Source: Eubacterium coprostanoligenes
Lineage (GTDB): Bacteria > Bacillota > Clostridia > Oscillospirales > Acutalibacteraceae
Length of the DNA: 64,000 nucleotides
NCBI RefSeq assembly: GCF_900167205.1
Contig: NZ_FUWW01000001.1
Span: forward strand, 62,001-126,000
Reading direction: 5' to 3'
Position 1 is the first letter of the stretch. Every line of letters starts with the position of its first letter. Under the pieces are notes generated by a model. That model had not been told where the DNA came from and made no database searches. It was given only the letters and a program-made list of their open reading frames with translations. This document shows positions 1-64,000 of this stretch, piece after piece. The position numbers and the translations under genes were made by a program.

Positions 1-682
1 TGAAGCCGTACCAGCCAAACCAAAGAATGAAAACGCCGAGTGCACCGAGTGTCAATGAATGTCCCGGAATAGCTTTTGCTTTTTTCTTTCCTGTTTTCTT
101 ATCAACAACATATTTGCCGATACGAGGGCCGAGGAATATTGCACCAATAAGGGCGGCGATACCGCCAACCATATGAATTGCCGTTGAACCTGCATAATCG
201 TGAAATCCCATTTTTGCAAGCCAACCGTTCGAATTCCAAATCCAGCCTGCTTCAATCGGATAAACAACTGCCGAGATAACAGCTGAATAAATGCAGTACG
301 AGCTGAATTTTGTTCTTTCTGCCATAGAGCCGGAAACAATAGTTGCGGCTGTTGCACAGAAAACAAGGTTGAATACAAAGTTTGACCAATCTGCACTTGA
401 TGAAGTGTAATCTGTCAATAATTTAAGTGTAGGTAAACCAAAGAGTCCGGCTACATAATTTTCGCCAAACATCAAGCCATAGCCAATGAGAATAAACATC
501 AAAGCACCGATGCAGAAATCCATAAGGTTTTTCATTATGATATTTCCGGCGTTCTTTGCTCGTGTAAACCCGCTTTCAACCATGGCAAATCCACATTGCA
601 TAAAAAATACAAGTGCGGCACCAATTAAAAACCAGACTCCAAAAACATTATCTGCAATTGCAGTAAAAATTGAATCATTCAT
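1..682 (-). CDS. amtB: Ammonium transporter, N-terminal 227 residues (3' end outside window)
   Basis: The minus frame starts at the ATG at 682-680 and stays open to base 1, so the C-terminal half lies outside the window. The protein is a chain of hydrophobic helices. It has an Amt-type segment near residues 28-45 (FMQCGFAMVESGF followed by TRAKN) and later the ERTKF motif and an AIHMVGG stretch carrying a conserved pore-lining His. Amt proteins conduct NH3/NH4+ across the cytoplasmic membrane. The gene lies downstream of glnA on the same strand, so ammonium uptake and glutamine synthesis are probably co-expressed. I have no doubt about the family. Confidence 0.95.
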   Translation of the reverse strand, partial: MNDSIFTAIADNVFGVWFLIGAALVFFMQCGFAMVESGFTRAKNAGNIIMKNLMDFCIGALMFILIGYGLMFGENYVAGLFGLPTLKLLTDYTSSSADWSNFVFNLVFCATAATIVSGSMAERTKFSSYCIYSAVISAVVYPIEAGWIWNSNGWLAKMGFHDYAGSTAIHMVGGIAALIGAIFLGPRIGKYVVDKKTGKKKAKAIPGHSLTLGALGVFILWFGWYGF

Positions 683-721
683 ATTTAGTTTCTCCCATAG
701 TTTGTTATAGACATAGAGTAG

Positions 722-801
722 AATTAATGCAGAGCACGAAAACCGCAATGTGCCGAGCATTAATTAAGTTGAGCATCCTCAAGATATAACCCCAAGGATG
801 C
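722..801 (-). promoter_or_regulatory. Two consecutive stem-loops in the glnA-amtB spacer
   Basis: The 164-bp spacer holds two inverted repeats. The first to be transcribed, 801-773, pairs GCATCCT with AGGATGC. The second, 765-722, pairs AATTAATGC with GCATTAATT, with an inner GCAC/GTGC stem and a purine-rich loop. Neither is followed by a clear U-run, so they look like leader structures or an RNA-processing/stability element between glnA and amtB rather than plain terminators. The function is inferred only. Confidence 0.4.
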
Positions 802-846
802 CGCTTAAAATGAGAACGACTAATTAAAGTCATAAGAGAGGGTAAA

Positions 847-2190
847 TTAATAGTTAATCATATAGTGATTAATCTCCCACTGCGAAACAGAGGTTTTGTA
901 GCTGTCCCATTCAGCCTTTTTGCCTGAAATATAGTTTGAATATACATGATTGCCAAGAGTTTCTTTGATGAATGGATCTGCCTCAGCAGCCGCAATAGCT
1001 TCGGCAAGTGAACCCGGCAAGCATTGAATTCCTTTTGTGTGTAATTCCTCATCAGAAAGTGCAAACACATTTTCGTCATATGCAGGAGCAGGCTTCAAGC
1101 CCTTCTTGATTCCGTCAAGTCCCGCAGCAAGGCAAAGTGCCATTTCAAGATAAGGATTGCAGGTTGGGTCAGGACAACGAAGTTCAACTCTTGTGCCCTT
1201 GCCACGAGAAGCAGGGATACGAACAAGGCAACTTCTGTTTGATGTTGACCACACGAGATATGACGGAGCTTCGTAGCCCGGCACCAATCTCTTGTAGCTG
1301 TTTACTGTTGGGTTGCTGACAACTGCAATGCCTTGGATGTGAGCCATAATGCCTGCAATAAAGCTGTAAGCTGTATCCGAAAGACCCAATTCGCCGTCAG
1401 GGTCGTCAAAAACATTTTTGCCTGTTTTGAGGTCGTAGAGCGACATATTTGTGTGCATACCCGAGCCGTTGATGCCCTCGATAGGCTTTGCCATAAATGT
1501 TGCGTGCAAGCCGTGTTTGGTTGCGTAAGTCTTAACAACATGTTTAAAGGTCATAACTCTGTCTGCCGTTGTCATAACATCGCCGAACTGGAAATCAATC
1601 TCGTGCTGTCCCTTTGCAACTTCGTGGTGCGAAGCCTCGATGGTGTAGCCCATTTCTTCAAGCGCAAGGCAAATATCTCGTCTGCAATTAGAACCTGTGT
1701 CGATAGGGTTGAGGTCAAAGTAGCCTGCCTTGTCGTTGGTTTCAAGTGTCGGTGCACCGTTCTCATCTGTGTTGAAGAGGAAGAATTCGCATTCAGGTCC
1801 GACATTGAATCCGTAACCCATTTCGGCAGCCTGGTCAATGACTTTCTGCAACACATTTCTTGGGTCGCCCTCAAAAGGTGTAACATTGTCTGCCTTGTAA
1901 ACGGAGCAAATCAAACGAGCCGTCTGTGCATTTTGATGCTTGCGCCATGGGAAAATTGCCCAAGTGTCAAAATCAGGATGCAAATACATATCACTTTCAT
2001 CAATTCGAACAAAGCCGTCAATCGATGAGCCGTCAAACATACAATCGTTGTCAAGCGCTTTTTCAAGTTGTGAAAATGTAATTGCAACATTTTTCATAAT
2101 GCCAAACAAATCGGTAAACTGCAAGCGAATAAACTCAACACCGTTTTCTTTGGCCTCTTTCAAGATTTGTTCCTTTGTGTACTTACTCAT
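847..2190 (-). CDS. glnA: Type I glutamine synthetase (GSI-alpha size, 447 aa)
   Basis: ATP-dependent synthesis of glutamine from glutamate and ammonia in the cytoplasm. I place the start at ATG 2190-2188 (MSKYTKEQ), preceded by AGGAGG; the longer frame upstream lacks conservation. Visible motifs are FDGSSIDGF (residues 52-60), metal-binding GPECEFF (131-137), QHEIDF (195-200), NGSGMH (241-246), NRSCLVRIP (318-326) and RVELRCPD (334-341). The length matches the unadenylylated GSI-alpha group of Firmicutes. The gene has its own strong promoter and an attenuator-like leader, and precedes amtB. Confidence 0.97.
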
Positions 2191-2220
2191 AATACACACC
2201 CTCCTATAGTTATATTGTTT

Positions 2221-2294
2221 TATAGACCGCATAAACCGCAAAGCAGTCTATAAAAAAGCAAAGCGAGGGAGTTCCACCTGTTGGAACTTCCTCG
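2221..2294 (-). promoter_or_regulatory. Attenuator-like glnA leader: intrinsic-terminator hairpin plus second stem-loop
   Basis: In the minus-strand leader a 13-bp stem (2294-2264; CGAGGAAGTTCCA against TGGAACTCCCTCG, one mismatch, 5-nt loop) is followed by a short spacer and six U (2257-2252), which is an intrinsic terminator upstream of the gene. A second stem-loop (2252-2221, TATAGAC/GTCTATA arms) follows, then the ribosome site. A terminator between promoter and start codon implies regulated read-through. No upstream gene on this strand needs a terminator here. The trans-acting factor (ANTAR-type antiterminator, small RNA or other) cannot be read from this window. Confidence 0.6.
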
Positions 2295-2310
2295 TTCTTT
2301 CTATGTTTTC

Positions 2311-2339
2311 ATAATACGCCGATGATTTTTATTTGTCAA
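2311..2339 (-). promoter_or_regulatory. Sigma-A promoter of glnA
   Basis: On the minus strand TTGACA (2339-2334) is followed by 17 nt and TATTAT (2316-2311). Transcription would begin near 2303, placing the whole 2221-2294 hairpin region in the 5' leader. The stretch 2340-2545 further upstream is AT-rich, with nothing I can assign. Confidence 0.8.
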
Positions 2340-2545
2340 TAAAAAAATTTATGTTTGTGCAATTTCTATATACAACCCCCTGTTTTCGGGTTTTGTATTC
2401 GTGAAAATTATAAAAAATTTTCCTCCGAAAAACCCTGAAACCCTTTGTCAGAGTGACTTTGCGACAGCAACGCACAAATTATCTTTCATATATGGATTTG
2501 AGAGATTTAATTCTTTGATTTAAACATTTCTTTGTGCTTATGCTA

Positions 2546-2998
2546 TTAGAACGTTATTCTTTTAACTTCCTCGTTTAATTCATATAATGCCGTTTTGTCC
2601 AAATCAAAATGCAATCGTTCATTTGCTTCGGTATAGTTGCACCATTTAAATTCCGTATGTTCATCTGATATAACTATATCTTTTTTATCTAAATTTACTG
2701 AAAATGTAAAAACAGGAATAACTGATTTTTCTCCCCAAGTTTGACGTACTTTTTCAGAAAAATTTTCTACGGAAACATAACCCATAGAAACTAACCGTCT
2801 ATAATTGCTGTTGGGAGAAATACTTGCTTCTTCTAAACTTTCACGAATTGCTGCTGTTCTTGGCTCTTCATCGTCTTCTCCTCCACCGGCAATAAATTGC
2901 CAAATGTTCATATCAGATCTTTTAAAAATGCAGTATTCAACATTATTTTCATAGATATGATACGGCAATACTAATACATTATACGGTGCTCTGCTCAT
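2546..2998 (-). CDS. Nudix hydrolase (MutT/NudB-like)
   Basis: A 150-residue protein carrying the Nudix box G38-x5-E44-x7-R52-E53-S-L-E56-E57-x-S-I, in which the usual Gly before the last hydrophobic residue is Ser59. Nudix enzymes hydrolyse nucleoside diphosphates linked to other groups; the overall layout is closest to dihydroneopterin-triphosphate or dNTP pyrophosphohydrolases, but the substrate cannot be fixed from sequence. It stands alone between the glnA leader and a degraded toxin-antitoxin region. The ribosome site (AAAGGAT) is modest. Confidence 0.85.
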   Translation of the reverse strand: MSRAPYNVLVLPYHIYENNVEYCIFKRSDMNIWQFIAGGGEDDEEPRTAAIRESLEEASISPNSNYRRLVSMGYVSVENFSEKVRQTWGEKSVIPVFTFSVNLDKKDIVISDEHTEFKWCNYTEANERLHFDLDKTALYELNEEVKRITF

Positions 2999-3156
2999 TG
3001 AATTTTATCCTTTTCTTTTATAATTGTTTTTGTTTCTTAATCTAACCATATGTTTTGAATTCTTTTGAAATGTTGTATTTTGACATATTATCACCTTGAT
3101 TATATCGTACAATATATCGGTTTAAAATTCAATAAAATTATTGTATGTTTAAATTT

Positions 3157-3381
3157 TTTGACTTTAATTTCAACAAGGCTTTCAATTCCTATGACACTCT
3201 TGACGGTGTAAAATGCCAAACAACACCAAAAACAATGTCACAACTTGAGGCTGCGGTCGAAGCTGTTAAGGCAGTCGGACTTAACCAAATCCACGAGGTT
3301 AAAAAGGAGTGGTTTAGCTCTGAAGAACAATACAATATGTTCTGCCGGCGACTAAATGTTTTGAATCAAAATTTGATATAA
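3157..3381 (+). pseudogene. C-terminal fragment of a HipA-like kinase, copy of the end of the gene at 8472
   Basis: The translated fragment from about residue 8 of the local frame (FNKAFNSYDTLDGVK onward) matches the last ~70 residues of the kinase at 8472-9578 with only a few substitutions. The similarity continues past the stop codon to about 3435. The catalytic motif is absent, so this is a stump left by duplication or recombination rather than a functional gene. No ribosome site precedes it. Confidence 0.85.
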
Positions 3382-3435
3382 TTATATTAAAAGTAATATT
3401 TGAGCTGTAAATGGTTTTTTGCTGTTTGCAGCTTT
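3165..3435 (+). repeat. ~270-bp direct repeat, copy 1 (partner 9362-9632)
   Basis: Nucleotide identity is high (I estimate above 93 percent) and includes the shared 3' untranslated tract with an AGCTGTAAATGG / GCTGTTTGCAGCT region that can form a small hairpin. It places the 3' ends of two HipA-type loci 6.2 kb apart in the same orientation, a substrate for homologous recombination. Confidence 0.85.
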
Positions 3436-3436
3436 T

Positions 3437-3540
3437 TATACCCTAAAAGGTATATTTTATATTTCCAAGTAAACAATATACCCGATAGGGTTTATAATTG
3501 AAATAAATTCATTGATATTGTACCCTAAAGGGTGTAGAAT
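3437..3540 (+). promoter_or_regulatory. hipBA promoter with three phased palindromic operators
   Basis: The promoter TTGATA (3512-3517), N17, TAGAAT (3535-3540) encloses a perfect palindrome ACCCTAAAGGGT (3522-3533). Two related dyads lie upstream: ACCCGATAGGGT (3480-3491) and TATACC/GGTATA (3437-3454). Centre-to-centre spacings are about 42 and 40 bp, close to four helical turns. This is the expected layout for cooperative autorepression by the HipB-like protein encoded just downstream. Confidence 0.7.
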
Positions 3541-3572
3541 AATCATAGATAATAACTACAAGGAGTAGTAAT

Positions 3573-3776
3573 ATGAACCCGATTGCGGAATTTGTAAAAG
3601 AAAACAGAAAAGCTGCAGGACTTACGCAGGAACAATTTGCATTGCGTTCGGGTCTTGGACTTCGCTTTGTTCGTGAGCTTGAGCAAGGCAAGGAAACCGT
3701 GCGTATGGACAAGGTAAATGTTGCGCTTGCAATGTTTAATGCACAGGCTGTTGCCGGAAAGAAGGAAGATAAATGA
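3573..3776 (+). CDS. hipB: HipB-like XRE-family antitoxin/repressor (67 aa)
   Basis: A compact XRE helix-turn-helix covers residues 14-40 (GLTQEQFALRSGLGLRFVRE). HipB-type proteins neutralise HipA kinases and repress their own operon. The ATG lies nine bases after AGGAG, and the stop overlaps the next start (ATGA). The adjoining HipA is broken, so this antitoxin may now be an orphan or may still act on related kinases nearby. Confidence 0.85.
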   Translation: MNPIAEFVKENRKAAGLTQEQFALRSGLGLRFVRELEQGKETVRMDKVNVALAMFNAQAVAGKKEDK

Positions 3777-4232
3777 GCGTTTTCAGAACAGCCTATGTTT
3801 ATGTGAGAAACACCTTTGCCGGTGTCCTCAAGGAAACAGATAACGGTTACTCATTCAAATATGATTCAGATTATTTGCAGAGTAAAAATGCGTCTGCCGT
3901 TTCGCTTACCTTGCCGTTGCAGGCGGAAGAATACACATCAAAAACATTGTTTTCGTTTTTTGACGGACTTATTCCCGAAGGTTGGCTTTTAAAAATTGTA
4001 ACCGATAATTGGAAAATCGACAGCCACGACCGCTTTGGGGTTTTGCTCATAGCCTGCAGGATGGAATCGGCAATGTTTCAATAAGGGAGGAAAAGGAATG
4101 AATTGTTTATGTTGTGGAAAACCTTTGCGTACACCTGATGAAACAGGCTGGCACAAGGCTTGCCTTTATTTGCAACTACTTGCAGTGAACATTCATATAC
4201 CGAATATTCTACTGAAATCGGCTTTTTCTTAA
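3773..4232 (+). pseudogene. HipA toxin remnant: frameshifted N-terminal domain and first residues of the kinase domain
   Basis: The first frame (3773-4084) encodes a HipA N-terminal (subdomain-1) module: residues near 52-72 read LPLQAEE and FFDGLIPEGWLL, and later NWK and DRFGVLL. After LLIAC it slips out of frame. One missing base near 4056 would restore QDGIGNVSI and then a stop at 4098-4100. The next frame, starting at ATG 4098, opens with MNCLCCGKPL and GWHKAC, the typical start of a split HipA kinase subunit, but only 44 codons remain. The rest is replaced by unrelated AT-rich DNA. I read this as a decayed two-part HipA toxin. Confidence 0.75.
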
Positions 4233-4506
4233 ATAACATCAAATCATCCTTATATCGTTTTAACAATATTATGATCGCTAACAGTGTTCTTTTTTGTTAC
4301 TGCTCTCTATGCAATATTCCATATTACTACTAAATGAGTTTCATTGAACAATCTCAACATAATTGTTTGATATATTCTCTCATAATTTTAATAATAAAGA
4401 TGGCTAACAATAACTGTAATTCGAGAAATGGTCTTTCAAACTTTTATTTATTACTTCATAAGCCTTTACTTTATTATTTTTTTATTCTTTTATTAAATAC
4501 TGTAGG
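4233..4506. other. AT-rich filler replacing the hipA kinase domain
   Basis: About 270 bases of very low GC that follow the HipA stump directly. No frame has recognisable family features; the hydrophobic frame at 4334-4537 reads like low-complexity AT-rich DNA. It is probably inserted or rearranged sequence. Confidence 0.4.
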
Positions 4507-4653
4507 ATGGCTCGTGGTGAAATGGTCAGATTCATAGCGGAAAATAATATTGAAAATCCGGTGGAAATTCAGAAATTTGACAGACTCGGATATTCGTTTA
4601 GGTCTGATTTATCTTCAGATTCCGGATATGAATTTGAACGCAAAATAAAATAA
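4507..4653 (+). pseudogene. Possible C-terminal gene fragment (48 codons)
   Basis: ATG 4507 opens a short frame with normal coding composition (starts MARGEMVRF, later QKFDRLGYSFRSDL). It lacks a good ribosome site and looks like the tail of a larger protein whose front is missing. I do not recognise the family. It ends inside the perR operator region. Confidence 0.3.
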
Positions 4654-4709
4654 TAATAATGAGAATTATTACTATTTTTATTGACAACAGGATAATAGCG
4701 GTATATAAT
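4654..4709 (+). promoter_or_regulatory. perR promoter with PerR/Fur-like operator
   Basis: A perfect inverted repeat TAATAAT-GAGA-ATTATTA (4654-4671), similar to PerR/Fur boxes, lies ten bases upstream of a consensus promoter: TTGACA (4681-4686), N17, TATAAT (4704-4709). The arrangement suggests autoregulation of the peroxide-response operon by its first product. Confidence 0.75.
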
Positions 4710-4743
4710 TTTTATTAAGAACCAATCCTAATAAGGAGGACGA

Positions 4744-5151
4744 ATGACAAGTAGGAGAAATACCATTCAAAAAGATCTTGTAAGAAATACCGTATACGAA
4801 ATGAGAAGACACGTTACGGCAAATGAAGTGTATGAATTTATAAAAGAAGCATATCCAACAATTGGAAAAGGAACTGTATATAGAAATCTTGATATATTGG
4901 TAGAGGAAGGTGCATTAAGAAAGGTTGAAGTTCCGAATGGACCGAACCGATTTGATTTTATATTGAAAAATCATTACCATGTAAGATGTATAAAGTGCGG
5001 TGAAATTTTTGATGTGGATATGGATCAAATACCGGATTTGCTGGAAAGAATTCATAACACTCATGGAATTGAATTTGTGGATTATGATATTTCATTTAAA
5101 GGCATTTGTCCGAAATGCAGGGAGAAGGTAAAGGAGGAACATCATGGATAG
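4744..5151 (+). CDS. perR: Fur-family peroxide-sensing repressor PerR
   Basis: A 135-residue Fur-family protein: winged helix (GKGTVYRNL near 41-49), structural zinc cysteines C82/C85 and C122/C125, and regulatory metal ligands in the PerR pattern RFDF (D71), HYH (H77, H79) and D90. The Asp at the last position, where Fur has Glu, favours PerR. PerR represses peroxide-defence genes and is inactivated by metal-catalysed oxidation of its own His residues. The ribosome site AAGGAGG is strong. The stop overlaps the start of the downstream rubredoxin/rubrerythrin fusion by eight bases, so the two are translationally coupled. Confidence 0.9.
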
Positions 5152-6325
5152 GAAAGCAATGTATAAGTTGAGTTATGGACTGTTTGTATTGACCGCTAAA
5201 GAAGCAGAAAAAGATAACGGATGCATCATTAATACAGCCATTCAGGCAGCTTCGGAACCAAACCAGTTAAGTATCTGTGTAAATAAGGCAAATTATACGC
5301 ATGATATGATTCAAAGAACCGGAAAATTTACTGTATCAGTCTTAAGTCAGAAGGCACAATTTGAATTGTTCAAACATTTTGGCTTCCAATCAGGAAGAGA
5401 TACCAATAAGTTTGAAGCATTTGAGCAGTGTGCCAGGGGCGCGAATGGTATTTATTATGTTACAGAAGGTACAAATGCATACATTTCTGTGACAGTTACT
5501 AAAACAGAGGACTTGGGTTCACATACGATGTTTATCGGTGAGATAACCGATATGGAAGTTTTAAGCAATGTTCCTTCAGTAACATATGATTATTATCAGA
5601 ATAATATTAAGCCTAAGCCACAGGAGGTTGGAAAAACAGAGGACGGTCAGACAATATGGCGTTGCAGAATTTGCGGATATGAATATGTAGGCGAGGAATT
5701 ACCGGATGACTTTATATGTCCTTTGTGCAAGCACCCGGCATCAGATTTTGAAAAAGTAGTAAATAAAACGGAGGTAAAAGAGATGGCAAAAAACAAATAT
5801 GCAGGAACACAGACAGAGAAGAATTTACAGGAGGCATTTGCAGGGGAATCACAGGCAAGAAATAAGTATACCTATTTTGCTTCTGTAGCGAAAAAGGAAG
5901 GTTACGAGCAGATGTCAGCATTGTTTTTAAAGACTGCAGATAATGAGAAAGAACACGCAAAGATGTGGTTCAAGGAATTAGCAGGAATTGGTGATACAAA
6001 GGAAAACCTGGTGGCAGCGGCTGAAGGCGAAAATTATGAGTGGACAGATATGTATGAAGGCTTTGCTAAAAAAGCTGAGGAAGAAGGATTCCCTGAGCTT
6101 GCAACAAAATTCAGGGCAGTAGGTGAGATTGAAAAGCACCATGAGGAAAGATATCGTGCACTTCTTAAGAATGTTGAAACTGCACAGGTATTTGAAAAGA
6201 GCGAAGTTAAGGTATGGGAATGCCGTAACTGCGGACATATTGTGGTAGGAACTAAGGCGCCTGAAGTATGTCCGGTATGTAATCATCCACAGAGCTATTT
6301 TGAAGTACATGAAGAGAATTATTAA
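5144..6325 (+). CDS. Flavin reductase - rubredoxin - rubrerythrin fusion (393 aa)
   Basis: Domains in order: an FMN-binding flavin-reductase-like split barrel (residues 1-165); a rubredoxin with Cys174/177/192/195; and a complete rubrerythrin, a ferritin-like di-iron module with E235, E268-H271 and E328-H333 motifs followed by a second rubredoxin with Cys360/363/376/379. The first two parts equal a high-molecular-weight rubredoxin (Hrb), the last a peroxide reductase, so one chain could carry electrons from NAD(P)H through flavin and Fe(Cys)4 centres to the di-iron site. Residue 214 is a Met preceded by an in-frame GGAGG (5770-5774) with eight-base spacing, so rubrerythrin may also be made separately. 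PerR control is likely. Confidence 0.9.
5770..5785 (+). promoter_or_regulatory. Internal ribosome-binding site and ATG inside the fusion gene
   Basis: GGAGG (5770-5774) stands eight bases before an in-frame ATG (5783-5785) that begins [10 protein letters not shown], the normal N-terminus of a free-standing rubrerythrin. It appears to be the preserved start of a once-separate gene and could still direct internal initiation. Confidence 0.65.
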
Positions 6326-6355
6326 GAAGATGAGATTATTACGAGGAACAAACTA

Positions 6356-6514
6356 ATGAAATATGTATGTGACGTTTGCGGATGGGAATATGATGAAGAG
6401 GAAGGTTATCCTGAAGGTGGTATTGCACCAGGAACAAAGTGGGAAGACGTTCCGGAAGATTTTGAATGCCCATTATGTAATGTTGGAAAAGATCAGTTTT
6501 CAGAAGTTGAATAA
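6356..6514 (+). CDS. Rubredoxin (52 aa)
   Basis: A single small Fe(Cys)4 electron carrier with CDVCGW and CPLCN ligand pairs and the usual acidic, aromatic core (YPEGG, FECP). It follows the fusion gene by 30 bases and precedes a terminator, so it is the last gene of the perR operon. It probably supplies electrons to rubrerythrin-type peroxidases or other oxygen-defence enzymes. Confidence 0.93.
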   Translation: MKYVCDVCGWEYDEEEGYPEGGIAPGTKWEDVPEDFECPLCNVGKDQFSEVE

Positions 6515-6546
6515 AATTCTGATTATTTAAATACGGATAGATAAGC

Positions 6547-6581
6547 AAAAACCCTGGTGCGTGTGAGCAACAGGGTTTTTT
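6547..6581. terminator. Terminator after rubredoxin, usable from both sides
   Basis: AAAACCCTG (6547-6555) pairs with CAGGGTTTT (6571-6579) across a 15-base loop, with a U-run on the plus strand and an A-rich left flank. It separates the convergent rubredoxin and sialidase-like genes. Confidence 0.85.
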
Positions 6582-6585
6582 ATTC

Positions 6586-7920
6586 TTACTTATTCATTTT
6601 TTCAACGAGCTCATCTGAGTCGTTTAGGTTAATTCGTTTTGAGCAAATTGATGTTTTGTATGTCTTGAAGTTAATTTTATCCTTTGGGTTGAATTTGCCG
6701 TAGGTTGAGGTTACGATTGTTCCATCGTCAAGCACCACATTTCCGCAGTAGCCTGTGTCTGCCTCGGCACTGTATGCAGGCTTTCTTTGGCCGTCCTTGT
6801 ATATATGAGCAAGCTTGATTCTGTATTGTCCCTCGTTGCCCTGCTCCAAATCCTCAAAGGTTCCTACCCAAGCAATCCAGCCTTCGCTTATCCATCCGCC
6901 CGTTACCTTTCGCGAGGCATTTTCTTCTGCCTTTTTACCTCTTTCGATAGAACGGAAGGTGATGAACAATCTGCCGTCCGGCGTATATTCCGCCTTGTGA
7001 CGCTCACCGTTAAGTGCAGCGGGAGCTTCAACAGGCTCGCTCCAGCTTTTACCCTCGTCATCAGAGAATGAAATCAAAGAATTCATTTGCTTTGAGTTGC
7101 TTCGCGAGATAAGGCAAAGCCTGTCGCCCTGTCCCTGCTCACTGCGAATAACCTCAACCTCGCACATATTTGATTTTTGCTCAATCTCTCTGTACTGTGC
7201 AAAGTATTTTTCAGGTGCGCTCCATTGCGGGTTTCCGTCCTTGTCAAAGGTGAGGATGGTTTTGTAATTGTAAAAATCAGCGTCGTGGAAAAGTCCCATC
7301 CACTTGTCAACAAATTTGCCGTTTTCCTTGAGCTGTGTCAGGCTTGACATTGCAACGATAGGAATAACGGGTGTGTCGCTGTTTACATCGTAAAAGGTTT
7401 CAAACTCTGTCCAGGTTTCACCCTCATCGGCAGAAACGGAGCAGTTAAATCCACCGTCCGTCGGCTCGTCGCCCCACTTTGGGTTTGCCGAAATCATAAT
7501 CAGCTTGTCATCGGTTACACCGTCGGTAAATTGCAAACGATATACTGTTGGGGTTTCACGAGAATTTTCCCAGCTTGGCGGTGGATTTTTAACACCGTCC
7601 CCCCAAGTGAGACCGCCGTCTGTGCTGATTTTTGTCTGAACTGCACCCTTGCCGTGACCTTCAGGGTACATAGTGAGTATGTTGCCGTTTTTCAAAAGTA
7701 CGGAATCGGGATGCGCCACATAGTCCTTTGAGTTGTCAACAACCGAAAGCTCATACAAGTACTCATATTTGCTATCCTTGTATTCCTCCGGTATAACACT
7801 CAAATCCAATTCGGGAATAGTGTAGTCCCCGCCTGTAAATGCAAGCCTTTCAGTCGAGCATCCGGCAAGTAATGTAAAAATTAAAATTACGCTTAACAGT
7901 GTGCAAAATATTTTTTTCAT
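6586..7920 (-). CDS. Secreted sialidase-like BNR-repeat lipoprotein (444 aa)
   Basis: A lipoprotein signal peptide ends in the lipobox LLAGC with Cys21. The mature part contains Asp-box (BNR) motifs such as STDGGLTW, SADEGETW and SDDEGKSW, typical of six-bladed propeller exo-sialidases and related glycan-binding or hydrolysing proteins. It would sit on the outer face of the membrane and act on host or dietary glycans. Whether it is a true sialidase (Arg triad, Tyr/Glu nucleophile) cannot be settled by eye. It is monocistronic. Confidence 0.8.
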   Translation of the reverse strand: MKKIFCTLLSVILIFTLLAGCSTERLAFTGGDYTIPELDLSVIPEEYKDSKYEYLYELSVVDNSKDYVAHPDSVLLKNGNILTMYPEGHGKGAVQTKISTDGGLTWGDGVKNPPPSWENSRETPTVYRLQFTDGVTDDKLIMISANPKWGDEPTDGGFNCSVSADEGETWTEFETFYDVNSDTPVIPIVAMSSLTQLKENGKFVDKWMGLFHDADFYNYKTILTFDKDGNPQWSAPEKYFAQYREIEQKSNMCEVEVIRSEQGQGDRLCLISRSNSKQMNSLISFSDDEGKSWSEPVEAPAALNGERHKAEYTPDGRLFITFRSIERGKKAEENASRKVTGGWISEGWIAWVGTFEDLEQGNEGQYRIKLAHIYKDGQRKPAYSAEADTGYCGNVVLDDGTIVTSTYGKFNPKDKINFKTYKTSICSKRINLNDSDELVEKMNK

Positions 7921-8017
7921 AATGTTTCTCCTTAAATATTCTGTGTTTTGGATTTTTAATATTACTTACTACAATAGGATTATATCACATCTAATCACGA
8001 TAATAAAGAACAAAATG

Positions 8018-8047
8018 AAAAAACCGCCCGAGATTGCCCGAGCGGTT
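8018..8047 (-). terminator. Terminator downstream of the GGGtGRT gene stump
   Basis: On the minus strand AACCGCTC (8047-8040) pairs with GGGCGGTT (8029-8022), followed by a U-run. It follows directly after the truncated gene at 8077-8154 and is presumably that gene's original terminator. Confidence 0.7.
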
Positions 8048-8076
8048 CAACTGTTGTTTATGATTATTAGTTCTGA

Positions 8077-8154
8077 TTAAAGTGCCTCTGCGACAGCAAC
8101 TGCACAAGCTACGGTAGCTCCGACCATAGGATTGTTACCCAATCCAAAAATCAT
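8077..8154 (-). pseudogene. 3' stump of a GGGtGRT-type gene
   Basis: The minus strand encodes GLGNNPMVGATVACAVAVAEAL and a stop, almost identical to the C-terminus of the intact GGGtGRT protein at 49061-50059. Nothing of the rest of the gene remains upstream; sequence beyond about 8155 is unrelated. The stump keeps its own terminator, so it marks the left edge of the accessory zone, where an insertion or deletion removed a second copy of this gene. Confidence 0.85.
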
Positions 8155-8414
8155 ATTTGTTTTTATGTATTTGTGTTTAATCGTATCTTCCGAAACCCTT
8201 GCTATCACTGCGTTTCAGAGTTCTTTGTTTGAATTTTGTATCTTTTTGTGTTTTGCTGTATTCTGCTGTATTTTGGCGAATATTTTTCATTTTGACGAAT
8301 ATTTGGCGAATTTGTCACGCCGTTTTCCCAAATCAAAATGCTCATATTGTATCCTTGCAAGGAACAAAAAATAAATAACTTCCAACCTCGTATGATGGTA
8401 AAATGTTAATTATA
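8155..8414. other. Junction DNA between the gene stump and the first HipA-like kinase
   Basis: AT-rich sequence with short imperfect tandem words (TTTGGCGAATATTT, GACGAATATTTGGCGAAT, TGCTGTATTCTGCTGTATTTT). An 80-codon plus frame here has no family features and no ribosome site. I see no gene. It may include an old attachment site. Confidence 0.35.
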
Positions 8415-8443
8415 TTGCAATTAAAGTTAATTTTTGTTATCAT
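8415..8443 (+). promoter_or_regulatory. Promoter of the HipA-like gene at 8472
   Basis: TTGCAA (8415-8420), N17, TATCAT (8438-8443), then AAAGGAG ahead of the ATG at 8472. Confidence 0.55.
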
Positions 8444-8471
8444 AAATATAAAGTAACGAAAGGAGTAAGCT

Positions 8472-9578
8472 ATGGGCAATAATGATTGGTATTCATACAC
8501 GATTATGCACAAGGACACAGAGGTTGTGACTGTTTACAGTGACGGTGCTTGTGAAATTCACAATCTTGATTTTATGCCATATAATCTTTATTTGATAACC
8601 GATAAAGATGACATTAGGTCAAGAATGAATAATCTTGATAATTTCTATCATTGGTGCGCCTCCAGAGTGCTTACTCTTGACAGAAAGTATGCGAAAGAAA
8701 TTCTTAACAGCATCGGCATGAAACAAGCTGTGTCTGACCGTGACAGAGCAGAAATTGCGATTACTTATCATGGACTTTCAATGACAGATGTATATTGGAT
8801 AAAGGCTGACGAGGATATTTCTTTTGACGCTATCAATTTGTACGAACACTCACTTTCCAACGCCTTTGTGGATGTTTCCCTTTGTGGCAAGCAGTTGACT
8901 GCTGACAACAGCGAATTAATCGGCAAAGAGGATGTCGCAGGCGATATTGGCACAATGGGCGTTGCACCAAAAGCTTGGGTACGAGAGAACGGTAACTTCT
9001 ATCTGTATAAAGACGGTGATATTCGTGATGTTGATGCCGAGTTGCTTGCAAGCAAAATAATTGATTGTTTTGATATTGAGCATGTGCAATATTTTGAGGG
9101 CGAATACGACAACAACAAAGTCAGCATTTGCAAGATTTTCACTTCGTTGAATTATAGCATTGTTCCGATTGAGCATATTGAAATTTACTGTGCCAACAAT
9201 GATATGACCGTTTTTGATTTAGTTAGTCAATACGACAGTTATTCATATCATATGATGAATATAGTTGATTATCTTGTTGGAAACACTGATAGGCATTGGG
9301 GCAACTGGGGCTTCCTTGTTGACAATTCAAACAATAAGATTGCAAAGCTGTTTCCGTTGATGGATTTCAACAAGGCTTTCAATTCCTATAACACTATTGA
9401 CGGTGTAAAATGCCAAACAACACCAAAAACAATGTCGCAACTTGAGGCTGCGGTCGAAGCGGTTAAGGCAGTCGGACTCAATCAAATCCACGAGGTTAAA
9501 AAAGAGTGGTTTGGCTCCGAGGAACAATACAATATGTTCTGCCGGCGACTAAATGTTTTGAACCAAAATTTGATATAA
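8472..9578 (+). CDS. HipA-like Ser/Thr kinase, single-gene type (368 aa)
   Basis: The catalytic loop is VGNTDRHWGNWG with N271, D273, H275 and N278, and a metal-binding Asp (MDF, D298) follows, as in HipA/CtkA-type kinases. The N-terminal ~160 residues resemble those of the protein at 15762 (MHK-x-x-x-V start, YGLS/YHGLS-x-x-D-x-YW motif) and are not the usual HipA N-domain. Such kinases phosphorylate translation components in classical TA loci, but the target here is unknown. No cognate antitoxin adjoins upstream; the small HTH protein at 9666 is the nearest candidate. Its 3' end was duplicated at 3157-3435. Confidence 0.8.
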   Translation: MGNNDWYSYTIMHKDTEVVTVYSDGACEIHNLDFMPYNLYLITDKDDIRSRMNNLDNFYHWCASRVLTLDRKYAKEILNSIGMKQAVSDRDRAEIAITYHGLSMTDVYWIKADEDISFDAINLYEHSLSNAFVDVSLCGKQLTADNSELIGKEDVAGDIGTMGVAPKAWVRENGNFYLYKDGDIRDVDAELLASKIIDCFDIEHVQYFEGEYDNNKVSICKIFTSLNYSIVPIEHIEIYCANNDMTVFDLVSQYDSYSYHMMNIVDYLVGNTDRHWGNWGFLVDNSNNKIAKLFPLMDFNKAFNSYNTIDGVKCQTTPKTMSQLEAAVEAVKAVGLNQIHEVKKEWFGSEEQYNMFCRRLNVLNQNLI

Positions 9579-9632
9579 TTATATTGAAAGTAATATTTGA
9601 GCTGTAAATGGTTTTTGCTGTTTGCAGCTTTT
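9362..9632 (+). repeat. ~270-bp direct repeat, copy 2 (partner 3165-3435)
   Basis: Covers the last ~70 codons and 3' untranslated region of the intact HipA-like gene. The matching copy near 3.2 kb is the stump. Confidence 0.85.
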
Positions 9633-9665
9633 TGTTTTTTAATAAATATCAAAGGATGGTAAAGG

Positions 9666-10034
9666 ATGAATAATTATTTGTTATGGGAAAACACAAACCG
9701 CAACGAAACATTTTCTGATTTTGTTTGCTTGAAAATAAGAGAACGACAGCTTAACGAAGTAGCACTTTACAAGAGCGTTGACTTGTCGATAGATATATTT
9801 TCAAAAATGTTCAGCAACCGTTTTTATCGGCCGTCAAAGCAAACTGCCATAAAATTTTGTTTGGGGTTGAAACTGAACTTGGCAGAAACGGATTATTTGT
9901 TGAGCCTTGCGGGTTATGCTTTGTCAACAAGCTTGAAAGAAGATTTAGTCGTCCGCTTCTGCATTTTAAATGGGATTTATAATCTGTTTGAAGTGAACGA
10001 CCTGCTTTATGAATATTGCAAAACCACTTTATAA
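9666..10034 (+). CDS. Small XRE-like helix-turn-helix protein (122 aa)
   Basis: Central residues (SIDIFSKMFSNRFYRPSKQTAIKF followed by LGLKLNLAETDYLLSLAGY; shown in parts) have the pattern of an atypical XRE domain common in Firmicutes next to kinases, ATPases or phosphoesterases. The start follows AAGGATGGTAAAGG. It is 87 bases downstream of the HipA-like gene in the same direction and convergent with the AAA+ gene. It could be the regulator or antitoxin of the kinase, which is inference from position only. Confidence 0.65.
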   Translation: MNNYLLWENTNRNETFSDFVCLKIRERQLNEVALYKSVDLSIDIFSKMFSNRFYRPSKQTAIKFCLGLKLNLAETDYLLSLAGYALSTSLKEDLVVRFCILNGIYNLFEVNDLLYEYCKTTL

Positions 10035-10038
10035 TGAT

Positions 10039-10068
10039 AAATCCGAGTCCTTTCAAACTCGGATTTTT
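10039..10068. terminator. Bidirectional terminator
   Basis: A ten-base perfect stem AAATCCGAGT-type (10039-10048) pairs with ACTCGGATTT (10057-10066) across an eight-base loop, flanked by A and T runs. It serves the convergent genes at 9666 and 10074. Confidence 0.85.
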
Positions 10069-10073
10069 GCTAT

Positions 10074-11132
10074 TTAGTTTTGTCTTTTCAGCTTTAGCTG
10101 TGCATATTTCACAGTCGGATAACGCTTTGACGAGCTTGTATTAAAAACATTAATATCTTCTTTCGGAATTATCAAAGTTTCACTTTCAATGTCTGTGTAA
10201 GCGTTTTGAAGATTTATACAAACTCGATATTGTTCGTTGCCATAGTCGTAACTTGTGAAAAATTGTGCGGTTTTTGCATAAAAGTCAATTTCCACATTGT
10301 TGTTGGTCAGGGTGTTGAAATCGTTGCTTAAAAAAACTTCAACATCATAAATTAGGGTGTCAGAATAGTTAATATTCAAGTCGTAAAGCGAATCGTCAAG
10401 GTCGTTGCCGTGATTTATTTCAAATGCAATGGCACGCAAGGCATCGTAATTCAGCGGGATTCGCACAGCAATCTCCAATATTTCCGGAATGACTGTTTGC
10501 TTCTCTTTGTCGATGGAATCGCAAAGGTATTCGTTTATTTCAGAAATGCTCGGAATAGTAAAATTGAATTTGTAATGCAATCTGTTCGGACGGTTGATTA
10601 AGTGCTCGCCAATAAGTTTGGAATTGTTGACAGTAAAAATAAACAGCTTTTTGTTCATCGAAGTCCCGTCCAAAAGAGAAAGCAGCTTCGGGTCACATTC
10701 AGAGCCTCTAAATGTTTGAGTCACCATAGTTTTGTCAAATTCATCAAACAAAACAACCGCCTCTTGCTTAATGCTGTCGATGAAAGCAGTCAATCCGTCA
10801 AACTGTCGGTCAACCAAGATAACGGGCATTTGGTAATTTTTTGCAAGCTCGCACAGTTTCTTTGCAAACAGTGTTTTACCCGTGCCGTTTGCACCGCAGA
10901 GCAGAACACCCATACTTTTTGGATAATGCAAATAAGTTTTGTATACGCTCGGTGCTTTGTCTGCATAATCGCCATAAATCTTGCAGTCAGCCTTCAAGTC
11001 CTCACGCTCAACCAAATACAACTCACCATTATGGTCCTTCTGAATGTGGTAAGTTCCGAGAGGAAGCAGGTCGTGAGTTTTGATGATTCCGTTCCCGATT
11101 TTGAATATATCTTCGTTTTGTAAAATAGTCAT
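10074..11132 (-). CDS. AAA+ ATPase (352 aa)
   Basis: Walker A GANGTGKT (residues 80-87) and Walker B VVLFDEFDKT (126-135) lie in a CDC48/BCS1-like AAA module, followed by a sensor-like FTVNNSK and a probable arginine finger near NRPNRLHYKF. The C-terminal ~110 residues have no motif I recognise. Similar proteins occur in phage-like and plasmid-like regions. It has its own promoter region upstream of 11132 and no partner on the same strand. The function is unknown; remodelling of a protein partner is the generic expectation. Confidence 0.7.
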   Translation of the reverse strand: MTILQNEDIFKIGNGIIKTHDLLPLGTYHIQKDHNGELYLVEREDLKADCKIYGDYADKAPSVYKTYLHYPKSMGVLLCGANGTGKTLFAKKLCELAKNYQMPVILVDRQFDGLTAFIDSIKQEAVVLFDEFDKTMVTQTFRGSECDPKLLSLLDGTSMNKKLFIFTVNNSKLIGEHLINRPNRLHYKFNFTIPSISEINEYLCDSIDKEKQTVIPEILEIAVRIPLNYDALRAIAFEINHGNDLDDSLYDLNINYSDTLIYDVEVFLSNDFNTLTNNNVEIDFYAKTAQFFTSYDYGNEQYRVCINLQNAYTDIESETLIIPKEDINVFNTSSSKRYPTVKYAQLKLKRQN

Positions 11133-11213
11133 AAAATATCTCCTTTATTTAAACTAATTTTACAACGAATAAACCCATCTTGGGTATTTTGAGTAAATAC
11201 AATGATATGGCGC

Positions 11214-11246
11214 AAAAAAACAGTTAGGATATTGTTCCTAACTGCC
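11214..11246 (-). terminator. Terminator of the XRE gene at 11257
   Basis: CAGTTAGGA/TCCTAACTG stem (11221-11229 with 11236-11244), followed on the minus strand by seven U. The same CAGTTAGG stem recurs in the terminator at 15508-15540. Confidence 0.85.
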
Positions 11247-11256
11247 ATTTTCATTG

Positions 11257-11577
11257 TTATTTTTCTGATAAGATGTCTATCACTTGAAATATTTTTTCTT
11301 GCATTTCTGCAGGAGTTTTTAAGACTCTTTTGTACATCTCGTTAAAACTCGATTCTGTTATTTCGCCGGACAAGAGATAATCCGCAGATACATTTAATGC
11401 CTTGCTGATTTTATACAAATTCTCCGACAATATGGATTTGCTACCTCGTTCAGCAGTAGAGATCATTTGAGGTGAAACATCTGCGAGTTCTGCTAATTGT
11501 TCTTGAGACAAGCCTAACTGTTTGCGTCTTTTGATAATTCTTTTGCCCATTTCACCATTAAAATTATTAGTTTTCAA
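11257..11577 (-). CDS. XRE-family transcriptional repressor (106 aa)
   Basis: I choose the TTG at 11577-11575 as start because GGAGG stands eight bases upstream; the longer frame to 11895 overlaps an opposing gene. A canonical XRE domain (IIKRRKQLGLSQEQLAELA, then SPQMISTAERG) covers residues ~13-67, followed by a short helical tail (AEMQEKIFQVIDILSE). It resembles phage or conjugative-element repressors. It is divergent from the small gene at 11740, and the AT-rich interval between them probably holds shared operators. Confidence 0.8.
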   Translation of the reverse strand: MKTNNFNGEMGKRIIKRRKQLGLSQEQLAELADVSPQMISTAERGSKSILSENLYKISKALNVSADYLLSGEITESSFNEMYKRVLKTPAEMQEKIFQVIDILSEK

Positions 11578-11739
11578 TATCAACACCTCCACTACATTAG
11601 ATATTATATCTTGGAGTGGATAAACGGTTAACAGACTAAAATAGAATAATTCCAAAATAGTAGAATTATCGACACCGTTCGACAATATATTTGCAATAAA
11701 TATGTTATTGTTTATTCGATGTGAGAAAGGAGGGATAAA

Positions 11740-11907
11740 ATGAGTTATATTTCTATTCTTAACAAAGTTGCAAAAGAGCATAAGACAACACCCGAAGCAG
11801 TTGATAAAGAAATCAGAGAAGCTATAAAATATACCGGTATGAATATAGAACCGGAAGCCTTTATAAAAATCATCTCTGCCAAAGTGAAGGCACAAATGAC
11901 GGTGTAA
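11740..11907 (+). CDS. Small Spo0A-C-terminal-like protein (55 aa)
   Basis: The frame SYISILNKVAKEHKTTP, then VDKEIREAI, resembles the short stand-alone relatives of the Spo0A C-terminal DNA-binding domain found in Clostridia. A strong ribosome site (AAAGGAGGG) precedes the ATG. It is divergently transcribed from the XRE repressor, which likely controls it. The function is unknown; it may be a small DNA-binding switch protein of the element. Confidence 0.6.
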   Translation: MSYISILNKVAKEHKTTPEAVDKEIREAIKYTGMNIEPEAFIKIISAKVKAQMTV

Positions 11908-11968
11908 TAAAACAGCCGCTCTGCTTTATGCAATGCGGTCGGAATTCTGATAAAGTTCAAAAAATTGC

Positions 11969-12003
11969 AAGGAGCTGATGTTCTGTCATCAGCTCCTTAT
12001 TAA
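11969..12003. terminator. Bidirectional terminator
   Basis: A perfect 12-bp stem AAGGAGCTGATG / CATCAGCTCCTT (11969-11980 with 11987-11998), then ATTAATTTT. It lies between convergent genes at 11740 and 12018. Confidence 0.85.
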
Positions 12004-12017
12004 TTTTATAAAGACTA

Positions 12018-12836
12018 TCAATCAAACATGTATATATATTTATGTCGTTGATTATATAGTAGGCTTTTTACTCTTGTTATGATTTCGATCGGGTAATAAT
12101 CATTTACTGTTTCAATAGTTTTTTCTATATCATAATTTGTAAATGATAATTTTAGTTGGTCACCAAACAATTTTGTGGCTGCCTCTAATTGAATGTCAAA
12201 ATCATCATTAAAAGGTTTTGCTTTGATTTTTTCTATGCCTTTATATATATCTAAACCGATTGGATAATCTTCTGTTGTATCTGCAAGCAGAGATAATCCA
12301 AAATCAAAATATGGGCAAAATCTAAATTCACCGGTTTCGTCATTAAGAATAAATGCAATATTGTTTGTATGTCTATCCTCATTTAAGAAAAACGCATCAA
12401 GCTCAAGCATCATAGTGATGTATGCACCAACATTTTCTAAATGTGTTACTTTTTCAATAAAATTTACGGTATGTTTAATTTTATCCTCCGGAGTTTGATA
12501 ATTTAAAAGTTCTTTTGCCATTGAATTAGCAAGCCAACTTTTAGCCAAATGCTCAAGCGTTACTATGCTTTCGTTTTTGCCTTTGAAATTTTTTGAATAG
12601 CAACCATTTAATGTTTTGTTATCAAATTCGATTTTTGTTGGGTGATAAGCAACAAAATTATTTACATTTGATTTGGTTAAAAGTTTTGATATAACAACTT
12701 CACAGAGTGCCTCATATCCCATATGGTCAGCTTTGTACCATAAGTCATCAACCGACCACTTTTGCTGATTGCCTTTTGATGAAGTTACTTTTGTATCAAT
12801 CAAATCATATCCGTTAAGATTAATTGTGTTTATCAA
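12018..12836 (-). CDS. HipA-like kinase of a two-gene HTH-kinase operon (272 aa)
   Basis: The catalytic loop LNEDRHTNNI (D154, H156, N159) is followed by YFDFGLSLL with D178, the HipA/CtkA pattern. It lacks the separate HipA N-terminal domain, making it a minimal kinase. The start overlaps the stop of the upstream HTH gene by four bases (ATGA), so the two are translationally coupled. I infer a toxin-antitoxin or signalling pair in which the HTH protein represses the operon. Confidence 0.8.
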   Translation of the reverse strand: MINTINLNGYDLIDTKVTSSKGNQQKWSVDDLWYKADHMGYEALCEVVISKLLTKSNVNNFVAYHPTKIEFDNKTLNGCYSKNFKGKNESIVTLEHLAKSWLANSMAKELLNYQTPEDKIKHTVNFIEKVTHLENVGAYITMMLELDAFFLNEDRHTNNIAFILNDETGEFRFCPYFDFGLSLLADTTEDYPIGLDIYKGIEKIKAKPFNDDFDIQLEAATKLFGDQLKLSFTNYDIEKTIETVNDYYPIEIITRVKSLLYNQRHKYIYMFD

Positions 12837-13396
12837 AATGCCATCCTCCTTTTTCTTGTAAATCGTAAATATTGGTTATCTTCAGCAGTTCTCCCGTTTG
12901 TTTTTTCAACAATTTGAAACGGGTCATAGCTATCAATACCTATCCTGCCAAGAATAGTTTTGCACATAGCTCTTTCTTTTGGAAAACATCTGTCAGCAAG
13001 AAAATCCTCAAAATCCTGCCATGTCGGATTTTCATTAATTCCAAAAGCTCGTTTCATAATATCATTTGTGCGATTAACAATATTTATTTTTTTATGTGTA
13101 AAGTCAACATAAATCTCTGTGCAAATTTTTTGCTTATACATAAAATCTATTCTCATCACATAATTGTCATTTAAAGGCTTGTTAAGATATTTTGAGATGG
13201 TTTGTCTGCTTACTCCAAAATGCTCTGCGATTTCTTTTGTTGTTTTTCCTCGCTGTTGCATTTCGATAATGGCTTCAGTGTCCTTTTTGCTTAACGCTTT
13301 CTTTCTGCCGGAGCGCTGTCTGCCGGCAATTTCACGCAATTCCGTTTCATCATCAGTTCCGAAAATTTCTATACATAGTTTTCTGTAATCCGTCAT
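12833..13396 (-). CDS. HTH DNA-binding partner of the HipA-like kinase (187 aa)
   Basis: Residues ~35-75 (KKDTEAIIEMQQRGKTTKEI, then GVSRQTISKYL) form a resolvase-type helix-turn-helix. The C-terminal ~110 residues carry a domain of unknown fold (WQDFEDFLADRCFP, DPFQIVEKTNGRTAED). It precedes the kinase in a four-base overlap and has a large palindrome on its own promoter, so autorepression is likely. Whether it is also an antitoxin is not shown by sequence. Confidence 0.7.
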   Translation of the reverse strand: MTDYRKLCIEIFGTDDETELREIAGRQRSGRKKALSKKDTEAIIEMQQRGKTTKEIAEHFGVSRQTISKYLNKPLNDNYVMRIDFMYKQKICTEIYVDFTHKKINIVNRTNDIMKRAFGINENPTWQDFEDFLADRCFPKERAMCKTILGRIGIDSYDPFQIVEKTNGRTAEDNQYLRFTRKRRMAF

Positions 13397-13410
13397 AACC
13401 CGCTCCTTTC

Positions 13411-13467
13411 AATAGTGTAAACTTTCATTGTTTACACTATTATATATTATGTAAATTATTTTGTCAA
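13411..13467 (-). promoter_or_regulatory. Consensus promoter with a 12-bp palindromic operator
   Basis: Minus-strand TTGACA (13467-13462), N17, TATAAT (13444-13439). Directly overlapping the -10 and start site is a perfect inverted repeat AATAGTGTAAAC-N7-GTTTACACTATT (13441-13411). A strong promoter blocked by a large dyad fits tight autorepression by the HTH protein. Confidence 0.85.
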
Positions 13468-13661
13468 CTATACTAAAATACGGGTTTAGTTTTTGTATTT
13501 GTCATATTCGGCAAGTAGCTATTCGTGTATTTGCTCTGTTTACAATTCTATGAATAAATGATACAATATTGTCGTAATGAGTTTATTTAATCTTGGCTTT
13601 AATTTGGATTTTAATTAGAATTTTGTTTATAAATTTATAGCGAAACCTTTGGAGAAGGGCA

Positions 13662-15500
13662 ATGGAAAATTTGAGGATCAGCAGGAGAGAGGCTTGCGAG
13701 ATTTTGTCTATTTCAACCGAAACGGCAAGCAAGTGGATAAAACTCGGCAAACTGAAAATGAACGATGACAAAACCTTTGACAAGGAATATGTTGAGCGTT
13801 TGGCAGAGGAAAACAAAACCGGTTCGCTCTTGAAAAGCAGACGAAACAAAAGGCTGAAAGACGCTGTTGAAATCTATGGCGGTTACATCAACAGCTATAA
13901 AAATCGTGAGGAAGTCAAGCGCCTTTTGAACGATACCGATATTCTGTCGCTTGACGAAATCAGAGGTGTTCTTGCTTATTTTGCACGCCAACTTTACGCA
14001 AAAACAGAGCAATCAAACCCGGAAGTATTTGAAGCACTCATATCGGATTTGACGAAAAATTCCGTCAACTCATTCTGCAACAATTTCAACATCAACCTTG
14101 AATTCACACCGTTTGACGACACTCTCGGATTCGTTTATATCTCACTTTTGCAATTTTCAAACAAGAAATCCAAGGGTATGTTTTTCACGCCCAACCGAAT
14201 ATCCGATGACATAATTGAAGATTTAAACAGCGTTACCGACCTGCAAAACAAGATGATTTGTGACCCGTGTTGCGGTTCGGGAAATTTTCTTTTGAGACTT
14301 ATGAAAAACGGCTTGAGTCTGAATCGTATTTTTGGCTTTGATATTGATGAAATAAGCGTGGCTTTGGCAAAAATCAGCCTTTTTTTGAACGACACAAATT
14401 TAACCTCGGAACAACTGAATTCCCACATCAAATGTCTTGATTCTCTGACTGAACTCGACAATAATTTTGATGTGATAATCGGAAATCCACCGTGGGGCGG
14501 CAGCTATGACAAAGAATACAGAAAAGCTGTCAGAAAATCATTTCTTGTTGCAAAACGCAACGGATTCGACACTTTTGATTTGTTCATCGAAAAAGCAATA
14601 GCCATGCTCAACGAAAACGGATTTTTAGCCTATATTCTGCCCGAGGCATTGATGAATGTGAGCAGTCATCAAAAGGCAAGAGAGCTGATTTTGAACAACG
14701 CTTCGTTTAAGTCGGTTCATTATTTCGGTCAAACATTGAAAGGCTCAACCAGTCCTGTTGTGGCGCTGACCTTGCAAAAATGTGATTGTGGCTCAACAAA
14801 AAATTGCAGGATAAAAACCAAAAGCAACTCGTTTGTTATCGGCTCAAACAGACGCATTGATTCAAGTAATTTTAACCTAAACATTACCGATTTTGAATAC
14901 GAATATCTTGAACAAATCAACAGCATCAAAGAGCCGGTGTTTTTGAAAAACAATGCTGTTTTTGCAGTCGGAATCATCACGGGCAACAACAAAAGTTACA
15001 TCAAATCGGAGCGTTTGCCTGACACAGAGCCTATCTTAAAAGGCACGGACATTGGCAAATACACAATCAACGAGGCACACGCTTTTGTGCATTACGACAG
15101 AAGTATTTTTCAGCAATCCGCACCGCCCGAAACATATCGTGCAAAGGAAAAAATACTCTATCGTTACATTTCAAGCACGCCTGTTTTTGCTTATGACGAC
15201 CGTCAAATGTTGCCGCTCAACAGCTGCAATGTTCTCATTCCGCAAATTGACGGACTCGACATAAAATACATTCTCGCAATTCTCAATTCAAGCGTTGCGG
15301 AGTTCTTTTTCAGCAAGACTTTCAATTCGGTTGAGATGTTAAAATCGCACATTGAAGCCTTGCCGATTCCTGTTCCGACAGCTCAACAGCAAGCAAAAAT
15401 AATCTCGCTTGTGGATGAAATTTTGAACAATTCAACCGAAGCAACCATAATTCAAAATGAGCTAAACAGCATCGTTGAAAAGTTATATAATCTTGCATAA
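13662..15500 (+). CDS. Orphan N6-adenine DNA methyltransferase with N-terminal HTH (612 aa)
   Basis: Residues 1-45 look like an excisionase/MerR-type HTH (ISRREACEILSISTETASKWI, in part). The methyltransferase core has motif I DPCCGSGNF (201-209) and motif IV NPPW (275-278), the gamma-class order of Eco57I/TaqI-like enzymes. The C-terminal part (VGIITGNNKSY, LKGTDIGKY, LPLNSCNVL, LPIPVPT) fits a TaqI-type target-recognition domain. No nuclease motif and no adjacent nuclease gene are visible, so it may be regulatory, a solo methylase, or one part of a larger defence module. The ribosome site GGAGAAGGG is strong. Confidence 0.85.
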   Translation: MENLRISRREACEILSISTETASKWIKLGKLKMNDDKTFDKEYVERLAEENKTGSLLKSRRNKRLKDAVEIYGGYINSYKNREEVKRLLNDTDILSLDEIRGVLAYFARQLYAKTEQSNPEVFEALISDLTKNSVNSFCNNFNINLEFTPFDDTLGFVYISLLQFSNKKSKGMFFTPNRISDDIIEDLNSVTDLQNKMICDPCCGSGNFLLRLMKNGLSLNRIFGFDIDEISVALAKISLFLNDTNLTSEQLNSHIKCLDSLTELDNNFDVIIGNPPWGGSYDKEYRKAVRKSFLVAKRNGFDTFDLFIEKAIAMLNENGFLAYILPEALMNVSSHQKARELILNNASFKSVHYFGQTLKGSTSPVVALTLQKCDCGSTKNCRIKTKSNSFVIGSNRRIDSSNFNLNITDFEYEYLEQINSIKEPVFLKNNAVFAVGIITGNNKSYIKSERLPDTEPILKGTDIGKYTINEAHAFVHYDRSIFQQSAPPETYRAKEKILYRYISSTPVFAYDDRQMLPLNSCNVLIPQIDGLDIKYILAILNSSVAEFFFSKTFNSVEMLKSHIEALPIPVPTAQQQAKIISLVDEILNNSTEATIIQNELNSIVEKLYNLA

Positions 15501-15507
15501 AAACAGT

Positions 15508-15540
15508 GGCAGTTAGGGAATTCTCCTAACTGCCGTTTTA
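15508..15540 (+). terminator. Terminator of the methyltransferase gene
   Basis: GGCAGTTAGG/CCTAACTGCC stem (15508-15517 with 15525-15534), then GTTTTA. Confidence 0.8.
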
Positions 15541-15695
15541 TGATTATGTTATGTCGATGATATTAAATAACATATCCATCTATTACAATATTGTTACACT
15601 TTGTATGCTTGTTGAATATGGGATTGCTGTTAAAAAATCCCGGAATTATGATTATTAATCGCAATTCATCAAAAAAGAAAATCGTTAAAAAATAT

Positions 15696-15729
15696 AAAAA
15701 CTGCTTACTCGTTTGAGTAGGCAGTTTTT
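15696..15729. terminator. Terminator of the HipA-like gene at 15762
   Basis: AAAAACTGC-TTACTC / GAGTAG-GCAGTTTTT stem with GTTT loop. On the minus strand the U-run follows the hairpin. The 155 bases between this and the preceding terminator show no gene. Confidence 0.8.
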
Positions 15730-15761
15730 GTGTCAATTATAAATCTTTTCAGCTAAATTAA

Positions 15762-16982
15762 TTATGTGTAATCCTCGGCAATATCGTTTTCAACATCTTC
15801 GTTGATGTCGTCATTGGCTTGCCAAGTTTTTTCCATAGCAAGATTATGGATATATTCTATTCTTTGGTTGATTGAAGATATTATTTTTTGCTTTCTTGCA
15901 TCGTCAATTAAATTTTCATCGGCATCATTCAATATGCCGAGTATTTCATTGTCGATATTTTTCAAAGCGTCAAAGTCTATCCAATCAAAAGAGGTGACTA
16001 ATCTTAACTGTTCAAAATGAGTCTTTTTGAACGGTTTGCAAACTATCAATGATTGTTTATCCATATTAGGTGTAACCTTATCATAACCGAGCGAAGAACC
16101 ACTGTCGAAAATCGGTGCAACGCCAATCCATTCAAGCGTGTTTGCATTTCTGACGAGACCGAAATTATTGAGGTGTCTGTCCTCGTTGGATATAATAAAA
16201 TCAACTACAATCATTTGATTGATTTTATCAACGATGTCATTAATGCCTAAAGATTTGCAACAATTAATATAGTGTTGATAAACAGACAAGTGATTAGGTT
16301 TAGGATACCTTTGCAAAATCTTCCAAGCCGTCACAAGTTCTGTATCTTTTGAAATGAAATCTTCGCAAACGCTATATGGTTTTTCGTCATCAACAATAAC
16401 GGAATAATTGACATGGTCAACATTCAACTTATCCATAATCAATGATGCAATAGCCTCATTAAACGGCTGTTGTTCATATGGCAAACTGCCTGCTTTAAGA
16501 AGACAACGCTTTTGATTAATTATTTTCCATCTTTTCTTTAAGCAACCGTCAGATGTGTTGTCGGGTGAGTTCAAACTGATATTTTCAGAATCTTTTGTTT
16601 TTCCGAACAGAATATCACCGACATCTTCTGAAAAATCATTGTCAAAGAAATTTACCAATTCCCATTCCAAATCGGAATTAATAGGCTTAACCCAATATTG
16701 ATCCGAGAGGCTTAATCCGTAGCATTTTGCCAAAAGCAGTTTCGGAGTGCTTACACGCAAAATTTCAAGTGCATCTCTTACACCCGATCTGCTTGCAGGA
16801 ATTGAACGATCGGTCCACCATTTATTGAGCAAGGCTCTGTCGGCGGATAAATCGTCTTTAGTTGTACCGATAGGAAGGTGAGCAAAGTTATATATTTCGC
16901 CTATTTTAACGATTGAACCGGTTTCTTCATCTAAAGATAAATCAGCCACTTTTATGTTTTTGTGCATCAAAGTATAGTTCAT
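15762..16982 (-). CDS. HipA-like Ser/Thr kinase, single-gene type (406 aa)
   Basis: Start at ATG 16982-16980, seven bases after GGGAGGAG. The catalytic loop SNEDRHLNNFG has N266, D268, H270 and N273; the metal Asp is in IFDSGSS (D293); a probable ATP-binding Lys lies in the LLKAGS stretch near 161. The N-terminal ~125 residues match the layout of the 8472 protein, so the two define one subfamily in which the kinase has a private N-domain and no adjacent antitoxin. The acidic C-terminal tail is rich in Asp and Glu. Target and function are unknown. Confidence 0.8.
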   Translation of the reverse strand: MNYTLMHKNIKVADLSLDEETGSIVKIGEIYNFAHLPIGTTKDDLSADRALLNKWWTDRSIPASRSGVRDALEILRVSTPKLLLAKCYGLSLSDQYWVKPINSDLEWELVNFFDNDFSEDVGDILFGKTKDSENISLNSPDNTSDGCLKKRWKIINQKRCLLKAGSLPYEQQPFNEAIASLIMDKLNVDHVNYSVIVDDEKPYSVCEDFISKDTELVTAWKILQRYPKPNHLSVYQHYINCCKSLGINDIVDKINQMIVVDFIISNEDRHLNNFGLVRNANTLEWIGVAPIFDSGSSLGYDKVTPNMDKQSLIVCKPFKKTHFEQLRLVTSFDWIDFDALKNIDNEILGILNDADENLIDDARKQKIISSINQRIEYIHNLAMEKTWQANDDINEDVENDIAEDYT

Positions 16983-17083
16983 AACAACACTCCTCCCTAA
17001 CTTATTTTCATTAATTATTATACACAATCTGTTATTTAAAATCAATTATTAACATTTTATTTAATTTATAACCTATTAATATA

Positions 17084-17393
17084 TACAATCATTTTAGCTA
17101 TAGATATTACCAGGTTCAAAGACGGTGCGTTTCTTTAGGGCTCAAAATAGGTTCTGCCTAAAAGTGCGGAAAGCCTTATTTTATGTGGGTTTGAGAGGGT
17201 TTGGATATTGTCAAAAACCGACAAATTAAAAAAGCGTTTTGTTTTTGACTAAAAAGTTCAATCAAAAATTGTCAAAAACAGGGCGTTTCTTGATTTTTTT
17301 GTTTTTTATTTTTTATGTTATAATTATATTGAAGACCACAGGTGTACTCATCTCGCAACAGTCCACCGGACTATAAACATAAGTTATTTGATT
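17084..17393 (+). repeat. Left copy of the ~310-bp island-flanking direct repeat
   Basis: Begins near TACAAT and ends in TTATTTGATT; it contains the CAACAGTCCACCGGACT segment and a TGTTATAATTATATTGAAG stretch that could act as a -10 region. No protein frame is convincing on either strand. After the last shared base the sequence changes to an integrase fragment. Confidence 0.9.
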
Positions 17394-17394
17394 G

Positions 17395-17604
17395 GGACAG
17401 CATATGTTAAGACATACTTATGCAACAAGATGTATTGAAGCAAAGATAAATGCCCCTGTGTTGAAAGCATTTTTAGGCCATACGGATGTTTCAACGACAA
17501 TTAACACATATGTTGATATTTTTAACAAATTTCAAAATGAAGAAGTGCAGAAATACGAAGATTATATGAAAGATGTTTTTAATATAGAATCGTATTTAAA
17601 ATAA
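17395..17604 (+). pseudogene. Tyrosine recombinase (phage integrase) C-terminal fragment
   Basis: Encodes HMLRHTYATRCIEA, then LKAFLGHTDVSTTINTYVD, containing the catalytic HxxR, the later His of the GHTD motif and the nucleophile Tyr of NTYVD. Everything upstream of the HxxR motif has been replaced by the 310-bp repeat. It is the remains of an integrase, consistent with an element boundary at this point. Confidence 0.85.
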
Positions 17605-17616
17605 AACCCAATAAAT

Positions 17617-17661
17617 AATCCTCCTACGGTATATTTGAACTGCCATAGGAGGATTTTTTTT
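17617..17661 (+). terminator. Terminator after the integrase fragment
   Basis: AATCCTCCTA (17617-17626) pairs with TAGGAGGATT (17646-17655), with an inner CGG/CCA step, followed by eight T. Confidence 0.85.
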
Positions 17662-17748
17662 AGAAACAATATTGCCCAAATCAAACTCAATATCGTTTTT
17701 AAGATATTTTTATAAATTGTAAAACAAACATCTTCGAGAGAATTGTTA

Positions 17749-18084
17749 TCAGCAATCGGTACTTTTTTTACCGTCTTTAAATACAATGGCAATAAAAATG
17801 ATCGCAACGATTATCAACGGAAAATAATTGGTCAAAAACATTTTCAAAGTCAAGATTTCAAAATTTTCATACAAAAGAAAGACTTTGGTACTGCTGACAA
17901 AAGTGTTTATCAAATCGTACAATAACAAAACCATTATAGTTATCGGTGCGGATTTTGAAAAAAATATTACAAGCATAGATAATCCGTAATAAAACACAGC
18001 TACACTTAAAATCTTAAAAAGAAATCCTATCAAATCATCTATGCAATAAAAATGCAAAAGTATCACTGCCAAAGCATTAATCAA
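17749..18084 (-). pseudogene. Membrane-protein fragment, possibly an ABC-2 type permease tail
   Basis: A minus-strand frame of 111 codons with three to four strongly hydrophobic segments (ILSVAVFYYGLSMLVIFF, ITIMVLLLY, FPLIIVAIIFIAIVF) and a basic end. The shape matches the C-terminal half of a bacteriocin-type ABC permease, but there is no ATPase neighbour and no clear start, so I treat it as a remnant. Confidence 0.4.
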
Positions 18085-18173
18085 ATAGCATATCTGGATT
18101 TAATATTATTCCACATTTTAAAATCACAGATTTTGAATGGGTCCTGATAACCTTGTTACTCGCTTTGCTCGTA

Positions 18174-18209
18174 ATAAGGATTCGAACCGTAAATGACGGA
18201 GTCAGAGCC
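18174..18209 (-). repeat. tRNA-Gln 3'-half fragment, left copy
   Basis: On the minus strand: GGCTCTGACTCCGTCATTT, then a T-arm-like GGTTCGAATCC. The T-stem carries a mismatch (TACGG against CCTTA), and no 5' half or acceptor end is present, so it is not a tRNA gene. Confidence 0.7.
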
Positions 18210-18448
18210 CCATGTAAGTTTTATAAACCAAGTAATTGCAACGGTTTCGGGATTTTAGTGACACTCAAATGTCACTCTGGCACCCCCGAAAATCGGGTTT
18301 TTGCAGTTTTAAAATCGCCTTACAAATTATAACCGTATCTCTGCAAAAAAATGTCGATGTAAGAGCGCACAAATCTCGCAAAATATACCAAAAATCTAAC
18401 GAAGCATGATAAAAGCAAAATTTTGGATAGAAAAATGAATTTCTAAGT
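18210..18448. other. Intergenic DNA with two small hairpins
   Basis: AGTGAC-ACTCAAAT-GTCACT (18257-18276) and a terminator-like CCCGA-AAA-TCGGG followed by T5 (18285-18302). No gene is visible here. Confidence 0.5.
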
Positions 18449-18533
18449 GCTAAAGTGTCACGAGATGATCACGAACAACTTAAAAGGGTTAAATTTTATA
18501 AAAAAGGCAGACGCATTTATTCGACTGCCTTTT
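18449..18533. repeat. 85-bp dispersed repeat, copy 1 (identical to 20744-20828)
   Basis: Contains GTCACGAGATGATCACGAAC and ends in a perfect bidirectional terminator stem AAAAGGCAG / CTGCCTTTT. A third, shorter, diverged copy lies at 39072-39118. Confidence 0.9.
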
Positions 18534-18806
18534 GTAGTATCCTTTATATACGCTCCCAGCCTAATAGACTTTTCGCTGCGTCTCTCAAAAGTCACTTTTC
18601 ACCAGGTTTTTCGCATTGAATTGCCTAGTGAATGATTGAGTTGTCATTTTGTTATATAGTAATAATATCATTATGGGATTCAAATAATAAACGAGACACG
18701 GCTTTTATATAAAACAGCAATTCAATTTACCGTTCAATTTACATTTTGTAAAAATGGCTTGATTTCAATTAACATGTATGTTAAAATTACGTTAGAGGTG
18801 AGTTAG
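18534..18806 (+). promoter_or_regulatory. Upstream region of the AlbA_2 gene with tandem TTCAATTTAC boxes
   Basis: Two direct copies of TTCAATTTAC (18721-18730 and 18733-18742), 12 bases apart, precede the gene start at 18807. Related boxes recur immediately after its stop. The rest of the interval holds no gene. Confidence 0.55.
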
Positions 18807-20450
18807 ATGTTATTGACAGAAAAGGAATCATTAACTATAGAATTCAAAAGTGACAAAAAGAAACTGTCCGATAACGATTTGATTGATTCAATTGTCGGTT
18901 TGGCAAATACTTCAGGCGGCAAATTGTATTTAGGCGTGGAAGACAGTGGAGAAGTATCGGGTGTTCATAAAGACCACAGTAATATTTCTACATTAAGCGC
19001 GTTTATTGCCAATCGAACAGTTCCACCGTTAAGTACTCGTTGCGAAATGGAGGTTTTCAATGGGTTATCGGTTGTTATTATTAATGTAAATCAGTCGAGA
19101 TCTATAGTTGCAACATCTACTGGAAAAATACTTAGAAGGAGATTGAAAACAGATGGAACACCAGAATGTGTTCCAATGTATCCTTATGAAATAACTTCAA
19201 GGCTTTCTGATTTAAGTTTGCTCGATTTTTCAGGACAGCCAGTTCCTGATGCGACAAAAGATGATTTAGATCCTATTGAAAGAGTGCGGTTAAGAAATAT
19301 CATTAAAATTAATTATGGCGAAGCATCGTTGTTGGAATTAACTGATGATGAACTTGATAGTGCATTGCAATTAACAAAAGAAGTTGAAGGAAAACACATT
19401 CCAACAATTACAGGAATTCTTTTAATAGGAAAGAGAGAAAGCATAAAAAGATTTGTTCCCACAATGGAAACCTCTATACAAGTGTTGAGTGGTACAGAGG
19501 TGATAGTGAATGAGTCTTATCACAGGTCAATTCTTTCAACGGTAGAAAAAATCGAAAACTACTTTAACGCATGGAACCCATCAACTGAGATGGATTTTGG
19601 ACTGATCAGAATGAATATACCGGAATTCAATCGAAGAGCGTTTAGAGAGGCCCTGGTAAATGCTTTTTGTCACAGGGATTATTCTATGCTTGGTAGGGTG
19701 CGAGTGTTAATCAATGATGAAGGTCTTACAATCACAAATCCCGGTGGGTTTATTGAAGGTGTTACCATTGACAATTTACTATACGCTGAACCACATGGTA
19801 GAAATCCTGTATTGGCGGATGCTTTAAAGCGTATTGGTCTTGCCGAGAGGACGGGAAGGGGTATTGATAGAATATTCAGCGGATCTTTATTTTATGGTAG
19901 ACCGCTACCGGACTATTCAGCATCGACTTCTAAAAATGTCAATTTATTTATTGCAAGAAGCGCACCAGATAAGAATTTTGTTAGGATGCTGACCGATGAG
20001 CAAAGCAAAACGGGAAAAGACATTCCTGTAGATGCTTTACTAATCCTCAATTCACTTAAAGAATTAAGAAGGGCCAGTATTAAGCAAGTGGCGAATCAAA
20101 CCAAGTTAAGCGAAATAAAAGTTCAAGCCACTCTAGGTAGACTAGTCGAAAGTGGTTTGGTTGAAGCGATAGGCTCTGGTAAAAGCAGAAATTTTCTTTT
20201 GTCGTCAAAATTATATAGAGACTCCGACAATTCTGTTGGATATGTTCGCCAAACAGATATTGACAAACTGCGTTCTTTGGAATTGATTCTTGCTTTATGC
20301 AAGCAGCAAGGGGAAATAACTAAGTCAAATGTTGTTGAATTATTGCATGTCAACGAACGTCAAGCATATACTTTGTTAAAAAAACTAGTTGATGAAGGTA
20401 AACTAGTAGTATTACAAAAAGGTCACTATGCAAAGTATGGAATGCCTTAA
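18807..20450 (+). CDS. AlbA_2 / GHKL-ATPase transcriptional regulator-like protein (547 aa)
   Basis: The N-terminal AlbA_2 (Schlafen-type) domain opens with TIEFKSDKKKL (E12, K14). A central helical part follows, then a degenerate GHKL ATPase (EALVNAFCHRDY at 281-292 with the ATP-binding Asn, and NPGGF at 311-315). Two winged-helix segments end the protein (IKQVANQTKLSEIKVQATLG and ITKSNVVELL, near 405-540). This is the common 'RecG-like/AlbA_2' regulator found in defence islands. The CAATTTAC boxes on both sides of the gene suggest site-specific DNA binding by the product itself. Confidence 0.85.
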   Translation: MLLTEKESLTIEFKSDKKKLSDNDLIDSIVGLANTSGGKLYLGVEDSGEVSGVHKDHSNISTLSAFIANRTVPPLSTRCEMEVFNGLSVVIINVNQSRSIVATSTGKILRRRLKTDGTPECVPMYPYEITSRLSDLSLLDFSGQPVPDATKDDLDPIERVRLRNIIKINYGEASLLELTDDELDSALQLTKEVEGKHIPTITGILLIGKRESIKRFVPTMETSIQVLSGTEVIVNESYHRSILSTVEKIENYFNAWNPSTEMDFGLIRMNIPEFNRRAFREALVNAFCHRDYSMLGRVRVLINDEGLTITNPGGFIEGVTIDNLLYAEPHGRNPVLADALKRIGLAERTGRGIDRIFSGSLFYGRPLPDYSASTSKNVNLFIARSAPDKNFVRMLTDEQSKTGKDIPVDALLILNSLKELRRASIKQVANQTKLSEIKVQATLGRLVESGLVEAIGSGKSRNFLLSSKLYRDSDNSVGYVRQTDIDKLRSLELILALCKQQGEITKSNVVELLHVNERQAYTLLKKLVDEGKLVVLQKGHYAKYGMP

Positions 20451-20499
20451 TCCAATTTACATCCAATTTACATCCAATTTGCAAAAAAAGTAAATTGGA
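20451..20499 (+). repeat. Three tandem ATCCAATTTAC boxes plus one inverted copy
   Basis: TCCAATTTAC at 20451, ATCCAATTTAC at 20461 and ATCCAATTTGC at 20472, then the inverse GTAAATTGGA at 20490-20499. The phase is 10-11 bp, one helical turn, so a protein could bind all copies on one face. They share the CAATTTAC core with the boxes upstream of the gene. Confidence 0.75.
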
Positions 20500-20528
20500 A
20501 GTGAGTTAAAGGTATCAATATATAGTAC

Positions 20529-20554
20529 AAAAACTCTCTATTTGAGAGTTTTTT
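20529..20554 (+). terminator. Terminator of the AlbA_2 gene
   Basis: AACTCTC / GAGAGTT stem with TATTT loop followed by a run of T. Confidence 0.8.
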
Positions 20555-20624
20555 CTATATACGCCGTCTCGTTTTTAACGTTTTTCAAATAAAAACAGTT
20601 AGTAAAAACGACAACCCTTCAAAG

Positions 20625-20867
20625 ATGAGCGCACAATCAATAATGGCTGCAGCTATAATGTCGATGTTTATTACGGAAAACTTGACTCAAACAGAAATCG
20701 CCGTTATTGACTCTTCAACCGCAATTATACTTATGGGGCAAGCGCTAAAGTGTCACGAGATGATCACGAACAACTTAAAAGGGTTAAATTTTATAAAAAA
20801 GGCAGACGCATTTATTCGACTGCCTTTTTATTTCATAAAGTCTTTTAATGCTTTGTTAGCGGAATAA
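20625..20867 (+). CDS. Possible small helical protein, doubtful
   Basis: The frame from ATG 20625 gives two amphipathic helices (SIMAAAIMSMFITENLTQTE, then IAVIDSSTAIILMGQAL), similar in size and pattern to short helical proteins of unknown function in Clostridia. No good ribosome site precedes it, and the frame runs through the 85-bp repeat and its terminator, so the true 3' end is unclear; the original gene may have been cut by the repeat. Confidence 0.25.
   Translation: MSAQSIMAAAIMSMFITENLTQTEIAVIDSSTAIILMGQALKCHEMITNNLKGLNFIKKADAFIRLPFYFIKSFNALLAE
20744..20828. repeat. 85-bp dispersed repeat, copy 2, acting as bidirectional terminator
   Basis: Identical over 85 bp to 18449-18533. The GGCAG...CTGCC stem with A and T flanks (about 20796-20830) would end transcription of the minus-strand gene at 20828. 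Confidence 0.9.
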
Positions 20868-21202
20868 GCAAGCGCCAAGCGCCTTGCCTGCCGTTTGCTT
20901 CGCTTGATTTGCTTTTTGCGGCGTTTTGCAGCTGCTTTTTTACTGCGTCTGACAGCGCTTTCGTGAACGACCTGCGGGTCGCAGCAAAAGTCAACAAAGC
21001 CCTTAAGCTGCGCTTTCGCCTCATCCGGACGGTTTTTGAGATAAAGTACAAACAGGTATATCAGTGCAATGAGGTAACCGATTGCATAAAGAAGAGCAAA
21101 AGGCATAAGAACAATCGTTACCGCGCCGATAATAAATGTAACAATCAGCCCTAAAAAGCCAAGCACTGCGAACATTGATAACTGTTTATCTGTATACTTC
21201 AT
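20828..21202 (-). CDS. Small membrane protein with a long basic tail (124 aa)
   Basis: Start at ATG 21202-21200, eight bases after GAGGT. Two transmembrane segments near residues 10-52 are followed by a cytoplasmic tail dense in Lys and Arg (RRSKKAAAKRRKKQIKRSKR). I do not recognise a family. The basic tail could bind nucleic acid or acidic lipid. It is divergent from the acidic protein at 21406, and the two may work together; that is only a guess from charge and position. Confidence 0.65.
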   Translation of the reverse strand: MKYTDKQLSMFAVLGFLGLIVTFIIGAVTIVLMPFALLYAIGYLIALIYLFVLYLKNRPDEAKAQLKGFVDFCCDPQVVHESAVRRSKKAAAKRRKKQIKRSKRQARRLALAYSANKALKDFMK

Positions 21203-21405
21203 AAAAAACACCTCGTTTGTGCTGTTTTCACCTTAAATATATATAAAACGCGTGCATTTTGCAACAAAAATCAGAGCAAAGTCCAAATTATGGTACACAG
21301 AACGCCCGTTCTATTTACTTTAAGAAGTTTTGGTGTTACGTTTGCGTTGGCGTTAATCTTGATATAATATTTTAAAAAGTATATAATCTTAATTGAGGTG
21401 TTATT

Positions 21406-22962
21406 ATGTTTGACTGGGACGGAGACGGAAATTACGGAGCTTTTGACGCAGCGTGTGATTTTGAAATGTTTGAAGCAATCACCGGAGCAGATGAGGATGA
21501 ATACGATGATTCCGATTTTGACGATTTCAGCGACGGTGATGAATTAGGCTTATTCCGCGAAGACTTTGAAAATGACGAGGAATATGAAGAAGCTGTTGCA
21601 GAAGCAAGGGGAGCCAAAACGGTTAACACCGTACTTGAAATAAGTTTCGGCAATCCTCGCGAACAGTGGGAGCACATTAAGCCTGAGGACTTTCCAAACA
21701 AGCGCCGCTATGAAGCTGCGCTGACTCTTGCAAAGGGTACGTGGTGTTTTGAAGATTTCAAAAAAAGATGTATATTCATAGGAGAGAAAGCAGATAAAAT
21801 TCTTGCGGCAAATTACTGCACATACAACCGCGGATTTATTTACGCTCAAGCAATAAAGGACAATTTTGATTTGCCCTGTGCCCTTCCCGATGAGGACGAA
21901 GAGCGTGAAATGGATTTCTGCGATATTATAGCCAAAATTGCAAAAAGGGATATTCCGCTTGCTTTTAAGGTTTGGGAATGGTGCCTTGAGCAGTTTGCGC
22001 CGTACATTGAATATTGTGAATATGCAGCTGAGGAAATGTCTTCAGATGTTCTCGGCAAGCTGTTCCTTTTTATGGACGTTGAAAACTTCCAACCTGCGCT
22101 TGTCCGTTATATGGATGCTCACCGCGATTTCTTTGAAAAGGTTTATTCGCTTGCACCCGAATACATTTATGATACTCCCGATTTGTCCGCAACGGCTATA
22201 AAGGAGGAGCACTACGATATTGCCGAGGCGATATTTAAAAAAGGCATTGAACTTGCAAACGGCGATTGGCAGTGTATTTGCTCTCTTACCTATACCGCAA
22301 TAGATTATTTAACGGACGATATCGACCTCGTTGCTATGGAGTGGTTCCGTGATAATTTGTTTCCGCTTATAAAAGCAATCCCCGACGGAATGGTTCAGGA
22401 TGAAATACCGGGATACGAAAAGACTATGTCTGATTTTATTTATGATATTGAAAAGGACAATGAGAAGTACGCATATACCCGTAGAAACTCTTGGCGCACA
22501 ACTGTTCCCGACGGAAAAGAGTACGGCATAAGTCCTCTTGAATACGACAGCGAAGAGGAATATATGGAAGCGCTTAATGAAGAAAAGTACGGATGGCGCG
22601 AATGGCAGGAGCCTAATGATTTCGGAATAGACGTAAATGATTTTGAAACGGAAGAGGAGTATTGGGCTGCCGTTGAGGAAGAAGAGGAAAAGCGTGAGCA
22701 GGAACGCTTTGAAAAGGAACTGATTGAAGCGGCAAAGGATAAGAAAATATATACATACTGCGGAGTATCAGTACCGAAATCTCCGAGACCGCTTTCCTAC
22801 CGTACAGACGATGAAACAATCAGCATCGGAGATACGGTTATCGTCCCTTACGGCAGAGATGACAGAGAAGCAGAGGGCACGGTCGTTTCCGTAGGGCAAT
22901 ACCTTGGAATATCCGCTCCCTATCCCGTTGAAAAAACAAAAATGATTATCAGAAAGAAATAA
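21406..22962 (+). CDS. Large acidic protein of unknown function (518 aa)
   Basis: The N-terminal 70 residues are almost entirely acidic and aromatic (DEDEYDDSDFDDFSDGDE). Similar short modules F/Y-x-[SN]-[DE]-E-E-Y-x-x-A-V/L recur (NDEEYEEAV near 56, DSEEEYMEAL near 385, ETEEEYWAAV near 415). The C-terminus (SIGDTVIVPYGRDDREAEGTV) resembles the small beta domain seen at the N-terminus of PriA. The centre is helical, perhaps TPR-like. GC content is higher than in its neighbours. No function can be assigned. It is followed by a clear terminator. Confidence 0.7.
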   Translation: MFDWDGDGNYGAFDAACDFEMFEAITGADEDEYDDSDFDDFSDGDELGLFREDFENDEEYEEAVAEARGAKTVNTVLEISFGNPREQWEHIKPEDFPNKRRYEAALTLAKGTWCFEDFKKRCIFIGEKADKILAANYCTYNRGFIYAQAIKDNFDLPCALPDEDEEREMDFCDIIAKIAKRDIPLAFKVWEWCLEQFAPYIEYCEYAAEEMSSDVLGKLFLFMDVENFQPALVRYMDAHRDFFEKVYSLAPEYIYDTPDLSATAIKEEHYDIAEAIFKKGIELANGDWQCICSLTYTAIDYLTDDIDLVAMEWFRDNLFPLIKAIPDGMVQDEIPGYEKTMSDFIYDIEKDNEKYAYTRRNSWRTTVPDGKEYGISPLEYDSEEEYMEALNEEKYGWREWQEPNDFGIDVNDFETEEEYWAAVEEEEEKREQERFEKELIEAAKDKKIYTYCGVSVPKSPRPLSYRTDDETISIGDTVIVPYGRDDREAEGTVVSVGQYLGISAPYPVEKTKMIIRKK

Positions 22963-22995
22963 AAAAAGCGAGTCTCAAAAAGACTTGCTTTTTAT
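22963..22995 (+). terminator. Terminator of the acidic-protein gene
   Basis: AAAAAGCGAGTCT / AGACTTGCTTTTT stem with CAAAA loop; it works in both directions and also ends the Drm-type operon on the minus strand. Confidence 0.85.
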
Positions 22996-23007
22996 ATCAT
23001 TCTGTTA

Positions 23008-24717
23008 TTATTTCAGAAGCATTTCTTCTCCGTTTTCAAGAGCTTGATAGTATTCATCCGATAATGTCTTATTGAAGAAAACATACAACTTAAGCATCGC
23101 TCTGGACATAGCAACATAATTAAGCATTCTGTCTGATAAACCCGTAAATCCATGTAAATCAATGAAAAGAACGATTTTTGATTCCAAACCTTTAAAAGAC
23201 TGAACGGTATAATAATTAATGCACTTTTTGTCGAATTTATTTATATTACTGTTTTCAATGATTTTGTAATTGCATATTTCGTCAATGTTTGCCAGCAAAG
23301 AGTTTGATTTCTTCAAAGTGGAAATAATAACAATGTCTTTACTTTCTACACCTGATGATATCAGTGACATTATTGTTTTCCTAAGTTCTTTTATAAACTC
23401 CTGCTTGGTTTCATATTTTTTGTTTTCAACTTTTAGTCCGTTAACTTTAAGATATTTCGCAGGCGGAGTATTTGTAAGCAAGGACGTTCTTCTTGCTATT
23501 TGTTCGGTATTTCTGCAATTAATCCTTAAGTTCAGTATAGCGGGTTTGTATGATTCTTTCAGTAATTCAAATGTGGTTTCAAAATCATCGATTTTGCCGA
23601 AAATATTTTGATTGGGGTCAAAAAACATATACCAACTACCGGTAGACAGTCCGTTCTTTACTATATATTCAAGTACGTCAAACACTTCAACACAGAATAA
23701 ATCCTGTCCCTCATCAACGACTACTACATCATATTTTTCCGTTTCATCAAAACACTGTAATGATGATTTATTACATAATTCTTTTACTGAGTAATTATAA
23801 ACTTCTTCATCTTCAAAATACTTTTTCATTAATGTATGAAAAGTTGAAACATTTATATATTCCGATTTTTCTAATGAAGCAGATGCGTATCTCGCCATGT
23901 TCCTGTTAAAGCATAAATATAAAACATTTTTTTCTTTTGCAGCACTCTTTCTTACAAGTTCTAAAGCCAGCAAAGATTTTCCTGTTCCTGCCGTGCCTTG
24001 TATTAGTGCGCGTTCATTTTCCTGAACGGTTTCAATAACATCATATTGTTCATCGGTAAGTTGAAGCATTCTTTCCTCAATGCTTTGCAATTCCAGATGC
24101 ATCGACGGAACTACTCGAAAGTCACCTCTTAACAAATCATTTAACTGTTTTAATTGTTGAATATTTAGTTTTTCAGGAGAAAAATGATGTTTTGTTTTTT
24201 CCTGTTCAGTCCAGTAATCGAAGACGCTATCCAAATATTTTCCAAATTCATAAATATTGTTTTTTCCATCAAAAACAACTTCCGTAACTAAATCATTTCC
24301 TTCTCCCGTAAAAATACATTCCGGGAATATAACAGCATAACCTATCAAATAATTCGCTTGTTTTGAATGCTTTCCGTAAATATCTGACAGGTATTTTTTT
24401 AATGCATATTGGCAACCGAGTGCCTGTTCGAACGGATTGTGTATTTGAAAAGTTTCTCCGTTTCTGTTTTCCGAATACCAAGTTCGATCCTGTCTGTAAA
24501 TGTTTTGTCCGCCTTTCACCTCAATACAGAGTATGCCTCTTTCGCATATGTATAAAAAGTCAATTTCCGAACTTAGTTTATAGCGATGGTTTTTTTGACG
24601 TAAAGAATAGTATACCGTTCCTTTTATTTCGTCTTTTGAAAACCAATCAAAAACCAGACGCTCGCCGTTTCTTCGAGGATCGTCTCTGTCAATACTATTA
24701 GGGAACAATTCTGCCAT
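23008..24717 (-). CDS. NERD nuclease-related domain + UvrD-like helicase (569 aa)
   Basis: The NERD domain (residues ~15-165) shows the PD-(D/E)xK-like signature EIDFLYI (D53) and CIEVKGG (E66, K68). A superfamily-1 helicase follows: Walker A GTAGTGKS (241-248), VVDEGQD (333-339), INCRNTEQIARR and SFKGLESKIV. I choose ATG 24717-24715 because GAGG precedes it; the longer frame overlaps the upstream gene. It is the last gene of the six-gene operon, ten bases after the DrmB-like stop. A nuclease-helicase fits an effector that attacks foreign DNA. Confidence 0.88.
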   Translation of the reverse strand: MAELFPNSIDRDDPRRNGERLVFDWFSKDEIKGTVYYSLRQKNHRYKLSSEIDFLYICERGILCIEVKGGQNIYRQDRTWYSENRNGETFQIHNPFEQALGCQYALKKYLSDIYGKHSKQANYLIGYAVIFPECIFTGEGNDLVTEVVFDGKNNIYEFGKYLDSVFDYWTEQEKTKHHFSPEKLNIQQLKQLNDLLRGDFRVVPSMHLELQSIEERMLQLTDEQYDVIETVQENERALIQGTAGTGKSLLALELVRKSAAKEKNVLYLCFNRNMARYASASLEKSEYINVSTFHTLMKKYFEDEEVYNYSVKELCNKSSLQCFDETEKYDVVVVDEGQDLFCVEVFDVLEYIVKNGLSTGSWYMFFDPNQNIFGKIDDFETTFELLKESYKPAILNLRINCRNTEQIARRTSLLTNTPPAKYLKVNGLKVENKKYETKQEFIKELRKTIMSLISSGVESKDIVIISTLKKSNSLLANIDEICNYKIIENSNINKFDKKCINYYTVQSFKGLESKIVLFIDLHGFTGLSDRMLNYVAMSRAMLKLYVFFNKTLSDEYYQALENGEEMLLK

Positions 24718-24727
24718 ATTATTTACC

Positions 24728-26563
24728 TCATAATAGTTCCTTGAAAAATGATAAATCGGCATTATCGGGTGTTCCGACAACCGAGGCTCGATCTAATAAG
24801 CAGTTTAATGATTCACAACTGGTTTCGGGTAAAAGTGTACAAGCATGACATGCAGCATAGTTTAAGCCCTTAAAACCTTGACTTTTGGAGTCTATACATA
24901 ACGGATCATTGGAACACCAAGAGCTTTCCTGAAGCATATTTAAAATCGTATCTGCAATTCGGTCAGCCTGTCCTTCTCTTACCAGTCCGCCTAAGCTTCC
25001 GTCTGTATCAGTTGCAGATGTGTATATAAGAATACCACACATTTTGTCGTTATCATCTTCGTATGTTGAGTATATTCTTTCTTTAATTGAAGCGGTTGCA
25101 TAACCGCATTGCGCTGTCAATTGTCTGATAATCAAATGTGACAATGTGTGTAACAGTACATATCTCGGAGAGTTGCCGTCATACATGCCTTTACCAATCC
25201 ATTTATCAATATGCTTTTTGGTCATGTTTACATATCTGTTTTTGTTATTTCTCTCCCATTCAGAAACAAGATTTTCATTTAATTCAAAGAAAATACCCTC
25301 TCCGAATAATTCTATTGCCGGAAGCCATGGCAGTGGTTCTTTTGACAATGGTGAAAACTCCCTGTTTGACATGCCGAGGTTTTTCCGTTCTTCTTCGCTT
25401 TCCGGTTTAGTAGGAAGTATTCTTCTGAAGCCCTGAAGAACCATAACTTCTCTAAGCTTTTTTACAAGTTTTATTTTTGAAAAATACTTAGAAATGACAT
25501 CGGGTATTTCAATAGATTCTGTGCGTAGGAATTCGTGGTCAACATCCTCGCTGCAAAATGCAAGGTATTCTTCTTTTCTTAAGTCGTTTTCGGTCAAATC
25601 CTCTTCAACATTTCCGTACCTTGCATATGCAGCTTTTCTATATGCTTCGTAATTAGAACCATAAAACTCCGGATGTTTCGAATACTCTTTTTTTAATCGT
25701 CTTTCCGTTTCTTCTTCATTGTCATCAAAAATATCTTCAAATAATGAATTCTTTTCTGCCAATTTCTTTTGAATTTTTTCGCTCCAGGGAGGTATTGTCA
25801 GAGCGCTTTCATTAACGGAATAATAAATATTGTTGGCGCTTCTTTGCATACCTCTCAAGGTTGCAAAGCATTTGTCGAGATCGTGGTATGTACCATCTTC
25901 GGTTTTCAGCCAAGGCATATTGCCGGAGCAGCTAAGACCTCTTAAAGCATCTTTGTTCATACAACCCGCCATCGTTGTTTCAGCTCCGCAGTTTTCGCAC
26001 TTAATATGTATAGCATCTAAGCCGCCTGTAGTGCCTTTGTATTCCAATAACATCCTGGGATTTTTACAAGTGCCATTTTTGCTGTTTCTGTGACACCACC
26101 AAACATAAGGAAAGTCTTCAATGTGCCCGTTAATACAAGCAGCAACAAATCTCGAAGGGACCAGCTTTTCGTCACAAATATTACATTTTAACGCTGTGTT
26201 ATACTCGGAGTTGTTCCAAGATGAAGACTTGGCAATTTTACTGTATATGTCCAAACGGTGACACTTTGGGCAATAATACCAAAGCGGAAATCTGTATACC
26301 GGAATAGAAAAGGTGTCATTAATGCTTTTATTATCCGATGAAACCTGGTAAAAGAAATCTTTTCCTAATAACAGTTGCAGGTTTCTTTCATAAATCTTGT
26401 TTGCAGAGTATAGATTTGTCCAAGAATCTATGCCGGATACTATAGCCGACATTCTCGGAAAGTCAGCTAATGAACCGCTTCCGAATGTAGTTATAGTCTG
26501 TGAACGTCTTAAATCGCCAACATATTTTTTTTCAAATTTAATATTTCTAATACGTGGGGGCAT
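24728..26563 (-). CDS. drmB: DrmB-like DUF1998 protein (611 aa)
   Basis: Starts with the charged MPPRIRNIKFEKKYVGDLRR and contains zinc-finger-like pairs (YYCPKCHRLD, LKCNICDEK, IKCENCGAE), the CINGHIEDFPY segment and a C-terminal DUF1998 block (LLHTLSHLIIRQL, CGYATASIKERIY, CHACTLLPETSC). This is the profile of DrmB, the non-helicase core partner of DrmA in DISARM. It begins three bases after the DrmA stop. In DISARM, DrmAB forms a DNA-sensing complex. No DrmC phospholipase D gene is nearby. Confidence 0.82.
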   Translation of the reverse strand: MPPRIRNIKFEKKYVGDLRRSQTITTFGSGSLADFPRMSAIVSGIDSWTNLYSANKIYERNLQLLLGKDFFYQVSSDNKSINDTFSIPVYRFPLWYYCPKCHRLDIYSKIAKSSSWNNSEYNTALKCNICDEKLVPSRFVAACINGHIEDFPYVWWCHRNSKNGTCKNPRMLLEYKGTTGGLDAIHIKCENCGAETTMAGCMNKDALRGLSCSGNMPWLKTEDGTYHDLDKCFATLRGMQRSANNIYYSVNESALTIPPWSEKIQKKLAEKNSLFEDIFDDNEEETERRLKKEYSKHPEFYGSNYEAYRKAAYARYGNVEEDLTENDLRKEEYLAFCSEDVDHEFLRTESIEIPDVISKYFSKIKLVKKLREVMVLQGFRRILPTKPESEEERKNLGMSNREFSPLSKEPLPWLPAIELFGEGIFFELNENLVSEWERNNKNRYVNMTKKHIDKWIGKGMYDGNSPRYVLLHTLSHLIIRQLTAQCGYATASIKERIYSTYEDDNDKMCGILIYTSATDTDGSLGGLVREGQADRIADTILNMLQESSWCSNDPLCIDSKSQGFKGLNYAACHACTLLPETSCESLNCLLDRASVVGTPDNADLSFFKELL

Positions 26564-26566
26564 ATA

Positions 26567-29500
26567 TTAATCCTTTCGTTCGTTTGTTGAAACCTTAACA
26601 GATGTCTCAACACTTCTCATAGTATTAAGTATTCTAAAACGACCGTTTTCACAATAATCGGGTTGGAACAGTGCATTATCTTGGCTTTCATATTCGCCTT
26701 TTTTATATTTAAATTTCTCTCTTCTTATGCAACGTTCTTCCCATTCCAATTCTATTTCTTCAATGTCTTGTTTTACATGTTCAAGTTCCGAGGGATCAAC
26801 TCTTTCAACATAATCAAAAATATATTTTTTGATATCGCTTAATTCCGGAATGGTACGCCTGAAATTAACAGCATCTGTATTAGCAGCCAACTCATCTATG
26901 AGATTTCTGCACAGTATTACATACAGAGCCTGCAAAGCTCTGTCTCTAGCTCTGTCTGAAAATGGGGTAACACTTGTAGCTTCAACATATCTGTAAAAAG
27001 TACCGTGATATTGAGTGAAGTCTTCATAATGTGATCTGTCTCGAGATTTTGATTGATTATAGGTTGTAATAACCAATCCGGGCGTTTCACGACCGACACG
27101 GCTGGTTGCCTGAATGTATTCAGACGTTGTCTTAGGTTGTCCGACAACAACCATGGTTCCCAATCGACCTACATCAACACCGACTGAAATCATATTTGAT
27201 GAAAGTAAAAAGTCGTAGGGATGTGTAGAATTATCAGCTTTATACTCAACTGTTAATTCTTTTTGAATTACGGTTCCTATGTTTTCGCTCTTTTCACGAC
27301 TGGTTAACTCTTTATAATAATCATATCTCGATATATCTTTCTTTATAGGATATTTTTCGACAAATTTTGATTTTCTGAGATAGTTAAACCTGTCTTGAAT
27401 ATCGTCTACTACCCTTATTATGGCACCGCCGAGCTCTCTTAAAGTATTGAAATAACCTGTTATTGTCCAAAATGAATCTATGATTCTTTCATCATAATCC
27501 AGCTCTGCCAAATATCGCGATGCAAATAATAAAGACGTTAAAACCCTAATCATCATGGTTGTCGGACTTGTGCCGATACCCATACAGCCAAGGTACATTC
27601 TGGCCGGTCTGTCTTCTCTTTTTGATATTTCCGCAAAGAATGAATCGTTTATATCAATACCTTGCGGAGGAAACTGCGTGTAATCAGATGCATACAATGA
27701 ACTTATTTGTTCTTTTGCGTTCTTTATGGTAGCAGTTGATGCAATTATTTTCGGCACAATATTATTGTGTTCACAAAGCTTTCTGATTGCTGCTTCATAT
27801 AAACCCGTAATTGTACCCAACGGCCCAGATATAAGATGTAATTCATCTTGTATTATTAATTCAGGTGGCCTCTTATTTTTGCTTTTTCCGAAAAGAGATG
27901 ATGTGTTTTCATTTAATGCTACTTGTGCGAACTTATCTATTGTTGCAACAATAAAAGTCGGAGTGTACTCATATATTTCTTCATCAATAAGATAAATAGG
28001 TAACCCGGTATGAAAATCGCAGCTGGGATTATTGCAACAAATTGTCATACGTTTCTTTTCGGTATTACAATGATAGTTGTGTTCGCTAATCGGTTTTCCG
28101 CACCAGGGACATTTTTTAATCTGAACGGGATTGCTGCTTTCTGCTTTTTCGATTTTTTCTCCGTTTAGTATTTTTCGTGCGTCCGTGATGTTGTTCGGTG
28201 TTAATGCCATACCTGCCCAAAGGCCGATGCCTATTTCACCGCCTTTGATTTTTTCTTTTTTTCTTATAACTTCACATGCACAAATTAAAGCAGACGCCCT
28301 TTCAAACTGTTGAAAAGAAAGCAGCCTCAAAGTGTATCTCATGAGAATGGTAACACCGTCACCGTTATCACCGTATTTAAGTCTTCTTAAAAAGATAACA
28401 AATGCTGCAATTCCAAGGTACGCTTCGGTTTTTCCGCCACCTGTAGAAAACCACAACAAATCTACTTTTTTTCTTTCTTCACCGTTCGGGTCGGCAAAGG
28501 ATACGATTTCCTGTAAGAAAAACGCTAACTGAAACGGATACCATTTAATGCTGTCATCTGATTTATATTTATTTGTGTTTAACAGCATTTGCTCTCTCTG
28601 CAAAAACATTGCTTTGTTTGCCAATGCAAACGCCTTAAAAATCAAGTCATCATTTAAGCAATTAATGGATTTATTTAAAACCGCACATGTTTCTCTGCAC
28701 TTCCTTATATTGATTGCAGCAGGATCTTTATGCATATCCTCCAACTCTTTTGCGTTGTTTTCAATGGAATCAATCCACTCACCGTATTTTTCGGTTAGCT
28801 TTTTTAACTCATTAATTACTTCGTTTTTGCTTGATTCTCCCAGTTTTTTCATTTGCAAATAATCGCTTCTAAATCTTGTGGAAGGCATCATTTGAAGCAC
28901 TTCGTAATCAGGCATAAACTCTGTATAGATGCTTTTTATTTCTCCGTCTTCTTCATACCAATTAACTGCGCATCCATGTCCCGAAGCATAATCACCAATC
29001 CTGCTGTACAGCATTTCCAGTTCTTTTACTTCGTTATTGACAGCAATATGTTTATTGCGCCGAACATCCGAAAATGTATTCGGTTCAACAGCCAACACTT
29101 TAATGCTTGGTTGGAAGAAAGAATCTACGCATTCAAGCGCCAAGTCCCTCTCCTTCGGGGAAGTATTTTCGTTAACAAGAGTTACGCTGATTGTTTTTGT
29201 TCCGTCCCTGTAGGTTTTATGAACTACTATTCTTAAAGATAAATTTTCGCATACTGTTTTTTGTTCAATATGTCCTTGTTTATAAGTTGAAACATCAATG
29301 AGAAAATCGTCGGGATTTAATTCGTTTCTTCTCCAAAAAACAGCTTTTTTACGATACTTACCGTCTTCAAATCCCAGTGCTTTTTGAGCATCTTCACGGG
29401 AAATAATACTATATTTAGCTGCATTTATATGTACAATGAATCTATTGATTCCGGCGTTTAAAGAAAAAGATATCCCAAACGAGGAAGGGTTTTTACTATT

Positions 29501-29725
29501 GCTTAATGAAATACCCGCTTCTTCATCCAATTCACCGCAATCTTCCGATGATGAAACAGACACATCGTTAGCAGAACTGTCCTGAGGATACAGTTTACCC
29601 AAAATATAGTAATCCAACGGTCTCTCATCGCAGATTATTTCATCTTTTTTAACCGGACCAAGTAAGTCCTCTTGCATTATTCTTGCAAGTATTTCTCTTG
29701 CTTCGTAATACTTTTCAAATCCCAT
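26567..29725 (-). CDS. drmA: DrmA-like superfamily-2 helicase (1052 aa)
   Basis: ATG 29725-29723 is taken as start. Helicase motifs: I STGGGKTEA (427-435), II QDELH (~626-630), III STATI (~664-668), and VI QATSRVGR (872-879). Between motifs I and II lies a four-Cys zinc ribbon (CPWCGK...CCNNPSC, ~539-569). Length and the ~400-residue N-terminal region before motif I fit DrmA. It precedes drmB as in DISARM. Upstream, however, are a UvrD-like helicase, Hsp70 and a coiled-coil gene instead of drmD/drmM/drmC. Confidence 0.85.
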   Translation of the reverse strand: MGFEKYYEAREILARIMQEDLLGPVKKDEIICDERPLDYYILGKLYPQDSSANDVSVSSSEDCGELDEEAGISLSNSKNPSSFGISFSLNAGINRFIVHINAAKYSIISREDAQKALGFEDGKYRKKAVFWRRNELNPDDFLIDVSTYKQGHIEQKTVCENLSLRIVVHKTYRDGTKTISVTLVNENTSPKERDLALECVDSFFQPSIKVLAVEPNTFSDVRRNKHIAVNNEVKELEMLYSRIGDYASGHGCAVNWYEEDGEIKSIYTEFMPDYEVLQMMPSTRFRSDYLQMKKLGESSKNEVINELKKLTEKYGEWIDSIENNAKELEDMHKDPAAINIRKCRETCAVLNKSINCLNDDLIFKAFALANKAMFLQREQMLLNTNKYKSDDSIKWYPFQLAFFLQEIVSFADPNGEERKKVDLLWFSTGGGKTEAYLGIAAFVIFLRRLKYGDNGDGVTILMRYTLRLLSFQQFERASALICACEVIRKKEKIKGGEIGIGLWAGMALTPNNITDARKILNGEKIEKAESSNPVQIKKCPWCGKPISEHNYHCNTEKKRMTICCNNPSCDFHTGLPIYLIDEEIYEYTPTFIVATIDKFAQVALNENTSSLFGKSKNKRPPELIIQDELHLISGPLGTITGLYEAAIRKLCEHNNIVPKIIASTATIKNAKEQISSLYASDYTQFPPQGIDINDSFFAEISKREDRPARMYLGCMGIGTSPTTMMIRVLTSLLFASRYLAELDYDERIIDSFWTITGYFNTLRELGGAIIRVVDDIQDRFNYLRKSKFVEKYPIKKDISRYDYYKELTSREKSENIGTVIQKELTVEYKADNSTHPYDFLLSSNMISVGVDVGRLGTMVVVGQPKTTSEYIQATSRVGRETPGLVITTYNQSKSRDRSHYEDFTQYHGTFYRYVEATSVTPFSDRARDRALQALYVILCRNLIDELAANTDAVNFRRTIPELSDIKKYIFDYVERVDPSELEHVKQDIEEIELEWEERCIRREKFKYKKGEYESQDNALFQPDYCENGRFRILNTMRSVETSVKVSTNERKD

Positions 29726-29746
29726 GTTTTTCACCAATTAATTCTA

Positions 29747-32272
29747 TTAATAAACATCATATTCCATGTGACCCAGTCCGATAATATCAATCCACTTCCA
29801 TACCCCGTTCGGCGCAACTGATGTTATATCCGGATGAGTTTCAAGGTATTTTGAATCAACAATTTGAGAATATACTCCCGAAACGTACAGATTGTTCACG
29901 GATACAGGTAACTCCACTGCTTTTGATAACGTCATTGGGTTTAACTTCATAATTCTGATAATGTCCTTTACGAACATAGAATCCGAACCGATTTTTCCGA
30001 TAATGCTTTCGGTTTTTTCCGCAACAACATTATAATAAAATGTATTTTGACCGATTTTTCGTTCAAGTCTGATTGCGTCACCAGCTTTAATGTTTGCCAT
30101 TTCTTGATTGTTAAAAAAGGCAAATTGGTCAATATTTACATCTTCTTTTCCTAAAAACTCAAGGTATTTTAATTCAAAATTCTTAATAAATCCCCAACGT
30201 TCATTATTGAGTCCATACCATTCTTTTTTGATTTTGTTGATTTTGATATGTCTCATTGTTTTTACGGACTTTAACAATCTCTTTGCACGCGTAACGGCAA
30301 CATAAAATACTTTGTATTCATCTTTATTGACATCATTTTTATATAGCTCATCAGCGAATGATTTATCAATAATAACTGTATCGTATTCTCGACCTTTTGC
30401 CCTGTGAATATTTGAAACGATTTTAGATTCTTTTGAAATTGAACGGAATATTACATCATCAAATTTTGACGTTGCAATACGACCAAGTAAATCCCGAACG
30501 TCAAACGAGTTGCTTTCGGTTTTATAATAATATTGAATTCTTTTCCAAATAATTGGTGCCGAATAATCAGCGTTGCTGTTAATAAGTAGATTTTCAAATC
30601 TGTTATAATCGATAAGCGAATTTGAATAATCTGCAAAAACATCGGCAATCCAGGGTGCATAGTTTTTATCAAATTTTTTACTCAAGTTAAGAGTATGCTC
30701 AACTCCTCTTTTTCGAAAATCAGATGATAAAAGCAAGGTTTGTCCGTTGTTTCTTAAAAGAATTGCACCCTCGTTTTCAAAACGATTATACAAAGACTTT
30801 TCGCTGACCTCTTCAATACTATCCATAATTGAAAGAACGGCGTTTTTCATATCTGCAATATTGTCTTTTAGAATGGCGTTTCTCAAAACAACGGTTTTTG
30901 AAATAAGGTCGTTTGTCTGCCTGTGGTTCTCGGTAAAGAATATGTATCTGGCATTGTTGCCGAACTGGTTACATACTGCTTTGTAAAACTCGATTGAACG
31001 CATAGAAGACTCGTTATCGCATTGATAGTCATATATAGCCTGGCATGCGTCACCGAAAACAGTAACGCCGCAATTGTTATTCAAGCATGCATGAATAATC
31101 TTTAACACAAATCTTGCCAATGTATTGGTTAAGTCCTGTACCTCATCAACAATAAAATGTTCCCACCAATTAAAAACATCTTTTGAATGTGTGGAAATGA
31201 TATGAGAAGCTTTGTTTAATGATTCGTCATAATTGTTCAGTGATGACAACGGAATATTTGCCCATCCCATTTCATTAGCTTGGTTTATTAACCACCAAGC
31301 AAAAGAATGAAATGTTCTTACATCAACATTCATTAAACCCCTATCAGCACCGTCTTTGACAAACTGATAAAGCCGTTTCTTTATTACATCAACAGCAGCG
31401 TTTGTAAAACATAATACCATTATTCCCTCGGGATCGACCTCAAGTTCATTAACCATGTAATTTATCTTATGGATTAATGTGTATGTTTTTCCAGTTCCCG
31501 GACCTGCATCAACAAATGTGTACTCTTTCTTACCGCCTGTAATTACTTCGTCCTGTGTACCGCAAGCAAAGAGTTCAAAAATATTATCATTTACCTGATA
31601 GGTCAGGTCTTTGGGAGGATTATCGGTGATGACATTGTCATGAAATTCATCTGCCAAAGTTTCGATTGTATCGTCTTTAACATTTCTTTTCGAAATTCTT
31701 CTGAGAATCTTTAAAACATCAAACCTGTCTTTGTTGGCTGCAGATATCTCTTTTTCTTCCGTTAAAGGCAAATCTTTTGCTTCCGTTAACGGTAACTCCT
31801 TTTTTTCTGTTAACGATAACTCTTTTTCGTTTTCATATGTGTCCTCATATTTAAAGGATTCTCCCGTCGCCAAAGGAAAAAGTGTATACTCTGCTTTGCA
31901 GGCTGAGTATCCGTAATCATCAACATAGCTTGTTATCGGAGCAAATCTTTCTATTTCACCCTCCGTTAACGGATTTGAAGCTCTGCATTTTGTAAAATTT
32001 GAGCATTCGGTTTTTGTGCAACGACACACCCATTCATAAGCGTCAGCTTTTCTTTTAATACCCCAACACGGCTCGAATTTATTAAGCGCACAAAAAGGTG
32101 TTTCCGAATTAATCTTTTTTTGATATTCATTAAAATAGTTGTCTGTATGGTGCTTATTGTACAGAGAATGCAATTTATAGAAATCAACTATTTGATTGAA
32201 AAACCTTTTGTCTGAAGTTAAATCCCCTTCAAAAGGGAAAACATTACTTCTGAAAACTATGTTTGAACTCAT
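29747..32272 (-). CDS. UvrD-like superfamily-1 helicase with N-terminal Cys cluster (841 aa)
   Basis: Residues 61-96 hold six cysteines (C61, C69, C83, C85, C90, C96) that could bind zinc or an Fe-S cluster. Residues ~149-176 are four imperfect eight-residue repeats of the type KELPLTEE. The helicase core follows: GPGTGKT (257-263), VDEVQD (375-380), ENHRQTNDL, and the C-terminal IHRAKGREYDTVII and VAVTRAKR motifs. The start overlaps the Hsp70 stop by four bases. UvrD-type motors unwind DNA from a 3' tail. Its strict linkage to Hsp70 and DrmA suggests a common complex. Confidence 0.85.
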   Translation of the reverse strand: MSSNIVFRSNVFPFEGDLTSDKRFFNQIVDFYKLHSLYNKHHTDNYFNEYQKKINSETPFCALNKFEPCWGIKRKADAYEWVCRCTKTECSNFTKCRASNPLTEGEIERFAPITSYVDDYGYSACKAEYTLFPLATGESFKYEDTYENEKELSLTEKKELPLTEAKDLPLTEEKEISAANKDRFDVLKILRRISKRNVKDDTIETLADEFHDNVITDNPPKDLTYQVNDNIFELFACGTQDEVITGGKKEYTFVDAGPGTGKTYTLIHKINYMVNELEVDPEGIMVLCFTNAAVDVIKKRLYQFVKDGADRGLMNVDVRTFHSFAWWLINQANEMGWANIPLSSLNNYDESLNKASHIISTHSKDVFNWWEHFIVDEVQDLTNTLARFVLKIIHACLNNNCGVTVFGDACQAIYDYQCDNESSMRSIEFYKAVCNQFGNNARYIFFTENHRQTNDLISKTVVLRNAILKDNIADMKNAVLSIMDSIEEVSEKSLYNRFENEGAILLRNNGQTLLLSSDFRKRGVEHTLNLSKKFDKNYAPWIADVFADYSNSLIDYNRFENLLINSNADYSAPIIWKRIQYYYKTESNSFDVRDLLGRIATSKFDDVIFRSISKESKIVSNIHRAKGREYDTVIIDKSFADELYKNDVNKDEYKVFYVAVTRAKRLLKSVKTMRHIKINKIKKEWYGLNNERWGFIKNFELKYLEFLGKEDVNIDQFAFFNNQEMANIKAGDAIRLERKIGQNTFYYNVVAEKTESIIGKIGSDSMFVKDIIRIMKLNPMTLSKAVELPVSVNNLYVSGVYSQIVDSKYLETHPDITSVAPNGVWKWIDIIGLGHMEYDVY

Positions 32273-33717
32273 TCTTCGGTATCCTCAACTTGAAATGCTA
32301 CTTTTAAATTTTCATATTTCCAATTAACTGCTCTTGTTTCGGAAATACGATTGCTTCCTATTTTTGTCTTAAACACATTGTTGTTATCAACATAACATTG
32401 CAGTGTGAGATATTCGTCGGCCATATTATATATCGGTACAAATACATTTTCGTATAATTCCCGTGACTCGGGTTCCTCGGAATCCGTGAACACAAAACAT
32501 GCATCGCTGTTGTCAATCGTGCCGAAATTAATCTTTAATTCTTCGCAAGGAATCCTTTGTCCTTTTTTTATCAACGGGAAGTATGTGCCATCGCTTAATT
32601 GTAATCCGACAGACTTGCTGAGAGTATATCCGCCGTTTCTTGTGGATGTAATGGAAGCTCCCTCTGCAATGTTCCACATTACTCTGTTAGGATAGTATAC
32701 TGTGTCTTCTCCATATTCCTGTTCTAATCGCTCCTGTAATAATCGAAGTTTGCTTGAACCGCCAACACACAGAATCTTATCTATATTCTCCTTGTTAAGT
32801 CCGGACTTTTTAATAACATTTTCCAAACAAGACATAGCTTTATTTATAAAAGGTTCTATTAATAATGAAAAATAGTCGTATTCGATTGCTTCGCGGACCG
32901 AACCATAGCGGTCGTATTTGTTTATTGTGATAACGACAACATCTTCATCTTCAAAATCGCATTTCGCTTTTTCGCATTTTGAAATCAATTGGTCCTTCGT
33001 TACAGCGTCTAATTGTTCGAACGGTACCGATATTTCCTTTTTACGCATAAAAATAGCATGCATTCTTTCGGCAAGGGTAATATCTATACTGTTTCCGGCT
33101 TCGTTAATTCCATCTGCGGATAATTCGGATACGTTTCCGTTATCTACTCTCAGAGCAACAACATCGAGCGTTCCTCCGCCCCAATCAAATACAACTATGT
33201 TTTTACAACTGCGAAGCTCATTATAATTACTGCAAAACGCAGCTGTCGGCTCGCTGATAAACATTTTTATATCAATTCCTGCTTTTGACGCAGCTTTTCT
33301 GAGCGCAGATTTTTTGCTTGCAGTATAACCAATCGGAACTGCGACCACAGCTTCATCAAGAGAATTGTTTCTTGAAAGTGCTTTGGCTTTTAACGCTTTT
33401 AGTATTTCTGCCGCAATGTCTTCGGGAGTCCAGATTTTTCCGGCAATCGTCCAGGTTTTATCTGTTCCCAAATATGTTTTTATTGATGATATATATTCGT
33501 GTGTCTCAAGTAAACTATTTCTTCTATCTTTAGCCTCTCTGCCTGTAATTACCGCACCGGTTTCTTTATCAATTGCAACTACAGACGGAAACGGTCTTCC
33601 TTCATCATCTCCGTAATACAGAGTTTCAAGGTTTGACTCATTTATTCCAGTTAAAGATACCGCCGCACTGTTTGTTGTGCCGAAATCTATTCCAAACCAA
33701 TTATATCTATCGTTCAT
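32269..33717 (-). CDS. Hsp70-family ATPase without C-terminal lid (482 aa)
   Basis: Nucleotide-binding domain motifs are complete: phosphate 1 FGIDFGTTNS (8-17), connect 1 VPIGYTASKK (127-136), EPTAA (156-160), phosphate 2 DWGGGTLDV (178-186) and CVGGSSKL (~320-328). After ~375 comes only a short beta-type substrate domain; the helical lid and EEVD-like tail of DnaK are missing. It overlaps its neighbours by one base upstream and four downstream. It is not the housekeeping DnaK (no grpE/dnaJ neighbours, divergent sequence), so it is likely specialised for this operon. Confidence 0.88.
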   Translation of the reverse strand: MNDRYNWFGIDFGTTNSAAVSLTGINESNLETLYYGDDEGRPFPSVVAIDKETGAVITGREAKDRRNSLLETHEYISSIKTYLGTDKTWTIAGKIWTPEDIAAEILKALKAKALSRNNSLDEAVVAVPIGYTASKKSALRKAASKAGIDIKMFISEPTAAFCSNYNELRSCKNIVVFDWGGGTLDVVALRVDNGNVSELSADGINEAGNSIDITLAERMHAIFMRKKEISVPFEQLDAVTKDQLISKCEKAKCDFEDEDVVVITINKYDRYGSVREAIEYDYFSLLIEPFINKAMSCLENVIKKSGLNKENIDKILCVGGSSKLRLLQERLEQEYGEDTVYYPNRVMWNIAEGASITSTRNGGYTLSKSVGLQLSDGTYFPLIKKGQRIPCEELKINFGTIDNSDACFVFTDSEEPESRELYENVFVPIYNMADEYLTLQCYVDNNNVFKTKIGSNRISETRAVNWKYENLKVAFQVEDTEE

Positions 33718-35075
33718 TATTTTCTGCCCTCTACATCAATTCCCGATTTCGCTAAAATTTTAAAGATGGAACGAATCTGATATCGCAGATTTTCGCCCAA
33801 ATCAATAGTCATTTCCATTTCTTCGGCATCCAGAAAATCCGTGTATTCGGATTTAAGTTTAGAAGCAATTGCATTTAGTTGTTCTTCTTGAGATGATTGC
33901 TTATCGCTTGAATAAACGGAAACGACAGAATTCATTTTTTTTATTTCGTTTTGCAGCTTTTCGATTAATTCTTCGTCTTTCGAAACAGTCTGCTTTAATT
34001 CTTGAACTTCTAACCTACACGCTTCAAGTCTGGAGTTCAAATTGCTAACAGTACTTTTTTCGGCTTTTAATTGACGGTTTAAGTTATCAGCGTTCTTTAT
34101 TGCTTCAATAAGTTCTGTTGTTTTTTCTTCAATTATTCTTTTTTTAGCCTCGTTCTTTTCATTAAGTACGTTGACCTTATCCACGGTTACGGATATCTTT
34201 TTTACAATTGCAGAAAAAAAGTTTTCGATTGCCGTTATATCAGAAGGTTTCAAACCGTTTGACTTTTTTGTTTTTGAATCTGATTTCGTGCTTTTGCCCT
34301 TTTTTGACAGTTTTGTTAAAAGTTTAATTATTGACGAAAAGTCTTCAAATATTTCCTCAACATCTTCCGGTACAAAGGAAACATCGCATGATGTAATTTC
34401 TCTTATAACGGGAGCGGTGTCTTTCTTTTCTTTCTTTGATGCCTTTTTAACAATTACGCCCATATCTTTTCCACCGTCAAGCCAGCATTTCAGTGTAAGG
34501 ATGGATTCGGGAGAAACGGACGAAGACGGCTTAATTTCTGCGAGTACATTGCTCATAACTTTTATAAAAGCATTCAATAACGTCTTTTTGATTTCAACAG
34601 TATTAATATTAAGCAAGAATGAATCGCTTTTAACATCGGACAATAAGTATTTAGACAACACCTTTTTTGCATCGCCGAAAGTCTGTCCCTTCTTGTTTTT
34701 GGCCTTTACGGGAGTATCTTTTATGATTTCGGTAAGCAGTAACGGGTTTTCGTTATACTTTTTAACGGCGTCAAGCAACAAAGCCACATCAAACTTAAAA
34801 GCGATGTTGCGTTCGTTATTTTTCATCATATCACTGTTGTAGAATGACTTGATTTTGTTGTTCTGCTCTTCGGCGCTGCCTTTAAATAAATATTCAGCTA
34901 ACGGTGCGGCACCGCAAAATGGAAATCCTTCAATCAGGTATTTTTGAGTTTGTTTTGTTAAACCGCAATCCGAAAGCATTGCCGTTATTTCATGGTAATA
35001 CAACTCTTTTTTTTGCTTTGACGCGTCGGACTTTTTATTGATAGCTATTAATTCATCTAAAACACTTAAATCCAT
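33717..35075 (-). CDS. Coiled-coil protein, first gene of the Drm/Hsp70 operon (452 aa)
   Basis: An N-terminal helical half (contains CGLTKQTQKYLIEGFPFCG) is followed by a Lys/Ser-rich linker (~255-275), a long coiled coil (~295-385, many heptads of L/E/K) and a compact C-terminal piece (EEMEMTIDLGENLRYQIRSI). A long coil followed by a small domain directly upstream of an Hsp70 recalls the build of GrpE-type nucleotide-exchange factors, but I see no GrpE signature. It may be the sensor or co-chaperone of the system. Confidence 0.65.
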   Translation of the reverse strand: MDLSVLDELIAINKKSDASKQKKELYYHEITAMLSDCGLTKQTQKYLIEGFPFCGAAPLAEYLFKGSAEEQNNKIKSFYNSDMMKNNERNIAFKFDVALLLDAVKKYNENPLLLTEIIKDTPVKAKNKKGQTFGDAKKVLSKYLLSDVKSDSFLLNINTVEIKKTLLNAFIKVMSNVLAEIKPSSSVSPESILTLKCWLDGGKDMGVIVKKASKKEKKDTAPVIREITSCDVSFVPEDVEEIFEDFSSIIKLLTKLSKKGKSTKSDSKTKKSNGLKPSDITAIENFFSAIVKKISVTVDKVNVLNEKNEAKKRIIEEKTTELIEAIKNADNLNRQLKAEKSTVSNLNSRLEACRLEVQELKQTVSKDEELIEKLQNEIKKMNSVVSVYSSDKQSSQEEQLNAIASKLKSEYTDFLDAEEMEMTIDLGENLRYQIRSIFKILAKSGIDVEGRK

Positions 35076-35124
35076 TTCTTTTCTCCAATCGCAAAAATGT
35101 GTTTTTCATTGTTTCCGTTTATTT

Positions 35125-35153
35125 ATTATATCAAAAATAATAATAACATACAA
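35125..35153 (-). promoter_or_regulatory. Promoter of the six-gene Drm/Hsp70 operon
   Basis: Minus-strand TTGTAT (35153-35148), N17, TATAAT (35130-35125), about 50 bases ahead of the ATG at 35075. Confidence 0.7.
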
Positions 35154-35223
35154 GGTTTTTATTAACGTATTGTATATTCTGTGTAATTAAGATTTTATAA
35201 CACATTTACAGCACAAAAACCAA

Positions 35224-35252
35224 TTGATTATTGGCAAAAAATATGATATTAT
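35224..35252 (+). promoter_or_regulatory. Promoter of the vsr-methyltransferase-HpaII operon
   Basis: TTGATT (35224-35229), N17, TATTAT (35247-35252), then AGGTGA before the ATG at 35280. It is divergent from the Drm/Hsp70 promoter, leaving about 70 bp between the two -35 elements for shared regulation. Confidence 0.6.
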
Positions 35253-35279
35253 TGTCATAACATATTTGTAGGTGATAAT

Positions 35280-35696
35280 ATGGATAACCACACACCCGAG
35301 CAGCGGCGAAAAAATATGAAAGCTGTAAAAAATAAAGGTTCAAAAATTGAGACTATGCTGCAAAAGGAACTATGGCGCAGAGGCCTCCGTTACAGAAAAA
35401 ACGCAAAGCAGGTTTACGGTACGCCGGATATAGTTTTTATTGGTAAAAAAGTTGCGGTTTTTTGTGATAGCGAGTTCTTTCACGGTTACGACTGGGAAAA
35501 CAAACAAAACGAAATCAAATCAAACAGAGATTTTTGGATTCCGAAAATCGAAAGAAATATGCAGCGCGATTCTGAAGTTAATGAAAAACTTCAAACCGAG
35601 GGATGGACAGTGCTTCGATTTTGGGGAAATGATATAAAAAACGATTTGACAAATTGTGCAGATATAATTGAAAGAGTGGTAAGAAACAATGCCTAA
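35280..35696 (+). CDS. vsr: Very-short-patch repair endonuclease (138 aa)
   Basis: Typical Vsr start (TPEQRRKNMKAVKNKGSKIE) with later PDIVFIGKKVAVF and FFHGYDWE, then FWIPKIERN and LRFWGNDI. Vsr nicks next to the T of a T:G mismatch produced by deamination of 5-methylcytosine. The residue usually written DGCFWHG is SEFFHG here, keeping the His. It overlaps the methyltransferase by eight bases, so repair and methylation are made together. Confidence 0.9.
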   Translation: MDNHTPEQRRKNMKAVKNKGSKIETMLQKELWRRGLRYRKNAKQVYGTPDIVFIGKKVAVFCDSEFFHGYDWENKQNEIKSNRDFWIPKIERNMQRDSEVNEKLQTEGWTVLRFWGNDIKNDLTNCADIIERVVRNNA

Positions 35697-36699
35697 ATAC
35701 AAATCAATAGATTTATTTGCGGGAATCGGTGGAATTCGGTTGGGATTTGACAGAGCTTTCGGCAAGAACATTGAAACCGTTTTTGTAAGTGAATGGGACG
35801 AAAAATGTCAGGAAACTTACAAAGCGAATTTTAAAGATGATTTTGAAATTGCCGGAGATATTACTGTCTTTGATGAAAAACTTATACCCAAATTTGACAT
35901 TTGTCTTGCCGGCTTTCCATGTCAGGCTTTCAGTATTGCCGGCAAAAAACAAGGTTTTGATGATGATTATAAAGGCACCTGTAGGGGCACTCTCTTTTTG
36001 GATGTTGCAAGAATATGTGACTATCACAAACCGAAAGTTATTTTCTGTGAGAATGTTAAAGGACTTTACATACATGACAGAAAAAGAACATTTAAGATTA
36101 TTTGTAAAACCTTTGAAGACTTGGGATATAAGGTGTTTCATAAAATACTCAACAGTAAAGATTTCGGCGTTCCTCAAAACAGAGAGCGAGTATATATTGT
36201 AGCATTCAGAAATGATATCGCTCCGGTAAAATTTGATTTTCCCGAACCTACGGACAGTACCAAACAACTTTGGGATATCAGAGAAGAAGAACCTGTCCCT
36301 GCGAAGTATTATTTGAGCAATACATATATGGACACGCTTGTTGCACACAAGAAACGCCATGCAGCAAAAGGAAACGGTTTCGGATTTGAAATAAGAGACT
36401 GGAGCGAAACCGCAGGTGCAATTGTTTGCGGCGGAATGGGAAGAGAAAGGAACCTTGTGATCGATAACAGACAAAAAAATCTTGTTCCCACAACTAATAT
36501 CAAGGGGGAAATTAATCCGTTTGGTATCAGGAAAATGACTCCCCGCGAATGGGCTCGTCTTCAAGGGTATCCGGATAGTTTCATACTTCCTCTTGCAGAT
36601 ACTCATTTATACAAGCAACTTGGCAACAGTGTTACGGTTAATGTTATAGAAGCAATAGCCAAGAACATAAGGATGGTTTTAGATGGTAGAATCAATTAA
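35689..36699 (+). CDS. C5-cytosine DNA methyltransferase, M.HpaII-like (336 aa)
   Basis: Motif I DLFAGIGGIRLGF (8-20), catalytic motif IV GFPCQAFS with C78, motif VI CENVKGL, motif VIII QNRERVYIV and motif X GNSVTVNVIEAI. The variable region (HKKRHAAKGNGFGFEIRDW, GGMGRERNLVIDNR; shown in part) resembles M.HpaII, suggesting CCGG as target. Methylation would protect host DNA from the adjacent nuclease. Confidence 0.92.
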   Translation: MPKYKSIDLFAGIGGIRLGFDRAFGKNIETVFVSEWDEKCQETYKANFKDDFEIAGDITVFDEKLIPKFDICLAGFPCQAFSIAGKKQGFDDDYKGTCRGTLFLDVARICDYHKPKVIFCENVKGLYIHDRKRTFKIICKTFEDLGYKVFHKILNSKDFGVPQNRERVYIVAFRNDIAPVKFDFPEPTDSTKQLWDIREEEPVPAKYYLSNTYMDTLVAHKKRHAAKGNGFGFEIRDWSETAGAIVCGGMGRERNLVIDNRQKNLVPTTNIKGEINPFGIRKMTPREWARLQGYPDSFILPLADTHLYKQLGNSVTVNVIEAIAKNIRMVLDGRIN

Positions 36700-37834
36700 A
36701 GGCAAAAAGCTGAACAAAGGTGAATGGGCAGAGTTTTATGTAATGCTTAAACTCCTCGGCGAAGGAAGATTATATACTGCCGATAAGCTGCTTCAAAAGA
36801 ATTATAAGAGCTATTTGGACGTCTTAAAAGTAATAAGACAGGAAATGACTTCTCATGTTCTTGAATACATAATTGATGAAGATAAAAGCGCTGTAATTAT
36901 CAAGCCGCAGGAAAAGGAAGAGATTTGGGCAACTATATCCACTGATGAATTCAGCGAAAATGCTAAGAATTTGTTTGATGGAATTAAAGACTTAAAAGGC
37001 AATTCCGTTCCTGCTCCCGACAGCGTTTGCGAATTTGCCAAAATCATTTATGTAAGCAAACCGAAGGCTCCGGCTGTTAAGGCATTGAAGAAAGAGTTCG
37101 GTGGCAAGAATGATATTTTTATCGAAGTAAGAGACGGCCAAACCTCTATAGTATCAGTAATGGGTTTCTCAATAAAATCCAAGTTCGGACACAACCCTAC
37201 TCTTTTTAACGCAGGTTCATCGTCACAGTTTTTGTATAAACTTTCAAACTGTAACGATGAAATAATGGATGAGTTTAATGCAATAACCGTTAACGGTGGC
37301 AGAGGATGGTCAAAGTGCAAAGAATACTTGACCGATAATAACATTTCATTACAGTTTACATCAACACAGAATCCTGTTTACAACGATAACTTATTTTTGA
37401 TAAGAGAGCCTATGAGTAAGATAATGGCTTGGTGCGTTAAGGATAGGCTTATAGATTCGCCCGGAAACTATGAGGTTATGGAAACCGTTGAACGAATGAC
37501 CGACGCAAATCCGTTAAATGTTCCGAATCCGCAAATATATTATGAAAAAGCTATTAAGGACTTTCTTATGGCGGGTTTTACAGGCATGACAGCAGGAAAG
37601 CCATGGGATGGAAAAGAGCAGGTTAACGGCGGTTATATTTCCGTTATGGACGACGGCGATGTGCTTTGTTATCATTCAAACGACAGAGAAGCGTTCAGAG
37701 ATTATTTGTATCGCAACACACATTTTGAATATGTCAGCGCCGATAAGTATGTTTGGAGCAGAATAATAAAGATTGATAATGATTATTATTTGCCGCTGAA
37801 TGTATCCGTTAGGTTTAACACACATATCAGATAA
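36683..37834 (+). CDS. HpaII-family restriction endonuclease (383 aa)
   Basis: The N-terminus (KGKKLNKGEWAEFYVMLKLL, then GEGRLYTADKLL) is characteristic of the HpaII restriction-enzyme family; further segments are SIKSKFGHNPTLFNAGSSS and NGGRGWSK. It is expected to cleave unmethylated CCGG. Start and upstream stop overlap by 17 bases. The family call rests on N-terminal resemblance; the cleavage site is inferred. Confidence 0.75.
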   Translation: MVESIKGKKLNKGEWAEFYVMLKLLGEGRLYTADKLLQKNYKSYLDVLKVIRQEMTSHVLEYIIDEDKSAVIIKPQEKEEIWATISTDEFSENAKNLFDGIKDLKGNSVPAPDSVCEFAKIIYVSKPKAPAVKALKKEFGGKNDIFIEVRDGQTSIVSVMGFSIKSKFGHNPTLFNAGSSSQFLYKLSNCNDEIMDEFNAITVNGGRGWSKCKEYLTDNNISLQFTSTQNPVYNDNLFLIREPMSKIMAWCVKDRLIDSPGNYEVMETVERMTDANPLNVPNPQIYYEKAIKDFLMAGFTGMTAGKPWDGKEQVNGGYISVMDDGDVLCYHSNDREAFRDYLYRNTHFEYVSADKYVWSRIIKIDNDYYLPLNVSVRFNTHIR

Positions 37835-37835
37835 T

Positions 37836-38765
37836 ATGAAAGTAGGTAGCTTATTCTCAGGAATCGGCGGAATTGATTTGGGATTTATTCAGGCAGGTCA
37901 CGAAATTGCTTGGGCAAATGAAATTGATGACGCTGCAGTAAAAACATATAAAAATAATTTTCCCGAAACGGAAATTATTCATGACGATGTAAGAAACATA
38001 AAGTTTGATAAACTTAATAGCGTCGATTTGATTGCGGCGGGTTTTCCCTGTCAATCATTTTCAATAATGGGATACCAACGAGGATTTCATGATTCCAGAG
38101 GCAATTTGTTTTTTGAAATTACAAGAGCCATTGATATCATAAGACCTCGTTATGTCTTTTTAGAAAATGTTAAAAATCTGATGTATCATGATAACGGAAA
38201 AACCTTTCTCGTTATTTATAATTCTCTTGTTCAATTCGGATACTTCGTAAAGTACAAAGTTATTGACGCAAAAGATGTTAATATACCCCAAAATAGAGCG
38301 AGAATCTTTATTGTTGCATTCAGAGATTATGCAGATTGCCTGAATTTTGAATTTCCGGAAGCTGTTGCGCTTGAAAAAACGGTTGATGATATCATAGACC
38401 GTTCCGTGAAACAAGAAGAAATATACTATTATAAGGAAGATAACAGGCATTATGACGAGTTGAATCGTAAAGTTACAAGTAACGGTATTTATAGAATTGA
38501 TGACAATGGTATTGCCACTCGTAAATGGGAAATTTGTCCGACGTTAAAAGCGAATATGGGCACCTATCCCGACCGTGTGCCTATTGTCAGAGATGATTTT
38601 GGAATAAGAAAACTTACATTAAGAGAATGCTTGGATTTTCAAGGCTTTCCTGAAAGTTTTTTGTTTGAAGATGTACCGATGGATAAAGCATACAAACAAA
38701 CAGGAAATACTGTTTGTGTGCCCGTAATTAAAAGAATGGCAGAAAAATTAAACAATTCGTTGTGA
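37836..38765 (+). CDS. Second C5-cytosine DNA methyltransferase (309 aa)
   Basis: I use ATG 37836, one base after the upstream stop, because MKVGSLFSGIGGIDLGF is the normal motif I start. Catalytic GFPCQSFS has C72; motifs ENVKNLMYHD, IPQNRARIFIV and GNTVCVPVIKRM follow. The target-recognition region differs from the first methyltransferase and is short (CPTLKANMGTYPD). It might be the modification partner of the Drm operon (DrmMII role) or an additional protection enzyme for the HpaII-type nuclease. Confidence 0.9.
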   Translation: MKVGSLFSGIGGIDLGFIQAGHEIAWANEIDDAAVKTYKNNFPETEIIHDDVRNIKFDKLNSVDLIAAGFPCQSFSIMGYQRGFHDSRGNLFFEITRAIDIIRPRYVFLENVKNLMYHDNGKTFLVIYNSLVQFGYFVKYKVIDAKDVNIPQNRARIFIVAFRDYADCLNFEFPEAVALEKTVDDIIDRSVKQEEIYYYKEDNRHYDELNRKVTSNGIYRIDDNGIATRKWEICPTLKANMGTYPDRVPIVRDDFGIRKLTLRECLDFQGFPESFLFEDVPMDKAYKQTGNTVCVPVIKRMAEKLNNSL

Positions 38766-39071
38766 ACTTCTTTTATGAAACCTGATTTAAAGGATTACAA
38801 AAAATAAGTTGAGATACGGATGAGTAATCATAATTATTTAAAAAGCACTGGAATAAAAGAAATATAAAAACAAGACGGGTGATGAGAATTATCCGCCTTT
38901 ATTATTGCTTTGATCCCTGTAAAAACTCGCAAGATTATAACAGTCCGTTAGCAGAATTATGTTCACAAAGTGAACATGGTGATGGTAAACACAGTATTTT
39001 GCATGATAACAATATTGAAAGCTGGAGGAGAGACTCTACTCTTGCTTAATTAACAAGCACTTATAAGCGGT
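38766..39071. other. Intergenic DNA after the second methyltransferase
   Basis: No gene visible. TTATGTTCACAAAGTGAACATGG contains a TGTTCAC/GTGAACA dyad (near 38957-38979) that could be a protein site. A GCTATAATG hexamer near 39072 resembles a -10 element. Confidence 0.35.
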
Positions 39072-39118
39072 GCTATAATGTCACGAGGTGATCACGAACA
39101 ACTTAAAAGGGGTTAAAA
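39072..39118 (+). repeat. Diverged third copy of the 85-bp repeat (47 bp)
   Basis: GCTATAATGTCACGAGGTGATC and ACGAACAACTTAAAAGG match the first part of the copies at 18449 and 20744 with a few changes. The terminator half is missing. Confidence 0.8.
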
Positions 39119-39545
39119 AATATTTTTGACATAATTGCGGCGAAAATAATCGGTCGTAAAAATGGGTTTTATGATTTTGTATCTCACGAGTGTCACAAAT
39201 TATTCTTTATTATTCTTTTACTTTTTGAATGGTAGAATTAATAAGCGTAAAAACTGTTACAAAAGCCCGTCAACCTTAGAGGGCGGAATGCGAGTCATTT
39301 TATCAATTTGAGCTTTGAACCTACGATAACGGAGCAGGAGAAGTGCGATTTTATCTCTCAAATGTCTCAAAGTATTTTGGCAAATTTTGCGGATTTTGTG
39401 TCTCAGAATTGTCTCTGTCAGTGTCTTTTTCAGTTTTCTGTATCGGTTGAAAGCTGTTGATACAACTTGATTTCGGGACTTTTTGACCGCCAAATACATC
39501 GATTTACAACAAAAATGGACGACTCTTGTGAGTCGTCCGTTTCTT
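39119..39545. other. Degenerate DNA with a terminator next to the tRNA fragment
   Basis: A minus frame of 80 codons (39257-39499) is rich in Arg/Lys and lacks family features or a ribosome site; I do not accept it as a gene. GGACGACTC-TTGT-GAGTCGTCC (39517-39538) followed by GTTTCTTT is a clean terminator. Confidence 0.45.
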
Positions 39546-39592
39546 TGGCAGAGGTATAAGGATTCGAACCTTAAATGACGGAGTCAGAGCCT
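39546..39592 (-). repeat. tRNA-Gln 3'-half fragment, right copy (attachment-site remnant)
   Basis: Minus strand: CTCTGAC (anticodon loop with CUG), TCCGT, CATT, a perfect T-arm TAAGG-TTCGAAT-CCTTA, then TACCTCT-G-CCA, an acceptor 3' strand with encoded CCA. The 5' half of the tRNA is absent. A displaced tRNA 3' half is the classic product of an integrative element using that tRNA gene. Confidence 0.75.
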
Positions 39593-40355
39593 CGCAATCT
39601 TTTTTCAAAACCGCCTATTTAAACCATTTTTTCAGACTTTTTATCTCTCAAAAATCTCTCGGAATTTTGTTTTCGCTTAACACAGCAAATTCGTATGAGG
39701 AGTTGCGAACCTTACACTGAGGTATCAAAGCGAAATAATTTAAATCATTTTATGATTTAAACTGGTCGAATTCTACTAGTTTAAAATTTCGATTGATGTT
39801 CAACAAAGAAAAAACCAAAGGTAAACCTTCGGTTTTGTGGTAGGGCGGAGGGAGTTGAACCCTCGGTGTATATCTCATAAATCATAATAGCTCTATCAAA
39901 GGTTTACTGATACCACCCCACATACACCTGTATAATCCCCAGTAAAAGCCAATGAAATTAATTTCATGAAATCATCTCCTTTAAAATTAAACTCAAATTC
40001 AATCTTAGTATTGTCTCTGAATTCCTTGGAAATGGTAAATGATATACTTGATAGAATTATTGCTACTATGCTCATGAACTAAATTTCATGTATTATTATA
40101 TCATATTTCAATTCAAAACACAATAAAACATTATTACTTTATGCAGATGCAATACTATGACTTAGTCAGAGAAAAAGTAGTTATACCTAAAAAATAAAAG
40201 GCGATTATGAAATTGATGTTCTCAATTTTAAACTCACCAAATTAAAAAAGGTATGATGATAACTGTTAAACACTATGTTAAAAACCCATCATAAGCATAT
40301 AGCAAAATCAACATCTTAAAATATAGTTGTTTTTTATCTCAGCTTTAAAATCATA
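39593..40355. other. Long gene-free interval left of abiEi
   Basis: About 760 bases with no credible coding frame. It includes a degenerate tRNA-like structure at 39838-39921. The rest is AT-rich. Confidence 0.4.
39838..39921 (-). other. Degenerate tRNA-like structure
   Basis: Minus strand: the 5' arm GTGGGGTGG pairs with 3' CCGCCCTAC (one G-U and one T-G wobble). A strong T-arm GAGGG-TTCAACT-CCCTC and a terminal CCA are present. The T-arm and acceptor stem overlap by one base, and no normal anticodon arm forms, so this is either a decayed tRNA or a tRNA mimic. Confidence 0.35.
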
Positions 40356-40417
40356 TTGTAATTTACTTGATTTTTTGATATAATAAATATGCGTACAAAT
40401 TCAGTTAACTGTACGCA
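40356..40417 (+). promoter_or_regulatory. abiE promoter and palindromic operator in the leader
   Basis: TTGTAA (40356-40361), N17, TATAAT (40379-40384). From 40390 to 40417 lies a perfect inverted repeat TGCGTACA-N12-TGTACGCA at the expected transcription start. AbiEi-type antitoxins repress their own promoters through inverted repeats, so this is the likely operator. Confidence 0.7.
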
Positions 40418-40433
40418 GAAAGTTGGTGAATCG

Positions 40434-41039
40434 TTGCCTAAAGAAAAAATTGCAAAAAACGTTTTTGAAAACGTTGGCGAAATTGCAAAGACTTCTGATT
40501 TCAAAAATGCCGGTCTTACAAATTATGATGTAGCAAAGCTGTGCAAAGACGGAATAATCGAAAGAATACGAAACGGTTTTTACCAACTCCCTGATAATTA
40601 CAATATAAGCGAAGAACAACTGCTTGCCACTTTGTTGCCTTACGGAACGGTTTGTGTTGAATCGGCTTTGTTTTATTACGGATACAGCGATTTTGCTCCG
40701 AGAGAATGGTCGATTGCAGTTCCTCGAACTTATAGAAACCAAATTTCAAATATGCAAGAAATACCTATCAAAGCATATTATATTCAAAAAAATATAATTG
40801 AACTCGGAAAAACAACAGGTGATTTTAACGGTGTAACACTCCCTGTCTATGACCGAGAACGAACAATCTGTGATTGCTTCAAATATCGTTCAAAAATAGA
40901 TAACGAAATGTTTAATAAGGCACTTAACGCCTATGTAAAAGATGAAAAAAAGAACCTTACAAATCTTTCTAAATATGCCAAGGAAATGCGTGTTTATGTA
41001 AAAATGATGGATGTTATGGAGGTGTTGCTGAATGGCTGA
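40434..41039 (+). CDS. abiEi: AbiEi-type antitoxin/repressor (201 aa)
   Basis: An N-terminal winged helix (AKTSDFKNAGLTNYDVAKL, then GIIERIRNGFYQL) and C-terminal AbiEi antitoxin domain (VCVESALFYYGYSDF, VYDRERTICDCFKY). I prefer the TTG at 40434 (PKEKIAKNVFENVG follows) to the ATG at 40389 because the latter lies on the transcription start and inside the operator. AbiEi neutralises the nucleotidyltransferase AbiEii without binding it (type IV TA) and represses the operon. Here the toxin gene is reduced to a stump, so the antitoxin is orphaned. Confidence 0.82.
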   Translation: MPKEKIAKNVFENVGEIAKTSDFKNAGLTNYDVAKLCKDGIIERIRNGFYQLPDNYNISEEQLLATLLPYGTVCVESALFYYGYSDFAPREWSIAVPRTYRNQISNMQEIPIKAYYIQKNIIELGKTTGDFNGVTLPVYDRERTICDCFKYRSKIDNEMFNKALNAYVKDEKKNLTNLSKYAKEMRVYVKMMDVMEVLLNG

Positions 41040-41187
41040 TATTGCAACGCTGACAAAAGCACTTAAAAAGAATTTTGAAAATCGTGAACACGCCTTTACG
41101 ATGGAACAATTTGAGCCGTTTATAGCAATGGTTGAAAATAAAGAATTTGAAGAAAAATGGACTACTTTGGAGAGCAAGTGGAAATAA
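41032..41187 (+). pseudogene. AbiEii toxin remnant: C-terminal 51 codons
   Basis: Opens at ATG 41032 overlapping abiEi by eight bases and reads ALKKNFENREHAF, EQFEPFIAMVEN, WTTLESKWK. This resembles only the extreme C-terminal domain of AbiEii-type toxins (TF-x-R-x(n)-W pattern). The catalytic nucleotidyltransferase domain (GSxDLD) is missing, so an internal deletion joined the toxin start to its end. Confidence 0.55.
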
Positions 41188-41202
41188 GAGGAGGAAAAAC
41201 AA

Positions 41203-43074
41203 ATGATAAAGAAAGCTACTTATCGCACGGAAGATCAAGTTAGAGATAGTGCTAAAATCATATTGGGCTTTGATGCCGCAGAAGCAAAAGTGCAACAAGG
41301 TACTGGACAAATTACAACCTTTAATCAATTAGGATTTACTGGCATAAACGACAAACCTGACGGATGGTATTTGCCTGATGATCATAATATGCCAGCCATA
41401 ATACTTGAAACTAAGTCAGAAGCAGAAGATATATCTAATCAAAAGTGGATTGATGAACTTATAAAAAACTGCAACATTGTTGCGACAAAATATAAGCAAG
41501 TAGTCGGTATTCTATATAATGGCATAGATGTTCGTGTTTTTAAAAACAATATTGAAGATACCGAGGCTTCAATAACTCTTCAAAATAAGACATACTATAT
41601 TGCCCTTTTCACCAAGAACGCCATAGATAAACAACGCATTTATAATCTTACAAAGAAAATCAACGATTGCTTGCATACAGAGTTTGGTATTAAAAATTTG
41701 TATCACAGAATGATTTTTACCGCTTGTGCCTTGGTTGCCAAAAGATATGATGCAATATTAATCAAAGGTATGGATTTTTCACTTATGAAAAATTCAATTT
41801 TAAGCACCTTATCAAAATCATTAGAAGAAAATAAAAAACAAAACTTAAAACTAGATTTATTGATTGAAGTTTATTCCGAAATCAAAATGAATAATGCTTC
41901 TAATCAAGAAGCAATTGATAACTTCATTAAATGGGTTTCTGAAATTTCCGATTGCGTTAATTCGGATTATTGGAATGGCGAAGATGTAATGGGTATATTT
42001 TTCAATGAATTTAACCGTTATAAAAAGAAATCCGAAAGCGGGCAAGTGTTCACCCCTGACCACATTACCTCATTTATGTATCGCCTCATTGATATAGATC
42101 AAAATGACAGAATATTGGATGCCGCTTGCGGCTCCGGTGCGTTTCTTGTAAAGTCCATGTGCAACATGATTAAAGAAGCGGGTGGCATAAACGCCAAGAA
42201 AGCACCGGAAATCAAAGAAACACAGTTGTTTGGCATTGAGTTTGACAGGGAAATATTTGCTCTTGCCTGTGCAAATATGCTTATCCATAAAGATGGAAAA
42301 ACTAATTTGGAACAGTTGGACACACGTACACAAGAGGCTTGCGACTGGATAAAGTCAAAAAGCTATAAAACTAACAAAAAAGGAGAATTTCAGAAGGACA
42401 AGAACGGCAACCTCATACTTACAAATAACTACATAACAAAAGTTTTGATGAATCCACCCTTTGAGCGCAAATACGGTTGTTTAACAATCGTAAACAATGT
42501 TCTTTTAAATGTACCGCCGCATACAAAATGTGCTTTTATTCTCCCTGATAAAAAACTAGAAAAGGATAACGGAGCTAAACTACTCAAGCATAGCACCTTA
42601 GAGAAAATAATTAAATTGCCAGAAAAGATATTTTCTGAGGGTGTAACAACTTCCATCTTTATTTTTGAGTCAGGTACTCCACAAAACAATAAAGAGATTT
42701 TTACCTGCTATATAGAGGATGATGGTTTGGAAACGGTCAAAAATCAAGGCAGACAGGATATTAAGGATAGATGGCAGAGCATTGAGGATAAATGGGTTGA
42801 GATAATTCGAAAACAATCGGGTGATAACACAATAAAGTGGATAAAGCCTTCTGAACATTTAAGCTATCAGGTTCCAGAAAAAGAATTTGAAATTAGCGAA
42901 GAGGATTTCACCAAAACAATGATGGATTATTTAATGTTCAAACAAGGCATTGATGTTAAGGAATTTGGCGAAAAACTGCTGACCAAGGTACTGTATAGCA
43001 GTTCTGTGGAGTCGAAAGATGATTATGTTTCAATTATGCTGAAAAACGGAGGTGATTGCAGTGGGCAAAATTGA
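41203..43074 (+). CDS. BcgI-A-like type IIB restriction-modification subunit (623 aa)
   Basis: The N-terminal nuclease has PDGWY (D53) and IILETK (E69, K71), a PD-(D/E)xK site. The gamma-class adenine methyltransferase core has motif I DAACGSGAF (306-314) and motif IV NPPF (417-420). The size (BcgI A is about 637 aa) and the separate ~350-aa specificity subunit behind it match BcgI-type enzymes, which methylate hemimethylated sites and excise unmethylated ones by cutting on both sides. A strong GGAGGA ribosome site precedes it. Confidence 0.85.
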   Translation: MIKKATYRTEDQVRDSAKIILGFDAAEAKVQQGTGQITTFNQLGFTGINDKPDGWYLPDDHNMPAIILETKSEAEDISNQKWIDELIKNCNIVATKYKQVVGILYNGIDVRVFKNNIEDTEASITLQNKTYYIALFTKNAIDKQRIYNLTKKINDCLHTEFGIKNLYHRMIFTACALVAKRYDAILIKGMDFSLMKNSILSTLSKSLEENKKQNLKLDLLIEVYSEIKMNNASNQEAIDNFIKWVSEISDCVNSDYWNGEDVMGIFFNEFNRYKKKSESGQVFTPDHITSFMYRLIDIDQNDRILDAACGSGAFLVKSMCNMIKEAGGINAKKAPEIKETQLFGIEFDREIFALACANMLIHKDGKTNLEQLDTRTQEACDWIKSKSYKTNKKGEFQKDKNGNLILTNNYITKVLMNPPFERKYGCLTIVNNVLLNVPPHTKCAFILPDKKLEKDNGAKLLKHSTLEKIIKLPEKIFSEGVTTSIFIFESGTPQNNKEIFTCYIEDDGLETVKNQGRQDIKDRWQSIEDKWVEIIRKQSGDNTIKWIKPSEHLSYQVPEKEFEISEEDFTKTMMDYLMFKQGIDVKEFGEKLLTKVLYSSSVESKDDYVSIMLKNGGDCSGQN

Positions 43075-44116
43075 TACGTCGAAGTGGGAGCCTTTTAAAA
43101 TCCGTTCGCTTTTTACTGTAAAGCGCCCAGCGGCGAGAAGTCAGTCAAAATATGACGATGGTGATGTGCCCTTTGTTGCGTCAGGAAACCACAATAACGG
43201 CGTTTTGAAATACTTATGTCCTAAAACTGGGGAAATACTTGATAAGGGAAACTGCATTACTGTAAGTCCAATAGATGGCAGCGCTTTTTATCAAAAGAAT
43301 GATTTCCTAGGTCGAGGTGGCGCTGGATCTTCCATAATAATGCTATATAATGATAGTATCAATGAGTACAGTGGGTGCTTTATAGCAACTATTATAAGCA
43401 CGGTTTGTAAAAAGTATTATTACAGCGATATGGCAAATAAAGACGTTATTGCAGAAGAGACAATTATGCTCCCTGTTGATGAGAATCATCAACCTGATTT
43501 TTCATATATGGAAGAATATATGAAAAATCGAGAAATTGCAGTCAGCGCTTCGCTGACTAAATTGCATTCAGCGAAGCAATCTGCTGTTTTTCGAAAAATC
43601 GATGTAAAAGAGTGGCGAAACTTTCATTTATATGATATATTTGAGATCGATTCTGGTACTAAATTAGATAAAGCAAAAATGGATACAACCATACCTAAAA
43701 TAAGCTTTGTAGGTCGCTCAAATTTTAATAATGGTATAACCCAAAAAGTTAACGAAATAAAGGGGTTAACTCCTTATGATTCAGGTTGTTTAACTTTAGC
43801 GTTAGGCGGTGCATATTTGGGCTCATGTTTTATTCAGGAAGAACCTTTTTATACGAGTCAGAATGTTGCAGTTTTAATTCCAAAAGAAAATATCACCTTT
43901 GAAGCAAAGCAATTTATTGCCTCTGCAATATTTAAAGAGAGTCAAAATAATTATCGAGCATTTATTAAAGAATTAAATGCTCATATCAAGAGGAATTTTG
44001 TAATAAAATTGCCTGTAAATACCGATGGAGATCCCGACTATGATTATATGACAGCGTATATTAGCAAAATAAAAAAGCAAAGTTCACATACTCTTGAAGC
44101 ATTGCAAGCCATATAA
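43061..44116 (+). CDS. BcgI-B-like specificity subunit (351 aa)
   Basis: I start at GTG 43061, eight bases after GGAGG inside the end of the upstream gene. Two half-repeats are visible, each opening with W-x-x-F-K/H-[IL] (SKWEPFKIRSLF and KEWRNFHLYDIF) and closing with P-V-[DN]-x(n)-PD[FY]-x-YM, the two-target-domain layout of BcgI B/HsdS-like proteins for a bipartite site. The target sequence cannot be read. Confidence 0.85.
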   Translation: MGKIDTSKWEPFKIRSLFTVKRPAARSQSKYDDGDVPFVASGNHNNGVLKYLCPKTGEILDKGNCITVSPIDGSAFYQKNDFLGRGGAGSSIIMLYNDSINEYSGCFIATIISTVCKKYYYSDMANKDVIAEETIMLPVDENHQPDFSYMEEYMKNREIAVSASLTKLHSAKQSAVFRKIDVKEWRNFHLYDIFEIDSGTKLDKAKMDTTIPKISFVGRSNFNNGITQKVNEIKGLTPYDSGCLTLALGGAYLGSCFIQEEPFYTSQNVAVLIPKENITFEAKQFIASAIFKESQNNYRAFIKELNAHIKRNFVIKLPVNTDGDPDYDYMTAYISKIKKQSSHTLEALQAI

Positions 44117-44176
44117 CTGAGCAGTAAATAAAATTGATATCATAACAAAAAACAAGAAACACCAAAGGAGGTTTAT

Positions 44177-45163
44177 ATGAGCGAAATTAAAACATCTTCA
44201 AAAGGTATAGATTATGCTCCTCCGCACACTCTTAAAACGAAAAAAAGTGTGTACTCTCAAGCAATGCTAATGAAAATTCCTCATGAGCATCACAATGAAC
44301 CAGATATATCATTAAAAATAGGAAGATATCTATTTCCTTTTGGTAAAGTTCAAAATGAAAAGCCAAAAAGTGAACTTACATTAGATAATGAAGAATTAAA
44401 TGCTCTTATCAGTTATATTTCTGAATATTATGTTCCTGTAAATCTTGGCTCCGGAAAATATATAAATGTATCTGATGATGATGAAGAGCTTATAAATAAA
44501 TTTAAAGAGTTAGTTGAAAAGAATAGCGATACTGCCGAATTTCTGATTGAAAAAGGAATTCTGTCTGACAATGTATTTGTTGCTGCAATATCCATAAAAA
44601 AGAAGGATGCCCTTATTGATTTTGAAAGAAATCTTGGAGAAGCATTGCCTGAATCTTTTTGGCAAAATTGGTTTACTGAAAACAAATGGGTTCTTGGTTC
44701 GGATTTTGCACAAATTATCGATGAGCGAAATATAGATACTGAGAATATTGCAGACTATATAATGCGTGCTTTTGATGGATTCGTGGATTTAGTAGAAATA
44801 AAAAAACCAAACGGTTTGCAGTTTTGGTCTGCAACAAAAGATCATAATAATTATGTTCCTTCTACTGATTTAGTTAAAGCTATTACTCAATGCCTCAACT
44901 ATATTTATGCTATTGAGCGTGAAGCAAATAGTGCTAAATTTATTGAAAAGACCAAAAGTAAAGTAATAAAACCACGATGTATTTTGATTTTTGGGCGTTC
45001 TAATGATTGGAACGATGAACAGCGAGAAGCTTACAGAATACTCAATGCTGCATATAATCAACTATCAATTCTTACATATGATCATCTTTTATTTCGTGCT
45101 AAAAATGTATTGGGAATAACCGAAGATGTTGATACTACAGATGACGATGAGTTACCATTTTAG
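44177..45163 (+). CDS. Shedu-type nuclease with DUF4263 domain (328 aa)
   Basis: The C-terminal half has the DUF4263 signature FWQNWFTENKWVLG (161-174), the catalytic D204-x2-E207-x-K209 (DLVEIKKP) and AI-x-Q (~235-238) with YIYAIE. The N-terminal ~140 residues are a variable sensor part (KTKKSVYSQAMLMKI). Shedu is a single-gene antiphage system whose nuclease degrades or nicks DNA. The AAAGGAGG ribosome site is strong and a large terminator follows. Confidence 0.82.
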   Translation: MSEIKTSSKGIDYAPPHTLKTKKSVYSQAMLMKIPHEHHNEPDISLKIGRYLFPFGKVQNEKPKSELTLDNEELNALISYISEYYVPVNLGSGKYINVSDDDEELINKFKELVEKNSDTAEFLIEKGILSDNVFVAAISIKKKDALIDFERNLGEALPESFWQNWFTENKWVLGSDFAQIIDERNIDTENIADYIMRAFDGFVDLVEIKKPNGLQFWSATKDHNNYVPSTDLVKAITQCLNYIYAIEREANSAKFIEKTKSKVIKPRCILIFGRSNDWNDEQREAYRILNAAYNQLSILTYDHLLFRAKNVLGITEDVDTTDDDELPF

Positions 45164-45172
45164 CAAAAGAGT

Positions 45173-45215
45173 GCCGAGTATAACTTTTGAAATAAGTTAT
45201 ACTCGGCATAATTTT
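45173..45215 (+). terminator. Terminator of the Shedu gene
   Basis: A 14-bp perfect stem GCCGAGTATAACTT / AAGTTATACTCGGC with TTGAAAT loop, then ATAATTTTA. Confidence 0.85.
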
Positions 45216-45290
45216 AGGTAAAGATTAAATCAAAATTTACAATCTCCGTTGCTCTATTACGGATATTATTCATCTTCTGCACTCATAACA

Positions 45291-45601
45291 TACAATTATT
45301 TTAGCTATAGATATTATTGGGTTCAAAGACGGTGTGTTTCTTTAGGGCTCAAAATAGGTTCTGCCTAAAAGTGCGGAAAGCCTTATTTTATGTGGGTTTG
45401 AGAGGGTTTTGATATTGTCAAAAACCGACAAATTAAAAAGGCGTTTTGTTTTTGACTAAAAAGTTCAATCAAAAATTGTCAAAAACAGGGCGTTTCTGGA
45501 TTTTTTTGTTTTTTATTTTTTTATGTTATAATTATATTGAAGACCACAGGTGTAATCATCTCGCAACAGTCCACCGGACTATAAACATAAGTTATTTGAT
45601 T
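45291..45601 (+). repeat. Right copy of the ~310-bp island-flanking direct repeat
   Basis: Matches 17084-17393 with about nine differences and one inserted T. After the last shared base (TTTGATT) the sequence goes on as CACGACATTCTGAC, unlike the left copy. Confidence 0.9.
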
Positions 45602-45786
45602 CACGACATTCTGACAGAGAGAAAACTCAAAACTTGTGGTCTTTCATTCAAAATAGTAATTGTGGCGGTTTTTGTTTTTTTAAAAAATTTGTTACAATTA
45701 CTATGAATGTCGGAGATAAACTGAATATATCCATATGAGGGACTGCTCCGATGAGCGGTCTTTTTAATTTTTTTAGAAAGGTAAAT
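45602..45786 (+). promoter_or_regulatory. Upstream region of the replication-protein gene with a leader terminator
   Basis: GACTGCTC-CGAT-GAGCGGTC (45741-45760) followed by T5 stands only 13 bases before the next ribosome site, so it may attenuate the rep gene. No other gene is visible. Confidence 0.5.
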
Positions 45787-46476
45787 ATGATTAATAAAAT
45801 AAAATTATCCGATTATCCAATAAACATAGATACAATTTGTTTCAAAATCAATGCGGAATTAAACGAGAGTTGCTATTCCGATTGGGAAAATAAATATAAA
45901 TTTTATCAAACAATCAGATTTGTAAACGGAAGCAGAGTCAGTATCAGATATTATCATTTTTATAAATGTCTTTCTATTTATATAGATTCGTTGCCGGGGC
46001 TTTTGTACGGTTCGTCGCAAGAACTATACAAATACAGTGATTATCCTCATTTCAAAAAAATACTTTCCGATTTGCTCAACGGTGTAACGGGTCTTGATGA
46101 ATTCAAACCCGATGTTTGGGATTATGCAAGAATTGTTCGATTAGATTTGAATCAGGATTATTATTTTTCGTCAAAGAGCAATGAAGAAAAATTCAGGGAA
46201 TGGATTAGCAAGTTCAATATGCCATACGGAAAAGGCGTTGTTTATAATTCCGGCAAGAAAAACGGAACAAAATCGACCAACTTAACTTGTTACTCGAAAG
46301 ATGAGCAGCTAAAAAAGAAATATCGAAATTTTGAAAATCCGTATAGTTACAAATGCTTTTGCACAAGGGTTGAATTTCAGCTTAAAGCAAATTATTGGAA
46401 AAGCAACAAAATATATTTGCTTAACATTCTTTCAAACAACTGCGAAAAGAAAAGTTTTGATAGTAGCCTGCTGTAA
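45787..46476 (+). CDS. Phage/plasmid-type replication initiation protein, probably truncated (229 aa)
   Basis: Start at ATG 45787 after AGAAAGG. Motifs such as RVSIRYYHFYKCLSIYID, VRLDLNQDYYF, TNLTCYSKDEQLKKK and TRVEFQLKAN are typical of the replication proteins of small phages and plasmids (gene II/X or Rep_trans-like). The protein ends soon after the RVEFQ segment, where relatives run on, so the 3' end has probably been lost. It marks a third element adjoining the island. Confidence 0.6.
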   Translation: MINKIKLSDYPINIDTICFKINAELNESCYSDWENKYKFYQTIRFVNGSRVSIRYYHFYKCLSIYIDSLPGLLYGSSQELYKYSDYPHFKKILSDLLNGVTGLDEFKPDVWDYARIVRLDLNQDYYFSSKSNEEKFREWISKFNMPYGKGVVYNSGKKNGTKSTNLTCYSKDEQLKKKYRNFENPYSYKCFCTRVEFQLKANYWKSNKIYLLNILSNNCEKKSFDSSLL

Positions 46477-46547
46477 GAGATGTAATTAATATTGTAAAAG
46501 AAAAGAAACTATGATATAATATTTTACAATAATTGCGAGGTGATATT

Positions 46548-47609
46548 ATGGCAGGCAATGTTGACATGAATAAAGCCAAAAGTGCAAAAAATGATGAGTT
46601 TTACACTTTGTATTCCGATATACAAAAAGAGATCAACGCTTATATAGAATACAATCCAGATGTGTTTAGAGATAAGGTTATTTTATTACCTTGCGATGAC
46701 CCTGATTGGAGTAATTTTACAAAGTTTTTTGCGCAGAATTTTGAAAACTTTGGCATCAAAAAATTAATTAGTACAAGTTATGCACTTGATTCAAAGTACA
46801 ACAATGTGCCATTGCAATTATCTTTGTTTGAAACGCAATCACCTAAATTCGATGAAACAAAAACAAATTCTCACGGCAAGATTTTTACATTAACAAGAGA
46901 TACAAATAATTCTGGCAGAATAGACATTGATGATTTAGAGTGGGAATATTTAGAGGGAAATGGCGATTTTAGAAGTAAAGAAGTTAAGGCACTTCGTGAT
47001 GAGGCTGATATTATTATAACAAATCCACCATTTTCATTGTTTAAGGAATTTTTGAGTTGGGTATCAGAAAAGAATTTTTTGATTATTGGAAATATTAATT
47101 GTATTTCTTATCAAGAAGTTTTTTCAATGATAAAAGAAAACAAGGCTTGGCTTGGCAATGGTATGGGAAGATGGATTTCTGGATTTATTGTACCAGAAGA
47201 TTATGAACTTTATGGAACAGAAGCACGAATTGATGAAAATGGTAATCGTATTGTTGCAACAAATAATTGTTTATGGTTGACAAATCTTGATCACGGAAGA
47301 AGACATCAACCATTACAATTAATGTCAATGGCTGATAATATAAAGTTTAGTAGTCACAAACAAGTTCGTAATAAAGAGTATAAAAAATATGATAATTACG
47401 ATGCGATAGATGTGCCATTTACGGATGCAATACCAAATGATTTTGATGGTAAAATGGGTGTACCAATTACTTTTTTAGATAAATTTAATCCAGATCAATT
47501 TGAGATTATAGGAATTATGGCAACAACAAAAGTTGCAGGTTATAATTTTGGATATCCATATATTGATGGTAAAAAAATCTACGCAAGAATTATTATTAGG
47601 AGAAAATAA
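46548..47609 (+). CDS. EcoRI-type adenine-specific DNA methyltransferase (353 aa)
   Basis: I use ATG 46548, six bases after GAGGTG. The EcoRI-methylase family pattern is clear: KNDEFYTLYSDI near the start, PCDDPDWSNFTKFF, motif IV NPPF (159-162) and GNGMGRWISGF. M.EcoRI modifies GAATTC, but the specificity here is unknown. The stop TAA is followed immediately by the ATG of the DUF262-HNH gene. Confidence 0.85.
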   Translation: MAGNVDMNKAKSAKNDEFYTLYSDIQKEINAYIEYNPDVFRDKVILLPCDDPDWSNFTKFFAQNFENFGIKKLISTSYALDSKYNNVPLQLSLFETQSPKFDETKTNSHGKIFTLTRDTNNSGRIDIDDLEWEYLEGNGDFRSKEVKALRDEADIIITNPPFSLFKEFLSWVSEKNFLIIGNINCISYQEVFSMIKENKAWLGNGMGRWISGFIVPEDYELYGTEARIDENGNRIVATNNCLWLTNLDHGRRHQPLQLMSMADNIKFSSHKQVRNKEYKKYDNYDAIDVPFTDAIPNDFDGKMGVPITFLDKFNPDQFEIIGIMATTKVAGYNFGYPYIDGKKIYARIIIRRK

Positions 47610-48770
47610 ATGAAAACTACACTAAGAACGGACTTGACCATTAGAGATATTTGTAATGGCTTTGTTTATAATGAATATGAGGGCAAAGGTTTGTTTGGTT
47701 GGTCTGGTAAATTAACCATTCAACCTGAATATCAAAGAAATTATATATATAACGATGGCAAAAAGGATGTTGCTGTTATTGATTCCTTGATGAATGAATA
47801 TCCAATAGGTTTGTTATATTTCGTTAAAGTTGCCGAAGATAAATATGAAGTACTTGATGGTCAACAAAGAATTACAAGCATAGGAAGATATGTAACCAAC
47901 AAGTTTGCTGTAAAAGATAAAAATGGAATGGAACAAAACTTTGGTGGATTGGATTTGAGTATTCAAAAAAAGTTTTTAGATATTCCTTTAACAATATACA
48001 TTTGCGAGGGTGAAGAACAAGAAATAAAAGAGTGGTTTAAGACAATTAACATTGCAGGTGTACCACTTAACGAACAGGAATTATTAAATGCAATATATTC
48101 AGGACAATTTGTTACAAAGGCAAAAGAAGTGTTTAGTAACAGCCAAAATGCAAACATCCAAAAGTGGAGTGCGTATATAAAAGGAAATGTTGTTAGACAA
48201 GATTATTTGCGTACAGCGCTTGATTGGGTTAGCAAGGGCAATATAGATGCGTACATGAGTCAACACAGATATGATGACAATATAAATGAGTTAAAGACAT
48301 ATTTTGACACAGTAATTGATTGGATTAATACTGTTTTTACAGATGTTATAAAAGAAATGTGTGGGCTTGAATGGGGAAGATTATACGAAACATATCACAA
48401 CAATCCTTATAATCCAGAAGAAGTGTCCAAAAAATTACACGAACTATATGATGATGAATTTGTTGATAATAAAGGTATTTGTGAATATATACTTGGTGGA
48501 TGTGTTGACACCAAATTATTGAATGTTCGTGTATTTGATGAACATACAAAAAAGGTTGTTTATAACGAGCAAACAAAAGAGGCAACACAAAAAGGTATAT
48601 CAAATTGTCCTTATTGTGCGATTGGAAATGGCGCAGAAAAAACAAAAATCTGGGATTTGAAAGATATGGATGCAGACCACATAACTGCGTGGAGTAAAGG
48701 TGGCGCAACAGATATATCAAATTGCCAGATGTTATGCAAAACACATAATAGAGCCAAAGGCAACAGATAA
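47610..48770 (+). CDS. DUF262-HNH endonuclease, GmrSD/SspE-like architecture (386 aa)
   Basis: The N-terminal DUF262 (ParB-like NTPase) carries [11 protein letters not shown] and the signature DGQQR (83-87), then [12 protein letters not shown]. The C-terminal HNH has [16 protein letters not shown] and [17 protein letters not shown]262-HNH proteins act as nucleotide-dependent, modification-sensing nucleases. Zero-base spacing to the methyltransferase implies co-translation, so this pair looks like a restriction system in which the nuclease is gated by adenine methylation. Confidence 0.85.
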
Positions 48771-48812
48771 TAAGCATATATCAAACACATACAAAAGATA
48801 TAATAACAGTAT

Positions 48813-48846
48813 AGAGAGTAGAGGTTTATCCTCTGCTCTCTTTTTG
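48813..48846 (+). terminator. Terminator of the methyltransferase-HNH operon
   Basis: AGAGAGTAGAGG / CCTCTGCTCTCT stem with TTTAT loop, then TTTTT. Confidence 0.85.
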
Positions 48847-48953
48847 TCTTATAAGCCTCTGCAAGGCGGTTTTATATTAGTCAAAGTAATTTTATACTTT
48901 ACTAATCATTGATAATCTCTTCATAAAAACTTGACCTCAACTTGATATTTTTT

Positions 48954-49013
48954 ACAAAAAAACATTAGACACATCATAACATAAACTTGTCAAATGATGT
49001 GTCTAACTTTTTT
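48954..49013. terminator. Terminator of the GGGtGRT operon
   Basis: A perfect 13-bp stem TTAGACACATCAT / ATGATGTGTCTAA with a 16-base loop, A-run on the left and T-run on the right, functional on both strands. Confidence 0.85.
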
Positions 49014-49060
49014 ATCAATGATTAAATTTACAATTTAATGCTTAAGTCTCAAAAAGTGGC

Positions 49061-50059
49061 TTATTTAATAGCCTCTGCAACTGCAACTGCACAAGCAACA
49101 GTGGCACCTACCATAGGGTTGTTACCCATACCGATAAGACCCATCATTTCTACGTGAGCAGGAACTGATGAAGAACCTGCGAACTGTGCGTCTGAGTGCA
49201 TACGACCCATTGTGTCTGTCATACCGTATGATGCAGGACCTGCAGCCATATTATCAGGGTGAAGTGTACGGCCTGTACCACCGCCTGAAGCAACTGAAAA
49301 GTACTTTTTGCCTGCTTCAAGTCTTTCTTTCTTATATGTGCCTGCAACAGGGTGCTGGAATCTTGTTGGGTTTGTTGAGTTACCTGTGATAGAAACATCA
49401 ACATTCTCTTTCCACATGATTGCAACGCCTTCTGTTACATCGTTTGCACCGTAGCAGTTAACCTTTGCACGAAGACCGTCTGAATATGCCTTGCGGAATA
49501 CTTCCTTAACTTCGCCGGTGTAGTAATCCATCTCGGTTTCAATATATGTGAAGCCGTTGATTCTTGCGATGATCTGTGCAGCGTCCTTGCCAAGACCGTT
49601 AAGGATAACACGGAGAGGCTTTTGTCTAACCTTGTTTGCTTTTTCAGCGATACCGATAGCACCCTCTGCGGCAGCGAATGATTCGTGACCTGCAAGGAAT
49701 GCAAAGCACTCTGTTTCTTCTTCAAGGAGCATCTTGCCGAGGTTACCGTGGCCAAGACCAACCTTACGCTGATCAGCAACAGAACCGGGGATGCAGAATG
49801 ACTGAAGACCCTCGCCGATTGCAGCAGCAGCTTCAGCAGCTGACTTTACGCCCTTTTTGATAGCGATTGCACAACCAACTGTGTATGCCCACTTTGCGTT
49901 TTCAAAGCAGATTGGCTGAATGCCTTCAACGATTTTGTAAGGGTCAAAACCCTTAGCCTGGCAGATTTCTCTGCACTCTTCGATTGATTTAATATCGTAT
50001 TTTTCAAGAACAGCAAGGATTTGCTTTTCTCTTCTTTCATATGATTCAAATAAAGCCAT
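49061..50059 (-). CDS. GGGtGRT protein (332 aa)
   Basis: The name-giving GGGTGRT motif lies near residue 270 (FSVASGGGTGRTLHP), and the whole chain has the family's features (GLGHGNLGKMLLEEE, ITGNSTNPTRFQHP, GNNPMVGATVACAVAVAEA). It is always found next to a NifU/SufU-like scaffold in Clostridia and relatives, as here (18-base spacing). Its reaction is not known; the neighbour points to iron-sulfur or sulfur chemistry. A stump of a second copy lies at 8077. Confidence 0.92.
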   Translation of the reverse strand: MALFESYERREKQILAVLEKYDIKSIEECREICQAKGFDPYKIVEGIQPICFENAKWAYTVGCAIAIKKGVKSAAEAAAAIGEGLQSFCIPGSVADQRKVGLGHGNLGKMLLEEETECFAFLAGHESFAAAEGAIGIAEKANKVRQKPLRVILNGLGKDAAQIIARINGFTYIETEMDYYTGEVKEVFRKAYSDGLRAKVNCYGANDVTEGVAIMWKENVDVSITGNSTNPTRFQHPVAGTYKKERLEAGKKYFSVASGGGTGRTLHPDNMAAGPASYGMTDTMGRMHSDAQFAGSSSVPAHVEMMGLIGMGNNPMVGATVACAVAVAEAIK

Positions 50060-50077
50060 TTTTATATCCTCCTACTC

Positions 50078-50770
50078 TTATTCTTTTCTTGGGTCGATAA
50101 TCTTAACAGCGTCAGCAACACGGCCGTATTGACCCTGTGCCTTTTCGAATGCTGTGTTTGCATCGTCACCTGCTTTGATGAAGTCCATCATCTTGCCGAA
50201 GTTAACGAACTTGTAGCCGATGATTTCGTTGTCCTCATCAAGAGCGATACCTGTTACATAACCGTCTGTCATTTCGAGGTAGCGAGGACCAGCCTTGCGA
50301 GTACCGTACATAGTACCAACCTGTGAACGAAGACCTTTACCGAGATCCTCAAGACCTGCACCGATTACCAAACCGTCATCAGAGAAAGCACTCTGTGTAC
50401 GACCGTAAACGATCTGGAGGAAGAGTTCTCTCATTGCTGTATTGATAGCGTCACAAACAAGGTCTGTGTTGAGAGCTTCAAGAATTGTTCTGCCAGGGAG
50501 AATTTCTGATGCCATAGCAGCAGAGTGAGTCATACCCGAGCAACCGATTGTTTCTACAAGAGCTTCTTCAATTACGCCGTTTTTAACATTAAGTGTGAGC
50601 TTGCAAGTACCCTGCTGTGGAGCACACCAACCTACACCGTGTGTAAAGCCGGAAATATCCTTGATTTCCTTTGCCTTAACCCACTTTGCTTCTTCCGGGA
50701 TAGGAGCAGCACCGTGAGCAACGCCCTGTGCTACAGGACACATTGTTTCAACTTCATGTGAATAAACCAT
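50078..50770 (-). CDS. NifU/SufU-like iron-sulfur scaffold partner of GGGtGRT (230 aa)
   Basis: Contains GVGWCAPQQGTCKLTLNVKN, then ETIGCSGMTHSAAMASEI and later GMMDFIK-like segments, with conserved Cys in positions comparable to IscU/SufU scaffolds. It begins the operon. The strong promoter at 50825-50853 drives both genes. It probably assembles or delivers a cofactor to the GGGtGRT protein. Confidence 0.85.
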   Translation of the reverse strand: MVYSHEVETMCPVAQGVAHGAAPIPEEAKWVKAKEIKDISGFTHGVGWCAPQQGTCKLTLNVKNGVIEEALVETIGCSGMTHSAAMASEILPGRTILEALNTDLVCDAINTAMRELFLQIVYGRTQSAFSDDGLVIGAGLEDLGKGLRSQVGTMYGTRKAGPRYLEMTDGYVTGIALDEDNEIIGYKFVNFGKMMDFIKAGDDANTAFEKAQGQYGRVADAVKIIDPRKE

Positions 50771-50824
50771 TTTCTAAACTCCTTACTTTTAATTTAGAAT
50801 AAATTTTTAAAATTTACCGTCTTT

Positions 50825-50853
50825 ATTATACCCAATAAGTTTCTTGTATTCAA
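50825..50853 (-). promoter_or_regulatory. Promoter of the GGGtGRT operon
   Basis: Minus-strand TTGAAT (50853-50848), N17, TATAAT (50830-50825). Confidence 0.75.
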
Positions 50854-50956
50854 GTAAAAATATAAATATTAAGCATTTTTTGACAAATTATACACAAAAT
50901 AGTTATATATACACTCTTTAATTATAAGTTTTTAGTATACACTTATTATAATATGG

Positions 50957-50985
50957 TTGAAAATACCTTTTTTATGTGATATTAT
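50957..50985 (+). promoter_or_regulatory. Promoter of the wall-polymer gene pair
   Basis: TTGAAA (50957-50962), N17, TATTAT (50980-50985), then a GGGAG ribosome site before ATG 51043. Confidence 0.65.
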
Positions 50986-51042
50986 TATGGTGTATTTTAA
51001 TGCTTTGGTATAAAGCACAATTCGTTTATTGGGAGAAATAGT

Positions 51043-53799
51043 ATGACTAAAGATGAACATAAATTTTTGTTTTCGGTAATTATGCCGATTTATAATGTTG
51101 AGGATTATATTGAAGAGGCGATTTTGTCACTTGTTAATCAAACGATAGGCTTTGACAAAATTCAGCTTATTATGATTAACGACGGCTCACCTGACAACAG
51201 CGAGGCTGTTTGCCTCAAGTATAAGGAGCAGTATCCTGACAATATTGTGTATAAAAAGATACCAAACGGTGGCGTAAGCAATGCAAGAAACACTGCTTTT
51301 CAGTATGTTGATGCAAAGTATATCACCTTCCTTGACCCTGATGACAAGTGGGAACTTTCGTCATTTGAAAATGCCTACAAGTTTTTTGAAGAACATTATG
51401 ACGAGATTGATGTTCTTGCCGCAAGAATTCAGTTTTTTGAAGAAAATGATGATTTTCATTCGCTTGATTACAAGTTTAAAAACGGCACAAGAGTTGCCGA
51501 CCTTGAAAACAAAGAAGAATGGTTTTCCGTTCAGTCAACCGCTGCAACAACCTTTATCAGAAGTGATGCACTCGGTGATGTAAGATTTGACAGCAGATTA
51601 AAGTTTGGCGAGGACTCAACCTTTATCAACAAGATTATGCTCAAAAAGAAAAAGGTCGGCTTAATTTGTGAGGCGCTATATCTTTACAGACGCCGTAATC
51701 AGGGCGATTCTGCCGTTAACAATCAAATTTTTGACAAATCGTTTTATATCAATTCGCTTGTTTATTATCATATGGAGCTTATGAAATATTGCGAAGAGAT
51801 GTACGGCGAGGTTATTCCGTATGTTCAGTCAATGATTGCATATGACCTTTATTGGAGAATCGGTCACGATTATTATCTTGAGGTCCTTGATGAGCAGGAG
51901 CAAAAAGAATATCTTGAAAGAGTTAAAATACTCCTTGACAGAATTGATGATTATATTCTTCTCAACAATCCGAAGCACAAGACAATGTTTAAGAAAAATG
52001 AGGCTTTCAAAATTAAGTACGGAAAGACTTTGTTTGAACTCATAGATTTTGATGCCGAAACAGGCACGCTTCATTACAAGGACATGTGGTCACTTTGTTT
52101 GCCTAATCAAAAGGGTAAGGTGTGCAAAATTGCTGCTCTTGATGTAAAAGACGATAAGCTTTTTGTTGATGTGTTTGTTGCACAATGGCTTTTCAGATGC
52201 ACAAAGGACGGCAAAGTCAGCTTTAAATTTCGCTTTGGCGACCAAGAGGTAACACCTGAACTTGTACCTTACGATCCATCAAATGTTGTCGGTAAACTCG
52301 GACATCCGAGTTATTATTATCTTTGCAAATGTGAATTCAGCCTTAAAGGCGTAAAGGAAACCGAGATTTGCTTTAGACCGTACATTTCATACGGCGGTAA
52401 TGAAACATCGGTTTCAATGTCATACAGCAGGTTTATTTCTACTAAAAATCTGTTTAAGCCGTCATATAAAGTTTACGGCAAATATATTGTCAGATGTATG
52501 CGAAAGGCAATTAAGGTTTCTGTTCCTAAAGACCTTAAAGCTTATGTGGAAAATGCTGAAAAAGCTTGCGTTGATTACCTTAAAGAAATCGGCAGAGATG
52601 ACCTTGCAGAAATAAGAGCAGGCTTCCCGAAGTTTAAAAAAGAGCAGGAGAAAAAGGGCAGTGTTTGGCTTTTCTCCGACAGAATTGACAACGCAGGCGA
52701 CAGCGGTGAGGTTGTGTTCAAGTATATTTGCGAGCACACCCCAAAAGGAGTAAGACCGATTTTCACAATCGGCAGAGCGGCAAGCGATGAGGTTAAAAAT
52801 CGCCTTGAAGCAATCGGTGAGGTTGTGTATTTTGAGGATACCGAGTTTAAGTATTATTTTCTCCTTGCGGACAAAATCGTTTCATCAAGCGCAGGTGAGT
52901 TTACAATTAACGCATTTGAGGACGACAGACCGTATTTTGTAGATATGTACCACTTTGATTTTTATTTTATGAATCACGGTGTAAACTGCGGTGACTGTTC
53001 TGCTTGGCTCAATCATTACAATAAAAATATCAAAATCTTCTTCAATACAGGCGTAAATGAGCGTCAGGCAATCATTGACGGCAGATATAATATGACTGCC
53101 GACCAATGTGTAATTACGGGACTTCCTCGTTTTGATGCACTGTATGATGACAGAAAAAAGCAACTTCTTGTGCTTCCGTCTTGGCGAAAGAGCATCAAGG
53201 GTGCTTATGACGACAAGACCTCAAGTGTTTATTATGACGGCTTTGTAAATACGGATTATTATAAGTTCTACAACGGACTTATCAATGATGAGCGTTTGCT
53301 TGCAAAGATGAGAGAAAAGGGATACACGGGTCTTTTCTGCCTTCATCCTATTTTCAGGAAGCAAGCGGTAGATTTCCAAAAGAACGATGTGTTTGCAATC
53401 AACGAAGGCTTCATTGATTACAACAAAGTTTTTGCCGAATCATCGGTTATGGTAACCGACTATTCAACCATAGCTTTTGACTTTGCTTATCTCAAAAAGC
53501 CTATTGTTTACACACAGTTTGACAAGGAAGAGTTCTACAAAACACAAACTTATGACAAGGGCTTCTTTGAATATGAAAGAGACGGCTTCGGTCCTGTTTG
53601 TTATGACTTGGACAGTGCGGTTGACGCACTTATCAAGATTATTGATAAAGATTGCGAAAACGATTATATCGACAGAGTAACAAACTTCTTTGTCAATATT
53701 GATAAGAACAATTCAAAGAGAGTTATTGATGCCGTTTTGGCAGACAGCAAAAAAGAAGAAAAGCCGTCATTCTTTAAACGACTTTTTTCAAGAAAATAA
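51043..53799 (+). CDS. GT2 glycosyltransferase - CDP-glycerol glycerophosphotransferase fusion (918 aa)
   Basis: The N-terminal GT-A domain has VIMPIYNVEDYI (17-28), INDGSPDNS, GGVSNARNTAF and the DPDDKW metal motif near 105. The C-terminal half is a TagF/TarB-like CDP-glycerol:polyol-phosphate transferase: FYFMNHGVNCGDC, ITGLPRFD, GLFCLHPIF and the VTDYSTIAFDFAYLKKPI block. It would build a glycosylated polyol-phosphate polymer (teichoic-acid type) on the inner membrane face. It is followed after nine bases by the nucleotidyltransferase that likely makes its donor. Confidence 0.9.
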   Translation: MTKDEHKFLFSVIMPIYNVEDYIEEAILSLVNQTIGFDKIQLIMINDGSPDNSEAVCLKYKEQYPDNIVYKKIPNGGVSNARNTAFQYVDAKYITFLDPDDKWELSSFENAYKFFEEHYDEIDVLAARIQFFEENDDFHSLDYKFKNGTRVADLENKEEWFSVQSTAATTFIRSDALGDVRFDSRLKFGEDSTFINKIMLKKKKVGLICEALYLYRRRNQGDSAVNNQIFDKSFYINSLVYYHMELMKYCEEMYGEVIPYVQSMIAYDLYWRIGHDYYLEVLDEQEQKEYLERVKILLDRIDDYILLNNPKHKTMFKKNEAFKIKYGKTLFELIDFDAETGTLHYKDMWSLCLPNQKGKVCKIAALDVKDDKLFVDVFVAQWLFRCTKDGKVSFKFRFGDQEVTPELVPYDPSNVVGKLGHPSYYYLCKCEFSLKGVKETEICFRPYISYGGNETSVSMSYSRFISTKNLFKPSYKVYGKYIVRCMRKAIKVSVPKDLKAYVENAEKACVDYLKEIGRDDLAEIRAGFPKFKKEQEKKGSVWLFSDRIDNAGDSGEVVFKYICEHTPKGVRPIFTIGRAASDEVKNRLEAIGEVVYFEDTEFKYYFLLADKIVSSSAGEFTINAFEDDRPYFVDMYHFDFYFMNHGVNCGDCSAWLNHYNKNIKIFFNTGVNERQAIIDGRYNMTADQCVITGLPRFDALYDDRKKQLLVLPSWRKSIKGAYDDKTSSVYYDGFVNTDYYKFYNGLINDERLLAKMREKGYTGLFCLHPIFRKQAVDFQKNDVFAINEGFIDYNKVFAESSVMVTDYSTIAFDFAYLKKPIVYTQFDKEEFYKTQTYDKGFFEYERDGFGPVCYDLDSAVDALIKIIDKDCENDYIDRVTNFFVNIDKNNSKRVIDAVLADSKKEEKPSFFKRLFSRK

Positions 53800-53808
53800 A
53801 GGTGTAGT

Positions 53809-55362
53809 ATGAATATAGTTACAATTCTTGCAAGCGGTGTGGGTTCTCGATTTGGTTCTAATGTTCCAAAGCAGTTCCACAAAATCAACGGCAAAATGGT
53901 AATTGAATATGTTGTTGATGCAATTCTTGAAGCAAAAACCGTGGATAAGGTGCTGATTGTCACAAATGTTGAGGCAAACAAAAGTTATCTGACAAACCTT
54001 GCCGGAAACGACAGGGTAGATTTTACAAACGGCGGTGACACTCGCAATTATTCGCTTGTCAACGCACTTGAATATATCAATAAAAATTATGATTGCGACA
54101 AGGTTATTGTTTGCGATGCGGTTCGTCCGATGATTACGGGTGAACTCATTGACAAATATTTTGCGTTTCTTGATGAATATTCTGCTGTTGTAACCGCACA
54201 GGCAATCACCGATTCACTCGGTTGCTATGATATTCAAAAGGTTTATCGTGACAGATATTATCTTATGCAGTCTCCGGAGGGCTTTGATTTCAAACTGCTT
54301 TATGACAATTTTGACCCCGAAAGCAAGCTGACCGAGGTGACCCAGCAGTTGCCGGAGGACAGCAAAATCAAGTTGTATTTTGATTTTAACAATAATTTCA
54401 AGCTCACATATCCTGCTGATTTGAAGTACCTTGAAGCACTTATCAATGCAAGGGACAACAATGTTGATTATAGAGAAATTTTCAACAGCGTCAGCAGGCT
54501 CAACAGATATTTGTTTGAGAATTATCCGTCACAGACAAAAAATTGGAGTCGCCGATTTGAAAACGAAATTCCAAATCTTCTCAAAAAATGGCAGATAACC
54601 GATTACAGAGTTGTCAAGACTTCGCATTTCGGCATTATCTTTTTGGCAAACAGCATAAAATACGGCAATTGCGTGCTCAAAATGATTCCGCCGTTTATTG
54701 ACAGATACGAGCCTGAAAGAAGTTGTTATCAAACTTTGCCTGCCACATTTATGTGTGAGCTGTATGATTATGACGATACTTGTTCGGCAATTCTTATGCA
54801 ACAGATGGACAGCGATTTGCCTGATTTTGATAAGGATGACAAAACCGTGCTTGAGTTTTTCAAAAAGGCTCTCGACAGCTATCGGGATATAAAAATCAGC
54901 GAAAGTGACCGCCACAAATTCCACAATTATTCAAGCATTCTTCACGGCAAACTTGACGAAAACGATTTTGTTTATCGCAATGAGGAAATTATGCAACTTG
55001 TGGCCGAAGCAAATGAACTCTATGACGATGTTTTCGGCAATGACGAATACTTCCTTGTGCACGGCGATATGCACAGATACAATATTATGAAAAGCGATGA
55101 TTTGATTACTGCCATTGACCCAATCGGCTACATTGCACCGCTTGAACTTGATATTGCGAGATTTATCGGCACGGAATTGACCGACACAACAGACGATGTA
55201 AAAAAGAAAAAAGCCGAGCTTGTGGAATACTTTGCTCCGCTTTCGTCAAAGGAGAGGATAGAATCGCTCCTGTTTGTTGATATGGTGTTCAGATGCCACA
55301 ACAGCCTGTTCGAAAACGACACATTCGAACTCACAGACAAGTGGCTGTCGATATTAAAATAA
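53809..55362 (+). CDS. Cytidylyltransferase - sugar/choline kinase-like fusion (517 aa)
   Basis: Residues 1-215 form an IspD/TarI-type CTP transferase (ILASGVGSRFGSNVPKQFH, VCDAVRPMI, TAQAITDSLG, QSPEGFDFKLL). Residues ~240-510 form an aminoglycoside-phosphotransferase-like kinase with the catalytic loop LVHGDMHRYNIM and the metal motif AIDPIGY. The two halves could phosphorylate and then CTP-activate a polyol or amino alcohol, supplying the CDP-donor for the preceding enzyme. The substrate (glycerol, ribitol, choline or ethanolamine) is not evident. Confidence 0.88.
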   Translation: MNIVTILASGVGSRFGSNVPKQFHKINGKMVIEYVVDAILEAKTVDKVLIVTNVEANKSYLTNLAGNDRVDFTNGGDTRNYSLVNALEYINKNYDCDKVIVCDAVRPMITGELIDKYFAFLDEYSAVVTAQAITDSLGCYDIQKVYRDRYYLMQSPEGFDFKLLYDNFDPESKLTEVTQQLPEDSKIKLYFDFNNNFKLTYPADLKYLEALINARDNNVDYREIFNSVSRLNRYLFENYPSQTKNWSRRFENEIPNLLKKWQITDYRVVKTSHFGIIFLANSIKYGNCVLKMIPPFIDRYEPERSCYQTLPATFMCELYDYDDTCSAILMQQMDSDLPDFDKDDKTVLEFFKKALDSYRDIKISESDRHKFHNYSSILHGKLDENDFVYRNEEIMQLVAEANELYDDVFGNDEYFLVHGDMHRYNIMKSDDLITAIDPIGYIAPLELDIARFIGTELTDTTDDVKKKKAELVEYFAPLSSKERIESLLFVDMVFRCHNSLFENDTFELTDKWLSILK

Positions 55363-55366
55363 ATTA

Positions 55367-55404
55367 ACAACGCTCCGATGAATATTATCTCGGAGCGTTT
55401 TGTT
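55367..55404 (+). terminator. Terminator of the wall-polymer operon
   Basis: AACGCTCCGA / TCGGAGCGTT stem followed by TTGTTG. Its last bases touch the next promoter. Confidence 0.85.
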
Positions 55405-55431
55405 GACATAAATTTACAAATAATATATAAT
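55403..55431 (+). promoter_or_regulatory. Perfect consensus promoter of the small toxin mRNA
   Basis: TTGACA (55403-55408), exactly 17 bases, TATAAT (55426-55431). The predicted start is about 55438-55439, at the first bases of the long-range inverted repeat. Confidence 0.85.
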
Positions 55432-55438
55432 TGCTGTG

Positions 55439-55685
55439 GACAAAGGAAACTATCGATTAGCGGTAGGCGGTTAGCCCTCTTTGCAAGAGGGCAGTGCCCT
55501 CTATTTTTGTTTAGGGGGTGAAGCTATGGAATATGCAGTGATAATTACTCTTGTACTTATTTTAGCAATAACATTGGCAGTAAAAGAATAACCGCCCTAT
55601 AATCCGCGAAAATTAAGGGCGATTATTTCGATCTTATATGACAAGCGGCTAACCGTCTATCCGACAAGCCCTTTGTCTATTTTTA
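55439..55685 (+). ncRNA. Structured ~245-nt toxin mRNA with 5'-3' long-range pairing
   Basis: The 5' end GACAAAGG (55439-55446) and CGGTAGGCGGTTAGCC (55461-55476) complement the 3' end CCTTTGTC (about 55670-55677) and GGCTAACCGTCTATCCG (55647-55663). A local GCCCTCTTTGCAAGAGGGC hairpin follows, and CCCTCTA (55497-55503) can pair with TAGGGGG over the ribosome site. The 3' end has GACAA/TTGTC plus TATTTTTAT as terminator. This combination of closed ends and masked start is the mark of type I toxin messengers. Confidence 0.65.
55526..55591 (+). CDS. 21-residue hydrophobic peptide, candidate type I toxin
   Basis: ATG 55526 follows GGGGGTG by five bases. The peptide starts MEYAVIITL, is almost entirely Ile/Leu/Val/Ala in its centre and ends AVKE, so it is a single membrane-spanning segment. 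Such peptides depolarise or disturb the membrane when over-made. The antitoxin would be an antisense RNA; I could not point to a clear antisense promoter. It is too short for routine gene finders. Confidence 0.65.
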   Translation: MEYAVIITLVLILAITLAVKE

Positions 55686-55740
55686 TATTATCATAGCAAT
55701 TTCTTTTTGTCAATAGGTGACCGATGAGTTGGTTGCTTTT

Positions 55741-56583
55741 TTATTTTCCCCATTTGTTGATGATGTGCTGAACCTTTTGCGGGTTGTTGGTTGTGATGTT
55801 GTCGGCGGTGTTGACGAGGGCACGCTTGATTTGGTACTTCCCGTCAACTGTCCAAATTGAGAGCTTGTAGCCGTTTTTGTGCAACAAATTCGACAAGGTT
55901 CGTGATGCGTATTTGTAGTTGCAATTTATACCGATAGCTCCTGTTTTTTCCAGCATATCAATGATTTTTTGCTGATAATCTTCGGTGAAAATGTTAATTC
56001 TGCTTGGCATATAGTTGACATAATATTCAACTCCCGGGCAGTTTTCCTTGACCTTGTTTGCCTGAAAAACTTCAATTCCCGTGAGCGTCACACGGTCGGT
56101 GAGGCTGTAATCAACTATCAAATCGTGAAGATTTTTGAGCACCCTTGTTTCTCTGATGTCAAGATTTAGGTGCATATCGGTTTTTTTCACTCTTTGAAAA
56201 GCGGCGGTAATTTCCGTGCCGTCCGAATTGGTGTTGATGATGTCGTTGCTCATAACGATTGTTCCGTTAGGTCGCTGCCGCACCTCAATTTCAAACGAAG
56301 CGTCACCGTGCTCAATTGCCTTTTCGAGCGATTCCATAGAGTTGTCGGGCGTGTTGTACGCACCTGTGTGAGCCGTGATTGTAAATCCGTCAACAAATTT
56401 CAAATCGTGCTCGTCAAAGGTTTTGTTGAATGCGTACGAAACCACCATAACAAGCATTGAAACGCTGACCAAAAAAGCCACAACTTGATATGCAAATCGC
56501 TTTGCCCATGTGGGTGTCATATTCCGTTTTAAAAACCGCTTGAACTTTTCTATTCGTTTTTTGTTTTTTGCCGTTTTCGCCAT
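55741..56583 (-). CDS. Membrane-anchored glycerophosphodiesterase-like protein, degenerate active site (280 aa)
   Basis: A basic N-terminus and one transmembrane helix (~30-51) are followed by a GDPD barrel. The first catalytic His is kept (AHTG, H72), but Arg of HRG is Thr, the PEN motif reads PDN, the E-x-D pair reads E-x-E (98-100), and the HD general-acid His is Asn (SND, N113). GDPDs split glycerophosphodiesters. With these changes the protein may be inactive, bind wall glycerophosphate polymers or have altered chemistry. It lies near the wall-polymer genes. Confidence 0.75.
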   Translation of the reverse strand: MAKTAKNKKRIEKFKRFLKRNMTPTWAKRFAYQVVAFLVSVSMLVMVVSYAFNKTFDEHDLKFVDGFTITAHTGAYNTPDNSMESLEKAIEHGDASFEIEVRQRPNGTIVMSNDIINTNSDGTEITAAFQRVKKTDMHLNLDIRETRVLKNLHDLIVDYSLTDRVTLTGIEVFQANKVKENCPGVEYYVNYMPSRINIFTEDYQQKIIDMLEKTGAIGINCNYKYASRTLSNLLHKNGYKLSIWTVDGKYQIKRALVNTADNITTNNPQKVQHIINKWGK

Positions 56584-56654
56584 ATTTTCACCCTGTCAGA
56601 ATATCAAACCGCCGGCAAGGTATGCAGGCGGTTGTTTGTGCGAATGAATAAATC

Positions 56655-58139
<1,485 letters not shown>

Positions 58140-58168
58140 TTAAATTATAATATTAAAATATTTTATCT

Positions 58169-58197
58169 ATAATACCATTTTAAGTGTATGAAATCAA
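58169..58197 (-). promoter_or_regulatory. Promoter of guaB
   Basis: Minus-strand TTGATT (58197-58192), N17, TATTAT (58174-58169). Confidence 0.7.
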
Positions 58198-58204
58198 GAC
58201 TTTT

Positions 58205-58708
58205 TTATTTCTCGGCAGCTTTCACAATTTCGGCAACTGTTTCCTCAACTGTATTGTTGTCGCAGTCAATAATCAAATCTGCCCATTTTTGATACATAGG
58301 CAGTCTTTCGTTGTACATATCTTTGAGCGAATCACCTTTTTTGACAACTACTCCACGGGTTGTGATGTTTTTTATTCTGTCAACCATTGTGTCGTAGCTC
58401 AAATTGAGAAAAATGATTTTTCCGCTTTTCTTTAGGTGTTCCATAGATTTGTCGCTGTAAACCACGCTTCCGCCAGTTGCAACAACGGTTGCGTTTATGT
58501 CGAGCGACAAAATTGTTCGCTCCTCGGCAGCCAAAAAGTATTCAATGCCGTTTTCGTCAATTATGTCCTGAAGTTTCTTTTCTTCAAGACCCTGAAACAG
58601 CAGGTCCGTGTCAAAAAAATTCTTCAGCAAAGCCTTGGCAGCAAGTACGCCGCATGTACTTTTGCCGCTGCCGGGCATTCCGATTAATATTATGTTTTCC
58701 CTGTTCAT
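58205..58708 (-). CDS. aroK: Shikimate kinase (167 aa)
   Basis: Phosphorylates shikimate at the 3-OH in aromatic amino acid synthesis. Walker A GMPGSGKS (10-17), the substrate Asp/Arg region (FFDTDLLF), the GG motif ATGGSVV, and a lid Arg in TTRGVV. The start shares one base with the nth stop. It is the last gene of the right-hand operon. Confidence 0.9.
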   Translation of the reverse strand: MNRENIILIGMPGSGKSTCGVLAAKALLKNFFDTDLLFQGLEEKKLQDIIDENGIEYFLAAEERTILSLDINATVVATGGSVVYSDKSMEHLKKSGKIIFLNLSYDTMVDRIKNITTRGVVVKKGDSLKDMYNERLPMYQKWADLIIDCDNNTVEETVAEIVKAAEK

Positions 58709-59340
58709 TATTTAAGTCCAACCTTTTTGCAGTTATATTCCATAGGACAGATGTCGCATTTCGGCTTTCTTGCCGAGCATATATCTCTGCCGAAAAGCAC
58801 TATCCTGTGGCAGAAATCCGAGCCTTCTTCGCTCGGTATTATTTTTTTGAGAGCAAACTCGATTTTTTTCGGGTCTTTTTCGTTCACAAGTCCGATTCGG
58901 TTTGCGATTCTTATCATATGAGTGTCAACAACGATTGACTCCTTGCCGTAAACATCGCCGACAATGAGGTTTGCCGTTTTTCTGCCAACTCCGTTGAGGG
59001 TGATGAGGTCGTCAATATTGTTCGGCACGACTCCGCCAAATCGGTCACGCACGCCTTTTGCCATATCAATTATGGAAGTTGCCTTGCTTTTGTAAAATCC
59101 GCAGGAATGGATGAGTTCTTCAATGTCCTTGACATCGGCGTTGCAGTAGTCGTCAAGTGTTTTGTATTTTTCAAACAGTGCGGGGGTGACGAGGTTCACT
59201 CTTGCGTCTGTGCACTGTGCCGACAACCTGACTGCCACCAAAAGCTCAAATGGATTTGAGGAATTGAGTGAGCAAATCGCTTCGGGATATTCTTTTTTGA
59301 GAACCTCAATTGCGTTTAACGCTCGTTCTTTTTTCGTCAT
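58708..59340 (-). CDS. nth: Endonuclease III (210 aa)
   Basis: Bifunctional DNA glycosylase/AP lyase for oxidised pyrimidines. Helix-hairpin-helix LNGVGRKTA with catalytic Lys, VVDTH with catalytic Asp, and the C-terminal [4Fe-4S] ligand pattern C-x6-C-x2-C-x5-C (CSARKPKCDICPMEYNC). The start overlaps the rarA stop by four bases. Confidence 0.95.
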   Translation of the reverse strand: MTKKERALNAIEVLKKEYPEAICSLNSSNPFELLVAVRLSAQCTDARVNLVTPALFEKYKTLDDYCNADVKDIEELIHSCGFYKSKATSIIDMAKGVRDRFGGVVPNNIDDLITLNGVGRKTANLIVGDVYGKESIVVDTHMIRIANRIGLVNEKDPKKIEFALKKIIPSEEGSDFCHRIVLFGRDICSARKPKCDICPMEYNCKKVGLK

Positions 59341-60605
59341 TTTTCGCCCTTAATTCTGCTCCAATAATCTTTGTGAGCCTGTTCGTTTTTGTTTGTTCCG
59401 TATTCGTAGTATTTTGTGTTTTTCAGTTTGTCAGGCAGATATTGTTGCTGAGTCCAATGATTTGGGCAGTCGTGAGGATAGACATAGTGCTGTCCTTTGA
59501 TTTCCGCATCCTCGCCGTCAAAATGCTTGTTTTGCAAATGCCGTGGAATAGGACCGAAATTGCCTTTTTTTACATCTGCCATTGCTGTGTTTATCGCTTC
59601 GTAGGCGCTGTTTGATTTTGGTGATTCGGCAACAAGAACAACCGCATCTGCAAGCGGAATTCTCGCCTCCGGCAAGCCGACCATCATTGCTGCGTCAACC
59701 GCCGCTTTGACAATCGGAATAATCTGCGGATATGCAAGCCCGACATCCTCGCAGGCACACACCATAAGTCGCCTGCAAGCCGATGGCAAATCCCCGGCTT
59801 CAAGCAGTCTTGCAAGATAGTGCAAAGCAGCGTTTGTGTCCGAGCCACGCATACTTTTTTGAAATGCCGACACAATGTCGTAGTGCTCTTCGCCGTCTTT
59901 GTCGTAGCGCATTGCCGATTTTTGCGTCAGTTCCTCCGCAGTTTCGATGGTGATTGATTTTTCGCCGTCAATTGTCGGTGTGGCAAAGTAGCAGTTTTCA
60001 ACGCTGTTGAGTGCTTTGCGAACATCACCGCCACAGCCGAGTGCAATTTTTTTCACAACCTCATCGGGATAGGTGATTTTGATGTCGTTTTCTTTTTCCA
60101 AAAATTTAAAGCCTCGCTCCACAGCAGGCATAACATCGTTGCAGTCAAGTGCCTTGAATTCAAACACTGTTGAACGAGAGAGTATTGCCGAATATACATA
60201 AAAATACGGGTTTTCGGTGGTGGAGGCAATAAGTGTGATTTTGCCGTTTTCTATGTATTCAAGGAGGGATTGTTGTTGACGCTTGTTGAAATACTGGATT
60301 TCGTCAAGATAAAGCAAAATTCCGTTTGGTGCGGAAAAAGTGCCTATTTCTGCCACAATGTCCTTGATGTCTTGTGTTGAAGCGGATGTGCCGTTGAGCT
60401 TTCTCAACGCACGCTTTGTTTTGTTTGCAATGATTGAAGCAACCGTTGTTTTGCCGACACCCGAAGGTCCGTAGAATATCAGGTTCGGTATGTCGCCGTT
60501 TTGAATCATATTGTATAGCGCTTTGTCGGGTGAGAGCAGATGCTTTTGCCCCACAACATCGCAGAGTTCGGTTGGTCTTATTCTGTCTGCCAACGGTTTA
60601 TTCAT
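59337..60605 (-). CDS. rarA: Replication-associated recombination protein A, AAA+ ATPase (422 aa)
   Basis: I place the start at ATG 60605-60603 (MNKPLADRIRP) after AAAGGAG. Walker A GPSGVGKTT, Walker B LYLDEIQYF, sensor ASTTENPYFYV and the C-terminal tetramerisation part (AYEAINTAMADV, GPIPRHLQNKHF) identify RarA/MgsA, which acts at stalled replication forks. Overlaps queH by eight bases. Confidence 0.93.
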   Translation of the reverse strand: MNKPLADRIRPTELCDVVGQKHLLSPDKALYNMIQNGDIPNLIFYGPSGVGKTTVASIIANKTKRALRKLNGTSASTQDIKDIVAEIGTFSAPNGILLYLDEIQYFNKRQQQSLLEYIENGKITLIASTTENPYFYVYSAILSRSTVFEFKALDCNDVMPAVERGFKFLEKENDIKITYPDEVVKKIALGCGGDVRKALNSVENCYFATPTIDGEKSITIETAEELTQKSAMRYDKDGEEHYDIVSAFQKSMRGSDTNAALHYLARLLEAGDLPSACRRLMVCACEDVGLAYPQIIPIVKAAVDAAMMVGLPEARIPLADAVVLVAESPKSNSAYEAINTAMADVKKGNFGPIPRHLQNKHFDGEDAEIKGQHYVYPHDCPNHWTQQQYLPDKLKNTKYYEYGTNKNEQAHKDYWSRIKGEK

Positions 60606-61212
60606 CTTTGTTCTCCTTTGAAAAAACACAGCCACAGAAATTCTGTCTGTATAGCTGATATTCTCGGCTGAGTTCGATAGAGCGCTTGTAGCCCTCTTTT
60701 TTCTTGAAGTCCGACGGCAACCATTTTATGCCGTATTTTTCTGCAACTTCGTAGCCGATTTCGTTGATTTTTTGGCTGTTTTTCAGCGGACTGATTGAAA
60801 GGGTTGTGCAGAAATAATCAAATCCCTGTTCCTTTGCGAGCTTTGCCGTGCTTTCAAGTCGCATACGGTAGCACCTGAAACAGCGTTCGCCACCCTCGGG
60901 AACATTCTCGTAGCCTTTTGCTATTTTCAAAAAATCGTTGTAGTCATATTCGCCACACACCAACTTGATTGGGTGCTTTGACGGCAGAGCCTCAATCAAT
61001 CGCTTTTGCTCTGCGTATCTCTTGTCAAATTCTGCCTTTGGTGAGATGTTCGGGTTGAAATAGTATACCGTGATGTCAAAATAATTGCTCAAATATTCCA
61101 GCGTGTAGCTTGAACACGGAGCACAGCACGAGTGCAAAAACAGTTTTGGAACATCTCCGTTTAGGCTGTCTGTGATTTTGTCTAATTCTTTTTGATAATT
61201 TATTTTGTTCAT
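60598..61212 (-). CDS. queH: Epoxyqueuosine reductase QueH (204 aa)
   Basis: The DUF208 family protein that performs the last step of queuosine tRNA modification in anaerobes. Diagnostic cysteine pairs are HSCCAPCSSY near 29-37, CFRCYRMRL near 111-119 and FCGCVFS near 193-199, which bind an Fe-S cluster and a second metal. Four bases separate it from the upstream peptidase gene. Confidence 0.93.
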   Translation of the reverse strand: MNKINYQKELDKITDSLNGDVPKLFLHSCCAPCSSYTLEYLSNYFDITVYYFNPNISPKAEFDKRYAEQKRLIEALPSKHPIKLVCGEYDYNDFLKIAKGYENVPEGGERCFRCYRMRLESTAKLAKEQGFDYFCTTLSISPLKNSQKINEIGYEVAEKYGIKWLPSDFKKKEGYKRSIELSREYQLYRQNFCGCVFSKENKDE

Positions 61213-61216
61213 TTTA

Positions 61217-62701
61217 TTATTTGCTCAAATACGGCGCAGAGTTGACCTTGCTTCCGTCAATGATAAGTTCAAAGTGGCAGTGAGGTCCTGTTGAATTGCC
61301 TGTTGAACCGCCTCTTGCGATTTGCTGACCTTTTTTTACTGTTTGTCCCGTGCTCACAAGAAGCTGTGAATTGTGGGCGTAGAGGGTTACGATTTTTCTG
61401 CCCAAATTATCCGTGCCGTGATAAATCATAACATATTTGCCATATGAATAATTCAGTTCTCTTGTTTTGATTACGATACCCTTTTGTGCGGCAACAACCT
61501 TTGAGCCGACCGGGTAAGGAAAGTCTGTGCCTGTGTGTGCCTTGCCTGAACTGTATCTGCCGTATGCACAGGAAACAGAGTAATGTCCCGGTGCAGGGTA
61601 GGTCAGGTTGAGCACACCTGCGGAATTGTAGTAAAGTGGAGAAGAATTGTTCTCGCTTGGGGTGTTGTTCTTTTTGTCGTTTTTGTCACTCTTGACGGCG
61701 GTGGTTGCTTCTTCAGGAGTTTTGAGTCCGCTCAAAACACTGCTGATTTCGTTATCAACCTGCTTCAAAAGTTCCTCGTCCTCGTATTTGTATTCGGAAT
61801 ACATCTGTGTTTTTTGTGCGTATTCCGCAAGGAGTGCGTCACTTTCAGCTCTGTCCTGGGCAAGAATAATCTTTTTTTGTGCGATTTCTGCCTGCTTGCT
61901 TTCGATTCCGTCACGCTCGTTTTCGATGATTGCGCTCTTTTCGTCAAGCACAGCCTTGCTGTTTTCAAGCATTGCCTTTTGCTCGGCGATTTTGTCGCTC
62001 TTTTCGCTGATTTGCTTTGTCTTTATCTTTGCTTCCTTGAGAAGTTTTGCGTCGGATTTTGACACAGCCTTTATCATTTCGTATCGTGACAAAAATTGGC
62101 TGATGTCCTTGCTTGTGAGCAGTGCAACGAGTATGCTGTCCGAACCCGATATGTACATTGCCCTCATTCGCAGGCAATATGCAGAGTAGGTTTTTTGGAA
62201 TGATTTGTTGAGTTCGTCGATTTCCTCGGCAGTTTCATCGTATTGCTTTTGAACCTTTTTGATTGCCTTTTTCAACTGCTTTGTTTCCTGCTTCAAACCC
62301 CTGATTTTTTCACGGGCAGAATTAATCTGTGTGTCAAGAACGCTCAAATCTTGGTTCATATATCCGATTTTTTCATCAAGCGAGTTGATGTATTCCTCGG
62401 TTGCCATTTGACCTTTTTGATATTTTGCAAGTTTCTCTTCGCTTTCTTTGAGCTTTGCTTCAAGGTCAACTTTTTGCTGATTGAGTGCTTCCTCGGGCGA
62501 CATTGTCACGGTTTCGCCGTTTTGGTTGGTAACAGCTTTGCCCTGTGCGTCCGTCATTGCAACACCTGTGGTGCTTTGCGCTTTTGATGAAGAAGATTGC
62601 GCCACGGTTGTGCTTTCTTGTGCGTATACGCTGACACTTGCGGTTGACAGCATAGTTAATGATGTTAATATTGCGATGCTTTTTTTGATGATTGGTTTCA
62701 A
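61217..62701 (-). CDS. Secreted coiled-coil M23 (LytM) peptidase, EnvC-like (494 aa)
   Basis: Starts at TTG 62701-62699, nine bases after AAGGGG. Signal peptide (~1-27, ends SVYA), then a long coiled coil (~75-310, Lys/Glu/Gln rich), a Lys/Asn-rich linker and a C-terminal LytM domain with zinc ligands in HTGTDFPY and GPHCHFELI. Probably a peptidoglycan hydrolase or an amidase activator acting at division. It is a paralogue of the gene upstream. Confidence 0.9.
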   Translation of the reverse strand: MKPIIKKSIAILTSLTMLSTASVSVYAQESTTVAQSSSSKAQSTTGVAMTDAQGKAVTNQNGETVTMSPEEALNQQKVDLEAKLKESEEKLAKYQKGQMATEEYINSLDEKIGYMNQDLSVLDTQINSAREKIRGLKQETKQLKKAIKKVQKQYDETAEEIDELNKSFQKTYSAYCLRMRAMYISGSDSILVALLTSKDISQFLSRYEMIKAVSKSDAKLLKEAKIKTKQISEKSDKIAEQKAMLENSKAVLDEKSAIIENERDGIESKQAEIAQKKIILAQDRAESDALLAEYAQKTQMYSEYKYEDEELLKQVDNEISSVLSGLKTPEEATTAVKSDKNDKKNNTPSENNSSPLYYNSAGVLNLTYPAPGHYSVSCAYGRYSSGKAHTGTDFPYPVGSKVVAAQKGIVIKTRELNYSYGKYVMIYHGTDNLGRKIVTLYAHNSQLLVSTGQTVKKGQQIARGGSTGNSTGPHCHFELIIDGSKVNSAPYLSK

Positions 62702-62735
62702 AATGAATGCCCCTTATTTTGCTTGTCTTGTTGAA

Positions 62736-64000
62736 TTATGGCAAATAATATGCCGGATTTACGGCGTCATTGTATGAGCCGTCGCCGAGTCTGACCTCAA
62801 AGTGAAGGTGAGGTCCTGTTGAATTTCCTGTTGAACCGCTGAGTGCGATTTGCTGACCCTTGATTACATGCTGACCCGCCGATACAGAGCGAACGCTGTT
62901 GTGTGCATAGAGCGTGTAAACAGTTTCGCCGTTTCTGTTAGGGTGGTCGTGCATAATAACAATGTATCTGCCGTAGCTGCAATATCCGTTGCCGTGGTAA
63001 CTTTTTTTGCAGGTGTCACGGTCGCAGGTGATGTCCCTTGAAATGATGACCGTACCGCTGTCCGCAGCAACGATTTTGTGCCCTGTTGTTCCGCCTGTTG
63101 AAAAGTCACAGCCGTTGTGACCTCTGTAGCCGTGGAACGCACAGGTGATTCTTGTGTGATCAGGGCAAGGATAGGTCATATTGATGAAGTCGGAGGAGAT
63201 TTCGTCCTCTGTTGTTTCTTCTTCGGTTGTCGGCTCTGTCACATGCTCGGTTGTTGTTTCGTTTGGTTTGGTAGCAGTCGGCTTTGTTGTGGTCGGCTTC
63301 TTTTTCTTCTTCTTTTTTGTGGTTGTTTGCTTGTTTTGGTACTTTTTGATAGCTTCCTTAATCTCGTTGTCGATTTGGTCGATTTCCTCTTGGGTTATAT
63401 CGTGAAGCTCTGAATATTCTTTTGTTTGGTCGTTGATTTTTTGAAGTGTTGTGTTCGCTTCAATCTGTTGCTTTTCCATAGCCGATTTCTTCTTCTTCAT
63501 TTCGGCTTCTTTTTCGTTGAGCGAAACTTGTTGAATTTTCAAACTTTCGGTGTCCGACTTGAGCACCTTTTGAGTTTTGTTCAGTTCTTCTCGCTTTTCG
63601 CCAAGCTGTTTGCGTGAAGTTTGGACTTGCTCAATTTTGGTGTTCATCTCTTTCAGGAGTTTGCTGTCTTTTTTTGCAACGGCAGACACCATTTCAAGCC
63701 TTGTCAAAAAGTTTTGTATTCCGTCGGAAGAAAGCAAAAATGTAAGCACGCTTTCGGTTTCACCGCTGACATAAATCGCTCTGACTCTTTGGCAGTATTT
63801 TTGCCAAACATCATCGTATTCTGCTTCAAGAGTCACCGATTGAGCTTCCATATCTTTTAGGCTAACTTCAATTTCTTTGAGCGTTTGGGTGTTTGTGCTT
63901 ATGCTTTCCTGCGTTTTGTGCACCCTGTTTTCAGTTTCGTTCACTTCGCTTAAAGTGATAGAATACTGTTCTTTGAGCGTGTCAAGTTTTGTGTCGATTA
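62736..64000 (-). CDS. Coiled-coil M23 (LytM) peptidase, N-terminus outside window
   Basis: The frame is open to base 64000 (IDTKLDTLKEQYSI precedes the first internal start codon), so at least 421 residues are present and the signal peptide is beyond the edge. A coiled coil is followed by a Thr/Lys linker (QTTTKKKKKKKP, later TTEEETTEDE) and a LytM domain with HNGCDFST and GPHLHFEVR zinc motifs. It is tandem with the next M23 gene (34-base gap), suggesting paired wall hydrolases. Confidence 0.9.
   Translation of the reverse strand, partial: IDTKLDTLKEQYSITLSEVNETENRVHKTQESISTNTQTLKEIEVSLKDMEAQSVTLEAEYDDVWQKYCQRVRAIYVSGETESVLTFLLSSDGIQNFLTRLEMVSAVAKKDSKLLKEMNTKIEQVQTSRKQLGEKREELNKTQKVLKSDTESLKIQQVSLNEKEAEMKKKKSAMEKQQIEANTTLQKINDQTKEYSELHDITQEEIDQIDNEIKEAIKKYQNKQTTTKKKKKKKPTTTKPTATKPNETTTEHVTEPTTEEETTEDEISSDFINMTYPCPDHTRITCAFHGYRGHNGCDFSTGGTTGHKIVAADSGTVIISRDITCDRDTCKKSYHGNGYCSYGRYIVIMHDHPNRNGETVYTLYAHNSVRSVSAGQHVIKGQQIALSGSTGNSTGPHLHFEVRLGDGSYNDAVNPAYYLP

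Follow-up and report, generated by a model that had tools for sequence, protein, structure and literature searches.

DISARM, ARMADA and their kin, and the place of Hsp70 in defence loci

In DISARM, a trigger loop keeps DrmAB autoinhibited, and DNA with 5′ overhangs switches it on (PMC9142583). A survey of YprA helicases that covers DISARM and its kin contains no occurrence of Hsp70 (PMC12458937), and a survey of phosphorothioation loci mentions neither chaperones nor UvrD (PMC10853773). In CoCoNuT systems, the degenerate Walker A-like motifs of the Hsp70-like protein CnuD led its authors to propose RNA binding (PMC11090510). Across the open-licence papers that we searched, RNA binding is the only role proposed for Hsp70s of defence loci, and we found no description there of an Hsp70 module in DISARM-like loci, which does not by itself prove novelty.

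The window, the whole 64,000-nucleotide stretch of DNA analysed here, comes from a gut Clostridia genome. On its minus strand, six close-set open reading frames encode a coiled-coil protein (CC), an Hsp70, a UvrD-like helicase, DrmA, DrmB and a NERD nuclease-helicase. An initial annotation had read the setting as a defence operon, and profile scores bear this out. DrmA (1056 aa, a DISARM SF2 helicase; 26567..29737) scores 974.7 bits against the NCBIfam DISARM_DrmAS cut-off of 950, and DrmB (611 aa, a DUF1998/MZB protein; 24728..26563), whose ORF is separate from that of DrmA, scores 484.3 bits against the DrmB_fam cut-off of 240. Because both proteins pass curated NCBIfam cut-offs, the operon holds a genuine DISARM core. 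Among those window proteins that were scanned, a subset of the ORFs, there was no DrmC PLD nuclease and no match to DrmD or DrmE. In DrmC's place lies a Pfam-defined NERD nuclease fused to a UvrD-like helicase (590 aa; 23008..24780), also found at loci L053 and L069, which is likely the effector. Its listed start overlaps DrmB, and a start near 24717 is likelier.

Methylases place the system more finely. The C5 methylases of the window score best as type II methyltransferases (380.7 bits, versus 261.8 for DrmMII) and adjoin HpaII; they appear to belong to an HpaII restriction-modification cluster and, in contrast to the DISARM arrangement, are probably not DrmMII. Two relatives, G332 and G379 (loci L048 and L069), do carry a DrmMII-type C5 methylase upstream (4.9e-156 and 4.6e-160), together with a protein of 1016-1040 aa, and this methylase links the system with class 2 of DISARM. 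The locus therefore resembles DISARM of classes 1 and 2 in its DrmA and DrmB and, in two relatives, its methylase, but differs in having NERD-UvrD instead of the PLD nuclease DrmC, in the lack of DrmD and DrmE among the proteins scanned, and in its additional CC, Hsp70 and UvrD. A YprA-like helicase core is shared with ARMADA, BRIGADE, TALON and Druantia (YprA family, PMC12458937), and the NERD nuclease with TALON; none of these systems is described there with an Hsp70, whereas the window has one, and it keeps DrmA and DrmB as separate genes, as DISARM does. Overall, there is a strong case for reading the operon as a variant of DISARM that contains a conserved CC-Hsp70-UvrD triad. The UvrD, Hsp70, CC and NERD genes are not among the classical DISARM parts.

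The triad genes, all on the minus strand, are tightly coupled. CC (452 aa; 33717..35075; ORF list, alignment and AF2 model) and the Hsp70 (482 aa; 32269..33717; Pfam, alignment and AF2 model) meet at TAATG (33715..33719), where the stop of one and the start of the other have one base in common. The Hsp70 stop in turn overlaps the start of the UvrD-like SF1 helicase gene (841 aa; 29747..32272; ORF, Pfam and alignment) in an ATGA at 32269..32272, which supports translational coupling to the helicase gene. Both junctions agree with the shared stop/start region and the helicase overlap described initially. Promoter and terminator scans did no better than shuffles.

The Hsp70 and its coiled-coil partner

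The Hsp70 matches Pfam HSP70 (E=6e-38) and PDB DnaK (8e-31), and comprises a nucleotide-binding domain (NBD, ~1-355), a 13-residue linker and a substrate-binding-domain (SBD)-beta-like domain (~368-456), with no lid. We aligned it with its seven relatives and with two ordinary chaperones, the DnaK of the same genome and that of E. coli, the residue numbering of the latter having been checked. Residues D8, T11, K70, E171, D194, T199 and D201 (DnaK numbering) are kept in all eight Hsp70s. The full set of nucleotide-binding motifs, catalytic and phosphate residues alike, is thus present in the window Hsp70, as first annotated, and in its seven relatives. An apparent replacement of the catalytic lysine by tryptophan, in GREAW, was ruled out: K70 lies further on, in SIKTYLG, and is kept in 8/8.

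Features of a folding chaperone have fared differently. R167 and N170 are the residues through which DnaK contacts J-proteins; across all eight Hsp70s the former is M, S, N or A and the latter is S. The DnaK linker VLLLDVTPL is gone in 8/8, its place taken by the 13-residue stretch without VLLLD, and the peptide-pocket residue V436 is C, R, N or H in 8/8, both as read from a weak SBD alignment. All eight proteins, 476-493 residues long, stop once the SBD-beta-like part is complete, so that the helical lid is absent throughout. In the AF2 model (4 sequences, pLDDT 65) the NBD is good, the beta part is ill-defined and a lid is missing; with the predicted SBD at low confidence, the lidless architecture claimed in the initial annotation rests on the alignment, where it holds. 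Among the structures nearest to the model are those of DnaK, of DnaK with its lid deleted and of RAC/Ssz1 (5mb9_B, 7x3k_B). The same genome also has an ordinary DnaJ-DnaK-GrpE cluster.

As none of the eight has a lid, the DnaK linker, the pocket valine or the residues that contact J-proteins, a folding role is unlikely. A dedicated chaperone that folds or assembles DrmA, DrmB and the helicases, with no part in sensing, would suit an Hsp70 fold with a complete ATPase site and operon neighbours that are large and multidomain. We consider it unlikely in view of these uniform losses, an operon that has neither a J-protein nor a GrpE, and the occurrence of the triad away from DrmAB as well. From the sequences, we infer instead that the Hsp70 is likely an ATP-driven switch and not a folding machine, in keeping with the earlier suggestion of regulation over general folding.

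CC immediately precedes the Hsp70 gene at every family locus, which upholds its description as a dedicated coiled-coil partner, while diverging fast (family members are 15-26% identical to the window CC). In a low-confidence AF2 model (3 sequences, pLDDT 55, pTM 0.28), the N-terminal domain is helical and a disordered linker joins it to a long helix of ~140 residues (277-417); a short helix (425-443) follows, the C-terminus forming a helical hairpin. The C-terminal domain of CC (residues 391-452; 33720..33905), which is homologous to the free viral proteins described below, has the motif EYxDFxxAxxMxMxxDLGENLRxQxxxIFxILxKxGI. The initial annotation had likened the build of CC to a nucleotide-exchange factor of the GrpE type. 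This likeness found no support: CC has no Pfam match to GrpE up to E=1 and BLAST finds nothing similar between it and the GrpE of the same genome, so that kinship is rejected on the sequence tests made here, and its C-terminus is predicted, at low pLDDT, to be helical, whereas GrpE has a beta domain there. Another working analogy is Ssz1-Zuotin of the ribosome-associated complex, in which a lid-poor Hsp70 is bound to a dedicated partner. Ssz1's partner is a J-protein; by contrast, we found no J-domain match in CC, and the J-contact residues of the window Hsp70 are lost, so the two are comparable only in how they might work.

CoCoNuTs offer a second precedent, compared here by description: CnuD, too, is an Hsp70-like NBD/SBD protein that accompanies coiled-coil proteins in a restriction system (PMC11090510). 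The recurrence of such proteins in type III CoCoNuTs, where they are proposed RNA binders (PMC11090510), raises the prospect that Hsp70-CC faces RNA or ribosomes and is triggered by aberrant or phage translation, as proposed for CnuD. We judge this improbable. CnuD works alongside McrBC-type GTPases and its Walker A-like motifs are degenerate (PMC11090510), whereas the ATPase site here is intact in 8/8 and the partners are DNA enzymes, DrmAB and UvrD. The window operon has no McrB-like NxD GTPase with a CnuC/McrC partner, no HEPN and no cold-shock partner. What stands out is a complete ATPase site in a protein that has lost every folding-chaperone feature tested and keeps company with DNA enzymes.

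Distribution and neighbours of the triad

The Hsp70 family is rare. Among 300 same-family genomes it occurs in one other genome only, G271 (990 bits, against ~160 for DnaK), and among 299 genomes across the phylum it occurs in six, the window's own among them. Relatives score 321-990 bits, compared with ~160 for ordinary DnaK, and are 29-45% identical. Together with the window, seven relatives make up eight divergent loci with the triad; these eight are all the family members known, and several come from draft or MAG contigs. Since the CC-Hsp70-UvrD order recurs in genomes this divergent (CC 15-26%, Hsp70 29-45%), it goes beyond chance. A scan of the genome collection with a 3-sequence CC alignment returned the G271 contig only, its patterns being too narrow. 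Plasmid Hsp70 matches were set aside as ordinary DnaK in the three regions inspected. An apparent analogue is the proteobacterial ZnF-CC-Hsp70 arrangement (L051, L083), but the domain HMM fails to match the CC tails there, and we claim no tail homology.

By the initial annotation's own standard, Hsp70 homologues mostly outside Drm-type loci would have refuted its reading; the outcome is mixed. At five of the eight loci (the window, G271, G332, G379 and, from IMG/VR, contig L053) the order CC-Hsp70-UvrD-DrmA is conserved, with overlaps or tiny gaps. DrmB and NERD come next wherever the contig reaches: the G332 and G271 contigs stop after DrmA, and the three loci with a visible 3′ end run on into both genes. 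One further locus, G376, is cut by the contig end inside its UvrD gene, leaving its downstream context undecidable. The remaining two are not Drm loci. In G463, the triad is followed by a DrmC-like PLD protein (4.3e-8), an AddB-like ORF (by eye) and a UvrD helicase, and further on by a BrxP/DndC-like protein, SspB, SspC and a cysteine-desulfurase-like gene. In G408, an unrelated convergent gene follows with no effector downstream, and the upstream side lies beyond the contig.

These two non-Drm loci indicate that CC and Hsp70 form a module in their own right and not solely a DISARM subunit. By joining the triad to SspB, SspC and BrxP/DndC-like genes, G463 resembles SspABCD and BREX-type phosphorothioation modules; unlike those, the window has no Ssp genes, and SspE and SspFGH were not seen in G463. 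A triad with Ssp genes is undescribed in the open-licence papers searched.

The third gene varies in parallel. In the window, the UvrD-like protein has the motor motifs GPGTGKT, DEVQD, GDACQ, IHRAKG and VAVTR, while its homologues in G463 and G408 have lost the first RecA domain and motifs I-III. A putative metal-binding motif, CxCx4CxxFxxC (31985..32026 on the minus strand, from the homologue alignment), is conserved in all 7 aligned homologues, motorless ones included, and the latter retain the C-terminal domain too. The helicase motor is thus dispensable in some settings, and an adaptor module is the best description of the triad. With the same triad beside differing neighbours and through loss of the motor, the triad is the constant unit, and the exchange of effectors around it suggests a portable regulator.

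The same observations would fit a triad that is an independent defence or regulatory unit, co-transcribed with DrmAB-NERD and functionally uncoupled from it: it adjoins Ssp-type genes in G463, has no visible downstream effector in G408, and has lost its motor in both. We hold this to be quite unlikely, as CC, Hsp70, UvrD and DrmA run in the same order in five loci of distant genomes, their genes overlapping or separated by tiny gaps, and every locus whose 3′ end is visible (three) goes on to DrmB and NERD.

A candidate licensing switch and viral copies of the CC tail

We propose that the triad is an ATP-gated sensor or licensing module within a DISARM-like anti-phage system, a model that we consider about evenly balanced between right and wrong; we infer its contacts, its cue and the direction of switching, together with an anti-phage activity suggested by gene content. 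DrmA-DrmB would form the DNA-engaging core, with the NERD nuclease-helicase substituting for the usual DrmC nuclease and the CC-Hsp70-UvrD module for DrmD/DrmE. The Hsp70, having no lid, J-sites, DnaK linker or hydrophobic pocket, would hydrolyse ATP and act as a two-state switch. CC would be its obligate partner, using the coil to dimerise and the C-terminal hairpin to dock, and the UvrD-like protein would serve as the adaptor linking the switch to DNA and effector. At rest, the module may prevent the helicase-nuclease complex from assembling or acting; a cue from the phage could then shift the nucleotide state of the Hsp70 and release CC or UvrD, and DrmAB and NERD would thereby be licensed to attack DNA that is unmodified. 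As a counterpoint, classical DrmA has its own autoinhibitory loop (PMC9142583), and an extra module is not strictly needed. The intact ATPase site, the lost chaperone features and the DNA-enzyme partners allow a test of whether an Hsp70 can trigger an immune complex, and the conserved unit, its relatives beside another defence system and the free viral tails put an ATP switch in bacterial immunity within direct experimental reach.

Viral sequences carry the CC tail on its own. When 2.9 million viral contigs were searched with the CC alignment, the matches were the full operon in L053 and two free proteins of ~67 residues (L054:1190-1396 and L055:448-652). An HMM built from the defence CC tails alone matches the two proteins at 2.6e-20 and 5.4e-15, respectively (Z = 1,000,000), and scores them better than the CC tails of G376, G408 and G463. 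Two DNA-pattern scans yielded no more free copies. The C-terminal domain was absent from PLSDB plasmids, PHROGs and Pfam, gave chance-level matches only in INPHARED phages, and was not found elsewhere in the 300 family genomes.

A free viral tail is possibly a decoy that competes with CC; equally possibly, it is a borrowed domain put to an unrelated use. The stand-alone tails point to an interaction surface and a possible anti-defence strategy. A bolder and rather doubtful extension is that CC-Hsp70-UvrD is a new, transferable ATP-switch sensor for varied DNA-restriction effectors, from the DISARM core to phosphorothioation, and that some phages carry the CC tail as a jamming decoy. As for the sources of the two proteins, L054 is a 13-kb fragment with no hallmark genes seen, and the L055 contig is phage-like, with genes (by eye) for RecA, primase, replicative helicase, helicase loader and ribonucleotide reductase.

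Genes upstream of the coiled-coil gene and free copies of its tail

In three relatives, a large protein is encoded immediately 5' of the coiled-coil partner (CC): 1016-1040 aa in two DrmMII-bearing loci (L048:5679-8801 and L069:12605-15655), and 873 aa plus a fragment in L068:3884-6505. Pfam and PADLOC gave no match where tested, and the window operon lacks this protein. An AbiEi/AbiEii toxin-antitoxin pair lies immediately 5' of the CC gene in G271 (L008:9192-10723) and an IMG/VR contig (L053:8268-9799). CC C-terminal domain homologues also occur as stand-alone ~67-aa proteins on two viral contigs, at L054:1190-1396 (+ strand; E 2.6e-20) and L055:448-652 (+ strand; E 5.4e-15), scored with an HMM built without those two sequences.

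Hsp70 pairings in other gene neighborhoods

The G463 locus (L070:485-18562) is a hybrid of the CC-Hsp70-UvrD triad and a DNA phosphorothioation module, ordered CC, Hsp70, motorless UvrD, DrmC-like PLD, AddB-like ORF, UvrD, BrxP/DndC-like, SspB, SspC and cysteine-desulfurase-like. Tandem zinc-finger, coiled-coil and Hsp70 genes in two proteobacterial-looking elements, L051:7822-11920 (McrB/McrC-like genes nearby) and L083:2130-6211 (near an apparent PIWI-domain fragment), make up a further CC-Hsp70 pairing that looks analogous to the window pair.

Defense island around the window operon

Window positions 35280-38765 hold a divergent HpaII-type restriction-modification cluster, in which genes for Vsr and the HpaII endonuclease accompany two C5 methylase genes. 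Window positions 13662-48770 form a dense defense island, comprising a HipA-like protein (15762), a Schlafen-AlbA protein (18807), an AbiEi-like protein (40389), Shedu SduA (44177), an EcoRI-type methylase with GmrSD/HNH nuclease (46533-48770), and type II/IIG-like methylases plus a specificity subunit.
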